DNA from: an uncultured Poribacteria bacterium
Lineage (GTDB): Bacteria; Poribacteria; WGA-4E; PCPOR2b
Direction: 5' to 3'
NCBI GenBank assembly: GCA_958296125.1
Contig: OY282444.1
Span: 1,178,001-1,242,000, forward strand
Length of the DNA: 64,000 nt
Translations under genes and position numbers: made by a program
Shown: piece after piece, positions 1 through 64,000 of the stretch
Position numbering within the stretch: position 1 is the first letter of the stretch
Layout: each line of letters opens with the position of its first letter
The notes under the pieces: model-generated
The model's database searches: none
What the model was told of the DNA's origin: nothing
What the model saw: only the letters and a program-made list of their open reading frames with translations

Positions 1-1
1 G

Positions 2-3000
2 CTCCCTCGCGTCGAAAGTGCACAAGCCCAAGGCGCGCCAGCGTTTGACCTCATTCTCTGCGACGAGGCACACCGAACCACCGGCATTGAGGAGGCTGGA
101 GACGAGACCTCTCCATTTGTGCTGGTGCACCACGCCGACCGCATTCGTGCAAAAAAACGGCTCTACATGACCGCGACCCCCCGGCTTTACACCGAAGGCG
201 CGAAAACAAAAGCCGCACGGCATGATATCGACGTGTTCTCAATGGACGACCCCGCCACCTACGGACCCGAGTTTCATCGGCTCCCCTTCTCCAGAGCCGT
301 CGAGCGAGATCTACTCTCCGACTACAAAGTGGCAATTTTTGCCCTGTATGAGCAGGACGCGGCTGAGACGCTGAAAGGAGATGTCGGGGCGAGTGGGAGC
401 GAAATTAACATCACCGACGCAACCAAATTCGTCGGCTGCTGGCGAGCCCTACAAAACCCAGAAGGAAAGTTCGACGACGATGCAACGCACCCGCCCCTGA
501 CACGAGCGATCGCATTCAACAACACCATCCGCAACTCAAAGCGGCTAGCCGAACATTGGAACGGGGTGATTGAGAAGGCCATCCAAGAGATGCCGGAAGA
601 CCTACGTCCCCTCAATTTTGAATGTGAAACGCAGCATGTCGATGGGCAGCATAACGCATTTAATCGAAAAACTCGAATCGAATGGCTAAAAGGCAGCACC
701 GACGGGGCGTGCCGCATCCTCTCAAATGCGCGCTGCCTCTCCGAGGGCATTGACGTGCCCGCACTCGACGCGGTCATCTTTATGACCCCAAAAAACTCGC
801 ATGTTGACATTGTGCAAGCGGTGGGGCGTGTCATGCGGAAAGCGCCGGGCAAGCAATACGGCTACATCATCCTGCCGGTTGCAATCCCCCCCGGCACCGA
901 TCCCGCCGACGCCCTCAACAACAATGAACGGTTCGCCGCGGTGTGGAATGTCCTCCGCGCGCTGCGCTCTCACGATGACAGGCTTAACGCCGAAATCAAC
1001 AAAATTGACCTCAACAACGCCCCCATCGATCGGATTATCTTCCCTGGTGGCGGTGGCGATGGAGACGGGGACAATGGAGACAGGGACGACCTACAACGGC
1101 TAATTTCATTCGGGCTGGCAGAAATTCCGCCCCAGGACATTTATGCCAAAATTGTGGATCGGTGCGGCGACCGAAGATACTGGGAGAGCTGGGCGAAGGA
1201 TGTCGCAGATATTTTCCAACGAGTCGCCGTCCGGATCGAAAACCTGCTGGACAATCCCGACAACGATGCGCTGCACGAATGGTTCAATAACTTCCACGAG
1301 GAGTTAAAGGAAACGATAAACCCATCGATTACTCGGAACAACGCGATTGAGATGATGGCGCAGCACATCCTGACCCGGCCTGTCTTTGATGCACTGTTTG
1401 AGAATTACGACTTCGCCTCCGGTAACCCGGTGTCGATCGCGCTGGACAAGCTACGGAACGATTTTGGGGAGTTTGGACTTGAGGACGAAACACGAGATTT
1501 GGAGGGATTCTATGAAAGCGTCCGGATGCGCGCCCGCGGCATTGACAACAGCGAAGGGCGGCAACGCGTCCTGTTGGAGCTCTACGAGAAGTTCTTTGCC
1601 ACCGCTCTGAAGAAGGACGCAGAACGGCTCGGCATCGTCTACACACCTGTTGAGGTTGTGGACTTCATCCTACACAGTGCCGATGACGTGTTGAGGGAGG
1701 AGTTCGGCCGAAGCTTGAGCGACGAGGGGGTCCATGTCCTTGATCCGTTTGCCGGGGCAGGGGTGTTTCTCGCCCGCCTCCTTCAATCTGACCTTATCCA
1801 AGCGGCCGATCTCGAAAGGAAATACCGTGAGGAGTTACACGCGAACGAGATTGTCCTGCTTGCCTACTACATCGCAGCGGTCAATATCGAAGAAGCCTAC
1901 CGCGGCGCACGTGGAGAAGCTACCGACTATGAGCCCTTTAATGGGATTGTGTTGACCGATACATTCAATCTGAACAAGGAGGACAAACCCACCCTTTTCC
2001 CGAAAGAGTGGCTGCCGGACAACAACGCGCGCGCCGAGCGTCAACAGCAGCTTCCTATCCAAGTTATCGTCGGTAACCCACCGTGGTCGGCAAAGCAGAA
2101 GAGTGCGGTGGACGACAACCCGAACGTGGATTACCCTGCACTTGAAGAACGCATCGAAGCAACCTACGCAGCCCGCTCTACGACGACGAATAAAAACAGC
2201 CTCTACGACACATACAAGATGGCGATCCGCTGGGCATCGGACCGGATTAAAGAGCAGGGTGTCATCGCCCTTGTTACCAACGGTTCATGGATTGACGGAA
2301 ACGCTGATACAGGTATTCGGGCATGTTTTGCCGAGGAGTTCAGTTCGATCTATGTTCTAAACCTGCGGGGAAATCAACGGACTCAGGGAGAACAATCACG
2401 GCGCGAAGGTGGCAAGGTGTTCGGTTCTGGATCAAGGGCACCTGTCGCTATAACGATTTTGGTCAAGAACCCGGACGCTGCACACAGCGGATGCCGTATC
2501 CTTTACCGCGATATTGGCGACTCTCTCAGTCGTGAAGAGAAGTTGAGAATATTGCGCGAGGCCCCGTCTATCTCAAGGTTCACCGATTGGGGGGAAATCA
2601 CACCCGATAAACATCACGATTGGATTAAACAACGCAACGATGCGTTCGCCAAGTTCTATCCAATCGGATCAAAAAACGCGAAGGCAGGCAACGTGGACGA
2701 TACGATATTTAGATTGTATTCGCAAGGGTTGAAGACAGGCAGAGACCCATATATCTATAACTTCTCACATGATGACTGTGCTGAGAACGCACGGCAATTG
2801 ACAGCGGATTATTTAGCGGCGGTTGAGGAGATGGTGCAGAGGCAGCTATCAATTCTGGATGAGAATCCGTCTATCAAGAGACAGTTTGACCGTGCAGTGA
2901 AGGAGACGCTTCGGACCAAACCTGAATGGACAGAGGAGGAGGCGAAACATAGCCAATTATTGGTTTTTAATAGGCGTTCGGATCTCAAGGATCTCAAGAA

Positions 3001-4033
3001 ACAGTTTGAACGTGTAATAGAGAAGGTGGCACGCAGGTATTCATCAAAGCTAAAGTGGGATCTGAACCTCAAGAACAATCTGAAGTGGGGAAAAAAAACG
3101 AATTTTGAGAAGGACCATATCTGGAAAGCTTTTTACCGGCCATTCGTCCCGACGCATTGTTATACAGACCATGTCTTCATACAGAGGAAGTACCAGATGG
3201 ATCGAATTTTCCCTAACAGTTCAATCGAAAACCGCGTGATATGTGTTCCCGGCATTGGAAGTAAAAAGCTGTTTTCCGCGCTTGTGACTGATACAATGCC
3301 GGATCTCGGTTTTAATGAAGCCTCACAGTGCTTCCCGCGATATTGGCATCCAAAGTCCTCGGAGGCACTGGACAAAAGGGACGTGCTTCCGGGGATTGAA
3401 CCGGAGCCCGATCGTATCGACAACATTTCAAACACAGCGTTGAACGTTTTCCGTGGACACTACCGTGACGATACAATCACGAAGGATATGATTTTCGACT
3501 ACGTTTACGGGTTTCTGCACGCGCCGAGTTACCGGGAAACGTTCGCAAACGATTTGTCCAAAGAGCTACCGCGCATCCCGTTCGCCCCCGATTTTCATGC
3601 CTTCGCGGAAGCGGGGAAGGAACTTGCAACCCTCCACCTCGGTTACGAGACGTGCGAACAGTATCCCCTTTCCCTTGTGTTCGCTCATGACGGGGAGCCA
3701 CAACCGCATCATTTTCGTCTGACTGAGAAGGCGATGCGTTTCGACGACCCTGCAAAAACAACGCTCAGCATCAACGAGCACGTGCGTTTATCGGGCATCC
3801 CGCAGGCGGCACATCGGTATGTAGTCAACGGCAGAACGCCGCTGGAATGGTTCATTGATCGCTACAAGATAAAACAGGACAAGGAGAGCGGTATTCTCAA
3901 CGACCCGAACGGTTGGTTTGAAAATCCGCGCGATTTGGTCGCGGCAATCCAGCGCATCGTCTATGTGAGCGTGGAATCAACTCGGATTATTGAGGGACTG
4001 CCTTCTCAGCTGACTGATGACGCGCAGGAGTAA
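2..4033 (+). CDS. Type ISP-like restriction-modification enzyme (helicase plus N6-adenine methyltransferase), 5' partial
   Basis: The frame is open from base 2, so the start lies outside the window; 1343 residues are visible. A superfamily 2 helicase core comes first: CDEAH (DEAH box, about residues 20-24), MTATPRLY (motif III, about 56) and the C-terminal lobe with LSEGIDVP and QAVGRVMRK (about 245-280). An adenine methyltransferase follows, with an AdoMet-binding LDPFAGAGVF (about 580) and catalytic NPPW (692-695). The remaining C-terminal part is probably the target-recognition region. Single-chain type ISP enzymes (LlaGI/LlaBIII type) have the order Mrr-like nuclease, helicase, methylase, recognition domain. 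The missing 5' end is where the nuclease would be, so nuclease activity cannot be judged. Expected role: methylation of host DNA and translocation-dependent cleavage of unmodified invading DNA. Confidence 0.85.
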   Translation, partial: LPRVESAQAQGAPAFDLILCDEAHRTTGIEEAGDETSPFVLVHHADRIRAKKRLYMTATPRLYTEGAKTKAARHDIDVFSMDDPATYGPEFHRLPFSRAVERDLLSDYKVAIFALYEQDAAETLKGDVGASGSEINITDATKFVGCWRALQNPEGKFDDDATHPPLTRAIAFNNTIRNSKRLAEHWNGVIEKAIQEMPEDLRPLNFECETQHVDGQHNAFNRKTRIEWLKGSTDGACRILSNARCLSEGIDVPALDAVIFMTPKNSHVDIVQAVGRVMRKAPGKQYGYIILPVAIPPGTDPADALNNNERFAAVWNVLRALRSHDDRLNAEINKIDLNNAPIDRIIFPGGGGDGDGDNGDRDDLQRLISFGLAEIPPQDIYAKIVDRCGDRRYWESWAKDVADIFQRVAVRIENLLDNPDNDALHEWFNNFHEELKETINPSITRNNAIEMMAQHILTRPVFDALFENYDFASGNPVSIALDKLRNDFGEFGLEDETRDLEGFYESVRMRARGIDNSEGRQRVLLELYEKFFATALKKDAERLGIVYTPVEVVDFILHSADDVLREEFGRSLSDEGVHVLDPFAGAGVFLARLLQSDLIQAADLERKYREELHANEIVLLAYYIAAVNIEEAYRGARGEATDYEPFNGIVLTDTFNLNKEDKPTLFPKEWLPDNNARAERQQQLPIQVIVGNPPWSAKQKSAVDDNPNVDYPALEERIEATYAARSTTTNKNSLYDTYKMAIRWASDRIKEQGVIALVTNGSWIDGNADTGIRACFAEEFSSIYVLNLRGNQRTQGEQSRREGGKVFGSGSRAPVAITILVKNPDAAHSGCRILYRDIGDSLSREEKLRILREAPSISRFTDWGEITPDKHHDWIKQRNDAFAKFYPIGSKNAKAGNVDDTIFRLYSQGLKTGRDPYIYNFSHDDCAENARQLTADYLAAVEEMVQRQLSILDENPSIKRQFDRAVKETLRTKPEWTEEEAKHSQLLVFNRRSDLKDLKKQFERVIEKVARRYSSKLKWDLNLKNNLKWGKKTNFEKDHIWKAFYRPFVPTHCYTDHVFIQRKYQMDRIFPNSSIENRVICVPGIGSKKLFSALVTDTMPDLGFNEASQCFPRYWHPKSSEALDKRDVLPGIEPEPDRIDNISNTALNVFRGHYRDDTITKDMIFDYVYGFLHAPSYRETFANDLSKELPRIPFAPDFHAFAEAGKELATLHLGYETCEQYPLSLVFAHDGEPQPHHFRLTEKAMRFDDPAKTTLSINEHVRLSGIPQAAHRYVVNGRTPLEWFIDRYKIKQDKESGILNDPNGWFENPRDLVAAIQRIVYVSVESTRIIEGLPSQLTDDAQE

Positions 4034-4088
4034 ATTGCCCACCGGGACGGTTGCGGAGTTCAGGGGGAATTAGAAAGGGGTTAAAAGT

Positions 4089-4967
4089 TTGACCAGTGAA
4101 GAAAAGGAATTGTCGCTAGCACTATACAAAGAGGCGGGACTTGAGGTTCGCCAGTTTCATTGGGAAGTTTATGTAACTAACCGCCTGATGTTACCCCCTC
4201 TTGTTATTGGCTTATTGGTATTATATGGCGAAGTAGAGAAGTTCATCGGGGTGGAAATTAAAAACCCTGAGGCTGTACATCAGGTAGTCTGGTTTGGGTG
4301 TGTCATAATATCCTTGATATGGATATTCAACGTGAGTCGTCTTGCACAACTAGCCCAATGGCATAGGGAAACAGTAAGAGATTGTGAATCGAAATTGGGG
4401 TTAGAAGGACACAAGAAGATTGCCAAAACGGATGAGGAATCAACTTTTTCAAAGATACTAAGACATAGCATACTCCGATTCATTGGTTTTGGGATATATT
4501 CCGCTCTCCTTTTAACTTATATATTAAAATCAATGAATTTTAATTTTCTTAATGAAACGTCTATTTCGTTGATTGCGATTTTAGGCAGTGCAGTTGTGCC
4601 ATTCCTGATTTGGCGCTTCTATTTTAAGAATCCACCTACTTCATCGAGGAAAAATCTCATAAAATTTCAATATATTATTGCTATAATTGCACTCCTGATA
4701 CTGTGTTTGCTCTTGTTTCTTTATCTCGTAGATCTACAGAAAGAGCCCGAGGTCCCCGAGGTCAAGGTACACCTCATGAGCGGGCTAGAATTTTCTGAAA
4801 AAGGTGATTATGACAATGCCATTGCATCATACACCAAAGCGATAGAAATCAAGCGCGATTATGCCAAAGCCTATGCCTTGCGTGGGGAGGCTTACCGTGC
4901 AAAAGGCGAGGATGATCAGTCCAACAAAGATTGGGGCATAGTCAACGCACTCCGCAAAGCACAATAA
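4089..4967 (+). CDS. Multi-pass membrane protein with C-terminal TPR, function unknown
   Basis: 292 residues. The start is a TTG preceded by AGAAAGGGG at a good distance. Five hydrophobic segments are visible at about residues 32-49, 67-84, 131-147, 158-175 and 194-213. A tetratricopeptide unit follows near residues 228-285 (AIASYTKAIEIKRDYAKAYA pattern), so the C-terminus is probably a soluble protein-binding module. The gene follows the restriction-modification gene after 55 bases on the same strand and may be co-transcribed with it. Its base composition looks more AT-rich than its neighbours, which could indicate separate acquisition. I do not recognise the family; a role in defence is only suggested by position. 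Confidence 0.7.
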   Translation: MTSEEKELSLALYKEAGLEVRQFHWEVYVTNRLMLPPLVIGLLVLYGEVEKFIGVEIKNPEAVHQVVWFGCVIISLIWIFNVSRLAQLAQWHRETVRDCESKLGLEGHKKIAKTDEESTFSKILRHSILRFIGFGIYSALLLTYILKSMNFNFLNETSISLIAILGSAVVPFLIWRFYFKNPPTSSRKNLIKFQYIIAIIALLILCLLLFLYLVDLQKEPEVPEVKVHLMSGLEFSEKGDYDNAIASYTKAIEIKRDYAKAYALRGEAYRAKGEDDQSNKDWGIVNALRKAQ

Positions 4968-5038
4968 GGATTTCGCTCATGTTAAGAAATCGTGCAAAGA
5001 GAGACCGAAGCACTTCTAGCAACTAAGGTTTCAATGAT

Positions 5039-7237
5039 ATGGAAAAGCTCGTAGGTATCCTTGAACGCATCGTTTATGAAAACTCGGAGACGGGGTATAC
5101 TATCGCTCGGTTGGCATCGCGTGATTACCCGAATGAACTCATCACCGTTCTGGGGGATCTTGCAACCGCAAGCGCGGGGGAGAGTCTCGCGCTCAGTGGG
5201 GAGTGGGTCAATAATCCGCAATACGGCAGGCAGTTCAAGATCGAGGGATATGAGACGGTGCTGCCCGCCACTGTCGTTGGATTGCGGAAATACCTCGGTT
5301 CGGGGATGATCAAAGGCATCGGCCCGGTGATGGCAGCGCGCATTGTCAATAAGTTCGGGATGGATACAATGGATGTCATCGAGCAGACCCCTGAAAAGCT
5401 GCGGAATGTTGCGGGCATCGGCAAAAAGCGGGTTGATACGATTCAGGAGGCGTGGGCAGCGCAACGCGAAATCAAGAATGTGATGCTCTTTCTGCAATCT
5501 AACAACGTCAGCACCGCCCATGCGGTCAAAATCTATAAGACCTATGAAAGCGATGCGATCACCGTTGTCCGTGAAAATCCGTATCGCCTCGCCGATGACA
5601 TTTACGGGATTGGCTTCAAAACGGCGGATACGATTTCGCAGAATCTCGGCATCGCGCCGGAATCCCCGCATCGGGTGATGGCGGGCATAAAATATGTGCT
5701 GAGTCATAAAGCGGATGACGGGCACGTTTTCCTGTATCGAGAGGAGTTACTCGCCGCGTGTGAGGAGATTTTAGATCTACCGTCCGATACGATTGAAGCG
5801 GGAATGACAGAATTGAAGGCGAAAGAGGAGATTATTCCTGAAGACACGCCAGAGGGGACCGCTATCTACCTCGCGCCATTTTACCATGTGGAGATTGGCG
5901 TAACCAATGCCGTTTCAAGGTTATTGCAAACTCCCACTAGATCGGTGGAGATCGGTTTTGTTGACGCATCGATTGATCGGTTAGAAAAGCAGATGGGGAT
6001 ACATTTTGCTGCCAATCAGCGAGCGGCGGTTAAGACGGCGTTGACCGCCAAGGTGATGCTCTTGACCGGTGGGCCGGGGACGGGCAAAACGACGACAACC
6101 ATCGGGATGCTCCACCTCTTTGAAGCCCTGGAAAAAAGGGTCCTGTTAGCGGCACCAACGGGACGGGCAGCGAAACGCATCAGCGAGACCACCGGGCGCG
6201 AAGCCAAGACCATCCATCGCCTGTTAGAATTTTCGCCGCAGAATCGCGGTTTCAAACGGGATCGGGAGAACCCGTTGGATGCAGATGTGGTGATCATTGA
6301 TGAGATGTCGATGGTCGATATCGTGTTGATGAACAATCTGATGAAAGCGATACCGCAGCGCGCGACCTTAATCATGATCGGTGATGTGGACCAACTGCCA
6401 TCGGTGGGAGCGGGGAATGTGTTGACAGACCTCATCGCTTCTGGACAGGTTACGGTTGTTACGTTGACTGAGATTTTCCGTCAAGCGCGGGAGAGCCACA
6501 TCGTTACCAACGCGCACCGCATCAATCGTGGCAAATTTCCGCAGACCACTGGCCCCGCGGATCGCAATTTCTTCTTTATTGAGGAAGAAGACCCGGATCG
6601 AGCCGTTGACCTGATATGTGACCTTGTGAAGAAGCGTTTGCCCAAGCATTACGGCTTCCACCCGATGGACGATATTCAGGTGCTCTGTCCGATGCGACGG
6701 GGCACCGTAGGCTCCGAAAACTTCAACAAACGGTTGCAGGCGGTGCTCAACGATTCTTCGGAGGAAGCGATTCAGGGGGGGCGAAATTTTCGGGTCGGCG
6801 ATAAGGTGATGCAGGTTCGGAACAATTACGATTATGACGTATTTAACGGTGATATTGGGCGTATCACAGGTGTGGACCGCATTGAGAAAACGGTTACGAT
6901 CCAATTCCCTGAAAAGCGGGTTGCTTTTGATATGGCGGATCTGAACGAATTGGTGCTGGCTTACGGTATCACGGTCCATAAGGCGCAGGGGAGCGAGTAT
7001 CCCGCGGTCATTGTGCCGCTGATGACGCAGCACTATCTGATGCTGCAACGCAATCTCCTCTATACCGGCATCACGCGGGCGAAGGAGTTGGTTGTCCTTG
7101 TTGGCACCAAGAAGGCGCTCGGTATGGCGATTCGGAATAACAAGGTTGTTGAGCGGAATAGTTTTCTCGCTGAGCGGCTTCGGGAGGTTTTGAGTGGCGG
7201 GGGTGCACCCCTTCAAACTTTCCAATCCCAACCGTGA
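5039..7237 (+). CDS. recD2: RecD2/TraA-type ATP-dependent DNA helicase
   Basis: 732 residues, close to the usual length of RecD2 (YrrC), a superfamily 1B 5'-3' helicase that acts without RecBC. In order: an N-terminal OB-like region, helix-hairpin-helix segments (GIGPVMAARIV near residue 95, VAGIGKKRVD near 123), Walker A GGPGTGKTTTT starting at residue 344, Walker B IIDEMSMVD with D421/E422, and a C-terminal UvrD-like lobe ending with VHKAQGSEY and LLYTGITRAKE. It probably acts in DNA repair or processing of stalled forks. The ATG start gives the normal N-terminus MEKLVGILERIVYEN. Two long antisense reading frames here are shadows. Confidence 0.95.
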   Translation: MEKLVGILERIVYENSETGYTIARLASRDYPNELITVLGDLATASAGESLALSGEWVNNPQYGRQFKIEGYETVLPATVVGLRKYLGSGMIKGIGPVMAARIVNKFGMDTMDVIEQTPEKLRNVAGIGKKRVDTIQEAWAAQREIKNVMLFLQSNNVSTAHAVKIYKTYESDAITVVRENPYRLADDIYGIGFKTADTISQNLGIAPESPHRVMAGIKYVLSHKADDGHVFLYREELLAACEEILDLPSDTIEAGMTELKAKEEIIPEDTPEGTAIYLAPFYHVEIGVTNAVSRLLQTPTRSVEIGFVDASIDRLEKQMGIHFAANQRAAVKTALTAKVMLLTGGPGTGKTTTTIGMLHLFEALEKRVLLAAPTGRAAKRISETTGREAKTIHRLLEFSPQNRGFKRDRENPLDADVVIIDEMSMVDIVLMNNLMKAIPQRATLIMIGDVDQLPSVGAGNVLTDLIASGQVTVVTLTEIFRQARESHIVTNAHRINRGKFPQTTGPADRNFFFIEEEDPDRAVDLICDLVKKRLPKHYGFHPMDDIQVLCPMRRGTVGSENFNKRLQAVLNDSSEEAIQGGRNFRVGDKVMQVRNNYDYDVFNGDIGRITGVDRIEKTVTIQFPEKRVAFDMADLNELVLAYGITVHKAQGSEYPAVIVPLMTQHYLMLQRNLLYTGITRAKELVVLVGTKKALGMAIRNNKVVERNSFLAERLREVLSGGGAPLQTFQSQP

Positions 7238-7282
7238 CTTCCAAATCATACAAGGTTCAAATCTGAGAGAAAGGTGATAACG

Positions 7283-8101
7283 ATGAACGCATCAAACCTT
7301 ATCGAAGCCCTCCGTCCGTGGCTGGACGAGAAAATTGGGGCAAAGTTGGATCTGGCGAGTTCAGATCCGATACCGATATATGAGACCGAACCATCCTGTG
7401 CAAGCGCGCTATTCGCAGCAAGAGTCGGCGAGCGTGGACTCGTCGCGGCACAAAGGCAGTGGTTAGCACCGCTTAAACCGATCGTTGCAAACCTGACCTT
7501 GGAGGAACTGTTCTCAACATTCGGCGGGTATGAACTGGCGCGTGTATCGCTGCCTGATGGCTACGGGGTGTGGGGACCGAGCTGGTTCTACGTCGGCGAC
7601 ACGGACTGTTTTCGGGATGTGGGGGATAACCGTCCCGTCCAGCTGTCCGCGGACGAATTGGCTGAAACGGTCGATCATCGCATTTTCTGGCACTGCTTTG
7701 AAGCTGAGGCGATGACGGGGTTCGGCATCTTTGAGGACGGCAAGTTGGCATCACTGGCAACGGTGCGCGCCGAAGCTGACACGGTTTGGGAAATCGGCGT
7801 TGACACCGCCCCCGAAGTCAAAGGACGCGGGCTAGGGCGGGCTGTCGTGAGTGCAGCTGGACGTTGGATACTGGAAAATAATCGGTTCGTCTTTGCTTCG
7901 ACCGCCCCGTGGAATGTGCGCTCTGCCCGCACCCTCCGATCGGTGGGGCTGCAATTCATCATGTCAGTCATGATCGGAATGCCCGGACCGTTTTATGCAC
8001 CGCCGCAGCCGCTCGGAAGCCCCTATCCCGGTGCCGAAGTGTATAACTACTATCCCGACTGGGCTATCAATAAAGAGATCAACTCCCCAATCAGAGATTG
8101 A
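7283..8101 (+). CDS. GNAT family N-acetyltransferase
   Basis: 272 residues from the ATG at 7283, chosen because GAGAGAAAGG lies about 8 bases upstream; an in-frame GTG nine bases earlier overlaps that ribosome site. The C-terminal half has the GNAT fold signature: VWEIGVDTAPEVKGRGLGRA, containing the acetyl-CoA pyrophosphate loop (about residues 178-187), then TAPWNVRSARTLRSVGL, typical of the terminal strand-helix. The N-terminal half is less conserved and probably determines the acceptor, which is unknown. The gene follows the helicase after about 45 bases on the same strand and may share its transcript. Confidence 0.8.
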   Translation: MNASNLIEALRPWLDEKIGAKLDLASSDPIPIYETEPSCASALFAARVGERGLVAAQRQWLAPLKPIVANLTLEELFSTFGGYELARVSLPDGYGVWGPSWFYVGDTDCFRDVGDNRPVQLSADELAETVDHRIFWHCFEAEAMTGFGIFEDGKLASLATVRAEADTVWEIGVDTAPEVKGRGLGRAVVSAAGRWILENNRFVFASTAPWNVRSARTLRSVGLQFIMSVMIGMPGPFYAPPQPLGSPYPGAEVYNYYPDWAINKEINSPIRD

Positions 8102-8115
8102 TTAACTCAAGGGAT

Positions 8116-8865
8116 TTAGGCGCGCGGCCTCAGATAGGGAGCGGGATTGCCGTTGACCTCACGTAAGAGGGTCCGGATATACTGCTGAATGCGAAAGAGT
8201 CGGCAGCTCGCATTCCCCAGCAATCCGTGCTTCAAGCTCCCCGCTTCGTCCCAGAACGCCCCAAGTCGCGGCCTATCCAGCGCGGGGTAAGGTGTTCCCG
8301 GGTTCTGTTTGAGCAGCTCATCCCAATAGAGGACCTCCACAAAATGGACATACGTCGAAGTATGGTAATCCACGCCGATCATGAGCAGTTTTCCACCGTT
8401 CTGATAAGCCTTCTGCATCGGGGAGTGTGTGCCGTAAGTTTTGCCCCACGGTTCACGGTCCCACGGTGAGTTGTATCCCTCACGACTGAGATGGGTATCG
8501 ACAAACGCCTTGGCACCTTTTCCACGTGCAGCAACCGAATGGGAGTAGTGATCGGATCGGTAGGTGTCGGGCATTTGGCGGAAGGCCTCGGTGAGCCACC
8601 CGACGGTGGACGGTGTGGTTTCGACGTTCCACGTCCTCGCCCGCATGTCCCTCCCTTCTACGAGATTGAACGAGGGCATCAAGATGAGTCCCTCTCGTCC
8701 AACGGTGTCCTCTAGTGCGCTGATCACAGTTCCCGCCCCACCTTCAACGGGTCCCAGACTCTTAAAGGAGGAGTGAATAAAGAGCGTATCCCCTAGCTCC
8801 ACGCCCAAGTTTTTGAGGTCATCTGTGAGTGTTTCGCGTGTGTGTCGTGTTTTCATGGTAGTCAT
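8116..8865 (-). CDS. AAC(3)-family aminoglycoside/antibiotic N-acetyltransferase
   Basis: About 249 residues. The N-terminal region GVELGDTLFIHSSFKSLGPVEGG and the later SHSVAARG and LLMIGVDYHTSTYVHFVE segments match the aminoglycoside 3-N-acetyltransferase (YokD/FrbF) family, which transfers acetyl from acetyl-CoA to amines. Chromosomal members in environmental bacteria often have no demonstrated resistance role, so the substrate is open. The start is uncertain: GTG 8871, ATG 8865 or ATG 8856 are in frame and none has a strong ribosome site. It is divergent from the SelA-like gene, with fewer than 40 bases between the two starts, so both promoters must share this short interval or overlap the coding sequences. 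Confidence 0.85.
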   Translation of the reverse strand: MTTMKTRHTRETLTDDLKNLGVELGDTLFIHSSFKSLGPVEGGAGTVISALEDTVGREGLILMPSFNLVEGRDMRARTWNVETTPSTVGWLTEAFRQMPDTYRSDHYSHSVAARGKGAKAFVDTHLSREGYNSPWDREPWGKTYGTHSPMQKAYQNGGKLLMIGVDYHTSTYVHFVEVLYWDELLKQNPGTPYPALDRPRLGAFWDEAGSLKHGLLGNASCRLFRIQQYIRTLLREVNGNPAPYLRPRA

Positions 8866-8899
8866 AATCACTGTTTAACTGATAAGATTGGAAATGTCT

Positions 8900-10102
8900 A
8901 TGGGAATTTACGAACAGTTTGGAGTTACACCGATTATCAACGCCTCCGGAGCGGTGACCCGTCTCGGAGGTGCGCCGATGCCCGATGAGGTATTGCGAGC
9001 GTTTAACGAAGCCGCCCGCGTGTCGGTGCCGCTTGAACAACTTCAGGCAGCTGCATCCCAAGTCATCGCGGCGGCAACCGCAACGGAAGCCGGTTTGGTC
9101 TCCGCTGGTGCTGCCTCCGCCCTGACCTTAGGAGCCGCTGCCATCTTGACAGGCTACGACTTGGGATTGATGGAGCGGTTGCCGCACTGCGACGGATTTC
9201 CCAACGAATTCGTTGTCGCACGAGAGCAGCGCAGCGGTTACGACCACGCCGTAAGAGCCGCCGGCGCACGGTTGGTTGAGGTCGGCTTCAACGAAATCGT
9301 TGCAAATGCGGGGGTCCGGCGAGCTGAAGCATGGGAGTATGAAGCTGCTTTTGGCCCAAATACTGCGGGAGTGCTTTATGTGTATAGCCCGACCTCCAGC
9401 CCTCCGCTTGAAGCCGTGGTTGAGGTCGCACATCAGCATCAACTTCCTGTGTTGGTAGATGCAGCCGGGGAGCTGCCCCCGCGCAGTAACCTCATATCCA
9501 TTGCGGCGACGGGTGCCGATCTGGTAGCGTTCAGCGGCGGCAAGTCCATTCGAGGGCCCCAATCAACAGGGATTCTCTGCGGCCGTCAAGACCTGATCGG
9601 GCCCGCCGTCGCACAGTTGTTAGATATGGACGACCACTTAGAACTTTGGAATCCACCGGCATCGCTCATTGATAAGACGAAACTCCGCGGCATTCCGCGA
9701 CACGGCATCGGACGCGGTTTTAAGGTGTCAAAGGAAGAGATTATTGCCCTGCTTGTGGCGCTGCAGCTTTTCACCTCCGGTGCTTACGATGAAGAAGTCC
9801 TCAAGGCGCGTGCCCGCCTCGGACGAATAGTGGAACGGCTAAACCCCTCTCCCGTGCAATGTAGCATCCGTGATAAAGGAGATGGTCAAAGCCTCCCACT
9901 GTTGGAAATTGCGGTTGATGAGGCGGCTGTCGGTCGAGGGGCAATGGAGATCTGTCAGCGTCTCCGCAACGGTGTCCCCCCGATTTATGTCAGCCACGGC
10001 AGTCTTCAAGCAGGAAAACTTCTGATCAATCCACTTCACCTAGACGACAGCAACACCGAAACGCTTGCCGAACGAGTGCGTCAAGAGTTGGAACAGGGTT
10101 GA
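8900..10102 (+). CDS. SelA/DgaE-like PLP-dependent enzyme
   Basis: 400 residues from ATG 8900 (TTG 8888 and ATG 8894 are also in frame). IYEQFGVTPIINASG at the N-terminus and FSGGKSIRGPQSTG, whose lysine (residue 215) should bind PLP, place it in the SelA-like fold type I group. It lacks the N-terminal tRNA-binding extension of genuine selenocysteine synthase, which is about 460 residues long, and has SGGK rather than the SGDK usual in SelA. It therefore resembles the D-glucosaminate-6-phosphate ammonia-lyase (DgaE)-like branch acting on small amino or sugar substrates. It ends 45 bases before the putative selenocysteine peroxiredoxin on the same strand. Whether that neighbourhood is functional or chance is unknown. 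Confidence 0.8.
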   Translation: MGIYEQFGVTPIINASGAVTRLGGAPMPDEVLRAFNEAARVSVPLEQLQAAASQVIAAATATEAGLVSAGAASALTLGAAAILTGYDLGLMERLPHCDGFPNEFVVAREQRSGYDHAVRAAGARLVEVGFNEIVANAGVRRAEAWEYEAAFGPNTAGVLYVYSPTSSPPLEAVVEVAHQHQLPVLVDAAGELPPRSNLISIAATGADLVAFSGGKSIRGPQSTGILCGRQDLIGPAVAQLLDMDDHLELWNPPASLIDKTKLRGIPRHGIGRGFKVSKEEIIALLVALQLFTSGAYDEEVLKARARLGRIVERLNPSPVQCSIRDKGDGQSLPLLEIAVDEAAVGRGAMEICQRLRNGVPPIYVSHGSLQAGKLLINPLHLDDSNTETLAERVRQELEQG

Positions 10103-10147
10103 ACGATGCAAGGATTAACAGGATAATCCTTAAAATCGAGATGTATT

Positions 10148-10645
10148 ATGCCACGAAAAAACAAGATTCTTAACATCGGTGATACGGCACCGTTATTCAC
10201 GCTGACATCTGTTCAACGTCAAACGGTGAGCCTTGAGTCCTATCTCGGTCAACAGTCGGTTATTCTTGTCTTCTTCCGGGGGACATGGTGACCGAATAGC
10301 CGTCGCCAGTTAGGAGACCTACAGCGTAACAGCCATGAATACGCAGCCTTAGGAGCTACGGTGCTTAGCGTCGTTGGTCAATGGCCCCGCGAAGTGCGTC
10401 GATACGCCGAAGCCCACGCTATCACCTTTCCGCTGCTCACGGATAAAGATCGGCAGGTGATTAAAAGCTATGGGGTGCACCATTGGCTGGGGCTCGATGC
10501 TTACAACATCGCTCGCCCTGCGACATTCGTGACCAATAAGGACCTCATTATTCGGTTCATATACATCGGATCACATCAGTTTGACCTCGCCAAACATGGG
10601 GATATTATCGCAGCTCTGAAGGAGCTTCAAGATAGCACAAACTGA
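10148..10645 (+). CDS. Peroxiredoxin-like (AhpC/TSA) selenoprotein with in-frame TGA (Sec48)
   Basis: Read through one TGA at 10289-10291, this frame gives a complete 165-residue thioredoxin-fold protein. It runs from MPRKNKILNIGDTAPLFTL through VILVFFRGTW, the TGA codon, PNSRRQLGDLQR, then FPLLTDKDRQVIKSYGV and ARPATFVTNKDLIIRFIYIG. In this peroxiredoxin-like family the motif is (F/Y)RGxWCPxCRxQ; the TGA sits exactly where the peroxidatic cysteine belongs, and the second cysteine is serine. Coding similarity continues in the same frame on both sides, so a random nonsense mutation is unlikely. A SECIS-like hairpin follows directly. Expected role: selenol-based reduction of peroxides or disulphides in the cytoplasm. 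A conventional caller would report only a fragment from 10361. The ribosome site before ATG 10148 is weak. Confidence 0.87.
10297..10321 (+). promoter_or_regulatory. Bacterial SECIS-like hairpin downstream of the in-frame TGA
   Basis: The stem pairs TAG (10297-10299) with CTA (10319-10321), then after a CC bulge GTCGCC (10302-10307) with GGAGAC (10313-10318), with one G/A mismatch. The apical loop is AGTTA (10308-10312). Sixteen bases separate the TGA from the loop and the second loop base is G. Both agree with the known rules for bacterial SECIS elements: loop about 16-37 nt after UGA, G within the first two loop bases. It would recruit SelB-GTP-Sec-tRNA. The pairing was found by eye, without energy calculation. 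Confidence 0.65.
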
Positions 10646-10707
10646 TATGAGATGAGAGAATCATATTGACCCCTTATCACCGTGCCCGTCCCGATCGTAT
10701 CGATGTT

Positions 10708-11973
10708 TTACGCCCCACGATACGGGCCCGCAACTGCGATACTGCACAGCTCCGGATGCAGATATTTCTGGGCAGCCGCGTTCACCTGTGCACGGGTGAT
10801 GCTCCGATAAATTGATTCATGCCGCTCAAGATAGTCGAATCCCAAACCGTATAACTCCGCGGTTAGGAGCATTGCGGCGAGGCCTCTGTTCGTTTCGAGT
10901 GCCAGCGCGAAATTTCCGACAATTAGGTTCTGCGCGTCCGACAATTCTTCTGCCATAATCCCATCGGATTTCATCAATTCGATTTCGTGGAGGATGCTGT
11001 TAATGGCTTGATCCACGTTGGTTGGGTTGACACCTGCGCTCGCATGGAAAAGCCCTTCGCCGATTGATGGATTGAATGAGCTCCACACGCTATATGCGAG
11101 CCCTTGCACATCGCGCACACGCCCGAACAAGCGAGCAATCCCCGCGCTTCCACCCAAGACCGCGTTCATGAGATTGATGGTGTAAAAGTCTGGATTGGTT
11201 CGAGCAATTCCTTTATGCCCCAACTCAATATTCGCTTGTGATTTATCCATCATCGATTTGACTACAATCTGCTTTTCACCATATTCCACCGGCGGTATGA
11301 TGAAAGGGGGTTTTTCACCGTTTACCGTCCAATCCCCCATTGCGGCATCAATTTTTTCAATGAGCACCTGTGTCTCCACATCGCCAACAATCGCTAGGAT
11401 GAGCGAATCGGGCCGATAGTAACACGCATGAAAATCAACCAATGCGTCTCTCTGGACGCGTTTGATCGATTCTTCGGTTCCCTGCACACGCCAATGGTAA
11501 GGGTGCCCGTCAGGGTAGACCGCCTCTCGCAGCAGCCGATCCGCGACATCATCGGTTTCATCCTCCCACGCTTTCAGCCAACTATACACCTGATGCCGGT
11601 GTTTTTCAATCTCTTCTTGTGGGAAGTTGGGAGCCCGCAAGATGTCGTTGAGCACGTCAAGCACCCGATCGAAATCCTTTGATAGCAGTCGTCCCTCAAT
11701 ACTCACCGTCTCGGTATTCCCCGCAACGCTTATATTGGCACCGACAGATTCGGTCGCCTCGGCGATTTCTTCCCACGTCCGTTTCTCAGTGCCTCTCGTC
11801 AGCATGTTGGCGACGACATCCGAGAGCCCGTAGAAACCTTGACGGTCATACATGCTGCCCGCCTTCAATCGTCCACTGATTGCAACGGTTTGATTGAAAT
11901 GGTTCTCTTGGATGAGCAGCGTCAAACCGTTGTCAAAGACGTGACGTGTGGCTGTCGACTGATGGTGGCTCAT
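10708..11973 (-). CDS. M16 family peptidase-like protein without the zinc motif (partner subunit)
   Basis: 421 residues with the two-lobed pitrilysin/processing-peptidase organisation. At the position of the catalytic HxxEH the sequence reads GLSDVVANMLTRGTEKR, so zinc ligands are missing. This is the usual pattern of the non-catalytic subunit of two-gene M16 peptidases, where a C-terminal region contributes to substrate binding in the other chamber half. Start ATG 11973 has AAGGAGG nine bases upstream. It lies 14 bases downstream of the catalytic M16 gene, and the two were probably transcribed and assembled together. No signal peptide is evident. Confidence 0.88.
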   Translation of the reverse strand: MSHHQSTATRHVFDNGLTLLIQENHFNQTVAISGRLKAGSMYDRQGFYGLSDVVANMLTRGTEKRTWEEIAEATESVGANISVAGNTETVSIEGRLLSKDFDRVLDVLNDILRAPNFPQEEIEKHRHQVYSWLKAWEDETDDVADRLLREAVYPDGHPYHWRVQGTEESIKRVQRDALVDFHACYYRPDSLILAIVGDVETQVLIEKIDAAMGDWTVNGEKPPFIIPPVEYGEKQIVVKSMMDKSQANIELGHKGIARTNPDFYTINLMNAVLGGSAGIARLFGRVRDVQGLAYSVWSSFNPSIGEGLFHASAGVNPTNVDQAINSILHEIELMKSDGIMAEELSDAQNLIVGNFALALETNRGLAAMLLTAELYGLGFDYLERHESIYRSITRAQVNAAAQKYLHPELCSIAVAGPYRGA

Positions 11974-11987
11974 GTTTCAATTCCTCC

Positions 11988-13322
11988 TTAGGTTTGAAAA
12001 AAAGTGGGCTGTCTCGTATGGTGCAGAGCGGGTGCGGCATATTCGCCAGATGCACCGCCCTGTCCCGGTGAAATCGGTTGGAAATATCCCACGGTGCAGT
12101 TATCTTCAATGAGGTATTTCTGGGCAGCTTCACGAATTTGCTCGCGGGTAACGGACCGAATATTGTCCAGATAGGTATCAAGGTATTTGTAATCGTAGAT
12201 TGTTTCGTAGTAACCAATCTGCGCCGCTTGGTTTGAAACACTGTCGAGGGAGTAGATAAAGTGTGCCTCCGTTTGGTTGATTGCCTTTTCCAGCTCAGCC
12301 GCTGTGAGCGTGTCGTTCTGGATGCGATCTATCTGTGCTAACAGTGCCGTTTCGAGCGTGGTTGGATCGACATTTACCTGTGCCTCTGCGAATATCCAAG
12401 CAAGTCCGGCATCTTTGGAGAAATCTGGATAAAAATAGGCGGAAGTTGCCAACTGCTTATCAACCAACGCGCGATAGAAGCGCGAAGTTTTACCCACACT
12501 AAGGACGGTGCCAATCACTTCCAGTGGATAGAAATCTGGATGCCCGGCCGCGGGGATGTGATAGACGATGGCGACATAAGCGAGTGCTCCTTCCTTACGA
12601 ACCGTGACTCGCCTTTCACCTCGCTGTTCAGGTTCAATCGTTGATGGACCCGTGATCGACTCCCCACTAGTGAGCGGGCCAAAATGGGTTTCGACCTGTT
12701 TCATCAAGTCGGCCGTATCAAAGGCCCCAACGAGGACCAGCGTTGCATTATTCGGAACGTAACGTTGCCGATAGTAATTGTAGAGGTCATCGCGGGTCAT
12801 CGTTTTGAGGTCTGAGGGCCAACCGATGATACCCCATTGATACGGGTGGGCTTTATACGCGGTCGCCTGCACCTCCTCCCGCAACACGAATTGGGGCGTA
12901 TTCTCATACCCCTCCCGTTCCGAAAGGATTACCGTGCGCTCCGCTTCAACCTCCTCCGGATCAAAAACGCTGTTCTGCATCCGATCCGACTCTAAGGCAA
13001 GCGCGACCGCAATTTTGTCCGCGGGCAAGGTTTCATAATAGGCGGTATAGTCGTTACTTGTAAACGCATTCCATCTGCCACCGTTGCCTTCAATAAAGCG
13101 TCCGAGTGCCTCTTTGGAGAATTTGGGGGTGCCTTTGAAGAGCATGTGTTCGACCCAATGGGAAACCCCTGTGAGGCCGGGGCGTTCATTGCGTGAACCG
13201 ACTTTATACCAGATATAACTGCTGGCGACCGGGGCGGCGTGAACCTCTTTCGTCAATACCTTCAAGCCGTTAGCCAGCTGATGTTCGATGATTTCAGATC
13301 GGTTTTCAACCTGTTTGGTCAT
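11988..13322 (-). CDS. M16 family zinc metallopeptidase, catalytic subunit
   Basis: 444 residues. HWVEH (H55, E58, H59) is the inverted zinc motif HxxEH of the pitrilysin family, and EVEAERTVI about 70 residues later supplies the third ligand region. GRWNAFTSNDYTAYYETLP is the conserved segment between them. The C-terminal half carries the second M16 lobe (RVTVRKEGALAYVAIVYHIPA onward). Start ATG 13322 is preceded by AAAGGAG. Together with the downstream inactive homologue it should form a heterodimeric oligopeptidase. It is 16 bases downstream of the aminotransferase gene, so all three may share one transcript. Confidence 0.92.
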   Translation of the reverse strand: MTKQVENRSEIIEHQLANGLKVLTKEVHAAPVASSYIWYKVGSRNERPGLTGVSHWVEHMLFKGTPKFSKEALGRFIEGNGGRWNAFTSNDYTAYYETLPADKIAVALALESDRMQNSVFDPEEVEAERTVILSEREGYENTPQFVLREEVQATAYKAHPYQWGIIGWPSDLKTMTRDDLYNYYRQRYVPNNATLVLVGAFDTADLMKQVETHFGPLTSGESITGPSTIEPEQRGERRVTVRKEGALAYVAIVYHIPAAGHPDFYPLEVIGTVLSVGKTSRFYRALVDKQLATSAYFYPDFSKDAGLAWIFAEAQVNVDPTTLETALLAQIDRIQNDTLTAAELEKAINQTEAHFIYSLDSVSNQAAQIGYYETIYDYKYLDTYLDNIRSVTREQIREAAQKYLIEDNCTVGYFQPISPGQGGASGEYAAPALHHTRQPTFFQT

Positions 13323-13338
13323 AATAGTCTCCTTTCGC

Positions 13339-14517
13339 TTATAGCACCGCTAAGATTGCTTCTACAATGTAATCCAAGTTCTTAGGAGAAAGCCCCGCCA
13401 CATTGAGCCGCCCGTTTGTTGGCATGTAGATAGCAAATTCTTCGCGTAGCCGATTCACAGCGGTTTCAGAGAGCCCAGAATAAGAGAACATTCCGTTCTG
13501 CTTGTACATGAAGCTGAAATCCACTGAGCTACCCCCTGCATTTAAGCCTTCAGCCAACGCCCGGCGCATCCCAGAGATTCGCTCCCGCATGACCGCCAGC
13601 TCGATTTCCCACTCCTGCCTAAGCGCGTCAGAGGCGAGCACCGTTGCAATGATACGTGAGCCGTGCAGGGGCGGGTTAGAGTAGTTGGCCCGAATGATTC
13701 GCATCACTTGAGATTTGACCCGTTCGGCGGATGCCGGATCCGTCGTGACCACATAGAATCCGCCCGTCCGCTCCCCGTAAAGCCCAAAGTTTTTGGAATA
13801 GGAGTTTGCAACGAGCATCTGGTGTCCATCAGCGAGGAAATAACGGACTGCCATTGCGTCTTCAGCGATGCCTTGTCCAAAACCTTGATAGGCGAAATCA
13901 AATACCGGAAGCAGCCCCTGCGTCTTAATAGCTGTGGAGAGCTCCTTCCAATCTGCTGGTGTTGGGTCGATCCCGGTTGGGTTGTGACAACAGGCATGAA
14001 GCAGGATTGGGCTGCCAGTGGGAATGCGCTTAATCGCTTCGACCATACGCGACTTGGTAAATTCTCTGCGATCTGTATCATAGTATGGGTAGGATGCAAC
14101 CTTCAATCCCGCCCTTGTGAAAACATGGTTGTGGTTCGCCCAAGTCGGATCCGGAATGTAGATGACTTGACCTCCGATTTGGGCGAGAAACTCGCCAGCG
14201 AGTCTGACACCGGCGGTCCCACCAGGCACCTGTGCTCCGAAGATATTGTCCTGCTCTATATCGAATACCAACTTGATGGAACGCTTCACATATTCCGGAT
14301 CGCCATCTTGAGAGAGGTACTCCTTATCCATACCCTCCGTGAGGATTTGGTGCTCTGCCTTCTTGACCGCTGCAAGCACAAGCGGCTGGAGGTCATCGGT
14401 CTTGTAAGCACCAATGCTCAGGTTCACTTTGTTTGACCGCGGATCTGCTTTGAAAGCCGCGTTAAGCCCCAAGATAGGGTCGGGAGGTGCCATTTCTACT
14501 GTGTCGAAAAATTTCAT
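13339..14517 (-). CDS. Aspartate/aromatic aminotransferase (class I)
   Basis: 392 residues, the usual AspC/TyrB length. The N-terminus PPDPILGLNAAFKADPRSNKVNLSIGAYK is typical of this family. SYSKNFGLYGERTG contains the PLP-binding lysine (K242), and CHNPTGIDP and DFAYQGFG supply further cofactor contacts. It would interconvert aspartate or aromatic amino acids and 2-oxoacids using glutamate/2-oxoglutarate. AGGAG lies at a suitable distance before ATG 14517. Its position between threonine synthase (downstream end 77 bases away) and the M16 pair fits an amino-acid metabolism cluster. Exact substrate preference cannot be decided by inspection. Confidence 0.93.
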   Translation of the reverse strand: MKFFDTVEMAPPDPILGLNAAFKADPRSNKVNLSIGAYKTDDLQPLVLAAVKKAEHQILTEGMDKEYLSQDGDPEYVKRSIKLVFDIEQDNIFGAQVPGGTAGVRLAGEFLAQIGGQVIYIPDPTWANHNHVFTRAGLKVASYPYYDTDRREFTKSRMVEAIKRIPTGSPILLHACCHNPTGIDPTPADWKELSTAIKTQGLLPVFDFAYQGFGQGIAEDAMAVRYFLADGHQMLVANSYSKNFGLYGERTGGFYVVTTDPASAERVKSQVMRIIRANYSNPPLHGSRIIATVLASDALRQEWEIELAVMRERISGMRRALAEGLNAGGSSVDFSFMYKQNGMFSYSGLSETAVNRLREEFAIYMPTNGRLNVAGLSPKNLDYIVEAILAVL

Positions 14518-14594
14518 CGCTTTATGCTCCTAAGTTTTCGCAGTCTTAACCGAGATGGTAAAAAAAACAGGGTGCCACTTTGGAATGGTGTCCC

Positions 14595-15827
14595 CTAAAG
14601 CGTTGTCATCAATTTTCGGAATGCGTTCAGTTGCGGCTGAATCACATGGGGTTCAGGCACTCTGCTGTCAAGAGCTTCGATGGTTTTCAGCCCATTACCG
14701 GTGATACTGATAACAATGCGCTCATCCCGACTAATGCGTCCACTTTCGATCAGCTTCTGCGCCGCCGCGAGTGTGACACCGCCCGCTGTTTCGGTGAAGA
14801 TACCTTCCGTCGCCGCAAGGAGTTTGATCGCTTCGATAATTTCATCATCGCTCGCATGTTCCCCATATCCACCCGAATCCTGCACCGTTGCGGCGGCATA
14901 AATCCCGTCGGCGGGGTTGCCGATCGCCAGGGATTTAGCGATGGTGTCCGGTTTAACGGGCTTGACAAAATCGCTATTCTCCTTGACTGTTGTGACAATA
15001 GGCCCACACCCTTCAGCCTGTGCGATGTGGATGCGCGTTTGCGGCTTGTCAATCAGTCCCAACGTATGGAATTCCTTCAACGCCTTGCCCACCTTTGTGA
15101 TGAGCGAGCCGCCCGCTGCAGGCACGACAATGTGATCGGGTGCCTCCCAGCCGAGTTGCTCGATAATCTCATAGGTGAAGGTCTTGGAGCCTTCTGCGTA
15201 AAACGGACGGATATTGATGTTGGCAAACGCCCAAGGATAGACACCGGCGATCTCGCTGCATAAGCGGTTGACATCGTCGTAATTTCCTGCAATCCCGACC
15301 ACCGTCGGGGCGTAAACGAGCGAAGCCACCACTTTCCCCATCTCTAAATCCGCGGGAATAAAGATGAAGCAGTTGAGATTGGCAATGGCTGCATTTGCTG
15401 CGACGGAGTTTGCTAGATTGCCCGTCGAAGCGCATGAAACGGTATCGAACCCAAACTCCTTTGCCTTACTCAGTGCCACCGCCACCACACGATCTTTGAA
15501 GGAAAGGGTCGGGTGACATACCGAATCATCTTTGATATAAAGGGCTTCAACACCGAGCACCGCTTCCAGATTTTTGGCACGGATTAAAGGGGTAAACCCC
15601 GAATTGAGCCCATCGGTCGGCTCACCATCAATTGGCAGTAGGTCGGCATAACGCCAGAGGCTTTCGGGCCCTTGTTCAATGGATTCTCGTGAGATTGACT
15701 TTTGGATCGCCTCATAGTTGTAATCCACCTCAAGGGGACCAAAACAGAATTCACACACATGGAAAGGTTCTTTGGGATACTGCCTCCCACATTCACGACA
15801 TTTCAATCCCAGCACTTTTTCTGTCAT
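14595..15827 (-). CDS. thrC: Threonine synthase
   Basis: 410 residues from ATG 15827, chosen over the longer frame because GGAG sits just upstream. The N-terminus has a zinc-ribbon-like CxxC...CxxC set (C10, C13, C25, C28), seen in a subset of threonine synthases. PTLSFKDR carries the PLP lysine (K111), followed by ASTGNLANS, the phosphate-binding loop, and a GGSLITK segment. It converts O-phosphohomoserine to threonine. It lies upstream of the aminotransferase on the same strand, and a strong hairpin 125 bases upstream separates it from preceding transcription. Confidence 0.95.
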   Translation of the reverse strand: MTEKVLGLKCRECGRQYPKEPFHVCEFCFGPLEVDYNYEAIQKSISRESIEQGPESLWRYADLLPIDGEPTDGLNSGFTPLIRAKNLEAVLGVEALYIKDDSVCHPTLSFKDRVVAVALSKAKEFGFDTVSCASTGNLANSVAANAAIANLNCFIFIPADLEMGKVVASLVYAPTVVGIAGNYDDVNRLCSEIAGVYPWAFANINIRPFYAEGSKTFTYEIIEQLGWEAPDHIVVPAAGGSLITKVGKALKEFHTLGLIDKPQTRIHIAQAEGCGPIVTTVKENSDFVKPVKPDTIAKSLAIGNPADGIYAAATVQDSGGYGEHASDDEIIEAIKLLAATEGIFTETAGGVTLAAAQKLIESGRISRDERIVISITGNGLKTIEALDSRVPEPHVIQPQLNAFRKLMTTL

Positions 15828-15944
15828 GTTTGTCTCCGTTGGTTCAGAATATAAGGTAATTCTCATAGCAAAGCGTCGGTCAATTTTCCGAAACCCCTTT
15901 GAAGCATGAATCTCGACCGACTGTTTCGTTCAAAGTTTGGACAA

Positions 15945-15979
15945 TAAAAAAGCCTATTATCACGGTTGTGATAATAGGC
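15945..15979 (-). terminator. Rho-independent terminator or leader attenuator upstream of thrC
   Basis: A perfect 12-bp inverted repeat, GCCTATTATCAC and GTGATAATAGGC (15952-15963 and 15968-15979), has a 4-base loop. On the minus strand it is followed by a T-rich tract (TTTTTTATTG). It could end transcription arriving from the right, or act as a leader attenuator because it lies about 125 bases before the thrC start. Confidence 0.6.
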
Positions 15980-16251
15980 AATTCTGTAGAGTATATATAT
16001 TAAAAACAATCCCAATCCATACCTAAAGTTGCCTACTTTCACCTTGCCCCGAACGCATGGACACCGCAACAGCAATGCCCATGCTAGGCATGTACATGGT
16101 CGTATTTGTGAAGGGGACAAAGTGTCTAATTGGAGAAAAGCTGAAGTGAGATTGCCGCATCTTCCTGATTCGCCTACCTGTATTGTAGAATTAAAAGGTC
16201 GCTTAATTTTAGCATACGCACTCATATAAAAGCAAGTGAAAATCAACAATT
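15980..16251. other. Non-coding stretch with no convincing gene
   Basis: About 270 bases between the hairpin and the GC-rich repeat block. Short frames exist on both strands (one minus-strand frame of 128 codons spans it) but show no recognised motif and no ribosome site, and the frame runs through the terminator. I see no supported gene here. Confidence 0.5.
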
Positions 16252-16560
16252 TAGGGCTATTTGGTTTTCCGTTTTTTGACCGATTTTGGTAGAATGCCCC
16301 CCCTTAATCTCCCCTGCAAGCGATACCCCCCTTAATCCCCCCGCAAGCGGGGGGAGGGGGGCCTACATCTAATCCCCCCGCAGGCGATACCCTCCTTAAT
16401 CCTCCCCGCAAGCGATCCCCCTCTTAATCCCCCCCCCGCTTGCGGGGGGGAGGGGGGGGGGGTCTACATCCGAGGTGGGGCATCTTGTCGATCCGCGGCG
16501 TGTGGAATCGAACCAGAAAACCTAGGGGGTCTACATCCGAGGTGGGGCATCCTGCCCCGC
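16252..16560. repeat. GC-rich intergenic repeat block, left copy
   Basis: Composed of repeated modules with CCCCCTTAAT and CCCCCCGCAAGCGGGGGG palindromes. It ends with two direct copies of a unit containing GTCTACATCCGAGGTGGGGC (near 16462 and 16528). The outer edge TAGGGCTATTTGG (16252-16264) matches, in inverted orientation, the outer edge of the block at 18676-18802. The prolyl oligopeptidase gene lies between these inverted copies. Confidence 0.75.
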
Positions 16561-16595
16561 CCGAAAATTGTTTTACTATTGAATTGTCTGTGTCC

Positions 16596-18530
16596 CTAGG
16601 AAAGGTTCTCGATTATCACAGGTTCTACAGTATCCGCAGGCACAAAGCCAAAGACCTGGGCGTAAAAATAGAGTTCCGCTTCAAGTGCGCGCTGGATATT
16701 CTCACTTCGGCGGAATCCATGCTGTTCACCTTCAAACGGAACATAAGCGACAGGCAACCCTTTTGTCCGCAACGCGTCAACCATCAACTCCGCCTGGTTG
16801 GGAGGAACCACTTTATCTTCGAGTCCTTGAAAGAGAATCAGCGGACATGAAAGGCGATCTGTAAAATGGATCGGCGAGTACGCCCGGTAGCGGTCACGTT
16901 GTTCAGGGTAGGGTCCAATCAGGCTGTCCAGATAGCGAGATTCAAACTTGTGTGTCTCCTTGGTCAGTGCCTCAAGGTCGCTGACCCCGTAGTAACTGGC
17001 ACCTGCTTTGAAAACATCACGGAAGGTCAGCGCAGAGAGCGTCGTGTAGCCGCCCGCACTCCCGCCCCGAATTGCCAGCCGATCGCCATCCACATAGCCC
17101 TGTTCGACGAGATATCGGGCCCCGTTTACACAATCGTCAACATCAACAACACCCCACTGACGGTTGAGCCGCTGTCGATAGGCACGACCATAGCCGCTGC
17201 TGCCGCCATAGTTCACATCGAGGACAGCAATGCCCCGGCTCGTCCAGAATTGAATTTCTAGGTCGAGCGCAGTCGAAGTTGCTGAAGTGGGACCGCCATG
17301 GCTAATGACGAGCAGTGGGGGCAGATCGGCGGCAGGTGCGGTGTAGTCCCGGTTTTGTGGGGGATAGAAGAAGGCGTGGGCGCTCAAGCCATCTTTGGTT
17401 GGAAACTCAATCGCTTGTGGGGTTGAGAAATATCCGGCATCAATCTCTATCTCGCTTGATCGGCACAAGACCTCAAATTGTCTCGTGGCAAGGTCAAGCT
17501 GAACGATTGACGCGGACTCTGTCGGTGAACCGGCACTGAAAAGGACTCCTCCGGGGATAGCTTGTAGATTTGCAATTGATGTGTAGGGAGTCTCAATCCG
17601 ATCAAATCTTCGTGTTACCGTGTCTAAACTTGCGAGATGCCAGGCACCGTCCTGCGTGTAGGTACAGATAATCTGATCGGCAGAGACGAATCGATAGGTG
17701 GACATGCCAAATATCCACTGAGGTCTACCGAACTCCGCCTCCATCTCGCATAGCGGCTCGACGGTTCCAGCATGATAGCGATAGAGATTCCACCAATTCG
17801 TTCGATCGGAGACGAAGTATAACGTCCCATCTGGCGACCATTCCGGCTGAAAGATCGATTCATCAATGCCCCCTGCTACGCATTCGGTGCGACCCAGTGA
17901 CCCATCTGTACTAATCTCACCAACCCAAAGCTCAGTCCCATCCCAAGGCATATTTGGGTGGTTCCAAGTCATCCATGCTAAGCGAGTGCCATCGGGGCTC
18001 AGGCATGGTGAGGCATAGAAATCGTTGCCGCTGACAAGCACCTGTCCGCCATCCGTTCCATCCAGTCCGATACCCACCAGTGCGTTGACGGCTTCACGCC
18101 CGGCATCAGTATGATCTTCACGCACACAGATTAAGCGTTTCCGTTTCGCGTCAACAATGCCAGCCGCATAGCGCAGTGCCGTTTCAGGCGTAATCGGTTG
18201 GGGTTCTGCCTCGGGCGGTTGACGGTAGAGGCGTTGATCAGCAAAGTTTGAGAAGTAGATTGTGCCATCACTGACGACGCACGCCGCACCACCGTACTCA
18301 TGAACTCGCGTCCGCGCGTTGAAAGGGGCTGGTGTCACATCAGTCGTTTGTCCGTCCGGTGCTCGTCGAACAATAACATACCGACCGCTCTCCGCCGGAC
18401 GCATCTCAATCCAATAAATATCTTCTCCATCGGCTACAGCTTCTACTATCCTGTGCCCTTCCGTCGAAATCAAATCTGCGCTGATTGGTGATTCCCATGA
18501 GCCGTAAGGTGCCGTCTGTGGTTGCGTCAT
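16596..18530 (-). CDS. S9 family prolyl oligopeptidase / acylaminoacyl-peptidase
   Basis: 644 residues from ATG 18530, preceded by AAGGAGAAG; an upstream in-frame TTG overlaps that ribosome site. The N-terminal two-thirds is a beta-propeller with repeated WSPDG-like blades ([26 protein letters not shown]). The C-terminal alpha/beta-hydrolase has the nucleophile in GGSAGG (S491), the acid in GLEDKVVPP and the histidine in GEQHGF. Serine peptidases of this architecture cleave short peptides in the cytoplasm; no signal peptide is visible. Inverted copies of a GC-rich repeat flank the gene. Confidence 0.94.
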
Positions 18531-18675
18531 CGTCTTCTCCTTCAATCATAACTTTGGTTCGCGTGGAATATCAAGGATAGTGTAGCAGAAAGTGAACTGT
18601 AGATCAAGGTGAGAAAAAACATTTTATAGGGTCATTTAATTCTTCGATCCGTGCCGAGACCAGGGAGACCAGGGG

Positions 18676-18802
18676 CGGGGCAATTAAGGAGGGTATCGCT
18701 TGCAGAGAGATTAGATGTAGGCCTCCCCCCGCTTGCGGGGGGATTAAGGGGGGTAGCACCTGCGGGGGGATTAAGGGGGGTATCGCTAACTAAATAGCCC
18801 TA
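18676..18802. repeat. GC-rich intergenic repeat block, right inverted copy
   Basis: Contains GGGGGGATTAAGGGGGGTA modules and a CCCCCCGCTTGCGGGGGG palindrome. It reads as the reverse complement of the block at 16252-16560 and ends in TAAATAGCCCTA (18791-18802), the inverse of that block's outer edge. The rest of the gap from 18546 to 18837 shows no gene. Confidence 0.72.
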
Positions 18803-18837
18803 CAACACTTTACCTGCTCTACTTCATTTTCAAGACG

Positions 18838-19899
18838 TTAATAACCTTCCCGGCTGAACCGCTTGTCAGCTTGTGCTGCCTCATACATGCTAAAACCCAA
18901 AACAAGGAGGAGAACAGTCGCTTGCGTGACCCACGTCAATTTTGAGGGGACCTGGGCAATTATCTGCATCTCCTCGGATCCGGCTTGCAGCATACCAAAG
19001 AGCAACGCCGAAAAGATAACGCCAATCGGATGGAGCCGTCCGAGCAGGGCAACAGCGATAGCGGTATAGCCGTATCCGGGCGCATTTTGATAGAGTCTAT
19101 GGGGACTCAACCCCATCAGTTCAACTGTGCCGGCCAACCCTGCTAGCCCCCCGCTGATTAACATGGCGATGATGATATTTCGAGAAACATCGATTCCTGC
19201 AACTCTTGCGGCGACTTGGTTTTGTCCGACCGCACGTATCTGATAGCCAAGGACGGTGCGAAACAGTATCCAGTGTAAGAGTGCCGCAAGGATAAGCGCA
19301 AGGATAATCCCCAAGTGGAATCGATTGTGCGGAATCCACTCTTTCGGGAGTAAACGGGGTAGGATAGCGTTTGCTGCAATTCTTTCGCTCTGTTGATATG
19401 CCCTTGTTACTTCTTGCAGTGGTCCCCCATCTATAGAGTAACGGACTAACTCAAGTGCGATGAAGTTGAGCATGATTGTGCTGATCACCTCTTGCACCCC
19501 GCGATAGGCTTTGAGCAGTCCGGCGATTATTCCCCAAAATCCTCCAGCGGCGAAGCCAACCCCAAGCATTAGAGGGATAAATAGAAATAGCGGCAGGTTG
19601 GTAATTGATGTGCCGATCCAGGTGATGGCCAACGTGCCGATGAGGTATTGTCCTTCGGCACCGATGTTCCAAACACCGCACCGAAACGCGAATGCAACAG
19701 CTAATCCTGTCAGCAGTAGCGGGCAGGTTTTTACAAACGTCTCCGTTACCTCCCTTGTTCCTCCCAACGCGCCTTGATACATAGCGACAAACGCCTTTAT
19801 CGGTTGGTAGCCGCACACCAGCATAATTAATGCGTTGATGAGAAGAGCTAAAAGGGTGATGAGGATTGGAAAAAAGATCTGGGTTGATTTGATACGCAT
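18838..19899 (-). CDS. BmpD/YufP-type ABC transporter permease
   Basis: 353 residues with about eight to ten hydrophobic segments. GGTREVTETFVKTCPLLLTGLAVAFAFRCGVWNIGAEGQ is characteristic of inner-membrane permeases that import nucleosides or simple sugars (RbsC/BmpD family). AVGQNQVAARVAGIDVSRN is the cytoplasmic loop that contacts the ATPase. Such systems normally have two permeases, a double-ATPase subunit and a BMP-type lipoprotein encoded together. None of the partners is adjacent here: the flanking genes are a peptidase and an oxidoreductase. The ribosome site is weak. Substrate is unknown. Confidence 0.9.
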   Translation of the reverse strand: MRIKSTQIFFPILITLLALLINALIMLVCGYQPIKAFVAMYQGALGGTREVTETFVKTCPLLLTGLAVAFAFRCGVWNIGAEGQYLIGTLAITWIGTSITNLPLFLFIPLMLGVGFAAGGFWGIIAGLLKAYRGVQEVISTIMLNFIALELVRYSIDGGPLQEVTRAYQQSERIAANAILPRLLPKEWIPHNRFHLGIILALILAALLHWILFRTVLGYQIRAVGQNQVAARVAGIDVSRNIIIAMLISGGLAGLAGTVELMGLSPHRLYQNAPGYGYTAIAVALLGRLHPIGVIFSALLFGMLQAGSEEMQIIAQVPSKLTWVTQATVLLLVLGFSMYEAAQADKRFSREGY

Positions 19900-20039
19900 T
19901 AAGATCCGGGCGATGACGGGGCGACATAGGGAAGAAAATTAGGAAGGGGCAGCGGAAAAAGGAAGAAAGATAAACTTCCAATCGTTCCTTCTTCCAAATC
20001 TGGAAAGACGTTCTGCAAAAGTTAAAATGCGGTTGGATT

Positions 20040-21086
20040 TCACTCAACACCCCACGTATCGCCCGCATTAAGCAATGCTTCCAGATCGCCTTCTCCCATC
20101 TGCTCTTTAGCGGCGTTAATCTGTTCTGTCATCATACCTTCGTAGCAAGGGTTTTCAACACTGCGGAAGATGCCAATCGGATGGGGCAGGCCTGGAGCTT
20201 CAGTCATACGGCTGAGGAAGTACGCCAATGTCCGATCTTCGGCAAACTGATCGTGGGTAATCAGAGCGTCGGGGGTGTGCGCGCCATCGGTCAAGGAAAC
20301 GACCTCCGGTTTAAATCCGTTTAAGCAGATCCCCTTGTCAGCGTCTTTCCCAAAGACTAGCGGCTCATCATGCTCTAAAAATACCGTATTATCAGCTTTC
20401 GTTTCCTTCTCAGTGTAAGTAAAGAATGCGCCATCATTGTATACATTACAGTTCTGGTAGATTTCGACAAACGAAGTGCCTTTATGCTCGAACGCTGCCT
20501 TGATAACCCCCCGCAGATGCGCTGGGTCTCTGTCGAGAGAACGGGCAACAAAGGTCGCTCCAGAGGCAAGTGCCAGGCTAATCGGATTGAAGGGATTATC
20601 GATTGACCCCATCGGTGTTGAGTAGGTTTTTTTGCCTTGCTCGGAAGTCGGGGAATATTGTCCTTTCGTCAGTCCATAGATACGGTTGTTGAACAGCAGC
20701 ATATTGATGTCAAAATTACGGCGCATCAAGTGGATAAAGTGGTTGCCCCCAATTGACAGGGCATCGCCATCGCCGGTGATCACCCAAACAGAAAGGTCGG
20801 GGTTAGCAGCTTTGACGCCCGAAGCAATGGTTGGTGCACGGCCATGAATGGTATGAAAGCCGTAAGTATTCATATAATACGGGAACCGACTTGAGCAACC
20901 AATCCCGGAGATAAAGACGAAGTCCTCCTTTGGGATGCCGAGGTCTGGCAAAATTCGCTGGGTCTGGGCAAGGATGGAGTAATCCCCGCACCCTGGGCAC
21001 CAACGGACATCTTGATCAGCGGTAAAATCTTGCTTAGTCAACGTCTGGACAGCAAGCGGTATTGAACTGGAGGTCCTGTTTTTCAT
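20040..21086 (-). CDS. 2-oxoacid:ferredoxin oxidoreductase, beta subunit
   Basis: 348 residues. WCPGCGDYSIL near the N-terminus and ITGDGDALSIGGNHFIHLMRRN form the TPP/Mg binding region of the catalytic beta subunit, and GIGCSSRFPYYMNTYGFHTIHGRAP is the family signature. It oxidatively decarboxylates a 2-oxoacid (2-oxoglutarate-type most likely, by KorB resemblance) to an acyl-CoA with reduction of ferredoxin. Its ATG overlaps the stop codon of the alpha subunit by four bases (ATGA), indicating translational coupling. Confidence 0.93.
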   Translation of the reverse strand: MKNRTSSSIPLAVQTLTKQDFTADQDVRWCPGCGDYSILAQTQRILPDLGIPKEDFVFISGIGCSSRFPYYMNTYGFHTIHGRAPTIASGVKAANPDLSVWVITGDGDALSIGGNHFIHLMRRNFDINMLLFNNRIYGLTKGQYSPTSEQGKKTYSTPMGSIDNPFNPISLALASGATFVARSLDRDPAHLRGVIKAAFEHKGTSFVEIYQNCNVYNDGAFFTYTEKETKADNTVFLEHDEPLVFGKDADKGICLNGFKPEVVSLTDGAHTPDALITHDQFAEDRTLAYFLSRMTEAPGLPHPIGIFRSVENPCYEGMMTEQINAAKEQMGEGDLEALLNAGDTWGVE

Positions 21087-22921
21087 ACGTCACCTCTTAG
21101 CAACTCATTGATTTTAGATTCAACTTCAAATATGTGAAACGGTTGTCCTTGGATTTTATTGAGACCGATGGCATCTATCAAATACTCTGCGCGGATGAGT
21201 TGGCGCAACTGCCCTAGGTTCAACTCAGGGATGAGCACCCTTTTGAATCCTTTCATAACCTCGCCGAGATCTTTGGGAAGGGGGTTGAGATAGCGCAGGT
21301 GTACATGCGAGACCGATTCACCTTCCGCTTGTTTATGTTCAACCGCTGTTCTGACCGCCCCGTAGGTTCCGCCCCAGCTTAACACAAGGAGCTCAGCCCT
21401 TGATTCACCAAAAATTTCTGTGGGTGGGATATCCTCCACGATGCGAGCAACCTTTTCCGCTCTAAGATGAACCATCTGCTCATGGTTGTCCGGGTCATAA
21501 CTGACATTTCCTGAGATGTCCGCTTTTTCCAAACCGCCAATCCGATGTTCCAGCCCGGGGGTGCCCGGGATTGCCCACGGCCGTGCTAGCGTTACTTCCT
21601 CCCGCAGATAGGGTTCAAATCCATCGGTGTCGGTCGGAAAATCCACATCAATCGCTGGCAGATCTGAAACCTTCGGAATGAGCCAAGGTTCAGCACCGAA
21701 GGCAACATAAAGATCGGACATGAAAATCACTGGTGTCATATATTTGATCGCAATTCGACACGCTTCATAGACGGTTTCAAAACAATCGGAGGGACGCGAG
21801 GTGGCAATGATAGGGAGGGGTGACTCGCCGTTTCGACCGTAAAACATCTGTAGGAGATCTGCCTGTTCGGTTTTTGTCGGCATGCCTGTTGAGGGTCCGG
21901 CTCTCTGAATATTGCAGACAACTAGTGGCAGCTCTGCAATCATCGCGAGGTTGATTGCTTCCGCTTTGAGAGCAATGCCGGGCCCGCTACTTCCAGTGAC
22001 ACCTAACGCGCCACTAAATGCTGCGCCAATTGCAACGCCCACCGCTGCGATTTCGTCTTCCATCTGCATGGTTTTGACCCCGAAATTCCTGTATCTTGCC
22101 AATTCGTGGAGAATGGTGCTCGCGGGCGTAATCGGGTAACTGCCGTAAACCAGCTGTAATCCGGCCTTTTGAGAAGCGGCAACCAATCCCAACGCCGTCG
22201 CCATATTTCCTTCGATATTACGATATTTCCCCGGTGCAAACTTGGCTGGCTTGATTTCATAAGAGGTCGCAAACTGTTCTGTGGCTTCGCAATAAATATT
22301 ACCAGCCTTTAAGGCGAGGGTGTTGGCTTCGATGTATTGAGGTTTTGTCGCAAACTTTTCTTTCAACCATTGAAACGCATAGTCCATTGGGCGGTTATAC
22401 ATCCAACACACCATCCCAAGCGCGTAAAAGTTTTTGCACCGATCGATCTCGCGTTGAGTGAGATCCGTGTCTTTCAACGCTTCTCTCGTGAGGCGGGTCA
22501 GTTCGACCGGGATCACCTGAAACCGTGTCAATGAATCATCTTCGAGGGGGTTACTATTATATCCAGCCAATCTGAGGTTGCGTTGAGCAAAATTATCTAT
22601 GTCAACGATAAGAACCCCGTTCGGTTTGAGTTTATCAATGTTGACCTTTAATGCTGCTGGATTCATCGCGACGAGAACATCACAGATATCACCGGGCGTA
22701 TGAATCGTCAAGCTGGAAAAACGGAGTTGGAACCCTGAGATCCCAGCCAACGAGCCCGCGGGGGCCCGAATCTCCGCAGGGTAATCTGGTAACGTCGCAA
22801 CATCATTCCCTGCGATTGCGGAAGCCTCGGTCATTTGCGTTCCAATTATCTGCGAGCCACCGCCAGAATCGCTCGCAAACATAATTGTCGCCTCCTCTAT
22901 CAGTTGTTTCTGTTTTTTCAT
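21083..22921 (-). CDS. 2-oxoacid:ferredoxin oxidoreductase, fused gamma-alpha subunit
   Basis: 612 residues from ATG 22921, preceded by AGAAGG. A second strong ribosome site (GGAGG) precedes an internal ATG at MFASDSGG, but starting there would remove the first strand of the gamma domain. The gamma domain (FASDSGGGSQIIGTQ, DYPAEIRAPAGSLAGISGF) is followed by the pyrimidine-binding alpha domain (GNMATALGLVAASQKAGLQ, MQMEDEIAAVGVAIGAAFSG) and the C-terminal domain. This fused order is common in KorA-type enzymes. It lies in an operon after two CBS-domain genes and overlaps the beta gene. Confidence 0.93.
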   Translation of the reverse strand: MKKQKQLIEEATIMFASDSGGGSQIIGTQMTEASAIAGNDVATLPDYPAEIRAPAGSLAGISGFQLRFSSLTIHTPGDICDVLVAMNPAALKVNIDKLKPNGVLIVDIDNFAQRNLRLAGYNSNPLEDDSLTRFQVIPVELTRLTREALKDTDLTQREIDRCKNFYALGMVCWMYNRPMDYAFQWLKEKFATKPQYIEANTLALKAGNIYCEATEQFATSYEIKPAKFAPGKYRNIEGNMATALGLVAASQKAGLQLVYGSYPITPASTILHELARYRNFGVKTMQMEDEIAAVGVAIGAAFSGALGVTGSSGPGIALKAEAINLAMIAELPLVVCNIQRAGPSTGMPTKTEQADLLQMFYGRNGESPLPIIATSRPSDCFETVYEACRIAIKYMTPVIFMSDLYVAFGAEPWLIPKVSDLPAIDVDFPTDTDGFEPYLREEVTLARPWAIPGTPGLEHRIGGLEKADISGNVSYDPDNHEQMVHLRAEKVARIVEDIPPTEIFGESRAELLVLSWGGTYGAVRTAVEHKQAEGESVSHVHLRYLNPLPKDLGEVMKGFKRVLIPELNLGQLRQLIRAEYLIDAIGLNKIQGQPFHIFEVESKINELLRGDV

Positions 22922-22968
22922 CCATTTATCCTTCTTTCTATTTAAACCTGTCCTCCTAAAAGCAGGAC

Positions 22969-23511
22969 TCACGCTCCTTCACGGGCTTTCATCGCGTCAT
23001 TGGTCGGTTTCGGCGGCAGGGTTAACACTTCCTGCGGAAAATGTTCGACAAGATAAGAGATAATGTGGCGAATTGACACGATTCCAACCGGCTGGTTTTG
23101 TTCATTTACGATGGGTATATGGCGGTAACCGCCTTTCGCCATATACAGTATCGCCGTATCCAGGGAATCCCTTACATGGGCGGTCTGCGGGTCGGCTTTC
23201 ATAAATTGATCGATAGGAATTTGTGTCAAATCGCCTATCGGCTTGTTCAGAATTTTCAGCAGCACATCTCGCTCACCGAAAATCCCTTTGAGCACTCCAT
23301 CGGATACAATGAGGATAGCACCGACCTTATTGTCGAGCATTCGATCGATTGCTTCTTGTGTACTCACCCCTTCGTCAACCGTGACAGGGGGATACATTAA
23401 AGAGTGAAGCGGGACATGAATTTCGTGAGGACTCAAGGTTTTTGATGGCTCATCGGGGGTTTTCTCATCCATGATAGCCAATTCTTCTTCAACGATATCT
23501 TGGTAAAGCAC
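22969..23511 (-). CDS. CBS-domain pair protein
   Basis: 180 residues. GTG start at 23511 with AAGGAGG eight bases upstream; that ribosome site lies in the last codons of the preceding gene. After a flexible N-terminus, a CBS pair spans about residues 36-165 (STQEAIDRMLDNKVGAILIVSDGVLKGIFGERD and YMAKGGYRHIPIVNEQNQPVGIVSIRHI). Such pairs bind adenine nucleotides or related ligands and regulate partner proteins. No catalytic domain is attached. Its place directly before the oxidoreductase genes suggests energy-state control of that enzyme, an inference from gene order. Confidence 0.88.
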   Translation of the reverse strand: MLYQDIVEEELAIMDEKTPDEPSKTLSPHEIHVPLHSLMYPPVTVDEGVSTQEAIDRMLDNKVGAILIVSDGVLKGIFGERDVLLKILNKPIGDLTQIPIDQFMKADPQTAHVRDSLDTAILYMAKGGYRHIPIVNEQNQPVGIVSIRHIISYLVEHFPQEVLTLPPKPTNDAMKAREGA

Positions 23512-23514
23512 GGT

Positions 23515-23955
23515 TCATCCCTCCTTATCTTCCTCCAAAAACGCAGCGACATAATTCGCAATATCCTTACTTGAGACAACACTAGCGGGATATACACCTT
23601 CATCCTCATCAGATTCTCCAACGAGCAGGGGGATATGACGAAAGTGACCTAGGTGCATGAGGTTCAAGGCAAATGCTATCGAATCAGTGAGGCGCAACGA
23701 TTCCGGCGATGGAGTCATGATATCATCTACTTGAATCTTGTCAGGGTTTGCCCGCACCTCGGTGATGTGAACAAGTAAATCCCGTTCCGTGATGATGCCA
23801 GCGAGCTGCTCCTGTGCATCAACGACTAGCACACACCCAAATCGCCCTTCCTGCATCAAATCGATAACCTCTGAAATAGGTGTGCCCGTCTCTACAGTAC
23901 AAGGTTGATTGAGGTTCAGTATGCTAATCGGTAAAGATAGGGTTTGCGCGTCCAT
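23515..23955 (-). CDS. CBS-domain pair protein
   Basis: 146 residues, ATG start with AAAGGAG upstream. Two CBS motifs are visible: ISEVIDLMQEGRFGCVLVVDAQEQLAGIITERDLL and ALNLMHLGHFRHIPLLV...ASVVSSKDI. It is the first gene of the operon with the second CBS protein (3-base gap) and the 2-oxoacid oxidoreductase subunits. The two CBS proteins share organisation but differ in N- and C-terminal extensions, so they may be diverged duplicates forming a heteromeric sensor. Confidence 0.88.
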   Translation of the reverse strand: MDAQTLSLPISILNLNQPCTVETGTPISEVIDLMQEGRFGCVLVVDAQEQLAGIITERDLLVHITEVRANPDKIQVDDIMTPSPESLRLTDSIAFALNLMHLGHFRHIPLLVGESDEDEGVYPASVVSSKDIANYVAAFLEEDKEG

Positions 23956-24504
23956 GGGGGTCTCCTTTCAATCAACGTCTGAATCAATCATATTTCTTTT
24001 GCAAAACTGGTTAAATGGGTCAGCGACGATAGTGTGAAAATGGTAGCACATACCCTCGGCATTTTGCAAGTTGAAATGGAGCAAAATCATTCGAGAGTTC
24101 ATGGATTCATTGGGTCATGACGAGACACCCTGAAAACGATCGGACGAGGAAGCGGGTGTGTGAGGGAGTGAGTGTTTTGACTCGGTCTCACCCCTCCTCA
24201 GTCCCACGCTCCCACTTTTTCCCGTTATCCCGTTTTCCGGGCTTCACGTTTCACTCTCGGTCTCAACAGTTGCAAACTGGCACCATTGGTTTATGGTTCA
24301 CACGATAACAATTATATCACCATGTTAATCAGCTGTCCATAAGAAAAAGGATTAGGGGGCTATAATGACCCCCCTCTATCCCCCGCAAGCGGGTAGGATG
24401 ACCCCCCTAATCCCCCCGCAAGCAGGGGGAAGGGGCCTACTTGGATCGGGTTGGGATATAGGGGAATTGCATCTGTTAGGAGAATTAAGTTCTTCAACTT
24501 GGCT
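23956..24504. other. Intergenic region between divergent operons
   Basis: About 550 bases with no supported gene. It includes a CACGTTTCAC unit (about 24245) related to short repeats elsewhere in the window, and a third copy of the GC-rich repeat (listed separately). A 63-codon plus-strand frame at 24117 has no ribosome site or motif. Confidence 0.6.
24353..24445. repeat. GC-rich intergenic repeat, third copy
   Basis: Contains CCCCGCAAGCGGG and CCCCCCTAATCCCCCCGCAA units ending in GGGGCCTACTTGG. It is in the same orientation as the block at 16252-16560 but shorter. It lies in the divergent intergenic region before the TPP-enzyme gene. Confidence 0.7.
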
Positions 24505-24533
24505 TTGACAACTGATATGATATATGATAAAGT
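24505..24533 (+). promoter_or_regulatory. Candidate sigma-70-type promoter for the TPP enzyme
   Basis: TTGACA (24505-24510) and TAAAGT (24528-24533) are separated by 17 bases. They lie about 97 bases upstream of the ATG at 24630, which itself has AGGAGA before it. Confidence 0.45.
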
Positions 24534-24629
24534 GTCTAAAATAACTCGCTCACAATTATACTGCCGTCCATGCATCGCAGATAGTAAATCCATATAGTTT
24601 TGACTGGAATCATAGGAGATTAAAACATA

Positions 24630-26189
24630 ATGATCAAGATGACCGGAGGCCAAGCCCTAGCAAAATCGCTGTATCGAGAAGGGGTACGGGTCGTGTTCGG
24701 ATTGCCCGGGGCCGGGCAGTATGAAGCAATCGATGGAATTTACGAAGAACCCAAGATTCGCTACTTCACCACCCGTCATGAGCAGGCAACCACCCACATG
24801 GCGGACGGATATGCCCGCGTCAGTGGAAACATCGCAACGGCGTTAGTAATTCCGGGGGCGGGTGTGTTTAATGCTTCCACCGGCACCGCCACCGCTCATG
24901 CTGTGTCTTCACCAATACTGGTGGTGACCGGCAGGCATGACCAAAACACCAGCGATAAGCTGGATTCGGTCCGACAGATCACCAAGTGGGCAGCGCGAGC
25001 GGCCAACCCCGCTGATGTTCCGGGGGTTGTCCATGAAGCATTCCGCCAATTGAAAACGGGCCGCCCTCGTCCCGTCTATGTTGAGGTTCCACATGAGGTG
25101 CTAGCAGCGGCGGAGGAGGTTAAATTGCTTGAACCGGAGTCGCACGACCCGCTCGCCGGTGATCCAGAGCGCATTTCACAGGCAGCCCATCTCCTCGCAG
25201 AGGCACAACGTCCCGTTATTTGGGCTGGGACCGGTGTTCATCGTTCGGGAGCTTCACAGGCACTCCAAGCACTGGCAGAGCACCTTCAGGCACCAGTGGT
25301 GACAGGTCGGGAAGGCAAAGGGGCAATATCAGACCATCACCCGCTTTCTCTCGGTATGGCGGAGCTCCGCTTTGATCCCCTCCGAAAATGGCTCGCGCAA
25401 CGAGATGTCATTCTCGCTGTGGGAACGACATCTCGCTTTGGTGAGGGTAACGGTAAACAGCAGATTATCCGTATTGATATAGATGACGTGGACATAGAGC
25501 GTAGAACCCATAACTACGTCGGTATTTTGGGGGATGCGCGATGTTGTTTGGAAGATATTTATCGTATCGTCTCAACCTTGACATCTGACCGTCTAAGCTG
25601 TGCAGCAGAGGTACACGCTATCAATGCCGCACGGTTTGATCCAAAGATTCAACTCCAACCTCAATGGGGATTTATGCAGGCAATTCGTGCGGCAATTCCT
25701 GACGATGGCATTTTCGTTCAAGGCATGAATCAGATTGGGTACTACAGCCGTAACTACTATCCGGTGTATGAACCGAGGAGTTACCTCATTTCGGCGGGCA
25801 ACCTCGGCGTAGCTTTTCCCGTCGCGCTTGGCGCGAAAATAGCGAAGCCGGATAAGGCGGTGGTAGTCGTCTCCGGCGATGGTGGCTTTCTCTACAACTC
25901 TCAGGAGTTAGCGACCGCCGTTCAGTACGGGATCAATGTAGTGGTGATTGTGTTCAACGACAACGCTTACGGAAACGTTCTCCGCGCCCAAATCGAACAG
26001 TTTGACGGGCATGTGTTGGGAACACAACTATATAATCCGGACTTTGTCAAGTTGGCTGAAGCGTATGGTGTGGAGGGGGTCAGAGCGCACGATGCCGGAC
26101 AGTTGGAATCAGCGTTACGTGATGCGCTGGCAGCTGATGCACCGGCAGTCATTGAGGTGCCCGTCGGTAGGATGGATCGGCAGTTTTAG
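24630..26189 (+). CDS. Thiamine pyrophosphate-dependent enzyme, acetolactate synthase-like
   Basis: 519 residues with the three-domain layout of acetohydroxyacid synthase/benzoylformate decarboxylase enzymes. The catalytic glutamate is in TRHEQATTHMADGYAR (E51). The C-terminal TPP/Mg motif begins at SGDGGF (G416-G418) and ends at NDNAYGNV. It is shorter than biosynthetic IlvB (usually about 560-600), and no small regulatory subunit is adjacent. A catabolic or unassigned 2-oxoacid decarboxylase/carboligase role is therefore as likely as branched-chain amino-acid synthesis. A good promoter candidate lies upstream. Confidence 0.88.
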   Translation: MIKMTGGQALAKSLYREGVRVVFGLPGAGQYEAIDGIYEEPKIRYFTTRHEQATTHMADGYARVSGNIATALVIPGAGVFNASTGTATAHAVSSPILVVTGRHDQNTSDKLDSVRQITKWAARAANPADVPGVVHEAFRQLKTGRPRPVYVEVPHEVLAAAEEVKLLEPESHDPLAGDPERISQAAHLLAEAQRPVIWAGTGVHRSGASQALQALAEHLQAPVVTGREGKGAISDHHPLSLGMAELRFDPLRKWLAQRDVILAVGTTSRFGEGNGKQQIIRIDIDDVDIERRTHNYVGILGDARCCLEDIYRIVSTLTSDRLSCAAEVHAINAARFDPKIQLQPQWGFMQAIRAAIPDDGIFVQGMNQIGYYSRNYYPVYEPRSYLISAGNLGVAFPVALGAKIAKPDKAVVVVSGDGGFLYNSQELATAVQYGINVVVIVFNDNAYGNVLRAQIEQFDGHVLGTQLYNPDFVKLAEAYGVEGVRAHDAGQLESALRDALAADAPAVIEVPVGRMDRQF

Positions 26190-26401
26190 GCGGTGTTGAC
26201 GCACTCAGATGTTGAGCGTTAAGTCAGGTGCGAATGGTAGTTTTTCGTTTTTTTCGCTGGTTTCATTCGCAAAGATGCTTTATAATACAATCGACAGCGT
26301 TGAGGCACATCCAGAAAAATAGTTTCCCCGACACCCGATGTGGCGGGACGGGTGGAAACTTTAACTCGCTGGAAAAGCCTTGCAAAAAAGGAGGATTTGC
26401 T

Positions 26402-26833
26402 ATGAGCACTTTACTTCATGTGGGAATACGCGCTTCCAACCTTGACCGCTCAATCCGCTTCTGGCGGGATGGTCTGGGACTAAAGGTCGCCAAGCAGCGC
26501 GGAAACCGCTATGACCTTACAGACGGCTATCATAACTTCGCTGTATTCCAACACCAGGGCGAGGAACGTCCGTCCCATTTAGGTGGAATGCTCGATTACC
26601 TGCACATCGGTGTCGGCGTGCCTGATGTTGCTGAGGCGGCGAAACGTCTACGGGAGATGGGATACGAAATCTTCTCCGATGGTCTGAGCGGCAAAGAGCC
26701 GTTGGACCCTGATAATCTCCAAGAGCTCGCGTTTAAGGTGGAGGACCCAGACGGGATTACCGTTGATGTCAATGGAACTGACACAAATTGGCCAGGCACG
26801 ACGCTGCATCCGAGCGTGAAGCGTGAAACGTGA
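26402..26833 (+). CDS. Glyoxalase/VOC-superfamily protein
   Basis: 143 residues from ATG 26402, which has AAAGGAGG directly upstream; the frame is open further 5' but that part has no ribosome site. LLHVGIRASNLDRSIRFWRDGLGLKV and FKVEDPDGITVDVNG are the paired beta-alpha-beta-beta-beta motifs of lactoylglutathione-lyase-like proteins, with candidate metal ligands H6 and a glutamate in the first half. It may be glyoxalase I or a dioxygenase-like enzyme. The last codons run through a GTGAAGCGTGAAACGTGAAA repeat that also occurs elsewhere in the window. Confidence 0.85.
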   Translation: MSTLLHVGIRASNLDRSIRFWRDGLGLKVAKQRGNRYDLTDGYHNFAVFQHQGEERPSHLGGMLDYLHIGVGVPDVAEAAKRLREMGYEIFSDGLSGKEPLDPDNLQELAFKVEDPDGITVDVNGTDTNWPGTTLHPSVKRET

Positions 26834-26967
26834 AAACAATTGGTTCATGGGGTCATCAATGAACTTATGAACCCATGTTTTGAACTCTTGAACAGTGTGG
26901 CAACGACAGCCTCACCAACTCTCCCCAAAAGTTGAGGGTGAAAGTTATCCCAAATAGGATATGAAAA

Positions 26968-27903
26968 ATGACTGATTATCGCTTCAAGCTCGGTATGTAC
27001 CTTCCTGAATTGCGTCTGCCCTTTGATGAGGCGTTGGCAAAAGCAAAGGATATTGGCGCAGAGTATGTTTGGTTTAATAGTCTACCTGATGAACCGCCAA
27101 TCGCTGAGATGAGCGATGCCGAGATAGACCGTATAGGAGAGCGCGTTGCTCGGCACGGTCTCGAGATTTTCCTCATCGGTGCAAGTAACCCCTTCAAGCA
27201 GATTCATCTGACCGATTTGGATCTGGACACGATGGAGGGGCACCCGGCATTTCGCAAGGATTTTGATAACTTCAAGCACTCCCTACAGGTCGCGGGCCGT
27301 TTGGGGATAGGCACAGTGAATATCTTTACATTTGCCTGGCCTGGTGAGTACAGCGCAGGTAAGCCTACCTGGCCGATGCGCTGGCGGACGCGGGGTGGCG
27401 TTATTGCTGATATTGACATGGAGAAGCTAGTAAAAGCATTATCGATGGTCGCAGCGGAGGCAGAGCAATGCGATATCGATGTCGCCCTCAGCATGATGCC
27501 TTGGAATTACACCAATACCACCAACAATTTCCGTCGTGTCGCCGACATTGTTGGTTCCAAGCGAATTAAAGTCATGTGGGGGCCCGCAGATAACATGAAC
27601 TGTGGCGAATCGGATACAGCAACCGCTGGCTTCGGCAATGTGCGTCCCTACTTGCATGGACTCCACTTAAAAGACTTGCGGGTAATCAATGGACTGCATC
27701 TCAATTTCGAGTATTGTCCCCTCGGTGAAGGCGACGTTGATTATCTGACGGTGCTACGCAACCTGCGTGATCACCGCTGTGATGCAGTGTTGTCGGTCGC
27801 AACACATTTCAAGCCGCCCAGCGAGTCCGCTGAAGAAGCGATGTGCATTAATTACGCCAATCTCAAGGCACTCATCCACAAGGTTGAAGCTGAAGCGGCG
27901 TAA
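26968..27903 (+). CDS. Sugar phosphate isomerase/epimerase-like TIM-barrel protein
   Basis: 311 residues. LPFDEALAKAKDIGAEYVWF at the start, LGIGTVNIFTF in the middle and LHGLHLKDLRV...LGEGDVDY near the end follow the xylose isomerase-like TIM-barrel pattern, in which a metal is bound by acidic and histidine residues (the LHLKD and GEGD segments). The substrate cannot be told. It follows the VOC gene after 134 bases on the same strand. Related proteins are abundant in sugar-degrading marine bacteria, fitting the other sugar-acid genes of this window. Confidence 0.82.
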   Translation: MTDYRFKLGMYLPELRLPFDEALAKAKDIGAEYVWFNSLPDEPPIAEMSDAEIDRIGERVARHGLEIFLIGASNPFKQIHLTDLDLDTMEGHPAFRKDFDNFKHSLQVAGRLGIGTVNIFTFAWPGEYSAGKPTWPMRWRTRGGVIADIDMEKLVKALSMVAAEAEQCDIDVALSMMPWNYTNTTNNFRRVADIVGSKRIKVMWGPADNMNCGESDTATAGFGNVRPYLHGLHLKDLRVINGLHLNFEYCPLGEGDVDYLTVLRNLRDHRCDAVLSVATHFKPPSESAEEAMCINYANLKALIHKVEAEAA

Positions 27904-28137
27904 CCCCATAGGACAAATCTATCCGAAGGGTATTTGATCGGATGAAAGCTTATTACTTCCTCGGACAGGTTGGACAGATGCGGCTGGATAACATGGTGGA
28001 TCCGAAATTGACTAGGGTCGCCAAGTGCCCGCGGAAATACCTATCGTGAGCGAGGGAAGAGCGGAAATGCCAACATTGATAAATCTCGTTGGATCAAAAC
28101 GGATAGCGTTGGCACAGGAATCAGGAGACTATTGAAT

Positions 28138-29673
28138 ATGCTTGCCAGAGTTTTGAGCAGTGCTGTAATGGGGATTGACGCTTATATCGTTGAGGTCGAA
28201 TTGGATATTTCGGACGGATTGCCCGCTTTCGCGACGGTGGGGCTGCCCGACAGTGCTGTCAAAGAGAGTCGAGAACGTGTTACCGCTGCGATTAAGAACT
28301 CGGGATTCTACTTTCCCTCCAGTCGAATCACGGCGAATCTTGCTCCTGCCGATGTCCGAAAAGAGGGTTCCGCGTTCGATTTGCCCATCGCATTGGGGGT
28401 GATGGCGGCGACCGGACAGGTTCACTCTGACAATTTTGATCGGATGTTGGTTCTAGGAGAATTAGCACTTGATGGGAGTATTCGGTCGGTGCACGGCTGC
28501 CTCCCGATGGCAACCGTTGCAAAAGAAAATCAACTCAAGGGTGTTATTCTGCCGAAGGCAAATGCGAAGGAGGCAGCGGTCATTGATGACTTGGCGGTCT
28601 ATCCGGTGGAGTCCTTGCAGGAGGCGGTCGAACACTTGAACGGACAAAGCCCTATTCCTCGCTTCCAATACGATATTCGGGAAGCCTTTGACCAACAATC
28701 AGAATACCCCGTTGATTTTGTCGATGTCAAGGGACAAGAGCATGTCAAGCGAGCCATTGAAGTTGCCGCTGCAGGTGGACATAATCTTATCATGATTGGG
28801 CCTCCCGGCTCCGGCAAGACCATGATTGCCAAACGCATATCGACCATTCTACCAGATATGACACTGGAGGAAGCACTTGAGACGACGAGGATCCATAGCA
28901 TCATGGGCCTGCTCGGAAATGATGTCCCATTGATTGCGACACGTCCTTATCGATCACCGCATCATACAATCTCCGATGCCGGATTGATCGGCGGCGGCAA
29001 GTTTCCGCGCCCCGGCGAGGTGAGCCTCTCCCATCATGGCGTTCTGTTTCTGGACGAATTGCCCGAATTCCGGAAGAATGTCTTAGAAGTGATGCGCCAA
29101 CCGCTTGAGGACGGTCAGGTAGCAATCGCCCGCGCTGCTGCGTCCTACACCTATCCTGCCAATTTCATGCTTGTTGCAGCGATGAATCCGTGTCCGTGCG
29201 GTTTTTTCGGTGATCCAAGCCGCGAATGTCGATGCTCGCGACAGCAAATCCAAAATTACATTTCCCGCATTTCGGGACCCTTGCTTGATCGAATAGATCT
29301 ACAGGTGGAAGTGCCTGCTGTCAAGTACAAGGATTTGGCAAGTAACTTCGCGGGTGAGCCTTCGACGAGCATCCGTAAACGGGTACAGGAGGCACGTCAT
29401 ATCCAGCAGGAACGTTTCACGCAGGCACCAATCTACTGCAACGCCAACATGGAATCCCGCCATCTCCGCGAGTTCTGCAAGGTTGAAGACGCTGCACAGG
29501 AGTTGCTGCGCGTTGCCATCACACAGTTGGGGTTGAGTGCTCGTGCTTATGACCGCATCTTGAAAGTTGCACGGACAATCGCTGACCTCGCAGCAAGCCC
29601 AACCATCGAAGCGGAGCATGTTTCAGAGGCGATTCAGTATCGGAGTTTGGACAGAAGTTTTTGGAATTCATAG
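28138..29673 (+). CDS. comM: YifB/ComM family Mg-chelatase-like AAA+ ATPase
   Basis: 511 residues from ATG 28138, ten bases after AGGAG; a TTG at 28132 is too close to that site. An N-terminal Lon-type ChlI domain ([31 protein letters not shown]) precedes Walker A GPPGSGKT (from residue 221), FLDELPEF as Walker B, and [18 protein letters not shown], which is diagnostic of ComM. The C-terminus is the Mg_chelatase_C region. ComM is a hexameric helicase promoting branch migration during natural transformation. No other competence genes are nearby. Confidence 0.95.
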
Positions 29674-29693
29674 CAGCGGGAGCCGTCCACCGA

Positions 29694-30878
29694 TTAAAAC
29701 GCTGCCTCGAACAGGTCACGCATATCCGTTTCGGTACAAGGGCGCGGATTGAATTTATAGCAATGGTCGAGCATGGCATCCTTCGCGATTTTCGGAATGC
29801 GTTCCCACTTCAAACCTGCGATACCCAATCCCTTCGGCATCGAAAACTCCTCGTTCAATGATCGAATTTCAGCGATGGCGGCATCGGCGGCATCTGCCGT
29901 TGACATAGCTGATGTGTCAACGCCCAACGCTGCGGCAATATCCGCGTAACCCTTGGCAGCATGAGACAAGTTAAATATCATCACCTCTGGCAGCAGGATT
30001 GCGTTGGCAATTCCGTGGGGGATATTGGCTTCCGTTGAAAGCTGATGTGCGAGCGAATGCACGGCACCCAACCCTCTCTGAAAGGAGAACGCTGCCATCG
30101 CGGAACCGATTAGCATTTCGCCTCGCGCTTCAATATCGTTGCCGTGGTGATAGGCTTGACGGATGCTTTTACCGATTATCTTCAAGGCTTGCAGCGCAAC
30201 CCCTTCTGTGATAGGGTGATACCGTGTCGCCACGTAAGCCTCAACGCCGTGTGTTAGAGCGTCCATGCCGGTCGCTGCTGTCAAACCGGGAGGCATACCC
30301 ACCGTCAATTCCGGATCGAGTAGGGCGAGAGATGCCACATTATACGGTGTCTTAATTATCCGCTTCCGATGCCCTTCCGTTGTGTGTCCCGACGTATCGG
30401 TGATGATTGAAGCCTGTGATACCTCGCTGCCGGTCCCCGCGGTCGTCGGTGCACAGATTAGTGCCGGAAGATTGCTGGTAACCCGATCCATGCCCCCCAC
30501 GTCAAGATAGTAATTTTCTAAAGGCGGTTCGTGGGTTGTCAGGATACGAATTGCCTTGGCGATGTCCATGACGCTCCCACCGCCGATGGCAATTACTATA
30601 TCACACCCTTCGGCTTGATGAAAGGCTAGCCCTTCAAGGACGCTGAGATCCGTCGGGTTAGGTTGGATTGCGTCGAAAACTGCACAATCGATCTGCGCGT
30701 GCTTCAACGGTTCAACGGCTTTCGATAAAATGCCAGCGTTTGTCACACCTTCGTCTGTGACAATGAGTGGCTTTTTTCCGCCGAAAGAGCGGACATGTTT
30801 TCCTAAGTTTTTTATTGCCCCTGCACCAAATTGGATCCATGGGGGCAAGGAGTAATTTACAATTGGTTGTTGCGCCAT
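29694..30878 (-). CDS. Iron-containing alcohol dehydrogenase
   Basis: 394 residues of the group III alcohol dehydrogenase family. DIVIAIGGGSVMDIAKAI is the NAD(P)-binding loop, and AGTGSEVSQASIITD and GMDALTHGVEAY the conserved blocks. The iron ligands are expected to be an aspartate in the second block and histidines in GAVHSLAHQLS and the following PHG. ATG 30878 has GGAG upstream. It converges on the ComM gene with a 20-base gap. Substrate is not predictable; butanol- or 1,3-propanediol-type enzymes share this pattern. Confidence 0.92.
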   Translation of the reverse strand: MAQQPIVNYSLPPWIQFGAGAIKNLGKHVRSFGGKKPLIVTDEGVTNAGILSKAVEPLKHAQIDCAVFDAIQPNPTDLSVLEGLAFHQAEGCDIVIAIGGGSVMDIAKAIRILTTHEPPLENYYLDVGGMDRVTSNLPALICAPTTAGTGSEVSQASIITDTSGHTTEGHRKRIIKTPYNVASLALLDPELTVGMPPGLTAATGMDALTHGVEAYVATRYHPITEGVALQALKIIGKSIRQAYHHGNDIEARGEMLIGSAMAAFSFQRGLGAVHSLAHQLSTEANIPHGIANAILLPEVMIFNLSHAAKGYADIAAALGVDTSAMSTADAADAAIAEIRSLNEEFSMPKGLGIAGLKWERIPKIAKDAMLDHCYKFNPRPCTETDMRDLFEAAF

Positions 30879-30993
30879 TTTGTTCTCCGTTTCAAGGATT
30901 TTCGCTAAGGTATAAGTACCTGACCATCAGTTTTTGTGCCGACAAACTTAAAGTCGATATTCTTTCCCGTCATTGTAAGCTTCCGATCTAAGC

Positions 30994-31015
30994 CCCCATC
31001 CTTTAGGGTGGGGGA
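30994..31015. terminator. GC-rich hairpin after the VWA gene
   Basis: CCCCCATCC (30994-31002) pairs with GGGTGGGGG (31007-31015) around a TTTA loop, 9 bp with one wobble. It lies 5 bases beyond the stop of the minus-strand VWA gene and could terminate it, although the following T-tract is poor. The hairpin followed by GAGTATGTCA also resembles right-end hairpins of IS200/IS605 elements. Confidence 0.45.
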
Positions 31016-31020
31016 GTATG

Positions 31021-32124
31021 TCAATCTTTCAAGCTAGCAATCGGTATCCAGAGCCCACCGGTGCCTCGTGCCAGCAGCTTTTGAAAAGGTTCATCACGCC
31101 CGATAATGTTGATGCTGATCTTCCCAGATTTCAGTTTTCTCAATACCTTATTCGGTGAAGCTGAACCACTTACATATTCATCTGTAACCAAGATGAATCG
31201 CCGCTCTGCACCTCTGCGAAACTTTACTTCGGCCGCTGCTTGGACGAGTGCATCTAACGCCTTTTCTCCACCTCGGCAATGTATGCCGTTTAGTTTCTTT
31301 TTTATCTCTTGAATAGAGGTCGTTTGGGGCGTTACCTGAAAGTCCCAACCCAGCAAGGAGAAACTCGTACCATCTCGGAACGCGACTAGCCCAACGGTGA
31401 AGTCTAATTCTGCCGCTTTGAGGAGATCGGTCATCTGGTTTAGATGATTGCGTACCGCGTCAATGTCATTCCGCATACTTTTGCTGGCATCGATCACAAA
31501 CACGATATCGAGGGTATCATTTTTGCGTGTCTTTAGGAGGTGACGACCAATTTTGACGAGTGCCACCTCCGGTTGTGTCAAATGGCTAACCTCAGAAAGC
31601 ATCGTCTCGGTTTCTAGACCGAGTGAAACCCGCGGCTGATCAACCTTGTTGCCGCGGACCAATCCGCCACCAGGCCACCCTTCCTTTCCTTGGAATACCC
31701 CCCGATTTGATGGCTCAAAAGAAGCGTCACCGATAGAAGTGTCACCGCTGGAAGCGGAAGCCGCCTCCAGCGGAATCGATTCTTCTGTCAACATTGAAAA
31801 TGACTGTTCGTCCGGAAGATTCCGCGATGTAGATGCGGTGATTTGCGGGCGAGAAGGGCTAAGCATCAGCGGACTCGCTATAATTGACTGAGCCTGAGGT
31901 GCTGAAACATCGGAAACAGGAAAGACGTGTAGCGGGCGCTTCAATCTTCTGGGCACCGGTTTTCGAGGCTGTGAGATAATTTCAACCTGAACGAATAACT
32001 CGTCCTTCGCCTGTTTCGACTGTCTTTGAACGATACTCAACGTTACCATGAAAACAATATGCAGTATCAGTGAAAACAGAAGGGCTTTCGCTAGTTTCCG
32101 CTTCCCTCGCATACGTTGTTTCAT
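31021..32124 (-). CDS. Membrane-anchored von Willebrand factor A domain protein
   Basis: 367 residues. A basic N-terminus and one membrane segment (ALLFSLILHIVFMVTLSIV, about 14-32) are followed by a proline/serine-rich linker of about 160 residues. A VWA domain then starts at DIVFVIDASKSM, whose DxSxS supplies the metal-ion-dependent adhesion site. The N-terminus resembles TonB-like or energy-transduction anchors (SLILH). The protein probably faces the periplasm with the VWA domain as ligand-binding module. No AAA+ or CoxE partner is adjacent, so its role is unknown. Confidence 0.8.
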   Translation of the reverse strand: MKQRMRGKRKLAKALLFSLILHIVFMVTLSIVQRQSKQAKDELFVQVEIISQPRKPVPRRLKRPLHVFPVSDVSAPQAQSIIASPLMLSPSRPQITASTSRNLPDEQSFSMLTEESIPLEAASASSGDTSIGDASFEPSNRGVFQGKEGWPGGGLVRGNKVDQPRVSLGLETETMLSEVSHLTQPEVALVKIGRHLLKTRKNDTLDIVFVIDASKSMRNDIDAVRNHLNQMTDLLKAAELDFTVGLVAFRDGTSFSLLGWDFQVTPQTTSIQEIKKKLNGIHCRGGEKALDALVQAAAEVKFRRGAERRFILVTDEYVSGSASPNKVLRKLKSGKISINIIGRDEPFQKLLARGTGGLWIPIASLKD

Positions 32125-32223
32125 CCGATCACACCCTTTTGGTTTCTCAATTCGGCATTCTCGTCCTCAACTTTACCATCCCTCTTACTTCTCCGTCAAG
32201 TTGAAAGAATTTCTCACAATGCC

Positions 32224-33369
32224 CTATGGGCCCTCTTCGTCAAAGCGGCGCAGATGTCGCGCAGGAAATTCCTGATACGGATATTTCGCAAGCACGGCTT
32301 CGTCAAGTGATAGTCCTAATCCGGGCGCAGTCGGTAGTTGGATGTAGCCGTTTTCAACCTGAATCGGAGGCACCGAAATCTCATTCCCGCGCCCAGTAAA
32401 GTTGACGAAGTATTCGGTGATAAGGAAGTTGGGCATCACCGCGCAGACCTGCACTGTCGCTGCCAACCCAACCGTTGTGCTGTTGTAGTTGTGCGGCGAC
32501 ATAATGACGAAATACGGCTCCGCCATCGCTGCAATCTCTTTGAGCTCTAAAATACCGCCACAGTTGCAGACATCCGGGTTAAGGATGTCTGCGGCACTCT
32601 TCTCGAAAACCTCGCGGAATTCTGCTTTCGTGTAGAGTTCTTCGCCGGTGACAACCGGCAGGTTAATAGCACCTCGGACCTCTGCCAGAGCGTCCAAATT
32701 TCGGGCGGAGACAGGCTCCTCATACCAGAACGGTTGAAATTCTTCCATCATTTTGGCGAGACGGATGGCGTGGATGGGCGCGAGGCGACGATGGATTTCG
32801 ACAAGTAGGTCTATATCAGGCCCGACAGCTTCACGCACTGCCCGCACACAGGCGAGAGCCTCACGTTCATCGTCACAACTGATATGCGTCCGCCATGGAT
32901 TGGGGAGCGGATCGAACTTCATCGCAGTGAATCCCTGTTCGACCAGTTGCACGGCACGTTCAGCGCGTTCCTCGATTGTGCTGCCGCCCCAACCGTTGGC
33001 ATAGACACGAATCTTGTCCCGGCACGGACCGCCTAATAGGTTATAGACGGGAGTATTTAGTGCCTTCCCCGCGATGTCCCATAAGGCGTGCTCGATTCCA
33101 CTGATTGCACAATAGAACTCCATTGACCCACGCTTGCCCGCAAAATCGTGATACGCCATAAAAGTAAAGTGCTTAATGTTGAAAGGGTTTCGCCCGACGA
33201 GGTAACGCCCCAGCTGATGCACATGGATCTCGATAGTGCGGTCACGGTCGGCTTGCGTATAGCATTCACCCCAACCGTGGATGCCCTCATCCGTTTCCAC
33301 CTTGACGAACAGCCAGTTTTTACCTCCACCGGGGTGGACGAGGAATGTTTGAACGTTTGTGACTTTCAT
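32224..33369 (-). CDS. Mandelate racemase/enolase-superfamily sugar-acid dehydratase
   Basis: 381 residues. It has the capping domain and barrel of the enolase superfamily. Expected metal and catalytic positions are seen in TAMKFDPLPNPW, LLVEIHRRLAP, WYEEPV, VVTGEELY and IMSPHNYNSTT. The histidines after the second ligand and near the end of the barrel are typical of acid-sugar dehydratases such as galactonate or mannonate dehydratase. It would remove water from an aldonic acid to give a 2-keto-3-deoxy acid. It stands alone here; a paralogue lies at 41871. Confidence 0.9.
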   Translation of the reverse strand: MKVTNVQTFLVHPGGGKNWLFVKVETDEGIHGWGECYTQADRDRTIEIHVHQLGRYLVGRNPFNIKHFTFMAYHDFAGKRGSMEFYCAISGIEHALWDIAGKALNTPVYNLLGGPCRDKIRVYANGWGGSTIEERAERAVQLVEQGFTAMKFDPLPNPWRTHISCDDEREALACVRAVREAVGPDIDLLVEIHRRLAPIHAIRLAKMMEEFQPFWYEEPVSARNLDALAEVRGAINLPVVTGEELYTKAEFREVFEKSAADILNPDVCNCGGILELKEIAAMAEPYFVIMSPHNYNSTTVGLAATVQVCAVMPNFLITEYFVNFTGRGNEISVPPIQVENGYIQLPTAPGLGLSLDEAVLAKYPYQEFPARHLRRFDEEGP

Positions 33370-33476
33370 TTGATTTTTTCTCCCTATTGCAAACTAAACG
33401 TGAGGTGAGCCCCAATCTCCCTAACTGCTCCAGCACTCGTAACCGTCGATTAGGAACGGAGAATATGATCCCTTCA

Positions 33477-35822
33477 TCAATCATTGACCCGCACATTATA
33501 TGGCATCACCAAAAAGGCCCGGTGCGCCATGATAGCCTCTGCAAGCGCAGGAAATTTCCAGCTCGTTGGGGAACGGATCGACCGGGCTGTGTGAAGGGCA
33601 GCCATCCATTGTTTCCACACCTCCTGCCGCGGCAATCGAATGAGCTGCACCTCTTTTCGTGCTAAGCCCGCTTTTTTTCGAGCGATCGAGAGCGCAAGCT
33701 TTAATCCACCAAGCTCGTCAACGAGTCCAATCGCCTTTGCCTGCTTGCCTGTCCAGATTCGGCCCCGCCCAATCTGATCGACCGCCTCCTTTGTCATACC
33801 CCGCCCTTCCGCTACTTTGCCGATAAAATCCTCATAGATCTCTTGGATTTGGGCATGAATAATCTCGCGCTCCTCGGCCGGATAATCGCCGTAGTCCGTG
33901 TAAAAATCGGCGTGTTTCCCGCGTTTGATAATTTCTTTGTGGAGTCCAATCTTGTCGTAAAGCTCCTTGAGGCTATATTTGCCAGAGATGACACCAATCG
34001 ATCCGGTGATCGTACCGGGCTCGGCAACGATAACGTCCGCCGGTACAGCGATGTAGTATCCTCCGGATCCAGCAACATCGCCCATAGAAACGACTAACGG
34101 CTTAACGGCTTTGAGCCGTATCAACTCGCGCCAGATTGTATCCGCAGCGACAACCAACCCCCCGCCGCTGTCAATTCGCAGCACCACCGCCTTGACTGAC
34201 GAATCTTTACGGACCGCTCGGATGGAGCGAGCGATTGTGGTGGCCCCCATCGTTCTTGTGCCCGTGAACGGATCTGTAAAACTTTCACCCGTCATCATCA
34301 TGCCTTCTGCTTCGATAACCGCGATCTTCGGGAGAGGGACTTCCCAATCATATTCATATTCAGTGATACCCAGATACTGACGTGCTTTCACCAAACGGCA
34401 GTTTTTCCCGGTGAGGTCTTTGGCAATATCTTTGAGTTCGTCGCGATAGGCAAGTCGATCAACGATGCCGTGTGCTAATGCCTGTTTTGCGGTGAACGGA
34501 CCTTGATCAATCAGAGACTTCACATCGTTTTGGGTCCAACTCTGTTTATCCGCAATCGATTGGGTCAATTGATCGTAGAGATCATCGAGGATTGTGTTTT
34601 GTACTTCGCGATGTGCCTCTGACATCTCCTCCCGTGTGAAGATATCCGATGCCGATTTGTACTCGCCGATGTGCTCAAGATCCGCCCGGATACCGAGTTT
34701 GTCGAGTAGCCCTTTGTAGAACGAGGTCTCTGAACGTAACCCAATCAAACGCACCTCGCCAGACGGGTGTAGCACAATCCGATCGCAAACCGATGCGATT
34801 AGATAGTTGCCTGTCGAACAGTTAGTCATATAACCAATAACCTTCTTGCCGCTCGCCTTAAAATCCAAGATGGTATCACGAATTTCCTGCAAACGACCGA
34901 TACCGTAGCGACTGCCACCGATTTTGATTAACGCCCCCGCGACCTCCCGATCCCGCTTGGCGATTTTGAGCGTTTTTTCGATCTCATCCATTTGTATGTC
35001 TAAGAAGGCATTGCGCCGGATGTGTCGGGTCGTATGAAGTGCCTGAGAAAGAGAAATATATCCCACGCTTTCTCGGTACTCTTGATTCTCGTCGAAACGA
35101 TTATACATTCCGATTCCAAACTGACGGACGTTGATTCCAAAACGAATATCAAAGCTGCTATCGTCATTCAGGCTACCGCGCAATGTCACCCAGCGAAAGG
35201 GACGGACCTCGACTGCAAAGTTGAAATCCAACCCATCGACTTTCTCGACTTTACGGGCATCAATCGACAGGGTTATACGGGAGGTACTCGGCCGAATTGC
35301 TACCCCGAAGTCGTAAGTTCTGCCCAGCTTTTCGCCGCGGAAACGGGGGCGGTTGAGATCTCGCACAATGATACCGGTTGAAAGGTATCGCCGCCGAAAC
35401 ATCAAGCCCAATGACCATGATGTGAGCTTATCGTAAGCTTCGTCATCAGAATTAATCCAACTATAACCGGTCCCCCAATACATCGAAGAGCCGATGCCGC
35501 TACCACTGGAGAGCGTATATCGATTAAAATCAATCCCATCTTCACCGGTGGCAAACTCCATCCCGAATCCTGCCTTCGCCGCGGAAATCAGAAGGGCATC
35601 ATCAACCCCAAAATCGGTTTCGGAGGCGCGCAGATAGTAGAGGTTGAACCCTCGCCGTCCAGCCCCTAAACCGGCGGGATTAAAAAAAGTGGCAAGCGCA
35701 TCATCGCTAACAGCAACAGAATTAGAGGGCAAGGAAGTCCTAACTTTGGGCAAATCAGCAGTTGACTGGTAAGCAATCAGAATTGAAAAAATGGTGCAAA
35801 GAAACAGGTGTGTTTTATTCAA
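33477..35822 (-). CDS. Signal peptide peptidase SppA-type protease fused to an N-terminal outer-membrane barrel-like domain
   Basis: 781 residues from TTG 35822, chosen because AAGGA lies eight bases upstream and a normal signal peptide (MNKTHLFLCTIFSILIAYQSTA) results. Residues about 30-260 are rich in alternating hydrophobic strands with aromatic ends (FNLYYLRASETDFGV, SSMYWGTGYSWIN, RWVTLRGSLNDDSSFDIRFGI), like a PorV/FadL-type barrel. SppA follows with both crotonase-like halves: lysine in GEYKSASDIF and nucleophilic serine in AGSGGYY. Ordinary SppA is about 600 residues and lacks the barrel. It may degrade cleaved signal peptides or envelope proteins while held at the outer membrane. Confidence 0.85.
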   Translation of the reverse strand: MNKTHLFLCTIFSILIAYQSTADLPKVRTSLPSNSVAVSDDALATFFNPAGLGAGRRGFNLYYLRASETDFGVDDALLISAAKAGFGMEFATGEDGIDFNRYTLSSGSGIGSSMYWGTGYSWINSDDEAYDKLTSWSLGLMFRRRYLSTGIIVRDLNRPRFRGEKLGRTYDFGVAIRPSTSRITLSIDARKVEKVDGLDFNFAVEVRPFRWVTLRGSLNDDSSFDIRFGINVRQFGIGMYNRFDENQEYRESVGYISLSQALHTTRHIRRNAFLDIQMDEIEKTLKIAKRDREVAGALIKIGGSRYGIGRLQEIRDTILDFKASGKKVIGYMTNCSTGNYLIASVCDRIVLHPSGEVRLIGLRSETSFYKGLLDKLGIRADLEHIGEYKSASDIFTREEMSEAHREVQNTILDDLYDQLTQSIADKQSWTQNDVKSLIDQGPFTAKQALAHGIVDRLAYRDELKDIAKDLTGKNCRLVKARQYLGITEYEYDWEVPLPKIAVIEAEGMMMTGESFTDPFTGTRTMGATTIARSIRAVRKDSSVKAVVLRIDSGGGLVVAADTIWRELIRLKAVKPLVVSMGDVAGSGGYYIAVPADVIVAEPGTITGSIGVISGKYSLKELYDKIGLHKEIIKRGKHADFYTDYGDYPAEEREIIHAQIQEIYEDFIGKVAEGRGMTKEAVDQIGRGRIWTGKQAKAIGLVDELGGLKLALSIARKKAGLARKEVQLIRLPRQEVWKQWMAALHTARSIRSPTSWKFPALAEAIMAHRAFLVMPYNVRVND

Positions 35823-35927
35823 ATGAGCGTTCCTTGGCGTAAAAATAAGCGTTAAATTCAATGGGTCAACACAGAACAGTGCGAACCCCTTTTCACGTGT
35901 GCCGAGGTTGCGAGTTATTTCCCCGTT

Positions 35928-36704
35928 TTAAGTGTTACCATGCGCGAGAAATCCACCGTCCACTGTCAGGCAAGTGCCGTTGACGTAGTCCCCCATCGGT
36001 GAACAGAGAAACACAGCTGCCTGCGCGATGTCGTTTGGCACACCGATTCGACGACTTGGAATCGACGACACCGCGCTGTCACCGTAGCCATGTTGCGCTC
36101 GCTCATTTTCTCGTTCCGGAGGCAACTCACGACTATCGATCCAACCCGGTGCAATCGCATTCGCCGTGATGCCGGTCCCTGCCAAATCCCGCGCGATGCT
36201 CATCATCAAGCGAATTACACCCGCCTTCGCAACTCCGTAGGCGGTATCCTCTTCCCAAACCCGCACGGAATGGATGGATGAGATGCTGACAATTCGCCCG
36301 CCTGACTTTTGGCTAATCATCTCCTTTGCAGCCCGTTGGCTGCACAGGAAGTATCCCTTCAAACTAACTGCCATCGTCCGATCCCAAACCTCCTCGCTGA
36401 TCTCCAAAAACGGCAAATTCTCCGACCAGTATGGGTTATTTACCAAAATATCAATCTGACCATGTTCAGCGAGAAATTCGTTGAATAGGGCGTTCACTGA
36501 ATCGCTGTTACTGATGTCAGCAACTGTGAAGGTGCATTTGCGTCCCGTTTCACCGATGAGCCCAATCGTTCGCTCCGCGGATTCATCGTGTTCAATATCA
36601 TTGAGTCCAACATCGCAACCGTTTTGTGCTAACGCGAGGGCGATTCCTCGTCCAATCCCGCGTCGTGATCCGGTAATAAGTGCTTTTTTGCCTTCTAGTA
36701 GCAT
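35928..36704 (-). CDS. Short-chain dehydrogenase/reductase
   Basis: 258 residues from ATG 36704, which has AGGAG eight bases upstream. GSRRGIGRGIALA is the NAD(P) glycine motif, LVNNPYW the NNAG-like strand, SSIHS and YGVAKAG the catalytic serine and YxxxK, and IAPGWIDS the substrate loop. This is the classical FabG-like subfamily. The C-terminal DYVNGTCLTVDGG is also typical. Substrate is unknown; with the sugar and alcohol enzymes around, a polyol or keto-sugar is plausible. Confidence 0.92.
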   Translation of the reverse strand: MLLEGKKALITGSRRGIGRGIALALAQNGCDVGLNDIEHDESAERTIGLIGETGRKCTFTVADISNSDSVNALFNEFLAEHGQIDILVNNPYWSENLPFLEISEEVWDRTMAVSLKGYFLCSQRAAKEMISQKSGGRIVSISSIHSVRVWEEDTAYGVAKAGVIRLMMSIARDLAGTGITANAIAPGWIDSRELPPERENERAQHGYGDSAVSSIPSRRIGVPNDIAQAAVFLCSPMGDYVNGTCLTVDGGFLAHGNT

Positions 36705-36778
36705 ATCGAGTTCTCCTAAGGTAGAGTCCATCAACTTTAACACAAAACTGATGGATTTCCAATACCCAGTGCCTTGGG

Positions 36779-37447
36779 TTATTTCAGCAGCTGTTGAAGT
36801 GACAACGCAGCCATGTTTGATGGCTTTATTTGGAGCGCGCGCTCAATCGCCGATCTGGCAAGATTCGTTTCACCAAGATAGTAGTAGCAAGCGGCTCTGA
36901 GCGCATAGAGATCGGCGGCTGACTGATAGTCGTGTCGAAAGAGGGTTCGATGATCTGCCTGCAATGCGTTGTGAATAGCACGGAGCGCAGTTTGAAAATC
37001 CGCGGCACTCTCACGACGGAGAAAGAGCGTGTTAGCTAACCCAATCCACGCATCCGCGTTGGAAGCGTCTGATCGGATGGCACCCTCAAAGGCCTTTTGT
37101 GCCTTCGCAAGAATTCCTAGGGTCTTTGCAGGGTTATGTGATTGTGATGTACTGAGATAACTCCAGCCCAAGCCGTTGTGTGCGTCCGCAAGGGTCACAT
37201 CTAGGTCAATCACACGCTCAAAAGTCAGAAGTGCCACGGAAAAGTCTCCCTTGTCATAAGCTGCCCATCCGTCCCGCTGTCCCTTTTTCGCGGTGTCGGT
37301 ATCAACTTCCGGGTCCTCCGAACAACCAAAGGATACAATCAACCAAAGGATTAAAATTACGCTAATCCGATGATTCACTTGAGAGATGAAAACGTGAAAC
37401 GTGAAACGTGAAACCGATTTTTTCATTGGTCCATTCATCGCGGGCAT
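36779..37447 (-). CDS. TPR-containing putative lipoprotein
   Basis: 222 residues. A hydrophobic segment ISVILILWLIVSFGC ends in a cysteine that could be lipidated, although the lipobox (SFGC) is unusual. At least three TPR-like helices follow (YDKGDFSVALLTFERVIDLD, AQKAFEGAIRSDASNADAWIGLANT, ETNLARSAIERALQIKPSN). It is probably a periplasmic scaffold. The start is uncertain because the first codons are made from a GAAACGTGAAACGTGAAAC repeat; a later in-frame codon may be the real start. Confidence 0.75.
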   Translation of the reverse strand: MPAMNGPMKKSVSRFTFHVFISQVNHRISVILILWLIVSFGCSEDPEVDTDTAKKGQRDGWAAYDKGDFSVALLTFERVIDLDVTLADAHNGLGWSYLSTSQSHNPAKTLGILAKAQKAFEGAIRSDASNADAWIGLANTLFLRRESAADFQTALRAIHNALQADHRTLFRHDYQSAADLYALRAACYYYLGETNLARSAIERALQIKPSNMAALSLQQLLK

Positions 37448-37563
37448 AGATCTTTAATACCTAGCAAGTTGGGTTAGAATAGCATTCTCCAGATTGATTG
37501 TCAACCGCTTTCACCGCGGTCCACAAGAATTTGGCGGAGTTATAGTAGGCTTTACAAATTTCA

Positions 37564-37592
37564 GTGACAAACATAATGAGATATGCTATCAT
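37564..37592 (+). promoter_or_regulatory. Candidate promoter for the M28 peptidase
   Basis: GTGACA (37564-37569), 17 bases, then TATCAT (37587-37592) with TGC directly before it. The same TGC-TATCAT arrangement occurs upstream of the transketolase-like gene at 55935-55963. Confidence 0.35.
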
Positions 37593-37669
37593 TGCAGTCA
37601 ACTTTAATCTCTGAACTGTTGCGGGTGAGCCCTGCTCACTCGATCTACAGATAGAAAGGTAATGCCTGA

Positions 37670-39790
37670 ATGATTCGACGAATAAAGGATAACTGTCAAA
37701 TTGGGTTACACCTCCGCTTTATATTCTATTTTACTATCACCGCTTTCCCGCTGTTTGCACAAACGTCATCTAACCTGCGTGGTTTTACCCCTGCGAGCTC
37801 AATTGCACAAAAAAAATACGAAGCCGCGTTTAAGGCACTCACCTCTCCCGAAATATGTCGGCAGGAGTTGCGACGTTTAACAGAAGAACCACACCTTGCC
37901 GGGACCGAGAACAGTCATAAGATCGCTCAATATCTCTACAACAAGTATCGGGAATACGGATTGGACGCACAGATCTATGAATATGAGGTCTATCTGCCTT
38001 ACCCAATCGAAGTTCGTGTCGAGATGATTGCGCCGACGCACTATCTAGCGATTGGAAAAGAGGAAAACTGGGAGTGGGATAAGGATTCTTACGAAACGAA
38101 CATCGCAGCAGGCTATAGCGCTTACTCGCCAGACGGTGATGTGACCGCAGATCTGGTCTATGTCAACAGAGGGTTGCCCGATGATTATCAGAAATTAGCG
38201 GAGATGGGGATTTCTGTCAAGGGCAAACTCGCTATCGCCAGGTATGGCGGTAGCTATCGAGGGGTCAAAGCGAAAGTTGCAGGGGAACAGGGTGCCATCG
38301 GCTTGATTATCTATTCGGATCCGGCAGACGATGGATATATGAGGGGCGATGTTTACCCACGCGGGCCTTGGCGGTCACCAGACGCGATTCAACGAGGGAC
38401 TGTCAAATATATTTTCCAGCACGCCGGCGACCCGTTGACACCGGGGTGGGCATCGACAAAGGGCGCACATCGTATTCCCATTGCAGAGGCGACAGATCTC
38501 CCTCAAATTCCCGTTGCACCGTTGGCTTACCGAGATGCAGAGCCGTTGCTCAGGGCACTGGCGGGCCCAAATGTTCCGGAAGCATGGCAGGGCGGATTAC
38601 CTTTCGCATACCACATTGGCCCGGGCCCCGCGAAAGTTCACCTCAAAGTCCGTAGTGAGCATAAGAATCGCCCCATTCACAATGTCATCGCCAAGCTAGA
38701 GGGGGTGGAAAACCCCGACCAGTGGGTGATACTTGGCAACCACCATGATGCTTGGGTTTACGGTGCTGCGGACCCAAGTAGCGGCACCGCTAGTCTATTG
38801 GAGGTTGCGCGTTGTCTCGGACAACTTGCACAGGAGGGGCATCGCCCCCAACGCACTATCGTCTTTGCAAGCTGGGACGCGGAGGAATTCGGGATCCTTG
38901 GTTCAACCGAGTGGGTTGAAGATTTGAAAGCTGAACTTCAGCAGAAGGCGATTGCGTACTTGAATGTCGATATTGCGACAACGGGGCAGCAGTTTTATGC
39001 GAGTGCTGTGCCCTCACTCAAGCCATTGGTGAAGGAGGTTACGCAAGCCGTTATGGACCCACAGACCCATCAAACAGTTTATGAGAGATGGCGACAGCAT
39101 CAGGAGAAACAGGTTCCATGGGTTGGCAATCTCGGTAGTGGTTCCGACCATTCCCCCTTTATTGGACATCTTGGAATTCCTTCCATCAGCATGGGATTTT
39201 ATGGGCCCTATGGTGTCTATCACGCAATGCAGGATAACTTCTACTGGATGGAGCATTTCGGGGATCCAACGTTTCGGTATCACATAGCGATGACACAAAT
39301 CTGGGGGATTCTAGCGTTGCGCTTTGCGGATGCGGATATTCTGCCATTTGATTATGCAGCATACGCAGAAGAACTCCTTAGTCATCTAAAAGCACTGCAA
39401 AACGAAAATAAACATAGCACCATTACAAAGGACAGACCGGAACGACTCCGGGCACTACTCAGGAAGTGGGAAAAAACAGCGGATGCTTTTCACCGCAATC
39501 TCACCACTCGGCTCGAAAGTGGAGAGTTCGTCGAAGTCGAAACGATTAATCGCAATTTACAAGGCTTAGAACAAATATTAATCTCCGAATCGGGATTGCC
39601 GCTACGTCCATGGTTTAAGCATCTGGTCTACGCGCCCGGGCTTCACAATGGATATGCCGCAGCTGTTTTCCCGGGAATCCAAGATGCGCTAGAAATGAAC
39701 GATGAGGCAGAAGTGTCGATTCAGGTAGATCGGTTGGCAGAGGCGTTTCAACGGATGATTGAGGCACTTGAGCAGATTATGCTGAAGTAG
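37670..39790 (+). CDS. Secreted M28 family peptidase, glutamate carboxypeptidase II-like
   Basis: 706 residues, full length for this family. A signal peptide (FIFYFTITAFPLFA, cut near residue 33) is followed by the peptidase domain, a PA insert (KGKLAIARYGGSYRGVKAKVAGEQGAIGLIIYSD) and the dimerisation domain. Zinc ligands and the catalytic glutamate are in GNHHDAW, ADPSSGT, DAEEFG, NVDIAT and SDHSPF. It would cut C-terminal acidic or other residues from short peptides outside the cytoplasm. It overlaps no neighbour and has a candidate promoter about 80 bases upstream. Confidence 0.94.
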   Translation: MIRRIKDNCQIGLHLRFIFYFTITAFPLFAQTSSNLRGFTPASSIAQKKYEAAFKALTSPEICRQELRRLTEEPHLAGTENSHKIAQYLYNKYREYGLDAQIYEYEVYLPYPIEVRVEMIAPTHYLAIGKEENWEWDKDSYETNIAAGYSAYSPDGDVTADLVYVNRGLPDDYQKLAEMGISVKGKLAIARYGGSYRGVKAKVAGEQGAIGLIIYSDPADDGYMRGDVYPRGPWRSPDAIQRGTVKYIFQHAGDPLTPGWASTKGAHRIPIAEATDLPQIPVAPLAYRDAEPLLRALAGPNVPEAWQGGLPFAYHIGPGPAKVHLKVRSEHKNRPIHNVIAKLEGVENPDQWVILGNHHDAWVYGAADPSSGTASLLEVARCLGQLAQEGHRPQRTIVFASWDAEEFGILGSTEWVEDLKAELQQKAIAYLNVDIATTGQQFYASAVPSLKPLVKEVTQAVMDPQTHQTVYERWRQHQEKQVPWVGNLGSGSDHSPFIGHLGIPSISMGFYGPYGVYHAMQDNFYWMEHFGDPTFRYHIAMTQIWGILALRFADADILPFDYAAYAEELLSHLKALQNENKHSTITKDRPERLRALLRKWEKTADAFHRNLTTRLESGEFVEVETINRNLQGLEQILISESGLPLRPWFKHLVYAPGLHNGYAAAVFPGIQDALEMNDEAEVSIQVDRLAEAFQRMIEALEQIMLK

Positions 39791-40006
39791 GTGATAACTT
39801 GTGATTTGCAAGTGGGGCGCAATCTTCCATATCTCCAAGACAGCGGAGAAAGAGGACTTTCCCAATTCCCAAGCCGCGCAATGATTCTTCCACTCCCCCT
39901 GCGTGGTGTCAAAATCATCTGCCGTAAGGTCTACCGCTATATTGTGGACATAACGTTCAAAGGTATAGCCGTGCGATTGGAAAAGTGCTTCTATTTCTGC
40001 CAACAT
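39791..40006 (-). CDS. Possible small protein of unknown function (weak)
   Basis: A minus-strand frame starts at ATG 40006, with GGGAG four bases upstream, and encodes about 70 residues before entering the end of the peptidase gene, where it continues to 39689. The product (MLAEIEALFQSHGYTFERY...) shows no family I recognise. It may be a real small convergent gene, a fragment, or chance. Confidence 0.3.
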
Positions 40007-40081
40007 CGTGCTCCCAAATCTTAACTTTGGTTATTTCTATCTTCAAGGTCTTATAAAACCGTTAGAAAGGAGTCAATATCT

Positions 40082-41719
40082 ATGAGCGTTTCATTCAACG
40101 ATGCTCCGGTCCTGCTCACCGATGAGCAGATGCGTCAATTCGTTGTCAACGGCTATGTCATGGTGGAGCCATCCGTTCCCGATGGGCTACATGAAACCAT
40201 CCGCCGAAAACTTACAACCGTTTTGGAGGCGGGTAGCAATCCGGGGAACAATGTGCTGCCACGGGTGCCGGAGATGCGGCACATCGTCAACAGCCCTGAA
40301 GTGCGTGGGGCATTGATTAGTGTGTTGGGTGAGGGGTATATCGAACATCCGCACCGTTACTGTCATCACTTGACACCGGTCACTCAACCAGATCCGGAAC
40401 CGGGGGTCAAGTTGGCTGCAAACTGCCACCAAGATTCATACACGCCCTTAGGCAGACCCCGGCAGCATTATTCGCGTTTCGCTAGGATTATGTACTATCC
40501 GCAGGATACGCCGATCGAACTGGGACCGACCCATGCCATCCCCGGCACACAATTCCATAAGAGCCTAACCAATGAAGACCGGGCACAAGCTATCCCAATG
40601 CCAGGAAAAGCAGGCACGGTGTCGCTGACGCATTTCGATATCGGCCATGCTGCAGGTGTCAACCTCCTCAATAAACCCCGCGATATGGTGAAGTTCATTT
40701 ATGTTCGGGCATCGGAGCCTACCGCCCCATCGTGGGATTGTCAAAGTCTCCAGTGGCGGAAACCGGCTGCTATCGAAACACCATACAATTTAGAACTGGT
40801 ATGGTCTCACATGTGGGATTGGCTGTGTGGGAAACGTGACCGCTATGACAGTTTCCGAAACAGTGGCGTTCAATCGACGCAGAGCCGTTTATCTCAATAC
40901 ATCGCCGATTTGGGGACGGATCGGGATTTAGCTGACCGTCTGAAAGCTATCTACGATCTGGCTGGGCTCAGGTCCGATGCCGCTGAAGCTATCCCCGCCC
41001 TGACCTCCATATTGGATAACGACCATCAGGCGGCGCGGGTGGCTGCAATTTATACGCTTGGCGCGATTGGAAAACCTGCCATCGCGCCGCTGATAGAAAG
41101 GTTGAAAACGGCGGGGCATCGAGAAGACGCGCATCCAGTCCCCGAACCTTGGAACGAAGGTGCCATCTCGATGGAGGACGCAGGGCACGCCTTGACTGCT
41201 ATTGGACCGGCGGCGGTTCCTGCCCTGACCGAAGTCCTTGCGTCACCGAGCGAATGGGTCCGCATTAACGCCAGCTTTGCCTTGGGGGAATTAGATTCCC
41301 ATGCAGCGAGTGCAGTATCAAGACTGACAGTGCTGTTAGGCGATGATTCGCATCGTGTTGTTCGCACAACAACGGATGCGCTAGGAAGCATCCGTCAGGG
41401 TGCCCCGACGTTTATCCCGCACATTAGCCGCTCCCTGCTGGAAGATCGGGCGGACTGGAATGAGGAGGAGCGTCGTGGATGGACCACTCAAGATCAGGTG
41501 CGGACCAACGCGGCGATGGCGTTTACACGATTGGGGAAAGATGCCGCGGGTGCCGAGGAGATTTTGCTCCACGCACTAGACGACCCGTGTGGACATGTGG
41601 GTGCTTTTGCCATGGATGCCTTGAGGCGCATCGATTCGCCAACTGCTAGGCAAGCAGTTATGGCGTACCTGGAAGCCCAGCGTTGGGACGAATCTATCAC
41701 GGCGGATAGGCAGTTCTAG
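40082..41719 (+). CDS. Phytanoyl-CoA dioxygenase (PhyH)-like protein fused to HEAT repeats
   Basis: 545 residues. Residues about 1-230 are a PhyH-type Fe(II)/2-oxoglutarate oxygenase: LTDEQMRQFVVNGYVMVEP, the iron ligands in NCHQDSY (HxD) and the distal histidine region SLTHFDIGHAAGVN. From about residue 280 at least four HEAT-like repeats follow (GLRSDAAEAIPALTSILDNDHQAARVAA, AVPALTEVLASPSEWVRINASFALGEL), a scaffold for binding protein or other partners. It ends with AQRWDESITADRQF. The substrate is unknown. Start has AGAAAGGAG upstream. Confidence 0.88.
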   Translation: MSVSFNDAPVLLTDEQMRQFVVNGYVMVEPSVPDGLHETIRRKLTTVLEAGSNPGNNVLPRVPEMRHIVNSPEVRGALISVLGEGYIEHPHRYCHHLTPVTQPDPEPGVKLAANCHQDSYTPLGRPRQHYSRFARIMYYPQDTPIELGPTHAIPGTQFHKSLTNEDRAQAIPMPGKAGTVSLTHFDIGHAAGVNLLNKPRDMVKFIYVRASEPTAPSWDCQSLQWRKPAAIETPYNLELVWSHMWDWLCGKRDRYDSFRNSGVQSTQSRLSQYIADLGTDRDLADRLKAIYDLAGLRSDAAEAIPALTSILDNDHQAARVAAIYTLGAIGKPAIAPLIERLKTAGHREDAHPVPEPWNEGAISMEDAGHALTAIGPAAVPALTEVLASPSEWVRINASFALGELDSHAASAVSRLTVLLGDDSHRVVRTTTDALGSIRQGAPTFIPHISRSLLEDRADWNEEERRGWTTQDQVRTNAAMAFTRLGKDAAGAEEILLHALDDPCGHVGAFAMDALRRIDSPTARQAVMAYLEAQRWDESITADRQF

Positions 41720-41870
41720 AGTGAAGTGGGTTGGTGCGCGGCAGAGGGGGTTATCCCCGAAAACGTGGTGAGGCGGATTATGTGACCGCGAATCTCACCA
41801 CTACCCAAGGCGGTGTCAAGATGGTAGATGCCACCATAGAGCGAAAATGCAGCCCACGCAGGTTTCGCGT

Positions 41871-43046
41871 TCAGCCGGAAAACGGCGCGATTGCTTTGCT
41901 CCGCAGATAATCGACGTTCATCTCAATCCCCAAACCGGGACGATTGGACAGATACAGATTTCCGTCCCTGACATCCAACGGATGGTCTATCAACACATCG
42001 TAGGCGTTGAGTTTGGCGCGGCTGGTTTCGAGCTTGTAGAAGTTCGGGACTGTCATCATTGTATGCGCTCCAGCTAGCACGTTGATGGGTCCGCTCGCAT
42101 CGTGTGGGGAGACCGGCACGTAGTAAGCCTCGGCCTGCGTCGAAATCTTCTTCAACTCTGAGATACCCCCCGCCCACGTCACGTCTGGCATAATATAGTC
42201 GGCGAGCTCGTTTTCAAGGATTGGCAAGAATTCATAGCGGGTATGGAGCCGCTCACCGACACAGATTGGCACGCTGACGTTCTGCCTGACCTGTTTCAAT
42301 GCGTTGTAGCTTTCGACCGGAACCGGCTCTTCAAACCAACCGATGTTGTAAGGTTCCAACCGTTTGGCGAGCCGAATCGCTGTCGCTACGTCAAATCGTC
42401 CGTGGCAGTCGATGAGAATTTGAATGTTGGGTCCAACTGCCTCTCGAATCGCAGCAATTATATTCGTGCCCTGTTCCTCTCCTGCGGCATCCATCTGCCC
42501 ACTCAAATAGCCGTTGGCTTCCTCCGGATGGTGAGGAAACGGGTCGGTCTTCAACGCGGTGTGACCGGTTTCTGCAATTGCCTTGCAATGTGCTGCAGCA
42601 CTCTCCGGATCTCTCCCACCCCCTGGGTGTGTGTAGAGGGAGATCGAGTCCCGAACGGGGCCGCCACCAATCAGTTCATAGATTGGTAACCCCAACTGCT
42701 TACCGCGAATATCCCACAACGCGATGTCAACCGCACTGACGATATTTGATGTGGCACCCCGTGTTCCCATGTACGTGAACGCTCGGAACACCTTGTTCCA
42801 TATCGTCTCAATGCGGGTTGCATCGTCGCCTTCGATCAGCATGCTGGTTTGTGCAAGCATGGCACAGACCGCTTTATTCGCAACTGAGGAGGTGCCGGTA
42901 ACCTCGCCCCATCCGGTGATGCCTTCGTCTGTTGAAATCTCGACAAAGACATACTCTCGTTCTCTTCCAGGGGTTTCACCGGCGGTATCTAGGTACGGTG
43001 CCTGTGATTTAACAAGCCACGGTGTAATACTGGTTATTTTCATCAT
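41871..43046 (-). CDS. Mandelate racemase/enolase-superfamily sugar-acid dehydratase
   Basis: 391 residues. Key segments: HTALKTDPFPHHPEEANG, ILIDCHGRFDVATAIRLAKRL, IGWFEEPVPVESYNALKQV, ICVGERLHTRYEF and YVPVSPHDASGPINV. They supply the metal ligands and a histidine of the acid-sugar dehydratase branch. It precedes nothing downstream but follows an HpcH-type aldolase (23-base gap) and a mannonate dehydratase-like gene on the same strand, consistent with a sugar-acid degradation unit. AGGAG precedes tandem ATGs (43046 and 43043), either of which may start. Confidence 0.9.
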   Translation of the reverse strand: MMKITSITPWLVKSQAPYLDTAGETPGREREYVFVEISTDEGITGWGEVTGTSSVANKAVCAMLAQTSMLIEGDDATRIETIWNKVFRAFTYMGTRGATSNIVSAVDIALWDIRGKQLGLPIYELIGGGPVRDSISLYTHPGGGRDPESAAAHCKAIAETGHTALKTDPFPHHPEEANGYLSGQMDAAGEEQGTNIIAAIREAVGPNIQILIDCHGRFDVATAIRLAKRLEPYNIGWFEEPVPVESYNALKQVRQNVSVPICVGERLHTRYEFLPILENELADYIMPDVTWAGGISELKKISTQAEAYYVPVSPHDASGPINVLAGAHTMMTVPNFYKLETSRAKLNAYDVLIDHPLDVRDGNLYLSNRPGLGIEMNVDYLRSKAIAPFSG

Positions 43047-43069
43047 TCGACTCCTGTTCTCTATTCGTG

Positions 43070-43822
43070 TTACTTCGCTTGTTCAGCACGGCTTATAAAC
43101 TCGGCAGCACCGGAAGCGATCCAGGCACCAACACTGGTGAATAGGAAGCGGACTCCCGCCGCAGCGTACTTCGCAACATTGTCATTATTGGCGAGTGAAC
43201 CAGCGACACGCCCTGCCGCTTGGATGCGGGCTAATGTGTCATCGATTGTGCGCTGCACATCGGGGTGCTGAAGGTTACCGATGTGCCCCATTGAGGTCGC
43301 CAGATCCGATGGCGCGACGAAAAACACATCAATATGGTCTACCGTCAAGATCTCGTCGAGATTTCTGACAGCGACGATATCTTCAATCAGGATGATGAGC
43401 AGCGTCTCATCGTTGGCAACTTGAAGGTAATCGGGAACGCCAAATCCTTGACGACTGGTATACATACCTCGGTAGCCGATAGGTGCGAACTTGCCGCCAT
43501 CGACTAGGTTCTGTGCCTCTTCCTTCGTGTTGACGTGCGGGACGACAATGCCTTGAGCCCCTCGATCGAGGGTGCGATAAATTAGCCCCTGATCATTCTG
43601 GTTGATGCGGACCACAGAGGTCATTCCCCAGATATCGCAGGCACGGGTGAGGTTACCGAGTTCGGCAGCATCCACGGGCCCGTGTTCGCCTTCCAGCCAA
43701 ACGCCATCGAAGCCGGCGGGCCCAAAGGCATCAATATCGTCCGGGTGTGTCATGCCGCCAGCCACATAGACGGTGCCACCTTCAGCCAATTTGTGCCTAA
43801 TTCTATTGGGTCTAAGTTTCAT
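43070..43822 (-). CDS. HpcH/HpaI family aldolase
   Basis: 250 residues. The family pattern is clear: VWLEGEHGPVD with the catalytic histidine, VVRINQND with the substrate-binding arginine, IEDIVAVRNLDEI with a metal glutamate and APSDLATSMG with a metal aspartate. These class II aldolases split 2-keto-3-deoxy acids into pyruvate and an aldehyde. Placed between two dehydratase-like genes, it is the logical next step after 2-keto-3-deoxy acid formation. Start has AAGGAG. Confidence 0.92.
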   Translation of the reverse strand: MKLRPNRIRHKLAEGGTVYVAGGMTHPDDIDAFGPAGFDGVWLEGEHGPVDAAELGNLTRACDIWGMTSVVRINQNDQGLIYRTLDRGAQGIVVPHVNTKEEAQNLVDGGKFAPIGYRGMYTSRQGFGVPDYLQVANDETLLIILIEDIVAVRNLDEILTVDHIDVFFVAPSDLATSMGHIGNLQHPDVQRTIDDTLARIQAAGRVAGSLANNDNVAKYAAAGVRFLFTSVGAWIASGAAEFISRAEQAK

Positions 43823-43993
43823 ATTTGATTCTCCTTGTTATTTGTCGATTGACATGGTACTCGTGGAGTAAATGTCTGAATCAGGACTAACAGGATTATT
43901 GTCTGAAAATCGAGGGGGTGTGGCGATGCGCTGCACCGCCAGGACTTCCAGTGCTGGGGACATGGCTCAGGAAAAGTTCCTTCGCAGCATACT

Positions 43994-44938
43994 CTAAATC
44001 ACTGAAAGCGCAGCAAACAACGCTTTGATGTACCCAACCGAATATGCCAATCCACCGTCCCCTTCCATGCGGGGGATGTGGTCAGGGTTTAAGCAACCGT
44101 CAAATCCGACCCGATGCAGTTCAAGGATGATTTTGAACATATTCATATCGCCATCGTCTAAGAGGACTTCCTCAAAGGCACCGGCTGTCGCAAGACTGCC
44201 TCTGACGTTGCGTAGGTGAACCATAAAAATCTTACCTTTACGACCGTAGTTGTTGATCTCGTCGAGAACAAGCGGGGTGCTGCCCGCCTCGCCTCTGGTG
44301 CCGCAGCAGTAAAGGTATCCCACATTTCTGCTGGGAAAGGCATCAATCACGCGATGGAATCCCAGACTTCCCAAAGGCGTATCGGGGTTGGGGGTATCAG
44401 AGGGATGCATGGCGAGTTTTATATCATATTCTTCGGCAATGGGAACAAGATGCCCGTAGACCTCACAGAAGCGTTTCCACCATTCTTCGAGTGCCTCAAA
44501 GTTTGGCGTTTCGGGAGGATTCTCCGTCAACCCACGGCTTTCTCCGCGCGATAAATAGCCGCCGCGATGCTCGGAATTGTAGCGGGTCATTATTTCATTA
44601 AAGGTATCTCCCCAGAATCGCTGCCTTGCGATGGGGACACCTGCCTCTGCGAAAACCTTCAAGGCATTACAGGAGTTTTCCAGTTCTTTTTCTGCCCCCG
44701 ATAGCCCTTTCATGAACGTTTCGGTGATGTCGGGCAGGGTCACGCGGTTGATATCGAGTCCCCAAGAACGGATTCGCTTTCTGATTTTGATGACTTCATC
44801 CAGATCGGGATAGCCCTGTTCCTCGACACCGGGGAAAGCCTGGCCCCCACCAAAATCAATGCAATCTGCGCCTAACTGCGTAACCTGTTTCAGATGACTG
44901 TCCGAGAGCCCTCCGTCCCAGACGGATATTTTCATCAT
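43994..44938 (-). CDS. Mannonate dehydratase (UxuA)-like TIM-barrel protein
   Basis: 314 residues. HLRNVRGSLATAGAFEEVLLDDGDMNMFKII and HPSDTPNPDTPLGSLGF closely resemble the UxuA family of Mn/Fe-dependent mannonate dehydratases (D-mannonate to 2-keto-3-deoxygluconate). The C-terminal CLNPDHIPRMEGDGG...YSVGYIKAL also fits. It is shorter than E. coli UxuA (about 394), as in many marine homologues. First gene of the three-gene minus-strand unit, 171 bases before the aldolase. GGAGG precedes the ATG. Confidence 0.85.
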   Translation of the reverse strand: MMKISVWDGGLSDSHLKQVTQLGADCIDFGGGQAFPGVEEQGYPDLDEVIKIRKRIRSWGLDINRVTLPDITETFMKGLSGAEKELENSCNALKVFAEAGVPIARQRFWGDTFNEIMTRYNSEHRGGYLSRGESRGLTENPPETPNFEALEEWWKRFCEVYGHLVPIAEEYDIKLAMHPSDTPNPDTPLGSLGFHRVIDAFPSRNVGYLYCCGTRGEAGSTPLVLDEINNYGRKGKIFMVHLRNVRGSLATAGAFEEVLLDDGDMNMFKIILELHRVGFDGCLNPDHIPRMEGDGGLAYSVGYIKALFAALSVI

Positions 44939-45225
44939 CGTTTTGCCTCCAATTTATGGAACGTAATGCGTAAAATATAATTTGTTCGCACGGTGCGAGC
45001 AATGCTATTTTAGAGCAGAATGGAAAATTTTGAAAGAAAAAAGTATGGGAGATTTCCAATTGTTCCGGTATACGATCCCCGAATACCGTATAGATTTGCC
45101 CAGTTCGTTGTGATATAATAGCGCAGGTTTCTAATTGAACTGCGAACTCTAAATATATTGTTCCGCTGAGATTTTGAGTGGCAACTTAGGTTATAATATA
45201 CCTACAACTTGAGGAACATGATAGA

Positions 45226-45825
45226 TTGTATGGGCAAATTATGAAAGTCAAAGGACAGATCCAGCGAGACGATAACCCTCATAGTTACTGTCCCGAATGC
45301 TGGAGTGAAGGCATCCAACCTTATACGACTGAAGGCAGGGAATACTACCGATGCGAACGGTGCGGGTATAATGACAGCCGCTTCATCATGTTCTACCCGC
45401 AGATGCGTTACCTCATGTTACCCGACAGTGAATTGCTGCATTATTCCGTCGGCGCAGTCATCGAATGGGAGGGAAAGGTTCTCCTATTCCATCGAAGATT
45501 ATTCCCGTTTCGTTACACAATCGTTGCCGGACATTGGGACTTGGACGATGACACACCGGAGACCGCCGTTGCTCGCGAGATAGCGGAAGAAGCGGGAATT
45601 GAGATCCGCCCCGAAAAACCGGTGTTTGTGGAAACGCTGAAAGAGCCGTGTCGTCGCGGTGCGGATTTCCACGAATGGCGATTATACCGGGCGACAGCAG
45701 ATCGAAATACAGCGACGCTATCCGACGAAGCGGATATCATTGGGTGGTACGCCCCCGATGAGATAAAGGGACTGGATTTGACCATTCCGACTGAACACTT
45801 CCTAAAGAAGCTAAAGATTGTCTGA
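45226..45825 (+). CDS. Nudix hydrolase with N-terminal zinc ribbon
   Basis: 199 residues if TTG 45226 is the start (GAGGAA at about 10 bases); ATG 45241 is an alternative. The first 50 residues have CPECW...CERCG, a four-cysteine zinc ribbon. The Nudix box follows as GHWDLDDDTPETAVAREIAEEAGIEI, close to the GX5EX7REUXEEXGU consensus but with aspartate in place of the first glutamate. It probably hydrolyses a nucleoside diphosphate derivative; zinc-ribbon Nudix proteins include NudC-like enzymes. It is divergent from the UxuA-like gene. Confidence 0.82.
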   Translation: MYGQIMKVKGQIQRDDNPHSYCPECWSEGIQPYTTEGREYYRCERCGYNDSRFIMFYPQMRYLMLPDSELLHYSVGAVIEWEGKVLLFHRRLFPFRYTIVAGHWDLDDDTPETAVAREIAEEAGIEIRPEKPVFVETLKEPCRRGADFHEWRLYRATADRNTATLSDEADIIGWYAPDEIKGLDLTIPTEHFLKKLKIV

Positions 45826-45838
45826 AGGGATGCGTCTG

Positions 45839-46561
45839 TTATAGTTCACCGATACAGAATACAGTGTTCTTGGCTTCCAAACTCCGAATTTCGGAATAGT
45901 GGTATACATGGGCAACTTCCACGCCGTCTTCGATGATTGCAGTCGGCCGTTCGATAACGAAGTCGGCGAAGTGAGGGGTATTGAAAGCGACGTAAGCGAG
46001 GCTGAACGCCTCAATCTGCCGATCGTGGTGCTTTGACAGGTCTGGAAATAGGACAATCCCTGTATCGACTTGATAAATATCCGCGTTTTCATCGATGTTC
46101 ATTGTTTTAACAGGACACTCGATAATTGCCCGCTTATTTGTATTAGGCTCCCATATTTCTGTGTGCGTCACGATGGGCAGGCATTTTCGCGTCGCCTCAA
46201 AAATGGCTGCGTTGCTATCAAGGACTTGGACCGGCGCTGCCTCTCGAACTTCAAAGAGCGGACCTCCCCAATAATCCTTCGCCGGTCTGTAATCAACGTA
46301 ATTATCGTTGCGGTAGGCGTGCCTTCTGAATACCGCGGTGTGTTCTTCACCAAAAACGGGGAGGAAATCGTAGTTTGGATTGACAAAGAGATCTTTCTCC
46401 GCAAAAGTGTGTTCACTCTTACACGAACCACACTGGTAATAATCACTGAAACTTCCATCCGTATCGTCTATCAAACGGCATCGGGATTCGACCCAAAAGC
46501 GGGGCGCATTCCTATTGCCGACAGAATTGATAAAAGAGAGTCCATAATCAAGGCAATTCAT
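45839..46561 (-). CDS. Hypothetical protein
   Basis: 240 residues, ATG 46561 with AAAGGAAA upstream. No family is recognised. A YQCGSCKSEH segment near residue 42 has one CxxC pair, and the rest is soluble mixed alpha/beta without membrane segments or signal peptide. It converges on the Nudix gene with a 13-base gap. The clear ribosome site and a frame open over its whole length support a real gene. Confidence 0.65.
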   Translation of the reverse strand: MNCLDYGLSFINSVGNRNAPRFWVESRCRLIDDTDGSFSDYYQCGSCKSEHTFAEKDLFVNPNYDFLPVFGEEHTAVFRRHAYRNDNYVDYRPAKDYWGGPLFEVREAAPVQVLDSNAAIFEATRKCLPIVTHTEIWEPNTNKRAIIECPVKTMNIDENADIYQVDTGIVLFPDLSKHHDRQIEAFSLAYVAFNTPHFADFVIERPTAIIEDGVEVAHVYHYSEIRSLEAKNTVFCIGEL

Positions 46562-46599
46562 TGTTATTTCCTTTCGGTGTGGTATGCGATTCGTTAAAC

Positions 46600-47148
46600 T
46601 CGTTCGGCTCCTGTAAAAACTGAGTGTAATGGTTGACTAAAATATGTTACCCTGTTAGGTATGGATTTCCCAATAGTCAATCTAATCTTAAAAAAATGGG
46701 GGTCAATGAAATACGCTAGCAGTTGATAGGCGATCTTCATGACAATTTCGCGCCCCCCGAATGGAATCTCCACCTGTTTGTCCCGCCGCAACAAGGGATG
46801 CTTCCCCAGTATGGCGACCAAGTCAAAGCCAGTGCTTTATCCCAATAATGGATTTGCACTCCCACGGATAGCAACAGGGGCCGACACCGTGATTATTAAC
46901 ATCGTTGATGCAGTTGGGATATAAAGATATGTTCTCACTGAACTAACTATCACAGTGTAACACCTTTAATGCAAAAATTCCGTGCTTTCACCTCCATTTT
47001 TCCTCGCCTTTTTTACCATGTTTATTTGCATTCCTTCCCTAAACCCTCCTGAGCCTATTGAACACGCTTAAGCTGCTAAAAAAGATAAAAGCGACCCCGT
47101 TGAGCCCCAGTATATTAACACTGTTAAGTTATTTACCCATGTTAATAT
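46600..47148. other. Intergenic region without a supported gene; palindromic site near its right end
   Basis: Two overlapping short frames exist on opposite strands around 46594-46924, without motif or ribosome site. One (minus) is interrupted by a stop but reads plausibly on both sides, so a decayed gene cannot be excluded. TTAACA-C-TGTTAA (47115-47127) is a perfect inverted repeat 22 bases before the next start and could be an operator. Confidence 0.45.
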
Positions 47149-47454
47149 ATGAAAAACCCTGAAAGGAAAATAAAAGTGAAAAAGCGAAATCCATCCTACA
47201 AACACTTTCTTTCCGCAAAACCGAGCTCAGCAACCAACCGCGCAAAGCATTATCGACGGATTCTCATCTCCACACTGATTCTCGGAGTCTTTCTATCGGG
47301 GTGTTCAGGTTTGCTTGGCAAAAACCTGGTTGCTGTTGCACACTTTCTTAACATTAGCCCCTCATTTTATCCCTATGATATTCACCTGTCAATCAAAACA
47401 TCTTGCTTTTCCGGAGCATTCTGTTTATTATTAGGACAGAGACAGAAAGGGTGA
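47149..47454 (+). CDS. Small putative lipoprotein
   Basis: 101 residues. A basic N-terminus and a hydrophobic stretch ILISTLILGVFLSGC with a standard LSGC lipobox (cysteine near residue 52) indicate export and lipidation. The mature part would be only about 50 residues with no recognised motif, so it may be a truncated lipoprotein. The start could be ATG 47149 or the later GTG after AAAGGAAAATAAAA. A palindrome lies just upstream. Confidence 0.5.
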   Translation: MKNPERKIKVKKRNPSYKHFLSAKPSSATNRAKHYRRILISTLILGVFLSGCSGLLGKNLVAVAHFLNISPSFYPYDIHLSIKTSCFSGAFCLLLGQRQKG

Positions 47455-47574
47455 GCTTATGATTCATAAACAGATTGGGGCAGCCCTCATCGCAATTTTT
47501 GAATTGCGGACATCGTTGGTTCATGTTCGGTTCTGATTGCCGAGATTGGAGAGGAGCACCGCAATACAGGCGCA

Positions 47575-48801
47575 ATGAACAAGGTCGAGCAGACGCACTC
47601 CACAACCGATCAGATGCCCCCCGATTTTCCGGATCGGACGACTATTCGAGCGTATTATGCCGGCATGTTTCTCTATTGGGGCGCGCTATACGTCTACTCG
47701 CCGATTCTAGCGGTATACGCTCAGTCGTTGGGTGCCTCGTTCACGACTGTGGGCATGGTGGTCGGGGCGTACGGCTTTGTGCAGATGTGGCTACGAATCC
47801 CGTTGGGGATTTGGTCCGACAGGTTGGGACGGCGACTGCCCTTTCTTTATGCTGGACACTTTTTCAACCTCGTCGGGTGTTTGGGGCTTGCGATGGCACC
47901 AACGCCGATGTACCTTGTCGCCTTCCGTGGCGTGCTCGGTATAAGTGCCGCCACATGGGTCGCGTTCACCGTGCTTTTTGCTAGTTACTTCCCGCTTGAT
48001 CAGAGTCCCAAGGCAATGGGGATTGTCACGGCTATCAATGGCATCTCGCTCATTATCGTCAACGGGCTAGGTGGCCAAATCGCTCAGATGTGGGGGATGG
48101 GGGCTACGTTCTACGCCGGTGTGGGTTTGGCGGCTATCGGTCTCATAGCAACCGTGCCCATCAAGGAACATCGGGTGAAGCGTCAGCCTCCCACGTTTCG
48201 ACAGATATGGCGCATCATTACGCACCCTGCCCTAATGCTCGTTGCGTCTATCACGGCTCTCAATCACTACGCATTCTGGGCAACCACATTCAGCTTTATT
48301 CCGCTCCACGCAGCGAATCTGGGCGCAAGTAAATTGACGCTCGGTGTCATTGGTGTAGTCGCTTTGGTGCCCTATACCTTAATCGCTCCGATGAACCACC
48401 GGTTTGCGGCTCGTTTGGGCAAAAATCGCGCTGTCTTTGTAGGGATTCTGGTGATGGCGGTGACGATGTTTGTTGTCCCCCTGATCAACAATATCCCGCT
48501 GCTAGCGATTTCCCAAGGCGCGAGCGGGTTCGGGCGCGGTCTCGTATACCCTCTGCTGATGGGATTGAGTATCCGAGAAATATCTGGTGAGGACCGGGCG
48601 ACCGCAATGGGAGTATATCAGGCAGTATATGCAATCGGTATGTTCTTAGGCCCCACGACCGCTGGCACTGTCGCCGATGCGGCGGGTCTTTCTGGGGCAT
48701 TCATCATGGCCGGCACGGTTTCAGTGATCGCGGCGGTAGCAGCTTTAATCCTGCTTGGACGGACAACCGACTCCCCAAATCGTGGGCGAGCACAGACCTA
48801 A
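47575..48801 (+). CDS. Major facilitator superfamily transporter
   Basis: 408 residues with about twelve hydrophobic helices. The motif between helices 2 and 3, PLGIWSDRLGRRLPF, is the MFS signature (GxxxDRxGRR), and a second-half counterpart (APMNHRFAARLGKNRAV) is present. The sequence resembles sugar or drug efflux members such as YfcJ-like or arabinose-efflux permeases. The substrate is unknown. No strong ribosome site is seen directly before ATG 47575; GGAGAGGAG lies 16-24 bases upstream, so the true start could differ slightly. Confidence 0.9.
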   Translation: MNKVEQTHSTTDQMPPDFPDRTTIRAYYAGMFLYWGALYVYSPILAVYAQSLGASFTTVGMVVGAYGFVQMWLRIPLGIWSDRLGRRLPFLYAGHFFNLVGCLGLAMAPTPMYLVAFRGVLGISAATWVAFTVLFASYFPLDQSPKAMGIVTAINGISLIIVNGLGGQIAQMWGMGATFYAGVGLAAIGLIATVPIKEHRVKRQPPTFRQIWRIITHPALMLVASITALNHYAFWATTFSFIPLHAANLGASKLTLGVIGVVALVPYTLIAPMNHRFAARLGKNRAVFVGILVMAVTMFVVPLINNIPLLAISQGASGFGRGLVYPLLMGLSIREISGEDRATAMGVYQAVYAIGMFLGPTTAGTVADAAGLSGAFIMAGTVSVIAAVAALILLGRTTDSPNRGRAQT

Positions 48802-49071
48802 ATCGGCACCCATCACAGCCTGCTGTCCGCCCGCATTCGCGCACCGTAGCCTTATCGCAAATATCAGTCGTTCACGTTGCTACAAGCGGGTTCGTTCCGC
48901 CCCGCGAGCGGGACAGGCCTGCCCTCGGAACGGGGAGACCAGGGATGGAAATTTCTATCCGATTTAACAGAAAACCGATGGATTTTCAATACCTAGCAAC
49001 TCGCGTTAATTACACCCGTTTGTGACGAGAGGTCAATCGAAAAAGGGAGTTTGAGATTCTGGCAAATCTGC
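48802..49071. other. Intergenic region with small repeats
   Basis: No gene is seen. A GTTCCG...CGGAAC inverted repeat (about 48892-48929) could terminate the MFS transcript. The stretch at 48968-49010 is related to the sequence at 36739-36780 between the SDR and TPR genes, so it is a dispersed intergenic element. Confidence 0.5.
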
Positions 49072-49100
49072 TTGACATGCCCCCTGTCAGTCGTTAAAAT
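49072..49100 (+). promoter_or_regulatory. Strong sigma-70-type promoter for the FmdB-like gene
   Basis: A perfect TTGACA (49072-49077), a 17-base spacer and TAAAAT (49095-49100). It lies 64 bases before the ATG at 49165, with GAAGGAG as ribosome site. It is the best promoter match seen in the window. Confidence 0.6.
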
Positions 49101-49164
49101 ATATCAAATCCTGATATTTTTGCAATGTCTGTTGAAAATAAACGAGTAGAAGGAGTCTCATTAT

Positions 49165-49485
49165 ATGCCGACATACGAATATAAATGCTTGGGTTGCGGT
49201 GTCCAATTTGATCGGTTTCAACGTATCACTGAAGATCCCATCCAAGAATGCCCCGAATGTTCAGGTCAGACCAAGCGGTTAATTGGTGCTGGGGCCGGGC
49301 TAATTTTTAAGGGATCGGGGTTCTACATTACGGACTATCGCAGTGAAGGATACAAAGAGAGCGCGAAAAAAGACAAAGAATCCCCATCGAGCGGTAACGG
49401 GGGAGATAGCAAAAGCAGCGATTCTAAACCTAGCAAAACGGAGAGCAGTGACGCTGCCAAAGCGACTTCAGATTCAAATGCTTGA
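49165..49485 (+). CDS. FmdB family zinc-ribbon protein
   Basis: 106 residues. MPTYEYKCLGCGVQFDRFQ and CPECSGQTKRLIGAGAGLIFKGSGFYITDY are the full FmdB-type regulator signature, with the four zinc cysteines in two CxxC pairs. A serine/lysine-rich low-complexity tail of about 40 residues follows, a common feature in this family. The function of these small proteins is not firmly established; they were first linked to amide/formamide gene regulation. A strong promoter lies upstream and the CDF transporter gene follows 88 bases later. Confidence 0.92.
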   Translation: MPTYEYKCLGCGVQFDRFQRITEDPIQECPECSGQTKRLIGAGAGLIFKGSGFYITDYRSEGYKESAKKDKESPSSGNGGDSKSSDSKPSKTESSDAAKATSDSNA

Positions 49486-49573
49486 GGGATAGTCAATCAT
49501 TGTTCCGACGCATAAGCACCGTCTTACAATGTTCAGATAGCTTGATCGTATTCGTGAGCCGAAAGGGGAAAAC

Positions 49574-50506
49574 ATGGATCACGCGCACCACCATCATGAT
49601 GGAGAGGAAAATGGGCATCAACATCGCCTACAGGGCAAATTTCGATTCGCAATCCTGTTGACGATTTTTGTGCTAGGTATCGAAATAGTAGGGGGGATTT
49701 TGTCGAATAGTTTGGCGTTGTTGAGCGATGCAGCGCATGTTTTCTCCGATTCCTTGTCACTGATTATGAGCTGGCTGGCAATCTATCTGTCAACTCGCCC
49801 GGCAACTAGCTCGCGCACCTACGGTTATCACCGGACGGAGGTGTTCGCCGCGCTCATCAACGGGGTTTCACTGATTGCAATCTCCGGGTGGATTTTTTAC
49901 GAAGCGGTCCACCGATTCATCGAACCTGAGCCAGTTAAAAGTAAAGAGATGCTCGTCGTGGCGATCATCGGATTTATTGCGAATATGCTCATTGTCTGGC
50001 TGTTTCACGGGGAAAGCCATAAAAGCCTCAATGTGCGTAGTGCGGTGCTTCATGTAATTGGCGATGCGCTCGCTTCCGTCGGGGTCATCGTGGGTGGGGT
50101 GGTGATATATTGGACCAGCTGGTTCATTGTCGATCCAATTCTGAGCTGTGGGATTAGTCTAATAATCTTGATTGGGGCGGGCAGAGTCACGAGAGAAGCT
50201 GTTCACATCTTATTAGAAGGGTCTCCGAAACATGCAGATGCCCAAAAAGTGGCAGCGTGCATCAGTGCTATCGATTCGGTCAAGGATGTCCATGACATGC
50301 ACATCTGGTCTCTATGCTCTAACTATTTGGTGTTGAGCACGCATGTGGCGATCACCGAGGACGCAAGCAAATCCCCACACGAATTACGGCAGGAGATTAA
50401 CAACGAACTGCAAGCTCAATTTGGTATTTTCCACACAACAATTCAGATTGAACGAGCTGGTTGCCCCCACGAGGGCCAACTGTTGTGTAACGCACCCCAC
50501 CACTGA
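49574..50506 (+). CDS. Cation diffusion facilitator (CzcD/ZitB-type) metal exporter
   Basis: 310 residues. A histidine-rich N-terminus (HAHHHHDGEENGHQH) is followed by six membrane helices. The zinc site is formed by SDAAHVFSD in helix 2 and HVIGDALAS in helix 5, giving the HxxxD pairs of Zn-transporting CDF proteins. The C-terminal cytoplasmic ferredoxin-like domain (about 210-305) includes VHDMHIWSLCSNYLVLSTHVAI. It should export Zn(II) or Co(II) in exchange for protons. AAAGGGG precedes the ATG. Confidence 0.95.
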   Translation: MDHAHHHHDGEENGHQHRLQGKFRFAILLTIFVLGIEIVGGILSNSLALLSDAAHVFSDSLSLIMSWLAIYLSTRPATSSRTYGYHRTEVFAALINGVSLIAISGWIFYEAVHRFIEPEPVKSKEMLVVAIIGFIANMLIVWLFHGESHKSLNVRSAVLHVIGDALASVGVIVGGVVIYWTSWFIVDPILSCGISLIILIGAGRVTREAVHILLEGSPKHADAQKVAACISAIDSVKDVHDMHIWSLCSNYLVLSTHVAITEDASKSPHELRQEINNELQAQFGIFHTTIQIERAGCPHEGQLLCNAPHH

Positions 50507-50531
50507 AACGCGATGCGTAAATGGTCATGGG

Positions 50532-51701
50532 TTAATACGACCGGGGCAGATCCAACACGTGGGTGGCAAGATAGGCGAGCACTAGGTTATTGTTGACCGG
50601 CGCGACTTGATAGAGCCGCGTTTCCCGAAACTTGCGCTCCACATCGTATTCATCAACAAAGCCGTAGCCGCCATGCGTGTCAAGGCAAATATTGGCAGCC
50701 TGCCAACTTGCTTCGGAGGCGAGCAGTTTTGCCATATTCGCTTCTGCCCCGCAACATGCCTCAACATCGAAGAGCCAAGCGGCTTGGTAGCGGACTAGGT
50801 CTGCCGCAACGGTCGCCGCATAAGCGCGGACGATGGGGAACTGCACGCCTTGGTTGCGACCAATCGGTGCTCCAAAGACCTCGCGCTCGCGAGCATAGGT
50901 GCTTGCCCGATCGGTAAACCAGTAGCCGTCACCGATGGCTTCTGCTGCCAGCAGGATGCGCTCGGCGTTCCAGCCGTCAATGACATAGCGGAAGCCGTGC
51001 CCCTCCTCGCCGATTAAACTATCGAGTGGCAGCCGTAAATCACGGAACCCGACTTGGTAGGTTGCGTAGTTGAACATGGTGCGGACAGGCTGAATCTCCA
51101 ATGCCCCTGCCTGCCCACGTGCATCGCGCAAATCGACAAGGAACAGACTGAGCCCATCCGTCCGTTTGTCAACTGCTTCGCGGGGGGTCGTGCGCGCCAA
51201 CAACAGCAGTAGGTCTGATTGTTCAATGCGGCTGGTCCAGTTCTTGTGACCGTTGACGATGTATGCCGCACCTTCACGTCGGGCAAAGGTGCGGATACTG
51301 GGGGTATCAGAGCCGGCTTCCGCCTCAGTGACCGAGAATGCTTGTAGCCGGAGTTCGCCGTTAGCGATGGATGGCAGCCAACGTTCCTTCTGTATATCGC
51401 TGCCGTGTCGGAGTAGTGCGCCCATAAGATACATCTGTGCATGAAACGCCGCCGAGTTCCCGCCGGAACGGTTAATCTCCTCCAAAACGATGCTTGCCTC
51501 TGTCACACCCAAGCCGAGCCCCCCGTATTCTTTCGGAATCAGAATCGAGAGGAAGCCAGCTTCTGTTAGCCTTTCGACAAAGGCTTGCGGATACGCGCGC
51601 ACCCGATCGGTTTCGCGCCAGTAGGTATCGGGGAATTGGGCGCAGAAATCGCGGATGCGCCCTCGGAGTGCTTCGTGTTCAGGGGAGAGCTGAAAATCCA
51701 T
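50532..51701 (-). CDS. Acyl-CoA dehydrogenase
   Basis: 389 residues from ATG 51701 (a second ATG precedes it directly); AAAGG lies upstream. MDFQLSPEHEALRGRIRDFC, LRLQAFSVTEAEAGSDTPSI, YIVNGHKNWTSRIEQSDLLLL and LDTHGGYGFVDEYDVERKFRETRLYQV are the FAD-binding and signature segments of the family. No catalytic glutamate could be assigned with certainty by eye. It would oxidise an acyl-CoA thioester with electron transfer to ETF. It stands alone, without thiolase or enoyl hydratase nearby. Confidence 0.92.
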   Translation of the reverse strand: MDFQLSPEHEALRGRIRDFCAQFPDTYWRETDRVRAYPQAFVERLTEAGFLSILIPKEYGGLGLGVTEASIVLEEINRSGGNSAAFHAQMYLMGALLRHGSDIQKERWLPSIANGELRLQAFSVTEAEAGSDTPSIRTFARREGAAYIVNGHKNWTSRIEQSDLLLLLARTTPREAVDKRTDGLSLFLVDLRDARGQAGALEIQPVRTMFNYATYQVGFRDLRLPLDSLIGEEGHGFRYVIDGWNAERILLAAEAIGDGYWFTDRASTYAREREVFGAPIGRNQGVQFPIVRAYAATVAADLVRYQAAWLFDVEACCGAEANMAKLLASEASWQAANICLDTHGGYGFVDEYDVERKFRETRLYQVAPVNNNLVLAYLATHVLDLPRSY

Positions 51702-52058
51702 CATATACACCTTTCTAGTTGTTTCTAGTTGAAGGACTGTCAACATTCTGCTAGCCCTGACGTTACTACGTTACTAGTTTTTATCTTATCACACGCCTCG
51801 TGGAATTACAATATCAAAATCAGAAACCGCATACTTAATACGTGATGCGTAAGGGGGCTTTGGTCAAATAACGGCTTCTTTCAAATTGCTTTGAAACTGT
51901 GGCTCATCTAAAAAGAAAGTGCAAGACACAAAGATAAACCGAGTTTTTGACAGTAAGGAACAACGGTTTCTGTGGCACGATTTCTTAACATGATCCAAAA
52001 ATCTTACGTATCACTTGTTACGCATTATTCTTTTAGGTTATAACTCAGGGGAGGATCG
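51702..52058. other. Divergent intergenic region between acyl-CoA dehydrogenase and esterase genes
   Basis: No gene is supported. It holds short direct repeats (TCTAGTTG twice near 51712-51730; ACGTTACT twice near 51759-51776) and TTACGTATCA/TTACGCAT units (near 52007-52025) similar to those in other intergenic gaps. It must contain both divergent promoters. Confidence 0.5.
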
Positions 52059-54542
52059 GTGGGAGAGGCATCCCTGCCTCAAATTATGTTCAAACTGTTA
52101 TCCAAAAACTTTTTCTTCCACTTTATAATTTGGTCGTCGATGGTTGTGGTCTCACAGCCCGTTGTCCTTGCGGCAGACAGCCAACTGATACGATGGCCGC
52201 CAATTATCTGGCCGACGCTGACAGAAAACTTGATCGGTGAAGATGGAGGAAAAGTCATTAGGGTATATCTGCCGCCAAGCTACGATTTTACCGAGAAACG
52301 CTACCCTGTCATCTATGTGCTACATGGATTTGGCGGGGATTCAAATAGCCTCACCCGAAAGGTGAAATCGGCGATGGACCGTATGATCCTCAGCGAGGAA
52401 ATTCAGGAAGCTATCGCTGTGTTTGTCGATGGCTCGAATCGATTTGGCGGGAGTCAGTATCTCAGTTCTCCAACGATTGGTGATTACGAAACATACATCA
52501 GGAGGGATTTGGTCAATTTCATTGATAGGCAGTATCGGACGATACCCCACCGAGACAGTCGTGGAATTACAGGATTTTCGATGGGCGCGTACGGTTCAAT
52601 GCACCTCTCGCTTAAATATCCAGAGGTGTTCGGGGTGGTGGTCGCCCAAGCAGGTACTTATAAATTTGATGATGATTTGATACAGTCTTTTACAGAGAAA
52701 GGGGGCGTTGTTATAACCCTCATGGAGCCGCTTAAACAGCAATCTGGGGACGATTTTTGGAATGCACTAGATGAGCTAGCCAATTCTGATACCTTACGAA
52801 GGGTTAGCCTACCGTTTCGTAGCGGGCTTGCGTATCTAGCGGGGGTCGCTTCCAATCCTGACAAGCCCCCCTGTTATCTAGATATGCCATATCGGTTAAA
52901 AACGGGGATTCCCCCTTGGGAGCGCGACGAGGAGGTTTGGGAGCGAATTGTCGAGAATGATATCATTCATGAATTAGACCGATACCTCAACAGATTAGAG
53001 CAGAATCCGCAACGACCGGTGCGGTTGAATGGAATTAAGCTGGTCCATGGCCTTGAGGACGATACGGCATTTCCCAGACAGGCGGAAGCGTTGGATCAAA
53101 GGTTGACGGAGCTTGGAATCGATCATGAGTTTATGAAACATGGAGGTGGACACACATTCATCGCAGAGGAATCGCTGCAATTTATGGCGGAGCATCTGGC
53201 GTTTGAACTGCCACCTGCTACCCCGGATGGTTCTGGCACAGCTTTGGTTTCACCGTATTCTGTTGCTGCATCTAGCAGTGGCAACGAACTTGTTATTACT
53301 TATACCGCTGAAGGGATGATGCGCGGCGGCACCTTTACGATTCACATTCCGTCGGGTTGGACACCGCCACAGGATCTCCCAGACCTTCCCGGGTACATAA
53401 CCGTGACCTCAACCGGCACCATCGGCGATATAACGATCACCAATCAGCGGATTCAGGTTGATATTCAGACCTTGATGCCCGATGATACAATCACTCTTGT
53501 TTATGGGAAGGGTGGGGGTCACTCAGGAGCAACCGCGCCGGCAGAGCGGATTTCCACCTTCATCATCACCGCTGCCTCAACGTCGGACGGCACTTTGACA
53601 CTGATTAAACAGAGCCCGGTTCTTGAAGTTTACCTGCATCCATGGGATGTGAATGGTGATGGAATCGTAAGTATCTTTGACTTGGTCCTCGTAGGATCTG
53701 AGTTCGGACGGGTGATAGATGGCGTGGTTTTCGGTCACAACCCGGACGTGAATCGGGATAGCATTGTGAACACATCTGATCTTGTCGCGGTCTTGTCGCA
53801 TTTTGGAGAGACAATCGGCAGTCCAGCGGCACCTAATTTTTCCGCCGCCCCTATATCGGCAACAATCAAATTTGAGAATCCCCGGTTTTTGGGAGATCGC
53901 ATCCTGCTTGACCTGATGATTGACACAACTGTGCCCATGGTAGGCTACCATATCCGGATAGCACCGGAGGGACTTTTGAAGGTTAATCCAAACAGAAGCG
54001 ATAGCGATGTGTTTCGTTTGGAGGAGGTCACTCAGGCCGGAACGTTGGTAGGTGCCAAACTTGGCGTGGGGCATCCATGGATCGGGCGGGCGCGGCTCAC
54101 TACACTGGAATTGGAAACTAGCAGTTCAATAGATTCAGGGCAACCCTTGAGCCCTACAGTCTCTGTGGACGCAGCGCACCTCGTCTCCGTGGACGGGCAG
54201 TCCATCCGCGTAGCGGTGGAGCCGTTCTTCATGGATAAGTTGCGCCCTTATCAGACGCGAGGGCTCCCCAACTATCCCAATCCGTTTAACCCGGAGACAT
54301 GGATTCCCTTCCAATTACATAAGGAGGCACACGTTCGCATCACTGTTTATGATATTTTGGGGCGTGAGGTTCGGAGATTCGACTTGGGACATCAGCCCGC
54401 AGGTTACTACAACACGCGCGAGCGGGCTGTGTATTGGGATGGTCGTAACGACCTGAACGAGCGGGTCGCTAGTGGGGCTTACTTCTATCATCTCGAAGCA
54501 GATGGTTTTGTCGATATGCACCGTATGGTCGTGTTGAAATGA
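52059..54542 (+). CDS. Secreted esterase with dockerin repeats and C-terminal sorting-type domain
   Basis: 827 residues. A signal-like hydrophobic segment (about 17-38) is followed by an alpha/beta hydrolase of the enterochelin esterase/EstA type: YPVIYVLHGFGGDS, nucleophile in GITGFSMGAYGSM, acid in HGLEDDT and histidine in HGGGHTF. About residues 525-590 form a type I dockerin pair with calcium loops (WDVNGDGIVSIFDL and DVNRDSIVNTSDL). The end has LPNYPNPFNPETWIPFQL and SGAYFYHLEADGF...MVVLK, typical of envelope-sorted proteins of this group. It would act extracellularly on esterified polysaccharide or similar substrates. Confidence 0.87.
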   Translation: MGEASLPQIMFKLLSKNFFFHFIIWSSMVVVSQPVVLAADSQLIRWPPIIWPTLTENLIGEDGGKVIRVYLPPSYDFTEKRYPVIYVLHGFGGDSNSLTRKVKSAMDRMILSEEIQEAIAVFVDGSNRFGGSQYLSSPTIGDYETYIRRDLVNFIDRQYRTIPHRDSRGITGFSMGAYGSMHLSLKYPEVFGVVVAQAGTYKFDDDLIQSFTEKGGVVITLMEPLKQQSGDDFWNALDELANSDTLRRVSLPFRSGLAYLAGVASNPDKPPCYLDMPYRLKTGIPPWERDEEVWERIVENDIIHELDRYLNRLEQNPQRPVRLNGIKLVHGLEDDTAFPRQAEALDQRLTELGIDHEFMKHGGGHTFIAEESLQFMAEHLAFELPPATPDGSGTALVSPYSVAASSSGNELVITYTAEGMMRGGTFTIHIPSGWTPPQDLPDLPGYITVTSTGTIGDITITNQRIQVDIQTLMPDDTITLVYGKGGGHSGATAPAERISTFIITAASTSDGTLTLIKQSPVLEVYLHPWDVNGDGIVSIFDLVLVGSEFGRVIDGVVFGHNPDVNRDSIVNTSDLVAVLSHFGETIGSPAAPNFSAAPISATIKFENPRFLGDRILLDLMIDTTVPMVGYHIRIAPEGLLKVNPNRSDSDVFRLEEVTQAGTLVGAKLGVGHPWIGRARLTTLELETSSSIDSGQPLSPTVSVDAAHLVSVDGQSIRVAVEPFFMDKLRPYQTRGLPNYPNPFNPETWIPFQLHKEAHVRITVYDILGREVRRFDLGHQPAGYYNTRERAVYWDGRNDLNERVASGAYFYHLEADGFVDMHRMVVLK

Positions 54543-54599
54543 CGCGAGTTGCGCCGTAACCGAGTGTGCTGCTAAATAGTATGCAAAGCAATACACCAA

Positions 54600-55742
54600 T
54601 TAGTCCTGATCTTGCGTTGGACTCATGGATAGGTTCTGTCGCGGTATTTTCGCCAATTCTGCGTCCAGAATACGGATATCTGCCGCCTCCTTCTGTTCAG
54701 CCAGCCATGCCTTTCTCTGTTTTTGCAGGGCTTCCCCGATCAGTTTGTCCTGAATTTCTTGGCTGACCTCTGGATATGTCTTCTGGCGAGGGGATTCTTT
54801 TTTGAGCAGCTTAGCGATAAGATACCCTTCAGGCATGGGAATAGGTTGGCTCACCTCGTTGATTTCCAAATCAGCAATTGTCTGCCGAATTTCTGTATCG
54901 ATTGGAAAGGGCTGCGGTTCTGCCTCAACCTGAAGGAGCGGGTTATCGCGATAAGCCCCCTGAATCTCCTGAAAGGTTGTATCTGCCTTCAACTGGGAAG
55001 CGATTGTCTCCGCAAGTGCCTTGGCTTGGGTTTGCAGATCTGCCGCATCCTCAGGTTTTGAGCGCACCAAGATATACTGAAATTGAATCTGCACAGGTTC
55101 AATAAATTCTGATCGATGTTGTTCAAAATATTGGGGAGCCTCTTGATTAATCTGTTCTTCGTCAATACTGCTGCGAAATTGGCGAACCGTCAGTTCTTTG
55201 ACGATTAAGTCATTCCTCAACCGTTCCTCGACTTCCTGATATTCTAGCCCAATTCGCTTCAGATCCTCAAAGAACAACGCCTCGTCGGGATATCCGGATT
55301 TAATCGCTTGAATTTCCGCGTTCACATTTTTCCCCCAACTCCAGAGCAGAATTCCGATATCGGCCGCCTTCTGTAACATCAACTTCTGCTCGATGAGCAT
55401 TTCTAAAACCGCCCGCTTGACCGTATTCGGAAGATTCTTAATTTCCCGAATCGTGAGCTCGTTCCCCCTTTCGCTTAATGTGATTAGCGGATCGTTGACG
55501 ATAGTAATAAGGATTAGTTCGTTTTCCAGTTCGCGTAGCGTGATTGGCTGATCGTTGACAACGGCGATCACGTAGTCGATGACCCTTTCTTCGGTAAGTC
55601 CGCTTGACGGGGTAGCTATGAAGGAGAGATAGAGTGAAACGTAAAATGTGATGTGTAAGGCGTAAAATGGGGAACACAAAGCGTCAGTGTGCTTCCTGCA
55701 TTCCTTGCTCCGATCTTCGACCGAGCGTTCGCAACCTCCCAT
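54600..55742 (-). CDS. SurA/PpiC-type peptidyl-prolyl isomerase
   Basis: 380 residues, ATG 55742 with AGGAGG six bases upstream. After a hydrophobic segment (about 25-45) comes a SurA N-domain (VVNDQPITLRELENELI...LIEQKLMLQKAADIGI), then a parvulin-like region (IQFQYILVRSKPEDAADLQTQAKALAETI...QPIPMPEGYLIAKLLKKE) and a C-terminal helix. It is an envelope foldase. A 20-codon tandem duplication is visible in the N-domain (55451-55510 and 55511-55570). The N-terminal codons cross a GTGAAACGTAAAATGTG repeat. Confidence 0.87.
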   Translation of the reverse strand: MGGCERSVEDRSKECRKHTDALCSPFYALHITFYVSLYLSFIATPSSGLTEERVIDYVIAVVNDQPITLRELENELILITIVNDPLITLSERGNELTIREIKNLPNTVKRAVLEMLIEQKLMLQKAADIGILLWSWGKNVNAEIQAIKSGYPDEALFFEDLKRIGLEYQEVEERLRNDLIVKELTVRQFRSSIDEEQINQEAPQYFEQHRSEFIEPVQIQFQYILVRSKPEDAADLQTQAKALAETIASQLKADTTFQEIQGAYRDNPLLQVEAEPQPFPIDTEIRQTIADLEINEVSQPIPMPEGYLIAKLLKKESPRQKTYPEVSQEIQDKLIGEALQKQRKAWLAEQKEAADIRILDAELAKIPRQNLSMSPTQDQD

Positions 55743-55934
55743 TTCTGACCTCCTGCCCGTATTCTATTCTCACAGGTGCCTTGGATTTGGTCTGGCTGCC
55801 CTGTTTGATCTAAAGCGCGATGGCATATAACGCCTGCCGCCGCTCATCCGATGCTAATTTCACAGTAGAATTATATTCCTTTAATATCTCGCTGTCAATT
55901 TAATTGTATTCTCGTAGGGTAGAGGTTTTCACGG

Positions 55935-55963
55935 TTGATAGAATTGACCGGCTGTGCTATCAT
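55935..55963 (+). promoter_or_regulatory. Candidate promoter for the transketolase-like gene
   Basis: TTGATA (55935-55940), 17 bases, TATCAT (55958-55963), with TGC directly before the -10. It lies about 46 bases before the TTG start at 56009. The -10 and its TGC extension match the candidate upstream of the M28 peptidase. Confidence 0.4.
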
Positions 55964-56008
55964 ATAGTGTAGTGTGACGATTTTAGTTTAGAAGAGAGGT
56001 GGAAGGTT

Positions 56009-58405
56009 TTGGAAAATCCCGATCAGCCCATTTCAAAGGACCTGTTGGAAACACTGGATACAATTCAGCGGCGTGTGCTGTGGTTGGCAACGCTTATTAT
56101 TCATTACGCGAACAACCTCCGTTCCAATCCAGATCAGACGAAGGTCGGCGGGCACCAAGCTTCTTCGGCATCAATGGTTTCGATCTTGACGGTGCTCTAT
56201 TTTCATTTTCTTCAAGCCGGGGACCGTGTTTCTATCAAACCGCACGCTTCGCCGGTCTTTCATGCGATCCACTACCTGCTGGGTCAACTGCCAAAAAAAT
56301 ACCTGACCATGTTTCGATCATTTGGGGGGCTGCAGGCTTACCCGAGCCGCACGAAAGATCCGGACGCTGTCGATTTTTCGACCGGCTCCGTAGGTCTGGG
56401 GGCGGTTGCGCCAGCATTTGGAGCGTTAGCCCATCGCTATGCGCTGTCCCACTTCGGGCACGTGAGCTCGCGGCGTTTCGTGGGAGTCATTGGTGATGCC
56501 GAACTGGACGAAGGCAACGTGTGGGAAGCCATCCTCGATCAAGCCCTCACCGGTTTAGATAACCTTCTATGGATTGTCGATCTCAACCGCCAAAGCCTGG
56601 ACCGAGTGGTGCCCGGTATTCGGGCGCGGCAGCTTGCGCGCCTATTTGAGGAGAGCGGTTGGCAGGTGCTTGAAGCAAAGTATGGTCGGCAGCTTCAGGG
56701 GCTCTTTGAAAGACCGGGCGGCACTGCCTTGCGCCGGCGGATCGACGAAATGAGCAATGAGGAATATCAGGCACTCATCCGTCTCCCCGGTGAGGAGCTC
56801 CGCTCTCGAATCATTGATTGTCAGGGCATCGATAACACTGCAATCGCCACAGTGATTCAGGACATCCCGGATGACACGCTGCCGTCGGTGTTAAGCAACT
56901 TGGGTGGACATGACTTGGAAGAGCTGCTCGCCGTCCTGTCGCAGGTTGAAGCGGAGCCAGAAAAGCCAACGATTATTTTCGCTTATACGATTAAAGGCTG
57001 GGGAACTCCTATCGCTGGACACCCGCTCAATCATTCGATGCTCCTGAGTGAAGCACAGATAGCCGATTTGCGCGAGGGCTTGGGGGTCCCCACTATCGAC
57101 GACTGGGCGCGATTTGATCCGGGGTCGTCTGCCGGTCAACTTTGTCTCGAAGTCGCCGATCGACTTTTTCCGCGCGATCCTGCGCCATCGGTAACGCTGT
57201 CTGCCGATGATGTGCCGACAGCACTCTCTTTGCCAACCCAAGGTGCCTTGAGTACGCAGCAATCTTTGGGCCGGCTGCTGATGCGTCTGACTCGTGTGCC
57301 GAAGTTGTCGGATCGGATCGTCACAACCTCGCCGGATGTATCGGTGTCTACCAATCTATCTGGGTGGATCATCAAGACGGGTGTGTTTACGCCACAAGAA
57401 TTGCCTGACTATGAGAGCGAAGCGAACCAACTCCGAAGCTGGCGGCATGGGCCGCAAGGGCAGCACATTGAATTGGGAATTTCGGAGATGAACCTCTTTA
57501 CGTTGTTGGGGATGCTCGGCTTATCGGCTGAACTATGCGGGCAACATATTATCCCGATTGGCACCGTTTACGACCCGTTTGTGTGCCGCGGGCTTGAAGC
57601 CCTCATTTATGCCCAGTATTCGGGGGCGAAGTTTATTTTCGCCGGGACACCGTCAGGGATTACATTGTCGCCGGAAGGGGGTGCCCATCAATCCACCGTT
57701 ACACCCTCACTCGGTGCGGAAATCCCCCGACTCAATGCCTATGAACCGTGTTTTGCACAAGAGTTAGAGTGGATATTGTTAGAGGCACTCCGCCAATGCT
57801 GCGACCGGGAGGAGGGACGCTCGACCTACCTACGACTGTCCACCAAGTCGATTGATCAGGCGTTGCTCGCATCGGCTTCGGAGCGTTTAGGGGCTGACGA
57901 ATTACAGCGTCAGGTGCTGGCTGGTGGATACCGGCTGCTGGATTGGCGCAACGCGGACCCGGTTGCGCCAAGAGAACGCTTGGTTCATATTGCAACAACC
58001 GGTGTCATGGTTCCAGAGGCCATCGAAGCTGCCAACGCCCTTCGCAAGCAGCGGGTGGCGGTCAATGTGCTGAATTTGACCAGCCCCCGCCGACTGTTTG
58101 AAGCGTGGCAGGGGATGCAACAGTTCCCCGGACCCTCGCAAAGCGGCGGAGAGGGGTCCACCCCGTTTGACTGGCTGATTCCAACCAACGAGAGGTATGC
58201 GCCGATTGTTACTGTCCACGATGGTGCCTCCCACGCTTTATCTTGGCTAGGGAGTGTCTACGGGGAGCTGGTTATCCCCCTCGGAGTCGATGAATTTGGG
58301 CAATCGGGGGATCGCACCGAACTCTACCGACACTTCGGGATTGACGCTGAGGGTATCGCTGCGGCGGCGTTAGCCGCATTAAGCCGCTGTGGCATATCTG
58401 TTTGA
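56009..58405 (+). CDS. Transketolase / homodimeric pyruvate dehydrogenase E1-like enzyme
   Basis: 798 residues. TTG start with GAGAGGTGGAAGG upstream. The first third binds TPP: VGGHQASSASMVSILTVLYF, GVIGDAELDEGNVWEAI and LWIVDLNRQSLDRVVPG. The last segment resembles AceE (NLQRLDG region) more than classical transketolase. The middle and C-terminal domains include GISEMNLFTLLGMLG, with the catalytic-site glutamate region, and a transketolase_C. It is shorter than AceE (about 890). The precise 2-oxoacid or sugar substrate is uncertain; no dihydrolipoyl transferase gene is adjacent. Confidence 0.87.
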   Translation: MENPDQPISKDLLETLDTIQRRVLWLATLIIHYANNLRSNPDQTKVGGHQASSASMVSILTVLYFHFLQAGDRVSIKPHASPVFHAIHYLLGQLPKKYLTMFRSFGGLQAYPSRTKDPDAVDFSTGSVGLGAVAPAFGALAHRYALSHFGHVSSRRFVGVIGDAELDEGNVWEAILDQALTGLDNLLWIVDLNRQSLDRVVPGIRARQLARLFEESGWQVLEAKYGRQLQGLFERPGGTALRRRIDEMSNEEYQALIRLPGEELRSRIIDCQGIDNTAIATVIQDIPDDTLPSVLSNLGGHDLEELLAVLSQVEAEPEKPTIIFAYTIKGWGTPIAGHPLNHSMLLSEAQIADLREGLGVPTIDDWARFDPGSSAGQLCLEVADRLFPRDPAPSVTLSADDVPTALSLPTQGALSTQQSLGRLLMRLTRVPKLSDRIVTTSPDVSVSTNLSGWIIKTGVFTPQELPDYESEANQLRSWRHGPQGQHIELGISEMNLFTLLGMLGLSAELCGQHIIPIGTVYDPFVCRGLEALIYAQYSGAKFIFAGTPSGITLSPEGGAHQSTVTPSLGAEIPRLNAYEPCFAQELEWILLEALRQCCDREEGRSTYLRLSTKSIDQALLASASERLGADELQRQVLAGGYRLLDWRNADPVAPRERLVHIATTGVMVPEAIEAANALRKQRVAVNVLNLTSPRRLFEAWQGMQQFPGPSQSGGEGSTPFDWLIPTNERYAPIVTVHDGASHALSWLGSVYGELVIPLGVDEFGQSGDRTELYRHFGIDAEGIAAAALAALSRCGISV

Positions 58406-58443
58406 CCCCACTACACCGTCAGCGGAACCCCGATATGAATCGA

Positions 58444-59298
58444 TTAGAATATGAGTATCGCTTCGACTTCCCAGAGATTGTCATACCAGAAGGATATCCC
58501 TTCAACCCGATAGATATCAACCTTTCCATCCGCCCCAGGTTCTCTATCATCTGGCTCGCCAAACGCTTGTCGGACATCAGCACGAGTGCTACCGACACCG
58601 ATGTCTTGCGCCGTTTTGTATCTCTCATCAACAGTAATGATTATCGCCACCCGGCCGTTTTGCGGTATTACCCCGAACTCACCAAGTCTTGGGACATTAA
58701 ACATGAGCGTCCCAGTCGCTTCGTGTAGGGTACCCCTACCATATTTTGATTCGACTTCGTTGATACTCTCGTCAACGTTCACACTTATATTCTCTAGACC
58801 TGGGGTGATCGCAACCAGAGCAGTACCGGGAAATATCTTGGTAGTTGTCTCGCCGATAGGTTCAGGTTCAGTCGGAGTCGAGATCGGCTGCGTTTGATTT
58901 TGTCCGCCAGGGATGGGGTCAAGAGTCTGTTGTCCCTGCTGGACAGGGGGCTCAGTCACCACCACTTGAACGCTTCTTGTTGCGCTCACGGGTTTATGAC
59001 GGCGATCACTCACAAAAACGACAATTTCAACAGTCGTGGCGCGTTTGGGTGCGGTCCATATCGCGTTGGCTGTATCTAAACTCCCTTCGCTCACTTGCCA
59101 ATTGATTGTGAGATTATCGTTCTCTGCGTCGCGTTTAACGACTTGCAACTGGACTTTCGCGCCAGCCTCCACTTTTTGAGGGAGTATGAGCGCGTCAATC
59201 GTGGGTGGCGTGTTGCGCTCTGGGGCGACAGGTGTCTCGTCGCCACAACCAACGATGATAACCAGTAACAGCATGACGAACAGCATTTTGCTAAACAT
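58444..59298 (-). CDS. Lipoprotein of a small paralogous family, with Ig-like segment
   Basis: 284 residues from ATG 59298 (AAGGAG upstream). Signal peptide MLFVMLLLVIIVGCGDE with lipobox VGC. An Ig/fibronectin-like segment (about 30-120: PPTIDALILPQKVEAGAKVQLQVV...WQVSEGSL) precedes a proline-rich linker and a C-terminal domain (IGVGSTRADVRQAFGEPDD) shared with the next two lipoproteins. It converges on the transketolase gene. A four-repeat CRISPR fragment lies immediately upstream of its start. Function is unknown. Confidence 0.75.
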   Translation of the reverse strand: MFSKMLFVMLLLVIIVGCGDETPVAPERNTPPTIDALILPQKVEAGAKVQLQVVKRDAENDNLTINWQVSEGSLDTANAIWTAPKRATTVEIVVFVSDRRHKPVSATRSVQVVVTEPPVQQGQQTLDPIPGGQNQTQPISTPTEPEPIGETTTKIFPGTALVAITPGLENISVNVDESINEVESKYGRGTLHEATGTLMFNVPRLGEFGVIPQNGRVAIIITVDERYKTAQDIGVGSTRADVRQAFGEPDDREPGADGKVDIYRVEGISFWYDNLWEVEAILIF

Positions 59299-59356
59299 GA
59301 TTTTGTCTCCTTTTCGCGTTAGTAGTTTTTGGTAATCCAATCAGAAATTTTCTCAT

Positions 59357-59600
59357 CTTTCAGTCCCCTTTTCATCAGGGCAAGGGTTGTAACTATTTAT
59401 AGCGGGATGCGTTGCTTTCAGTCCCCTTTTCATCGGGGCACGGGTTGTAACAGGAAAGGTAATAGATTGTGTCAGATCAAATGCAGTCCTTTCAGTCCCC
59501 TTTTCATCGGGGCACGGGTTGTAACCGCACCATCATCGGCCGTTCTTGCATCTCCTCGAATTGCTTTCAGTCCCCTTTTCATCGGGACAAAGGTTGTAAC
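59357..59600 (-). CRISPR. CRISPR mini-array, 4 repeats
   Basis: Repeats at 59357-59393, 59415-59451, 59489-59525 and 59564-59600, each 37 nt, beginning CTTTCAGTCCCC and ending GGTTGTAAC (plus-strand reading). The outer two are degenerate (CAGGGCAAGGG and GGGACAAAGG in place of CGGGGCACGGG). Spacers are 21, 37 and 38 nt. The first repeat, the 21-nt spacer and the second repeat are identical to 61895-61989 in the main array. Strand is inferred from the ACTGAAAG end of the repeat, which would be the crRNA 5' handle. Confidence 0.92.
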
Positions 59601-59616
59601 TGAGGAACGGTGAAAC

Positions 59617-59654
59617 GCCTCCCCGACATGATGAAAAATGGCGACCGGGGAGGC
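59617..59654. terminator. GC-rich stem-loop between mini-array and lipoprotein gene
   Basis: GCCTCCCCG (59617-59625) pairs with CGGGGAGGC (59646-59654), a 9-bp stem with a 20-base loop. It lies 42 bases after the stop of the minus-strand lipoprotein gene and may end its transcript, although no T-run follows on that strand. Confidence 0.4.
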
Positions 59655-59695
59655 ATTTCTTAGGGTGGGCTTTTTTGCGCCATGTGCGCCTCCCG

Positions 59696-60427
59696 TTAAT
59701 TCTTGCGTTTATAAATCATAATATAGCGAATATTATTGACTCCTCTTATATTTACACCAAAAAGAATACCATGAGCAGGATAGCGTAATCTCACAGTATT
59801 ATATCCTGCTCCTTCAGTTGTAATATCAAAAGGTTCGCCGTAATGATTTTTTAATTCTGTTTGAAGACTTCCGACACTTATTCCATTGGACAATTTCCAG
59901 GGCGGAGTCTGAACTACTATTGTGTCAACTTTATTATCTGCCTGATAAGTAATGATATAGTTAAAATCTAGACTAAAAAAGACTATAGCATCATCACTCC
60001 ATCCTACCGTTTTTGGCTCGATAGTGCTGTATTTTAATTTTAAATCTGCAATACTATCTCCAAGACTAATCTTCACAGGCTTTGCCATACTCGCCGTCTT
60101 ATACTCTAAGCCGACACCAGGGATAATACGGAAGTATTTATTGCTTGCTGTCGGTGGTGGTGGAGTTGGAGTTTCGGTATGCAACGTAACAGTCGCAAAC
60201 GGATTTTGACGATTCTTTCCGAATAATGTGATTGTATTAGCGTCAGGCATCGTCGCTGTTATGCCTGTAGCGTCTACTTCGTAAGTCGTGTCTCCAGACT
60301 TAAAGCTCGTGCCGATCTCAGATACAACGGCATCGTTTGCGAAAGGTGTCTCAAAATCGCAGCCGACAATCATGAAAATGAAAAGTATCGCTAAAATTAG
60401 GTGGTGATTGAAACTATGTCCAAACAT
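59696..60427 (-). CDS. Lipoprotein of the same small family
   Basis: 243 residues, ATG 60427 with GGAG upstream. Lipobox MIVGC after a hydrophobic signal. The N-terminal PFANDAVVSEIGTSFKSGDTTYEVDATGI is nearly the same as in the next gene, showing recent duplication, while the rest has diverged. The C-terminal GISVGSLQTELKNHYGEPFD matches the shared GVGST...YGxP motif. It lies 16 bases after the neighbouring paralogue and probably shares its transcript. Function unknown. Confidence 0.75.
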   Translation of the reverse strand: MFGHSFNHHLILAILFIFMIVGCDFETPFANDAVVSEIGTSFKSGDTTYEVDATGITATMPDANTITLFGKNRQNPFATVTLHTETPTPPPPTASNKYFRIIPGVGLEYKTASMAKPVKISLGDSIADLKLKYSTIEPKTVGWSDDAIVFFSLDFNYIITYQADNKVDTIVVQTPPWKLSNGISVGSLQTELKNHYGEPFDITTEGAGYNTVRLRYPAHGILFGVNIRGVNNIRYIMIYKRKN

Positions 60428-60443
60428 TATTAATCTCCTTATG

Positions 60444-61148
60444 CTAAATACTGGCTAGTGTAACTAGCGTGGCTAAGTTGTTGTTATATGTAACGATTAG
60501 AATAATCGATCCTGGAACTATAGCATAGAAATCGATCTTTTCGGTAGTGCGTATCGGCATGCCATAAGCGGCGTTAAAACTGTCACGTGTACTTCCTATC
60601 CCAACCCCCTTGTCGGATTTGTATTTCGGATCGCGAATGTAGATGCGCGAAACCTTCTTGCTTCCATCTAGACGAATCTCGATTTTACCGAATCGCGGGT
60701 TGTTAAAACGCAGCGTATTAGCAAGGTCGCCAGGAATAGCTGAACCATACAATCTTTCTAATTCGCTCATATCTTGATCTAAACTGATACTTATATCATT
60801 CATGCCCGGAGTCGTTACAATTATACCTGTAGAGATTATCTTCGCTGTTCCTTCGCCGACGGGCTCAGGTTCAGGTTGAGGCATAACAGGGGCAGGAGGC
60901 GTATCAGTGTGCAAAGTAATAGTCGCTAATAGTTCCTTCGTTTCATCGTAAAGTTTGATCGTATTAGCGTTTGGCATTGTCGCAGTTATATCTGTTGCAT
61001 CTACTTCATAAGTCGTGTCGCCGGACTTAAAACTTGTGCTAATCTCGGATATAACCGCGTCATTCGCAAACGGCCTCTCAAAATCGCAACCATTTAGACT
61101 TAGAACGAACAGTGCTGCGAATAGTGCTGCCAAAATCATACGTAACAT
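60444..61148 (-). CDS. Lipoprotein of the same small family
   Basis: 234 residues, ATG 61148 with AAGGAG upstream. Signal peptide ILAALFAALFVLSLNGC with lipobox LNGC. It shares its N-terminal 60 residues with the gene at 59696 and its C-terminal domain (GVGIGSTRDSFNAAYGMP) with all three. Such GxGST...YGxP modules resemble SmpA/OmlA-like small lipoprotein domains. First gene of the minus-strand group; its upstream side borders a CRISPR half repeat. Role unknown. Confidence 0.75.
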   Translation of the reverse strand: MLRMILAALFAALFVLSLNGCDFERPFANDAVISEISTSFKSGDTTYEVDATDITATMPNANTIKLYDETKELLATITLHTDTPPAPVMPQPEPEPVGEGTAKIISTGIIVTTPGMNDISISLDQDMSELERLYGSAIPGDLANTLRFNNPRFGKIEIRLDGSKKVSRIYIRDPKYKSDKGVGIGSTRDSFNAAYGMPIRTTEKIDFYAIVPGSIILIVTYNNNLATLVTLASI

Positions 61149-61272
61149 TGTAAATCTCCTTGTTGTTGTTAAGGTTAGGGTTAATCAAACAGCCGAGTTG
61201 GGGATAGCGGCCCCCGGCCCGCCGCGGGTTGGTTAGCTACCAATAGGGTTTTGATCGCATCTTTCTTCAAAT

Positions 61273-61294
61273 CTTTCAGTCCCCTTTTCATCGG
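61273..61294 (-). repeat. Isolated CRISPR half repeat
   Basis: The first 22 bases (CTTTCAGTCCCC...CATCGG) match the array repeat exactly, then similarity stops. It lies 124 bases upstream of the lipoprotein gene start and 528 bases left of the main array. It is probably a relic of a formerly continuous array or of rearrangement. Confidence 0.85.
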
Positions 61295-61424
61295 ATCAGA
61301 ATTTAGGTTAGCTTCTATCAGAAGAAACTGTAAAGTAGTGCAAAGAAACCGAGTTTTTTCAAAAAACCCGGTAATTCGGGCAACTGATACCCGAATCTTG
61401 TGTTAATTATACAGATCAATACCG

Positions 61425-61822
61425 TCAGAACATGTCGGTGATTAAAATTTTTATCGTTTTTTTTAGTGGTTCTCGTATTTTTTTTGTCATTTTCGTGATT
61501 TCCTGAGCGATTTCCGCACGAAAATTGGGGGGGGCGACCATCTCCGCACAACCGCCCCATTGCAAAACCTGACGCATCAACCCTTTTCGTCCTTCAGTAT
61601 CGAAGTGCATTTCGATTTGGTCATTCCCTAAGTCGATCTGTTTTTGCAAACCCTGCCATTTCTGGACGCGCACCCAGCGGGAGGCAGGTGGGTCCACACG
61701 GATGACCGCTTGCACTGGTTGGTTTTTCATGCCGCCAAAGCCGCGTGTGATGTACTCATTGAGGTCGAAGCCTTCTTGAAGGTTAAAGGCTTCATTGAGG
61801 AGTGTCAGCGATCGCACGATTC
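61425..61822 (-). pseudogene. Truncated WYL-domain transcriptional regulator (C-terminal WCX part)
   Basis: The minus-strand frame reads IVRSLTLLNEAFNLQEGFDL, then AVIRVDPPASRWVRVQKWQ and EMVAPPNFRAEIAQEITKM. This is the end of the WYL domain and the WCX extension of WYL regulators, about 130 residues. The N-terminal HTH and most of the WYL domain are missing: the frame runs straight into the first main-array repeat at 61823. Long A-runs near the 3' end could add frameshifts. WYL proteins often regulate CRISPR-Cas and other defence systems, so this was probably the local regulator before it was cut. Confidence 0.75.
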
Positions 61823-63997
61823 CTTTCAGTCCCCTTTTCATCGGGGCACGGGTTGTAACTACAAAGCACTGGACGTTTAGGACAGATAGCTCAACTTTCA
61901 GTCCCCTTTTCATCAGGGCAAGGGTTGTAACTATTTATAGCGGGATGCGTTGCTTTCAGTCCCCTTTTCATCGGGGCACGGGTTGTAACTAAAGAATCGC
62001 TGTTGCTCCGCGTAGAAAGTTGCCTTTTCAGTTCCCTCTTCATTGGGGCACGGGTTGTAACTGAACGCCAGCAGCGCATCAAAGTCTTTCAAACCATACT
62101 TGCAGTCCCCTTTTCATCGGGGCACGGGTTGTAACCGAAGGAGGGAATCCACTCCGAGCAGGCACGCAACTTTCAGTCCCCTTTTCATCGGGGCACGGGT
62201 TGTAACGATCTTATCCCCGAATCTTTCTGCGTGTTCTCGTGTCTTTCAGTCCCCTTTTCATCGGGGCACGGGTTGTAACGGCAGACTGCTGGCTACAGGG
62301 GGACGCTTATTCGCTCTTTCAGTCCCCTTTTCATCGGGGCACGGGTTGTAACCAGTAGAGATATTCGGTGCCGTTCTATCGGTGCATCTTTCAGTCCCCT
62401 TTTCATCGGGGCACGGGTTGTAACCGACATCGAGAAACCAAAAGCAACGCTCTTGCGACCTTTCAGTCCCCTTTTCATCGGGGCACGGGTTGTAACAATG
62501 CTAGAAACTTGACGCGTGGATTATTGTCTAAACTTTCAGTCCCCTTTTCATCGGGGCACGGGTTGTAACCTGCGGACTGTCACTATCAATCTAAGTTGAC
62601 CGATACTTTCAGTCCCCTTTTCATCGGGGCACGGGTTGTAACTCTTCAACCATAGCCCGGCTGGTGTCGTCAAATTCCTTCTTTCAGTCCCCTTTTCATC
62701 GGGGCACGGGTTGTAACCTGCGGACTGTCACTATCAATCTAAGTTGACCGATACTTTCAGTCCCCTTTTCATCGGGGCACGGGTTGTAACTCTGTCAGGT
62801 GCTGTCCTTTCAGTCCCCTTTTCATCGGGGCACGGGTTGTAACTGACCGAGCTCTATGTCGTCGCCGAGTTCACTGTCACTTTCAGTCCCCTTTTCATCG
62901 GGGCACGGGTTGTAACTGTCGTAGTCTGTCATAGGCTGTCGTAGTCTGTCGTCTTTCAGTCCCCTTTTCATCGGGGCACGGGTTGTAACCGGTGCGTATC
63001 GGTGCTATCTTTCAGTCCCCTTTTCATCGGGGCACGGGTTGTAACTGTAGAGAATATCAAGGCATTCGGTACCGTTCATAGTCTTTCAGTCCCCTTTTCA
63101 TCGGGGCACGGGTTGTAACAACTTCAACAGATTGAAGCACGAGGGCAACAACAACCTTTCAGTCCCCTTTTCATCGGGGCACGGGTTGTAACCAAACGAA
63201 CGAGGGACAGCACAAAGGGGCTGTAGAATCTTTCAGTCCCCTTTTCATCGGGGCACGGGTTGTAACCTGAATTCTTGTCGATTTCGCTTGACTTATTATC
63301 GCCTTTCAGTCCCCTTTTCATCGGGGCACGGGTTGTAACTTGGGTCTGAGGCGCAGTGGTATTGTAGTATCGATTGCTTTCAGTCCCCTTTTCATCGGGG
63401 CACGGGTTGTAACGAATTAACAAGCAGCACAGTTGTTACGCAACTGACACCTTTCAGTCCCCTTTTCATCGGGGCACGGGTTGTAACCGAGACAAGGTTT
63501 CTAAAGAGGCGATCGTCGTAAACTTTCAGTCCCCTTTTCATCGGGGCACGGGTTGTAACTTAACAGGCACATTCGAGGGCGGAGGTTTGGGGTATCTTTC
63601 AGTCCCCTTTTCATCGGGGCACGGGTTGTAACCTTCATCTGCTACCGTGCTGGAGGATCTGCAGGTTGCTTTCAGTCCCCTTTTCATCGGGGCACGGGTT
63701 GTAACATGAATCATAGGTTAAAGCACTTCTGCCAGTGATAGACTTTCAGTCCCCTTTTCATCGGGGCACGGGTTGTAACCAAGGATATCCTGTAGAAGAA
63801 AGAGAACATCGGCGTCTTTCAGTCCCCTTTTCATCGGGGCACGGGTTGTAACCACGAGAATACTTGCAGTCACACTGTCTCGTAGAATCTTTCAGTCCCC
63901 TTTTCATCGGGGCACGGGTTGTAACGCAAATTTCGCTTTAGAAACCGTTCAGGTTGGAGACTTTCAGTCCCCTTTTCATCGGGGCACGGGTTGTAAC
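61823..63997 (-). CRISPR. Main CRISPR array, at least 31 repeats, runs off the window
   Basis: 31 repeats of 37 nt (plus-strand start CTTTCAGTCCCC, end GGGTTGTAAC) and 30 spacers, mostly 34-38 nt. Repeats 2 (61895), 4 (62025) and 5 (62099) carry substitutions; the rest are essentially identical, so decay is at the left. Read on the minus strand the repeat starts GTTACAAC and ends ACTGAAAG, with a CCCC/GGGG stem, like Cas6-processed type I or III repeats. Left-end decay and this polarity both place the leader to the right, outside the window. Short spacers: 21 nt (61932), 16 nt (62791), 19 nt (62990). The spacer at 62570-62605 is repeated at 62718-62753. No cas genes are visible. Confidence 0.97.
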
Positions 63998-64000
63998 AAA

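Follow-up and report, generated by a model that had tools for sequence, protein, structure and literature searches.

A gene that standard callers split, in an uncultured bacterium of the sponge-associated phylum Poribacteria, is, as judged by comparative genomics, a genuine selenocysteine (Sec) redox enzyme that has been kept across the phylum. The best explanation overall, and one held with considerable confidence, is that it encodes a peroxiredoxin (Prx)-like selenoenzyme of thioredoxin fold, in which Sec48 would be inserted by way of SelB and tRNA-Sec with the help of a downstream RNA element and would act in a one-Sec cycle.

Identification of a Prx-like frame read through one UGA

The gene lies at positions 10148 to 10645 on the forward strand of the 64,000-nucleotide stretch of DNA analysed here (the window), terminal TGA included, and encodes 165 amino acids through one UGA. 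Translation of the frame placed its single internal TGA at codon 48 (10289–10291, +), and a family scan showed that the AhpC/TSA domain PF00578 spans residues 10–137 unbroken at this TGA (E = 8e-28). A table 11 gene caller would list only the piece after the TGA (10361–10645). The original prediction had described a selenoprotein overlooked by standard gene calling, with a TGA in an otherwise intact AhpC/TSA-like frame; both statements were confirmed.

Conservation and selection across the Poribacteria

Each of the six genomes of the window's genus has TGA at the identical codon, in orthologues that are 81–85% identical, and TGA was retained in 66 of the 67 close orthologues (rows with E below 1e-39) counted in a phylum-wide search. 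The sole exception, locus L122 of genome G027, carries TGT (Cys) instead. As the downstream CAGTTGGCGGCAG sequence is still kept at this locus, the pattern looks as a recent Sec-to-Cys change would; the genome also still has tRNA-Sec. More distant homologues likewise have Cys in column 48, as had been anticipated.

No further stop was found within codons 1–160 in any of 56 distinct orthologue sequences, although stops elsewhere in the gene had been named beforehand as what would speak against a selenoprotein. For the same 56 sequences, dN/dS was 0.08 before the TGA and 0.09 after it, and purifying selection is equal on both sides. The flanks, described in the original prediction as conserved at the level of the family, both belong to one PF00578 domain. 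On the tree, every poribacterial orthologue is of the Sec form save the one Cys tip. Sec (motif UPRC) is also present in the closest outgroup sequences, which come from unclassified MAGs, and the Armatimonadota homologues have Cys in the Sec column (motifs CPFC and CPYC), the order of the outgroups being unsure owing to long branches. Viral contigs yielded no relatives.

Selenocysteine machinery and UGA decoding

The window's genome, a single 5.16-Mb contig of Candidatus Poribacteria, contains a tRNA-Sec with anticodon UCA that scored 76.6 bits (cut-off 47). It is directly adjoined on the same strand by selB (370 bits) and selA (601 bits), the three forming one cluster, and selD (370.5 bits; locus L048) is also present and itself contains a single TGA, within the motif KTCGUAAKVSP. 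All four of selA, selB, selC and selD were thus recovered, where a lack of selB and selC from a complete genome would have weighed against Sec insertion, and the claim that this organism decodes UGA as Sec stood. Across the phylum, tRNA-Sec was found above the cut-off in 73 of 85 genomes. It gave no match in seven genomes that carry an orthologue, and since all seven are multi-contig drafts, missing contigs are the likely reason. Sponge-associated Poribacteria would accordingly be seen to decode UGA as Sec nearly throughout the phylum; a search of a collection of open literature found no paper naming both Poribacteria and selenoproteins.

On all of the genomic evidence, the UGA at codon 48 is best read as a selenocysteine codon, and two other accounts of it were weighed. 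A pseudogene formed by a random nonsense mutation in a formerly ordinary gene, or a sequencing error, would suffice for one in-frame stop in a frame known from DNA alone. It would not, however, put TGA at one and the same codon of 66 of 67 orthologues, which come from many independently assembled genomes, nor leave 56 sequences with no other stop and a dN/dS of 0.09 past the TGA, and an accident of this kind was rejected as having a negligible chance of being correct; that a random stop at codon 48 is improbable had been claimed from the outset, and the sharing of the TGA among orthologues bore this out. Selection for full read-through would be compatible with UGA being read as another amino acid, such as Trp, through a change of code or selenium-free programmed read-through. 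Yet TGA terminates 12 of the 39 long ORFs in the window and, because it is their ordinary stop, UGA has not been reassigned. Moreover, tRNA-Sec (anticodon UCA), SelA, SelB and SelD are present, and the residue that replaces Sec in the lone exception is Cys, which distant homologues also have in that column. Reassignment was consequently rejected, and any non-Sec decoding appears virtually inconceivable. Decoding as Sec agrees with what is found for bacterial selenoproteins generally, namely a UGA with Cys homologues, Sec machinery in the genome and selection past the UGA.

A candidate SECIS downstream of the UGA

When synonymous codon diversity was scored in 140 eight-codon windows, the deepest deficit in the gene fell at codons 48–58, and the top-ranking stretch, codons 49–57 (10292–10318, +), is proposed as the bacterial SECIS (bSECIS) region. 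In the orthologue alignment, codon 51 is invariably AGY, codon 54 CAG and codon 55 TTR. Folding of the UGA plus 45 nt gave a candidate hairpin, GUC-G-CC[AGUUA]GG-A-GAC (10302–10318, +), whose apical loop AGUUA occupies 10308–10312, 16 nt past the UGA; a related hairpin with the loop AGUU occurs in other families. Published rules for bSECIS elements call for an apical loop of 3–9 nt with an early G, a stem of 4–16 bp, a spacing of 16–37 nt and a minimum free energy of at most -7.5 kcal/mol (PMC13188914). The AGUU/AGUUA hairpin agrees with these on loop, early G and spacing. In the window gene it is moderately stable at -6.2 kcal/mol (UGA + 45 nt), short of the published limit, and the orthologue hairpins range from -5.8 to -19.5 kcal/mol, most of them reaching it. 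Covariation gave a weak excess of paired cells (88.8% vs 87.3% in shuffles), RNAalifold returned no more than a small stem in the SECIS region, with no compensatory changes, and Rfam had no match anywhere in the window. Because of the codon constraint after the UGA, a SECIS is likely to be located there, with the exact fold given above as a candidate.

A thioredoxin-type active site in a Prx-like fold

Alignment indicates that the protein is a thioredoxin-type UxxS site set within a Prx-like fold and not a peroxiredoxin with Sec as its peroxidatic residue (Cp). In both single-sequence and profile searches against solved structures, Sec48 aligned to the Thr/Ser of the Prx motif PxxxTxxC. Ser51 (10298–10300, +) aligned to the column of the peroxidatic Cys (AhpE and BCP/PrxQ structures), and Pro124 (10517–10519, +) to the catalytic Arg of true peroxiredoxins (Arg116 in AhpE), which is the cis-Pro column of thioredoxins. 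Pro also occupies this column in the poribacterial orthologues displayed. Peroxiredoxins have lost the N-terminal thioredoxin Cys and have Arg at the cis-Pro position (PMC2757866), and the thioredoxin-type class was assigned because the Sec48, Ser51 and Pro124 columns fit these criteria. The AF2 model (pLDDT 90.8) places Sec48 immediately before helix 49–60, and the closest solved folds are AhpE and Bcp4 (1xvw, 3hjp; TM-score 0.84–0.88). Of the features that define a peroxiredoxin, the AhpC/TSA fold is therefore present, and a catalytic residue in the Cp column and the catalytic Arg are not; the marks of a UxxS protein are present, as the sequence is Prx-like and its motif begins with Sec and ends with Ser.

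The original prediction had instead taken the TGA to lie exactly at the peroxidatic cysteine, which would make the protein a true 1-Cys-type peroxiredoxin with Sec in place of Cp. It was correct in that the first Cys of the WCPxC motif is the residue replaced, but the Cp column is that of Ser51, three residues on. An AhpC/TSA domain, nearest folds that are the 1-Cys enzymes AhpE and Bcp, and the chemical suitability of Sec for peroxide reduction would all be in keeping with a peroxiredoxin. However, Sec48 falls on Thr and Ser51 on Cp, and the hallmark PxxxTxxC with its Arg has given way to RGTWUPNS (RxxxUxxS), with Arg44 at the Prx Pro and Pro124 at the catalytic Arg. Furthermore, the same genome shows how Sec peroxiredoxins look, as it encodes two in tandem (L032/L045) of the genuine TxxU type, with the motif FTGGUT. 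A peroxiredoxin with Sec as its peroxidatic residue was not substantiated and is considered quite improbable.

Relation to known selenoproteins

The UxxS family is said to have been introduced in a 2007 paper on an Olavius symbiont. A Prx-like UXXC selenoprotein was described in 2005 from the Sargasso Sea selenoproteome (PMC1088965), and appears in a 2026 review as a Prx-like thiol:disulfide oxidoreductase (PMC13188914). Table 1 of that review, which makes no mention of Poribacteria, includes a peroxiredoxin-like UxxS family, cd02970, with the representative MDX2448127.1. Like the UXXC protein, the poribacterial protein is a distant Prx homologue with Sec at the thioredoxin-type first position and not in a TxxU motif, but its second position is Ser, and no Cys at all is found in the window's genus. 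With the cd02970 family it shares both the AhpC/TSA class and UxxS, and it probably belongs with that entry, beside which it is set by the listed motif alone. The selenocysteine peroxiredoxin (TxxU) of Eubacterium acidaminophilum, as cited in PMC13188914, likewise combines a PF00578 domain with Sec in the active site, but there Sec is Cp, at the second position, whereas the poribacterial Sec is at the first. Mycobacterium AhpE and Sulfolobus Bcp4 offer the nearest solved folds; unlike in AhpE, however, the Cys is replaced by Ser51 and the catalytic Arg by Pro124. Prx-like UxxC and UxxS selenoproteins, in the manner of which the poribacterial protein would work, are already catalogued, and what is new here is a phylum-wide, strongly conserved member.

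Proposed mechanism

In the mechanism proposed from comparative genomics, the UGA at codon 48 would be decoded as Sec by SelB and tRNA-Sec, with an RNA element directly after the UGA guiding insertion. Sec48 would then sit at the N-terminus of helix 1, in the place of thioredoxin's nucleophilic Cys, with Ser51 as the second position and Pro124 at the cis-Pro position. Most likely, the enzyme would run a one-Sec cycle: its selenolate would reduce a hydroperoxide or disulfide, and the resulting selenenic acid or selenenyl-sulfide would be reduced by an external thiol, by analogy with glutathione peroxidases (UxxT) and monothiol enzymes of the CxxS type. The likeness to glutathione peroxidase would lie in one Sec, a hydroxyl residue at the second position and an external thiol reductant; in the family scans, GPx models gave no match to the poribacterial protein. 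The protein of the window and those of its genus contain zero Cys, so the reductant there would have to be an external thiol, and a one-Sec cycle is the simplest course given that there is no conserved partner thiol. Nearly half of the Sec-form sequences (25 of 55) have Cys156 near the C-terminus, one of the 25 having Cys68 as well, and Cys156 might serve as a resolving residue in these. What advantage Sec confers on a thioredoxin-type site that has lost its partner Cys is a question for which the family would offer a natural test.

Genomic neighbourhood

The Sec gene is followed by ribD in the same orientation at 39 of 49 loci, the gap after its stop codon being mostly no more than about 300 nt; three of the ten remaining loci end too early to judge. 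In most other poribacterial families the order is the Sec gene, then ribD, riboflavin synthase (ribE), ribBA and lumazine synthase (ribH) (L064–L112). Among the fetched loci, this linkage to the riboflavin operon is absent from the window's genus and family. As the gene precedes ribD-ribE-ribBA-ribH in most Poribacteria, a flavin role may be entertained, and it was considered whether this vertically inherited, phylum-wide and Cys-poor enzyme (Cys-free in one genus) with its one Sec could represent a novel functional class linked to flavin metabolism, or to peroxide derived from flavins, and not a general peroxidase, a proposal that is tentative and, on balance, rather doubtful.

The upstream neighbour in the window (8888–10102, +) encodes a SelA-like PLP enzyme related to the DgaE type, a relative of which also precedes the Sec gene at four further loci among those retrieved. 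It was rejected as a component of the Sec machinery, as its score of 44.8 bits is far below the 267.9 of the selA cut-off, and the true selA is elsewhere. The downstream neighbours were assigned as M16-type peptidase genes by inspection of their sequences. In many orthologues (e.g. L070, L074 and L094), the ATG of the Sec gene comes just 8 nt or so after the end of a -10-like sequence (TATAAT, TAAAAT or TACAAT), a spacing so short that leaderless transcripts are suggested.

Other selenoproteins and features of the window

Further TGA-containing Prx/thioredoxin-like genes were found in the same genome, with the motifs RGSWUPFC (L026) and TYUPHC (L038). With the tandem FTGGUT genes and the TGA-containing selD included, the genome is predicted to encode at least six selenoproteins, and a poribacterial genome would hold several thioredoxin-fold selenoproteins that ordinary annotation fragments.

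At 22972–24000 (-) of the window, two consecutive CBS-domain-like ORFs share one frame and are split by a single TGA (EEDKEG-TGA-TVLYQ); judged from the window sequence alone, they are probably two genes. Towards the window end, a CRISPR-like array occupies 61804–63926 and beyond, in which a 37-bp repeat (CTTTCAGTCCCCTTTTCATCGGGGCACGGGTTGTAAC) recurs about 31 times, every 73 bp or so, and one spacer-repeat unit is duplicated (62587 and 62735).
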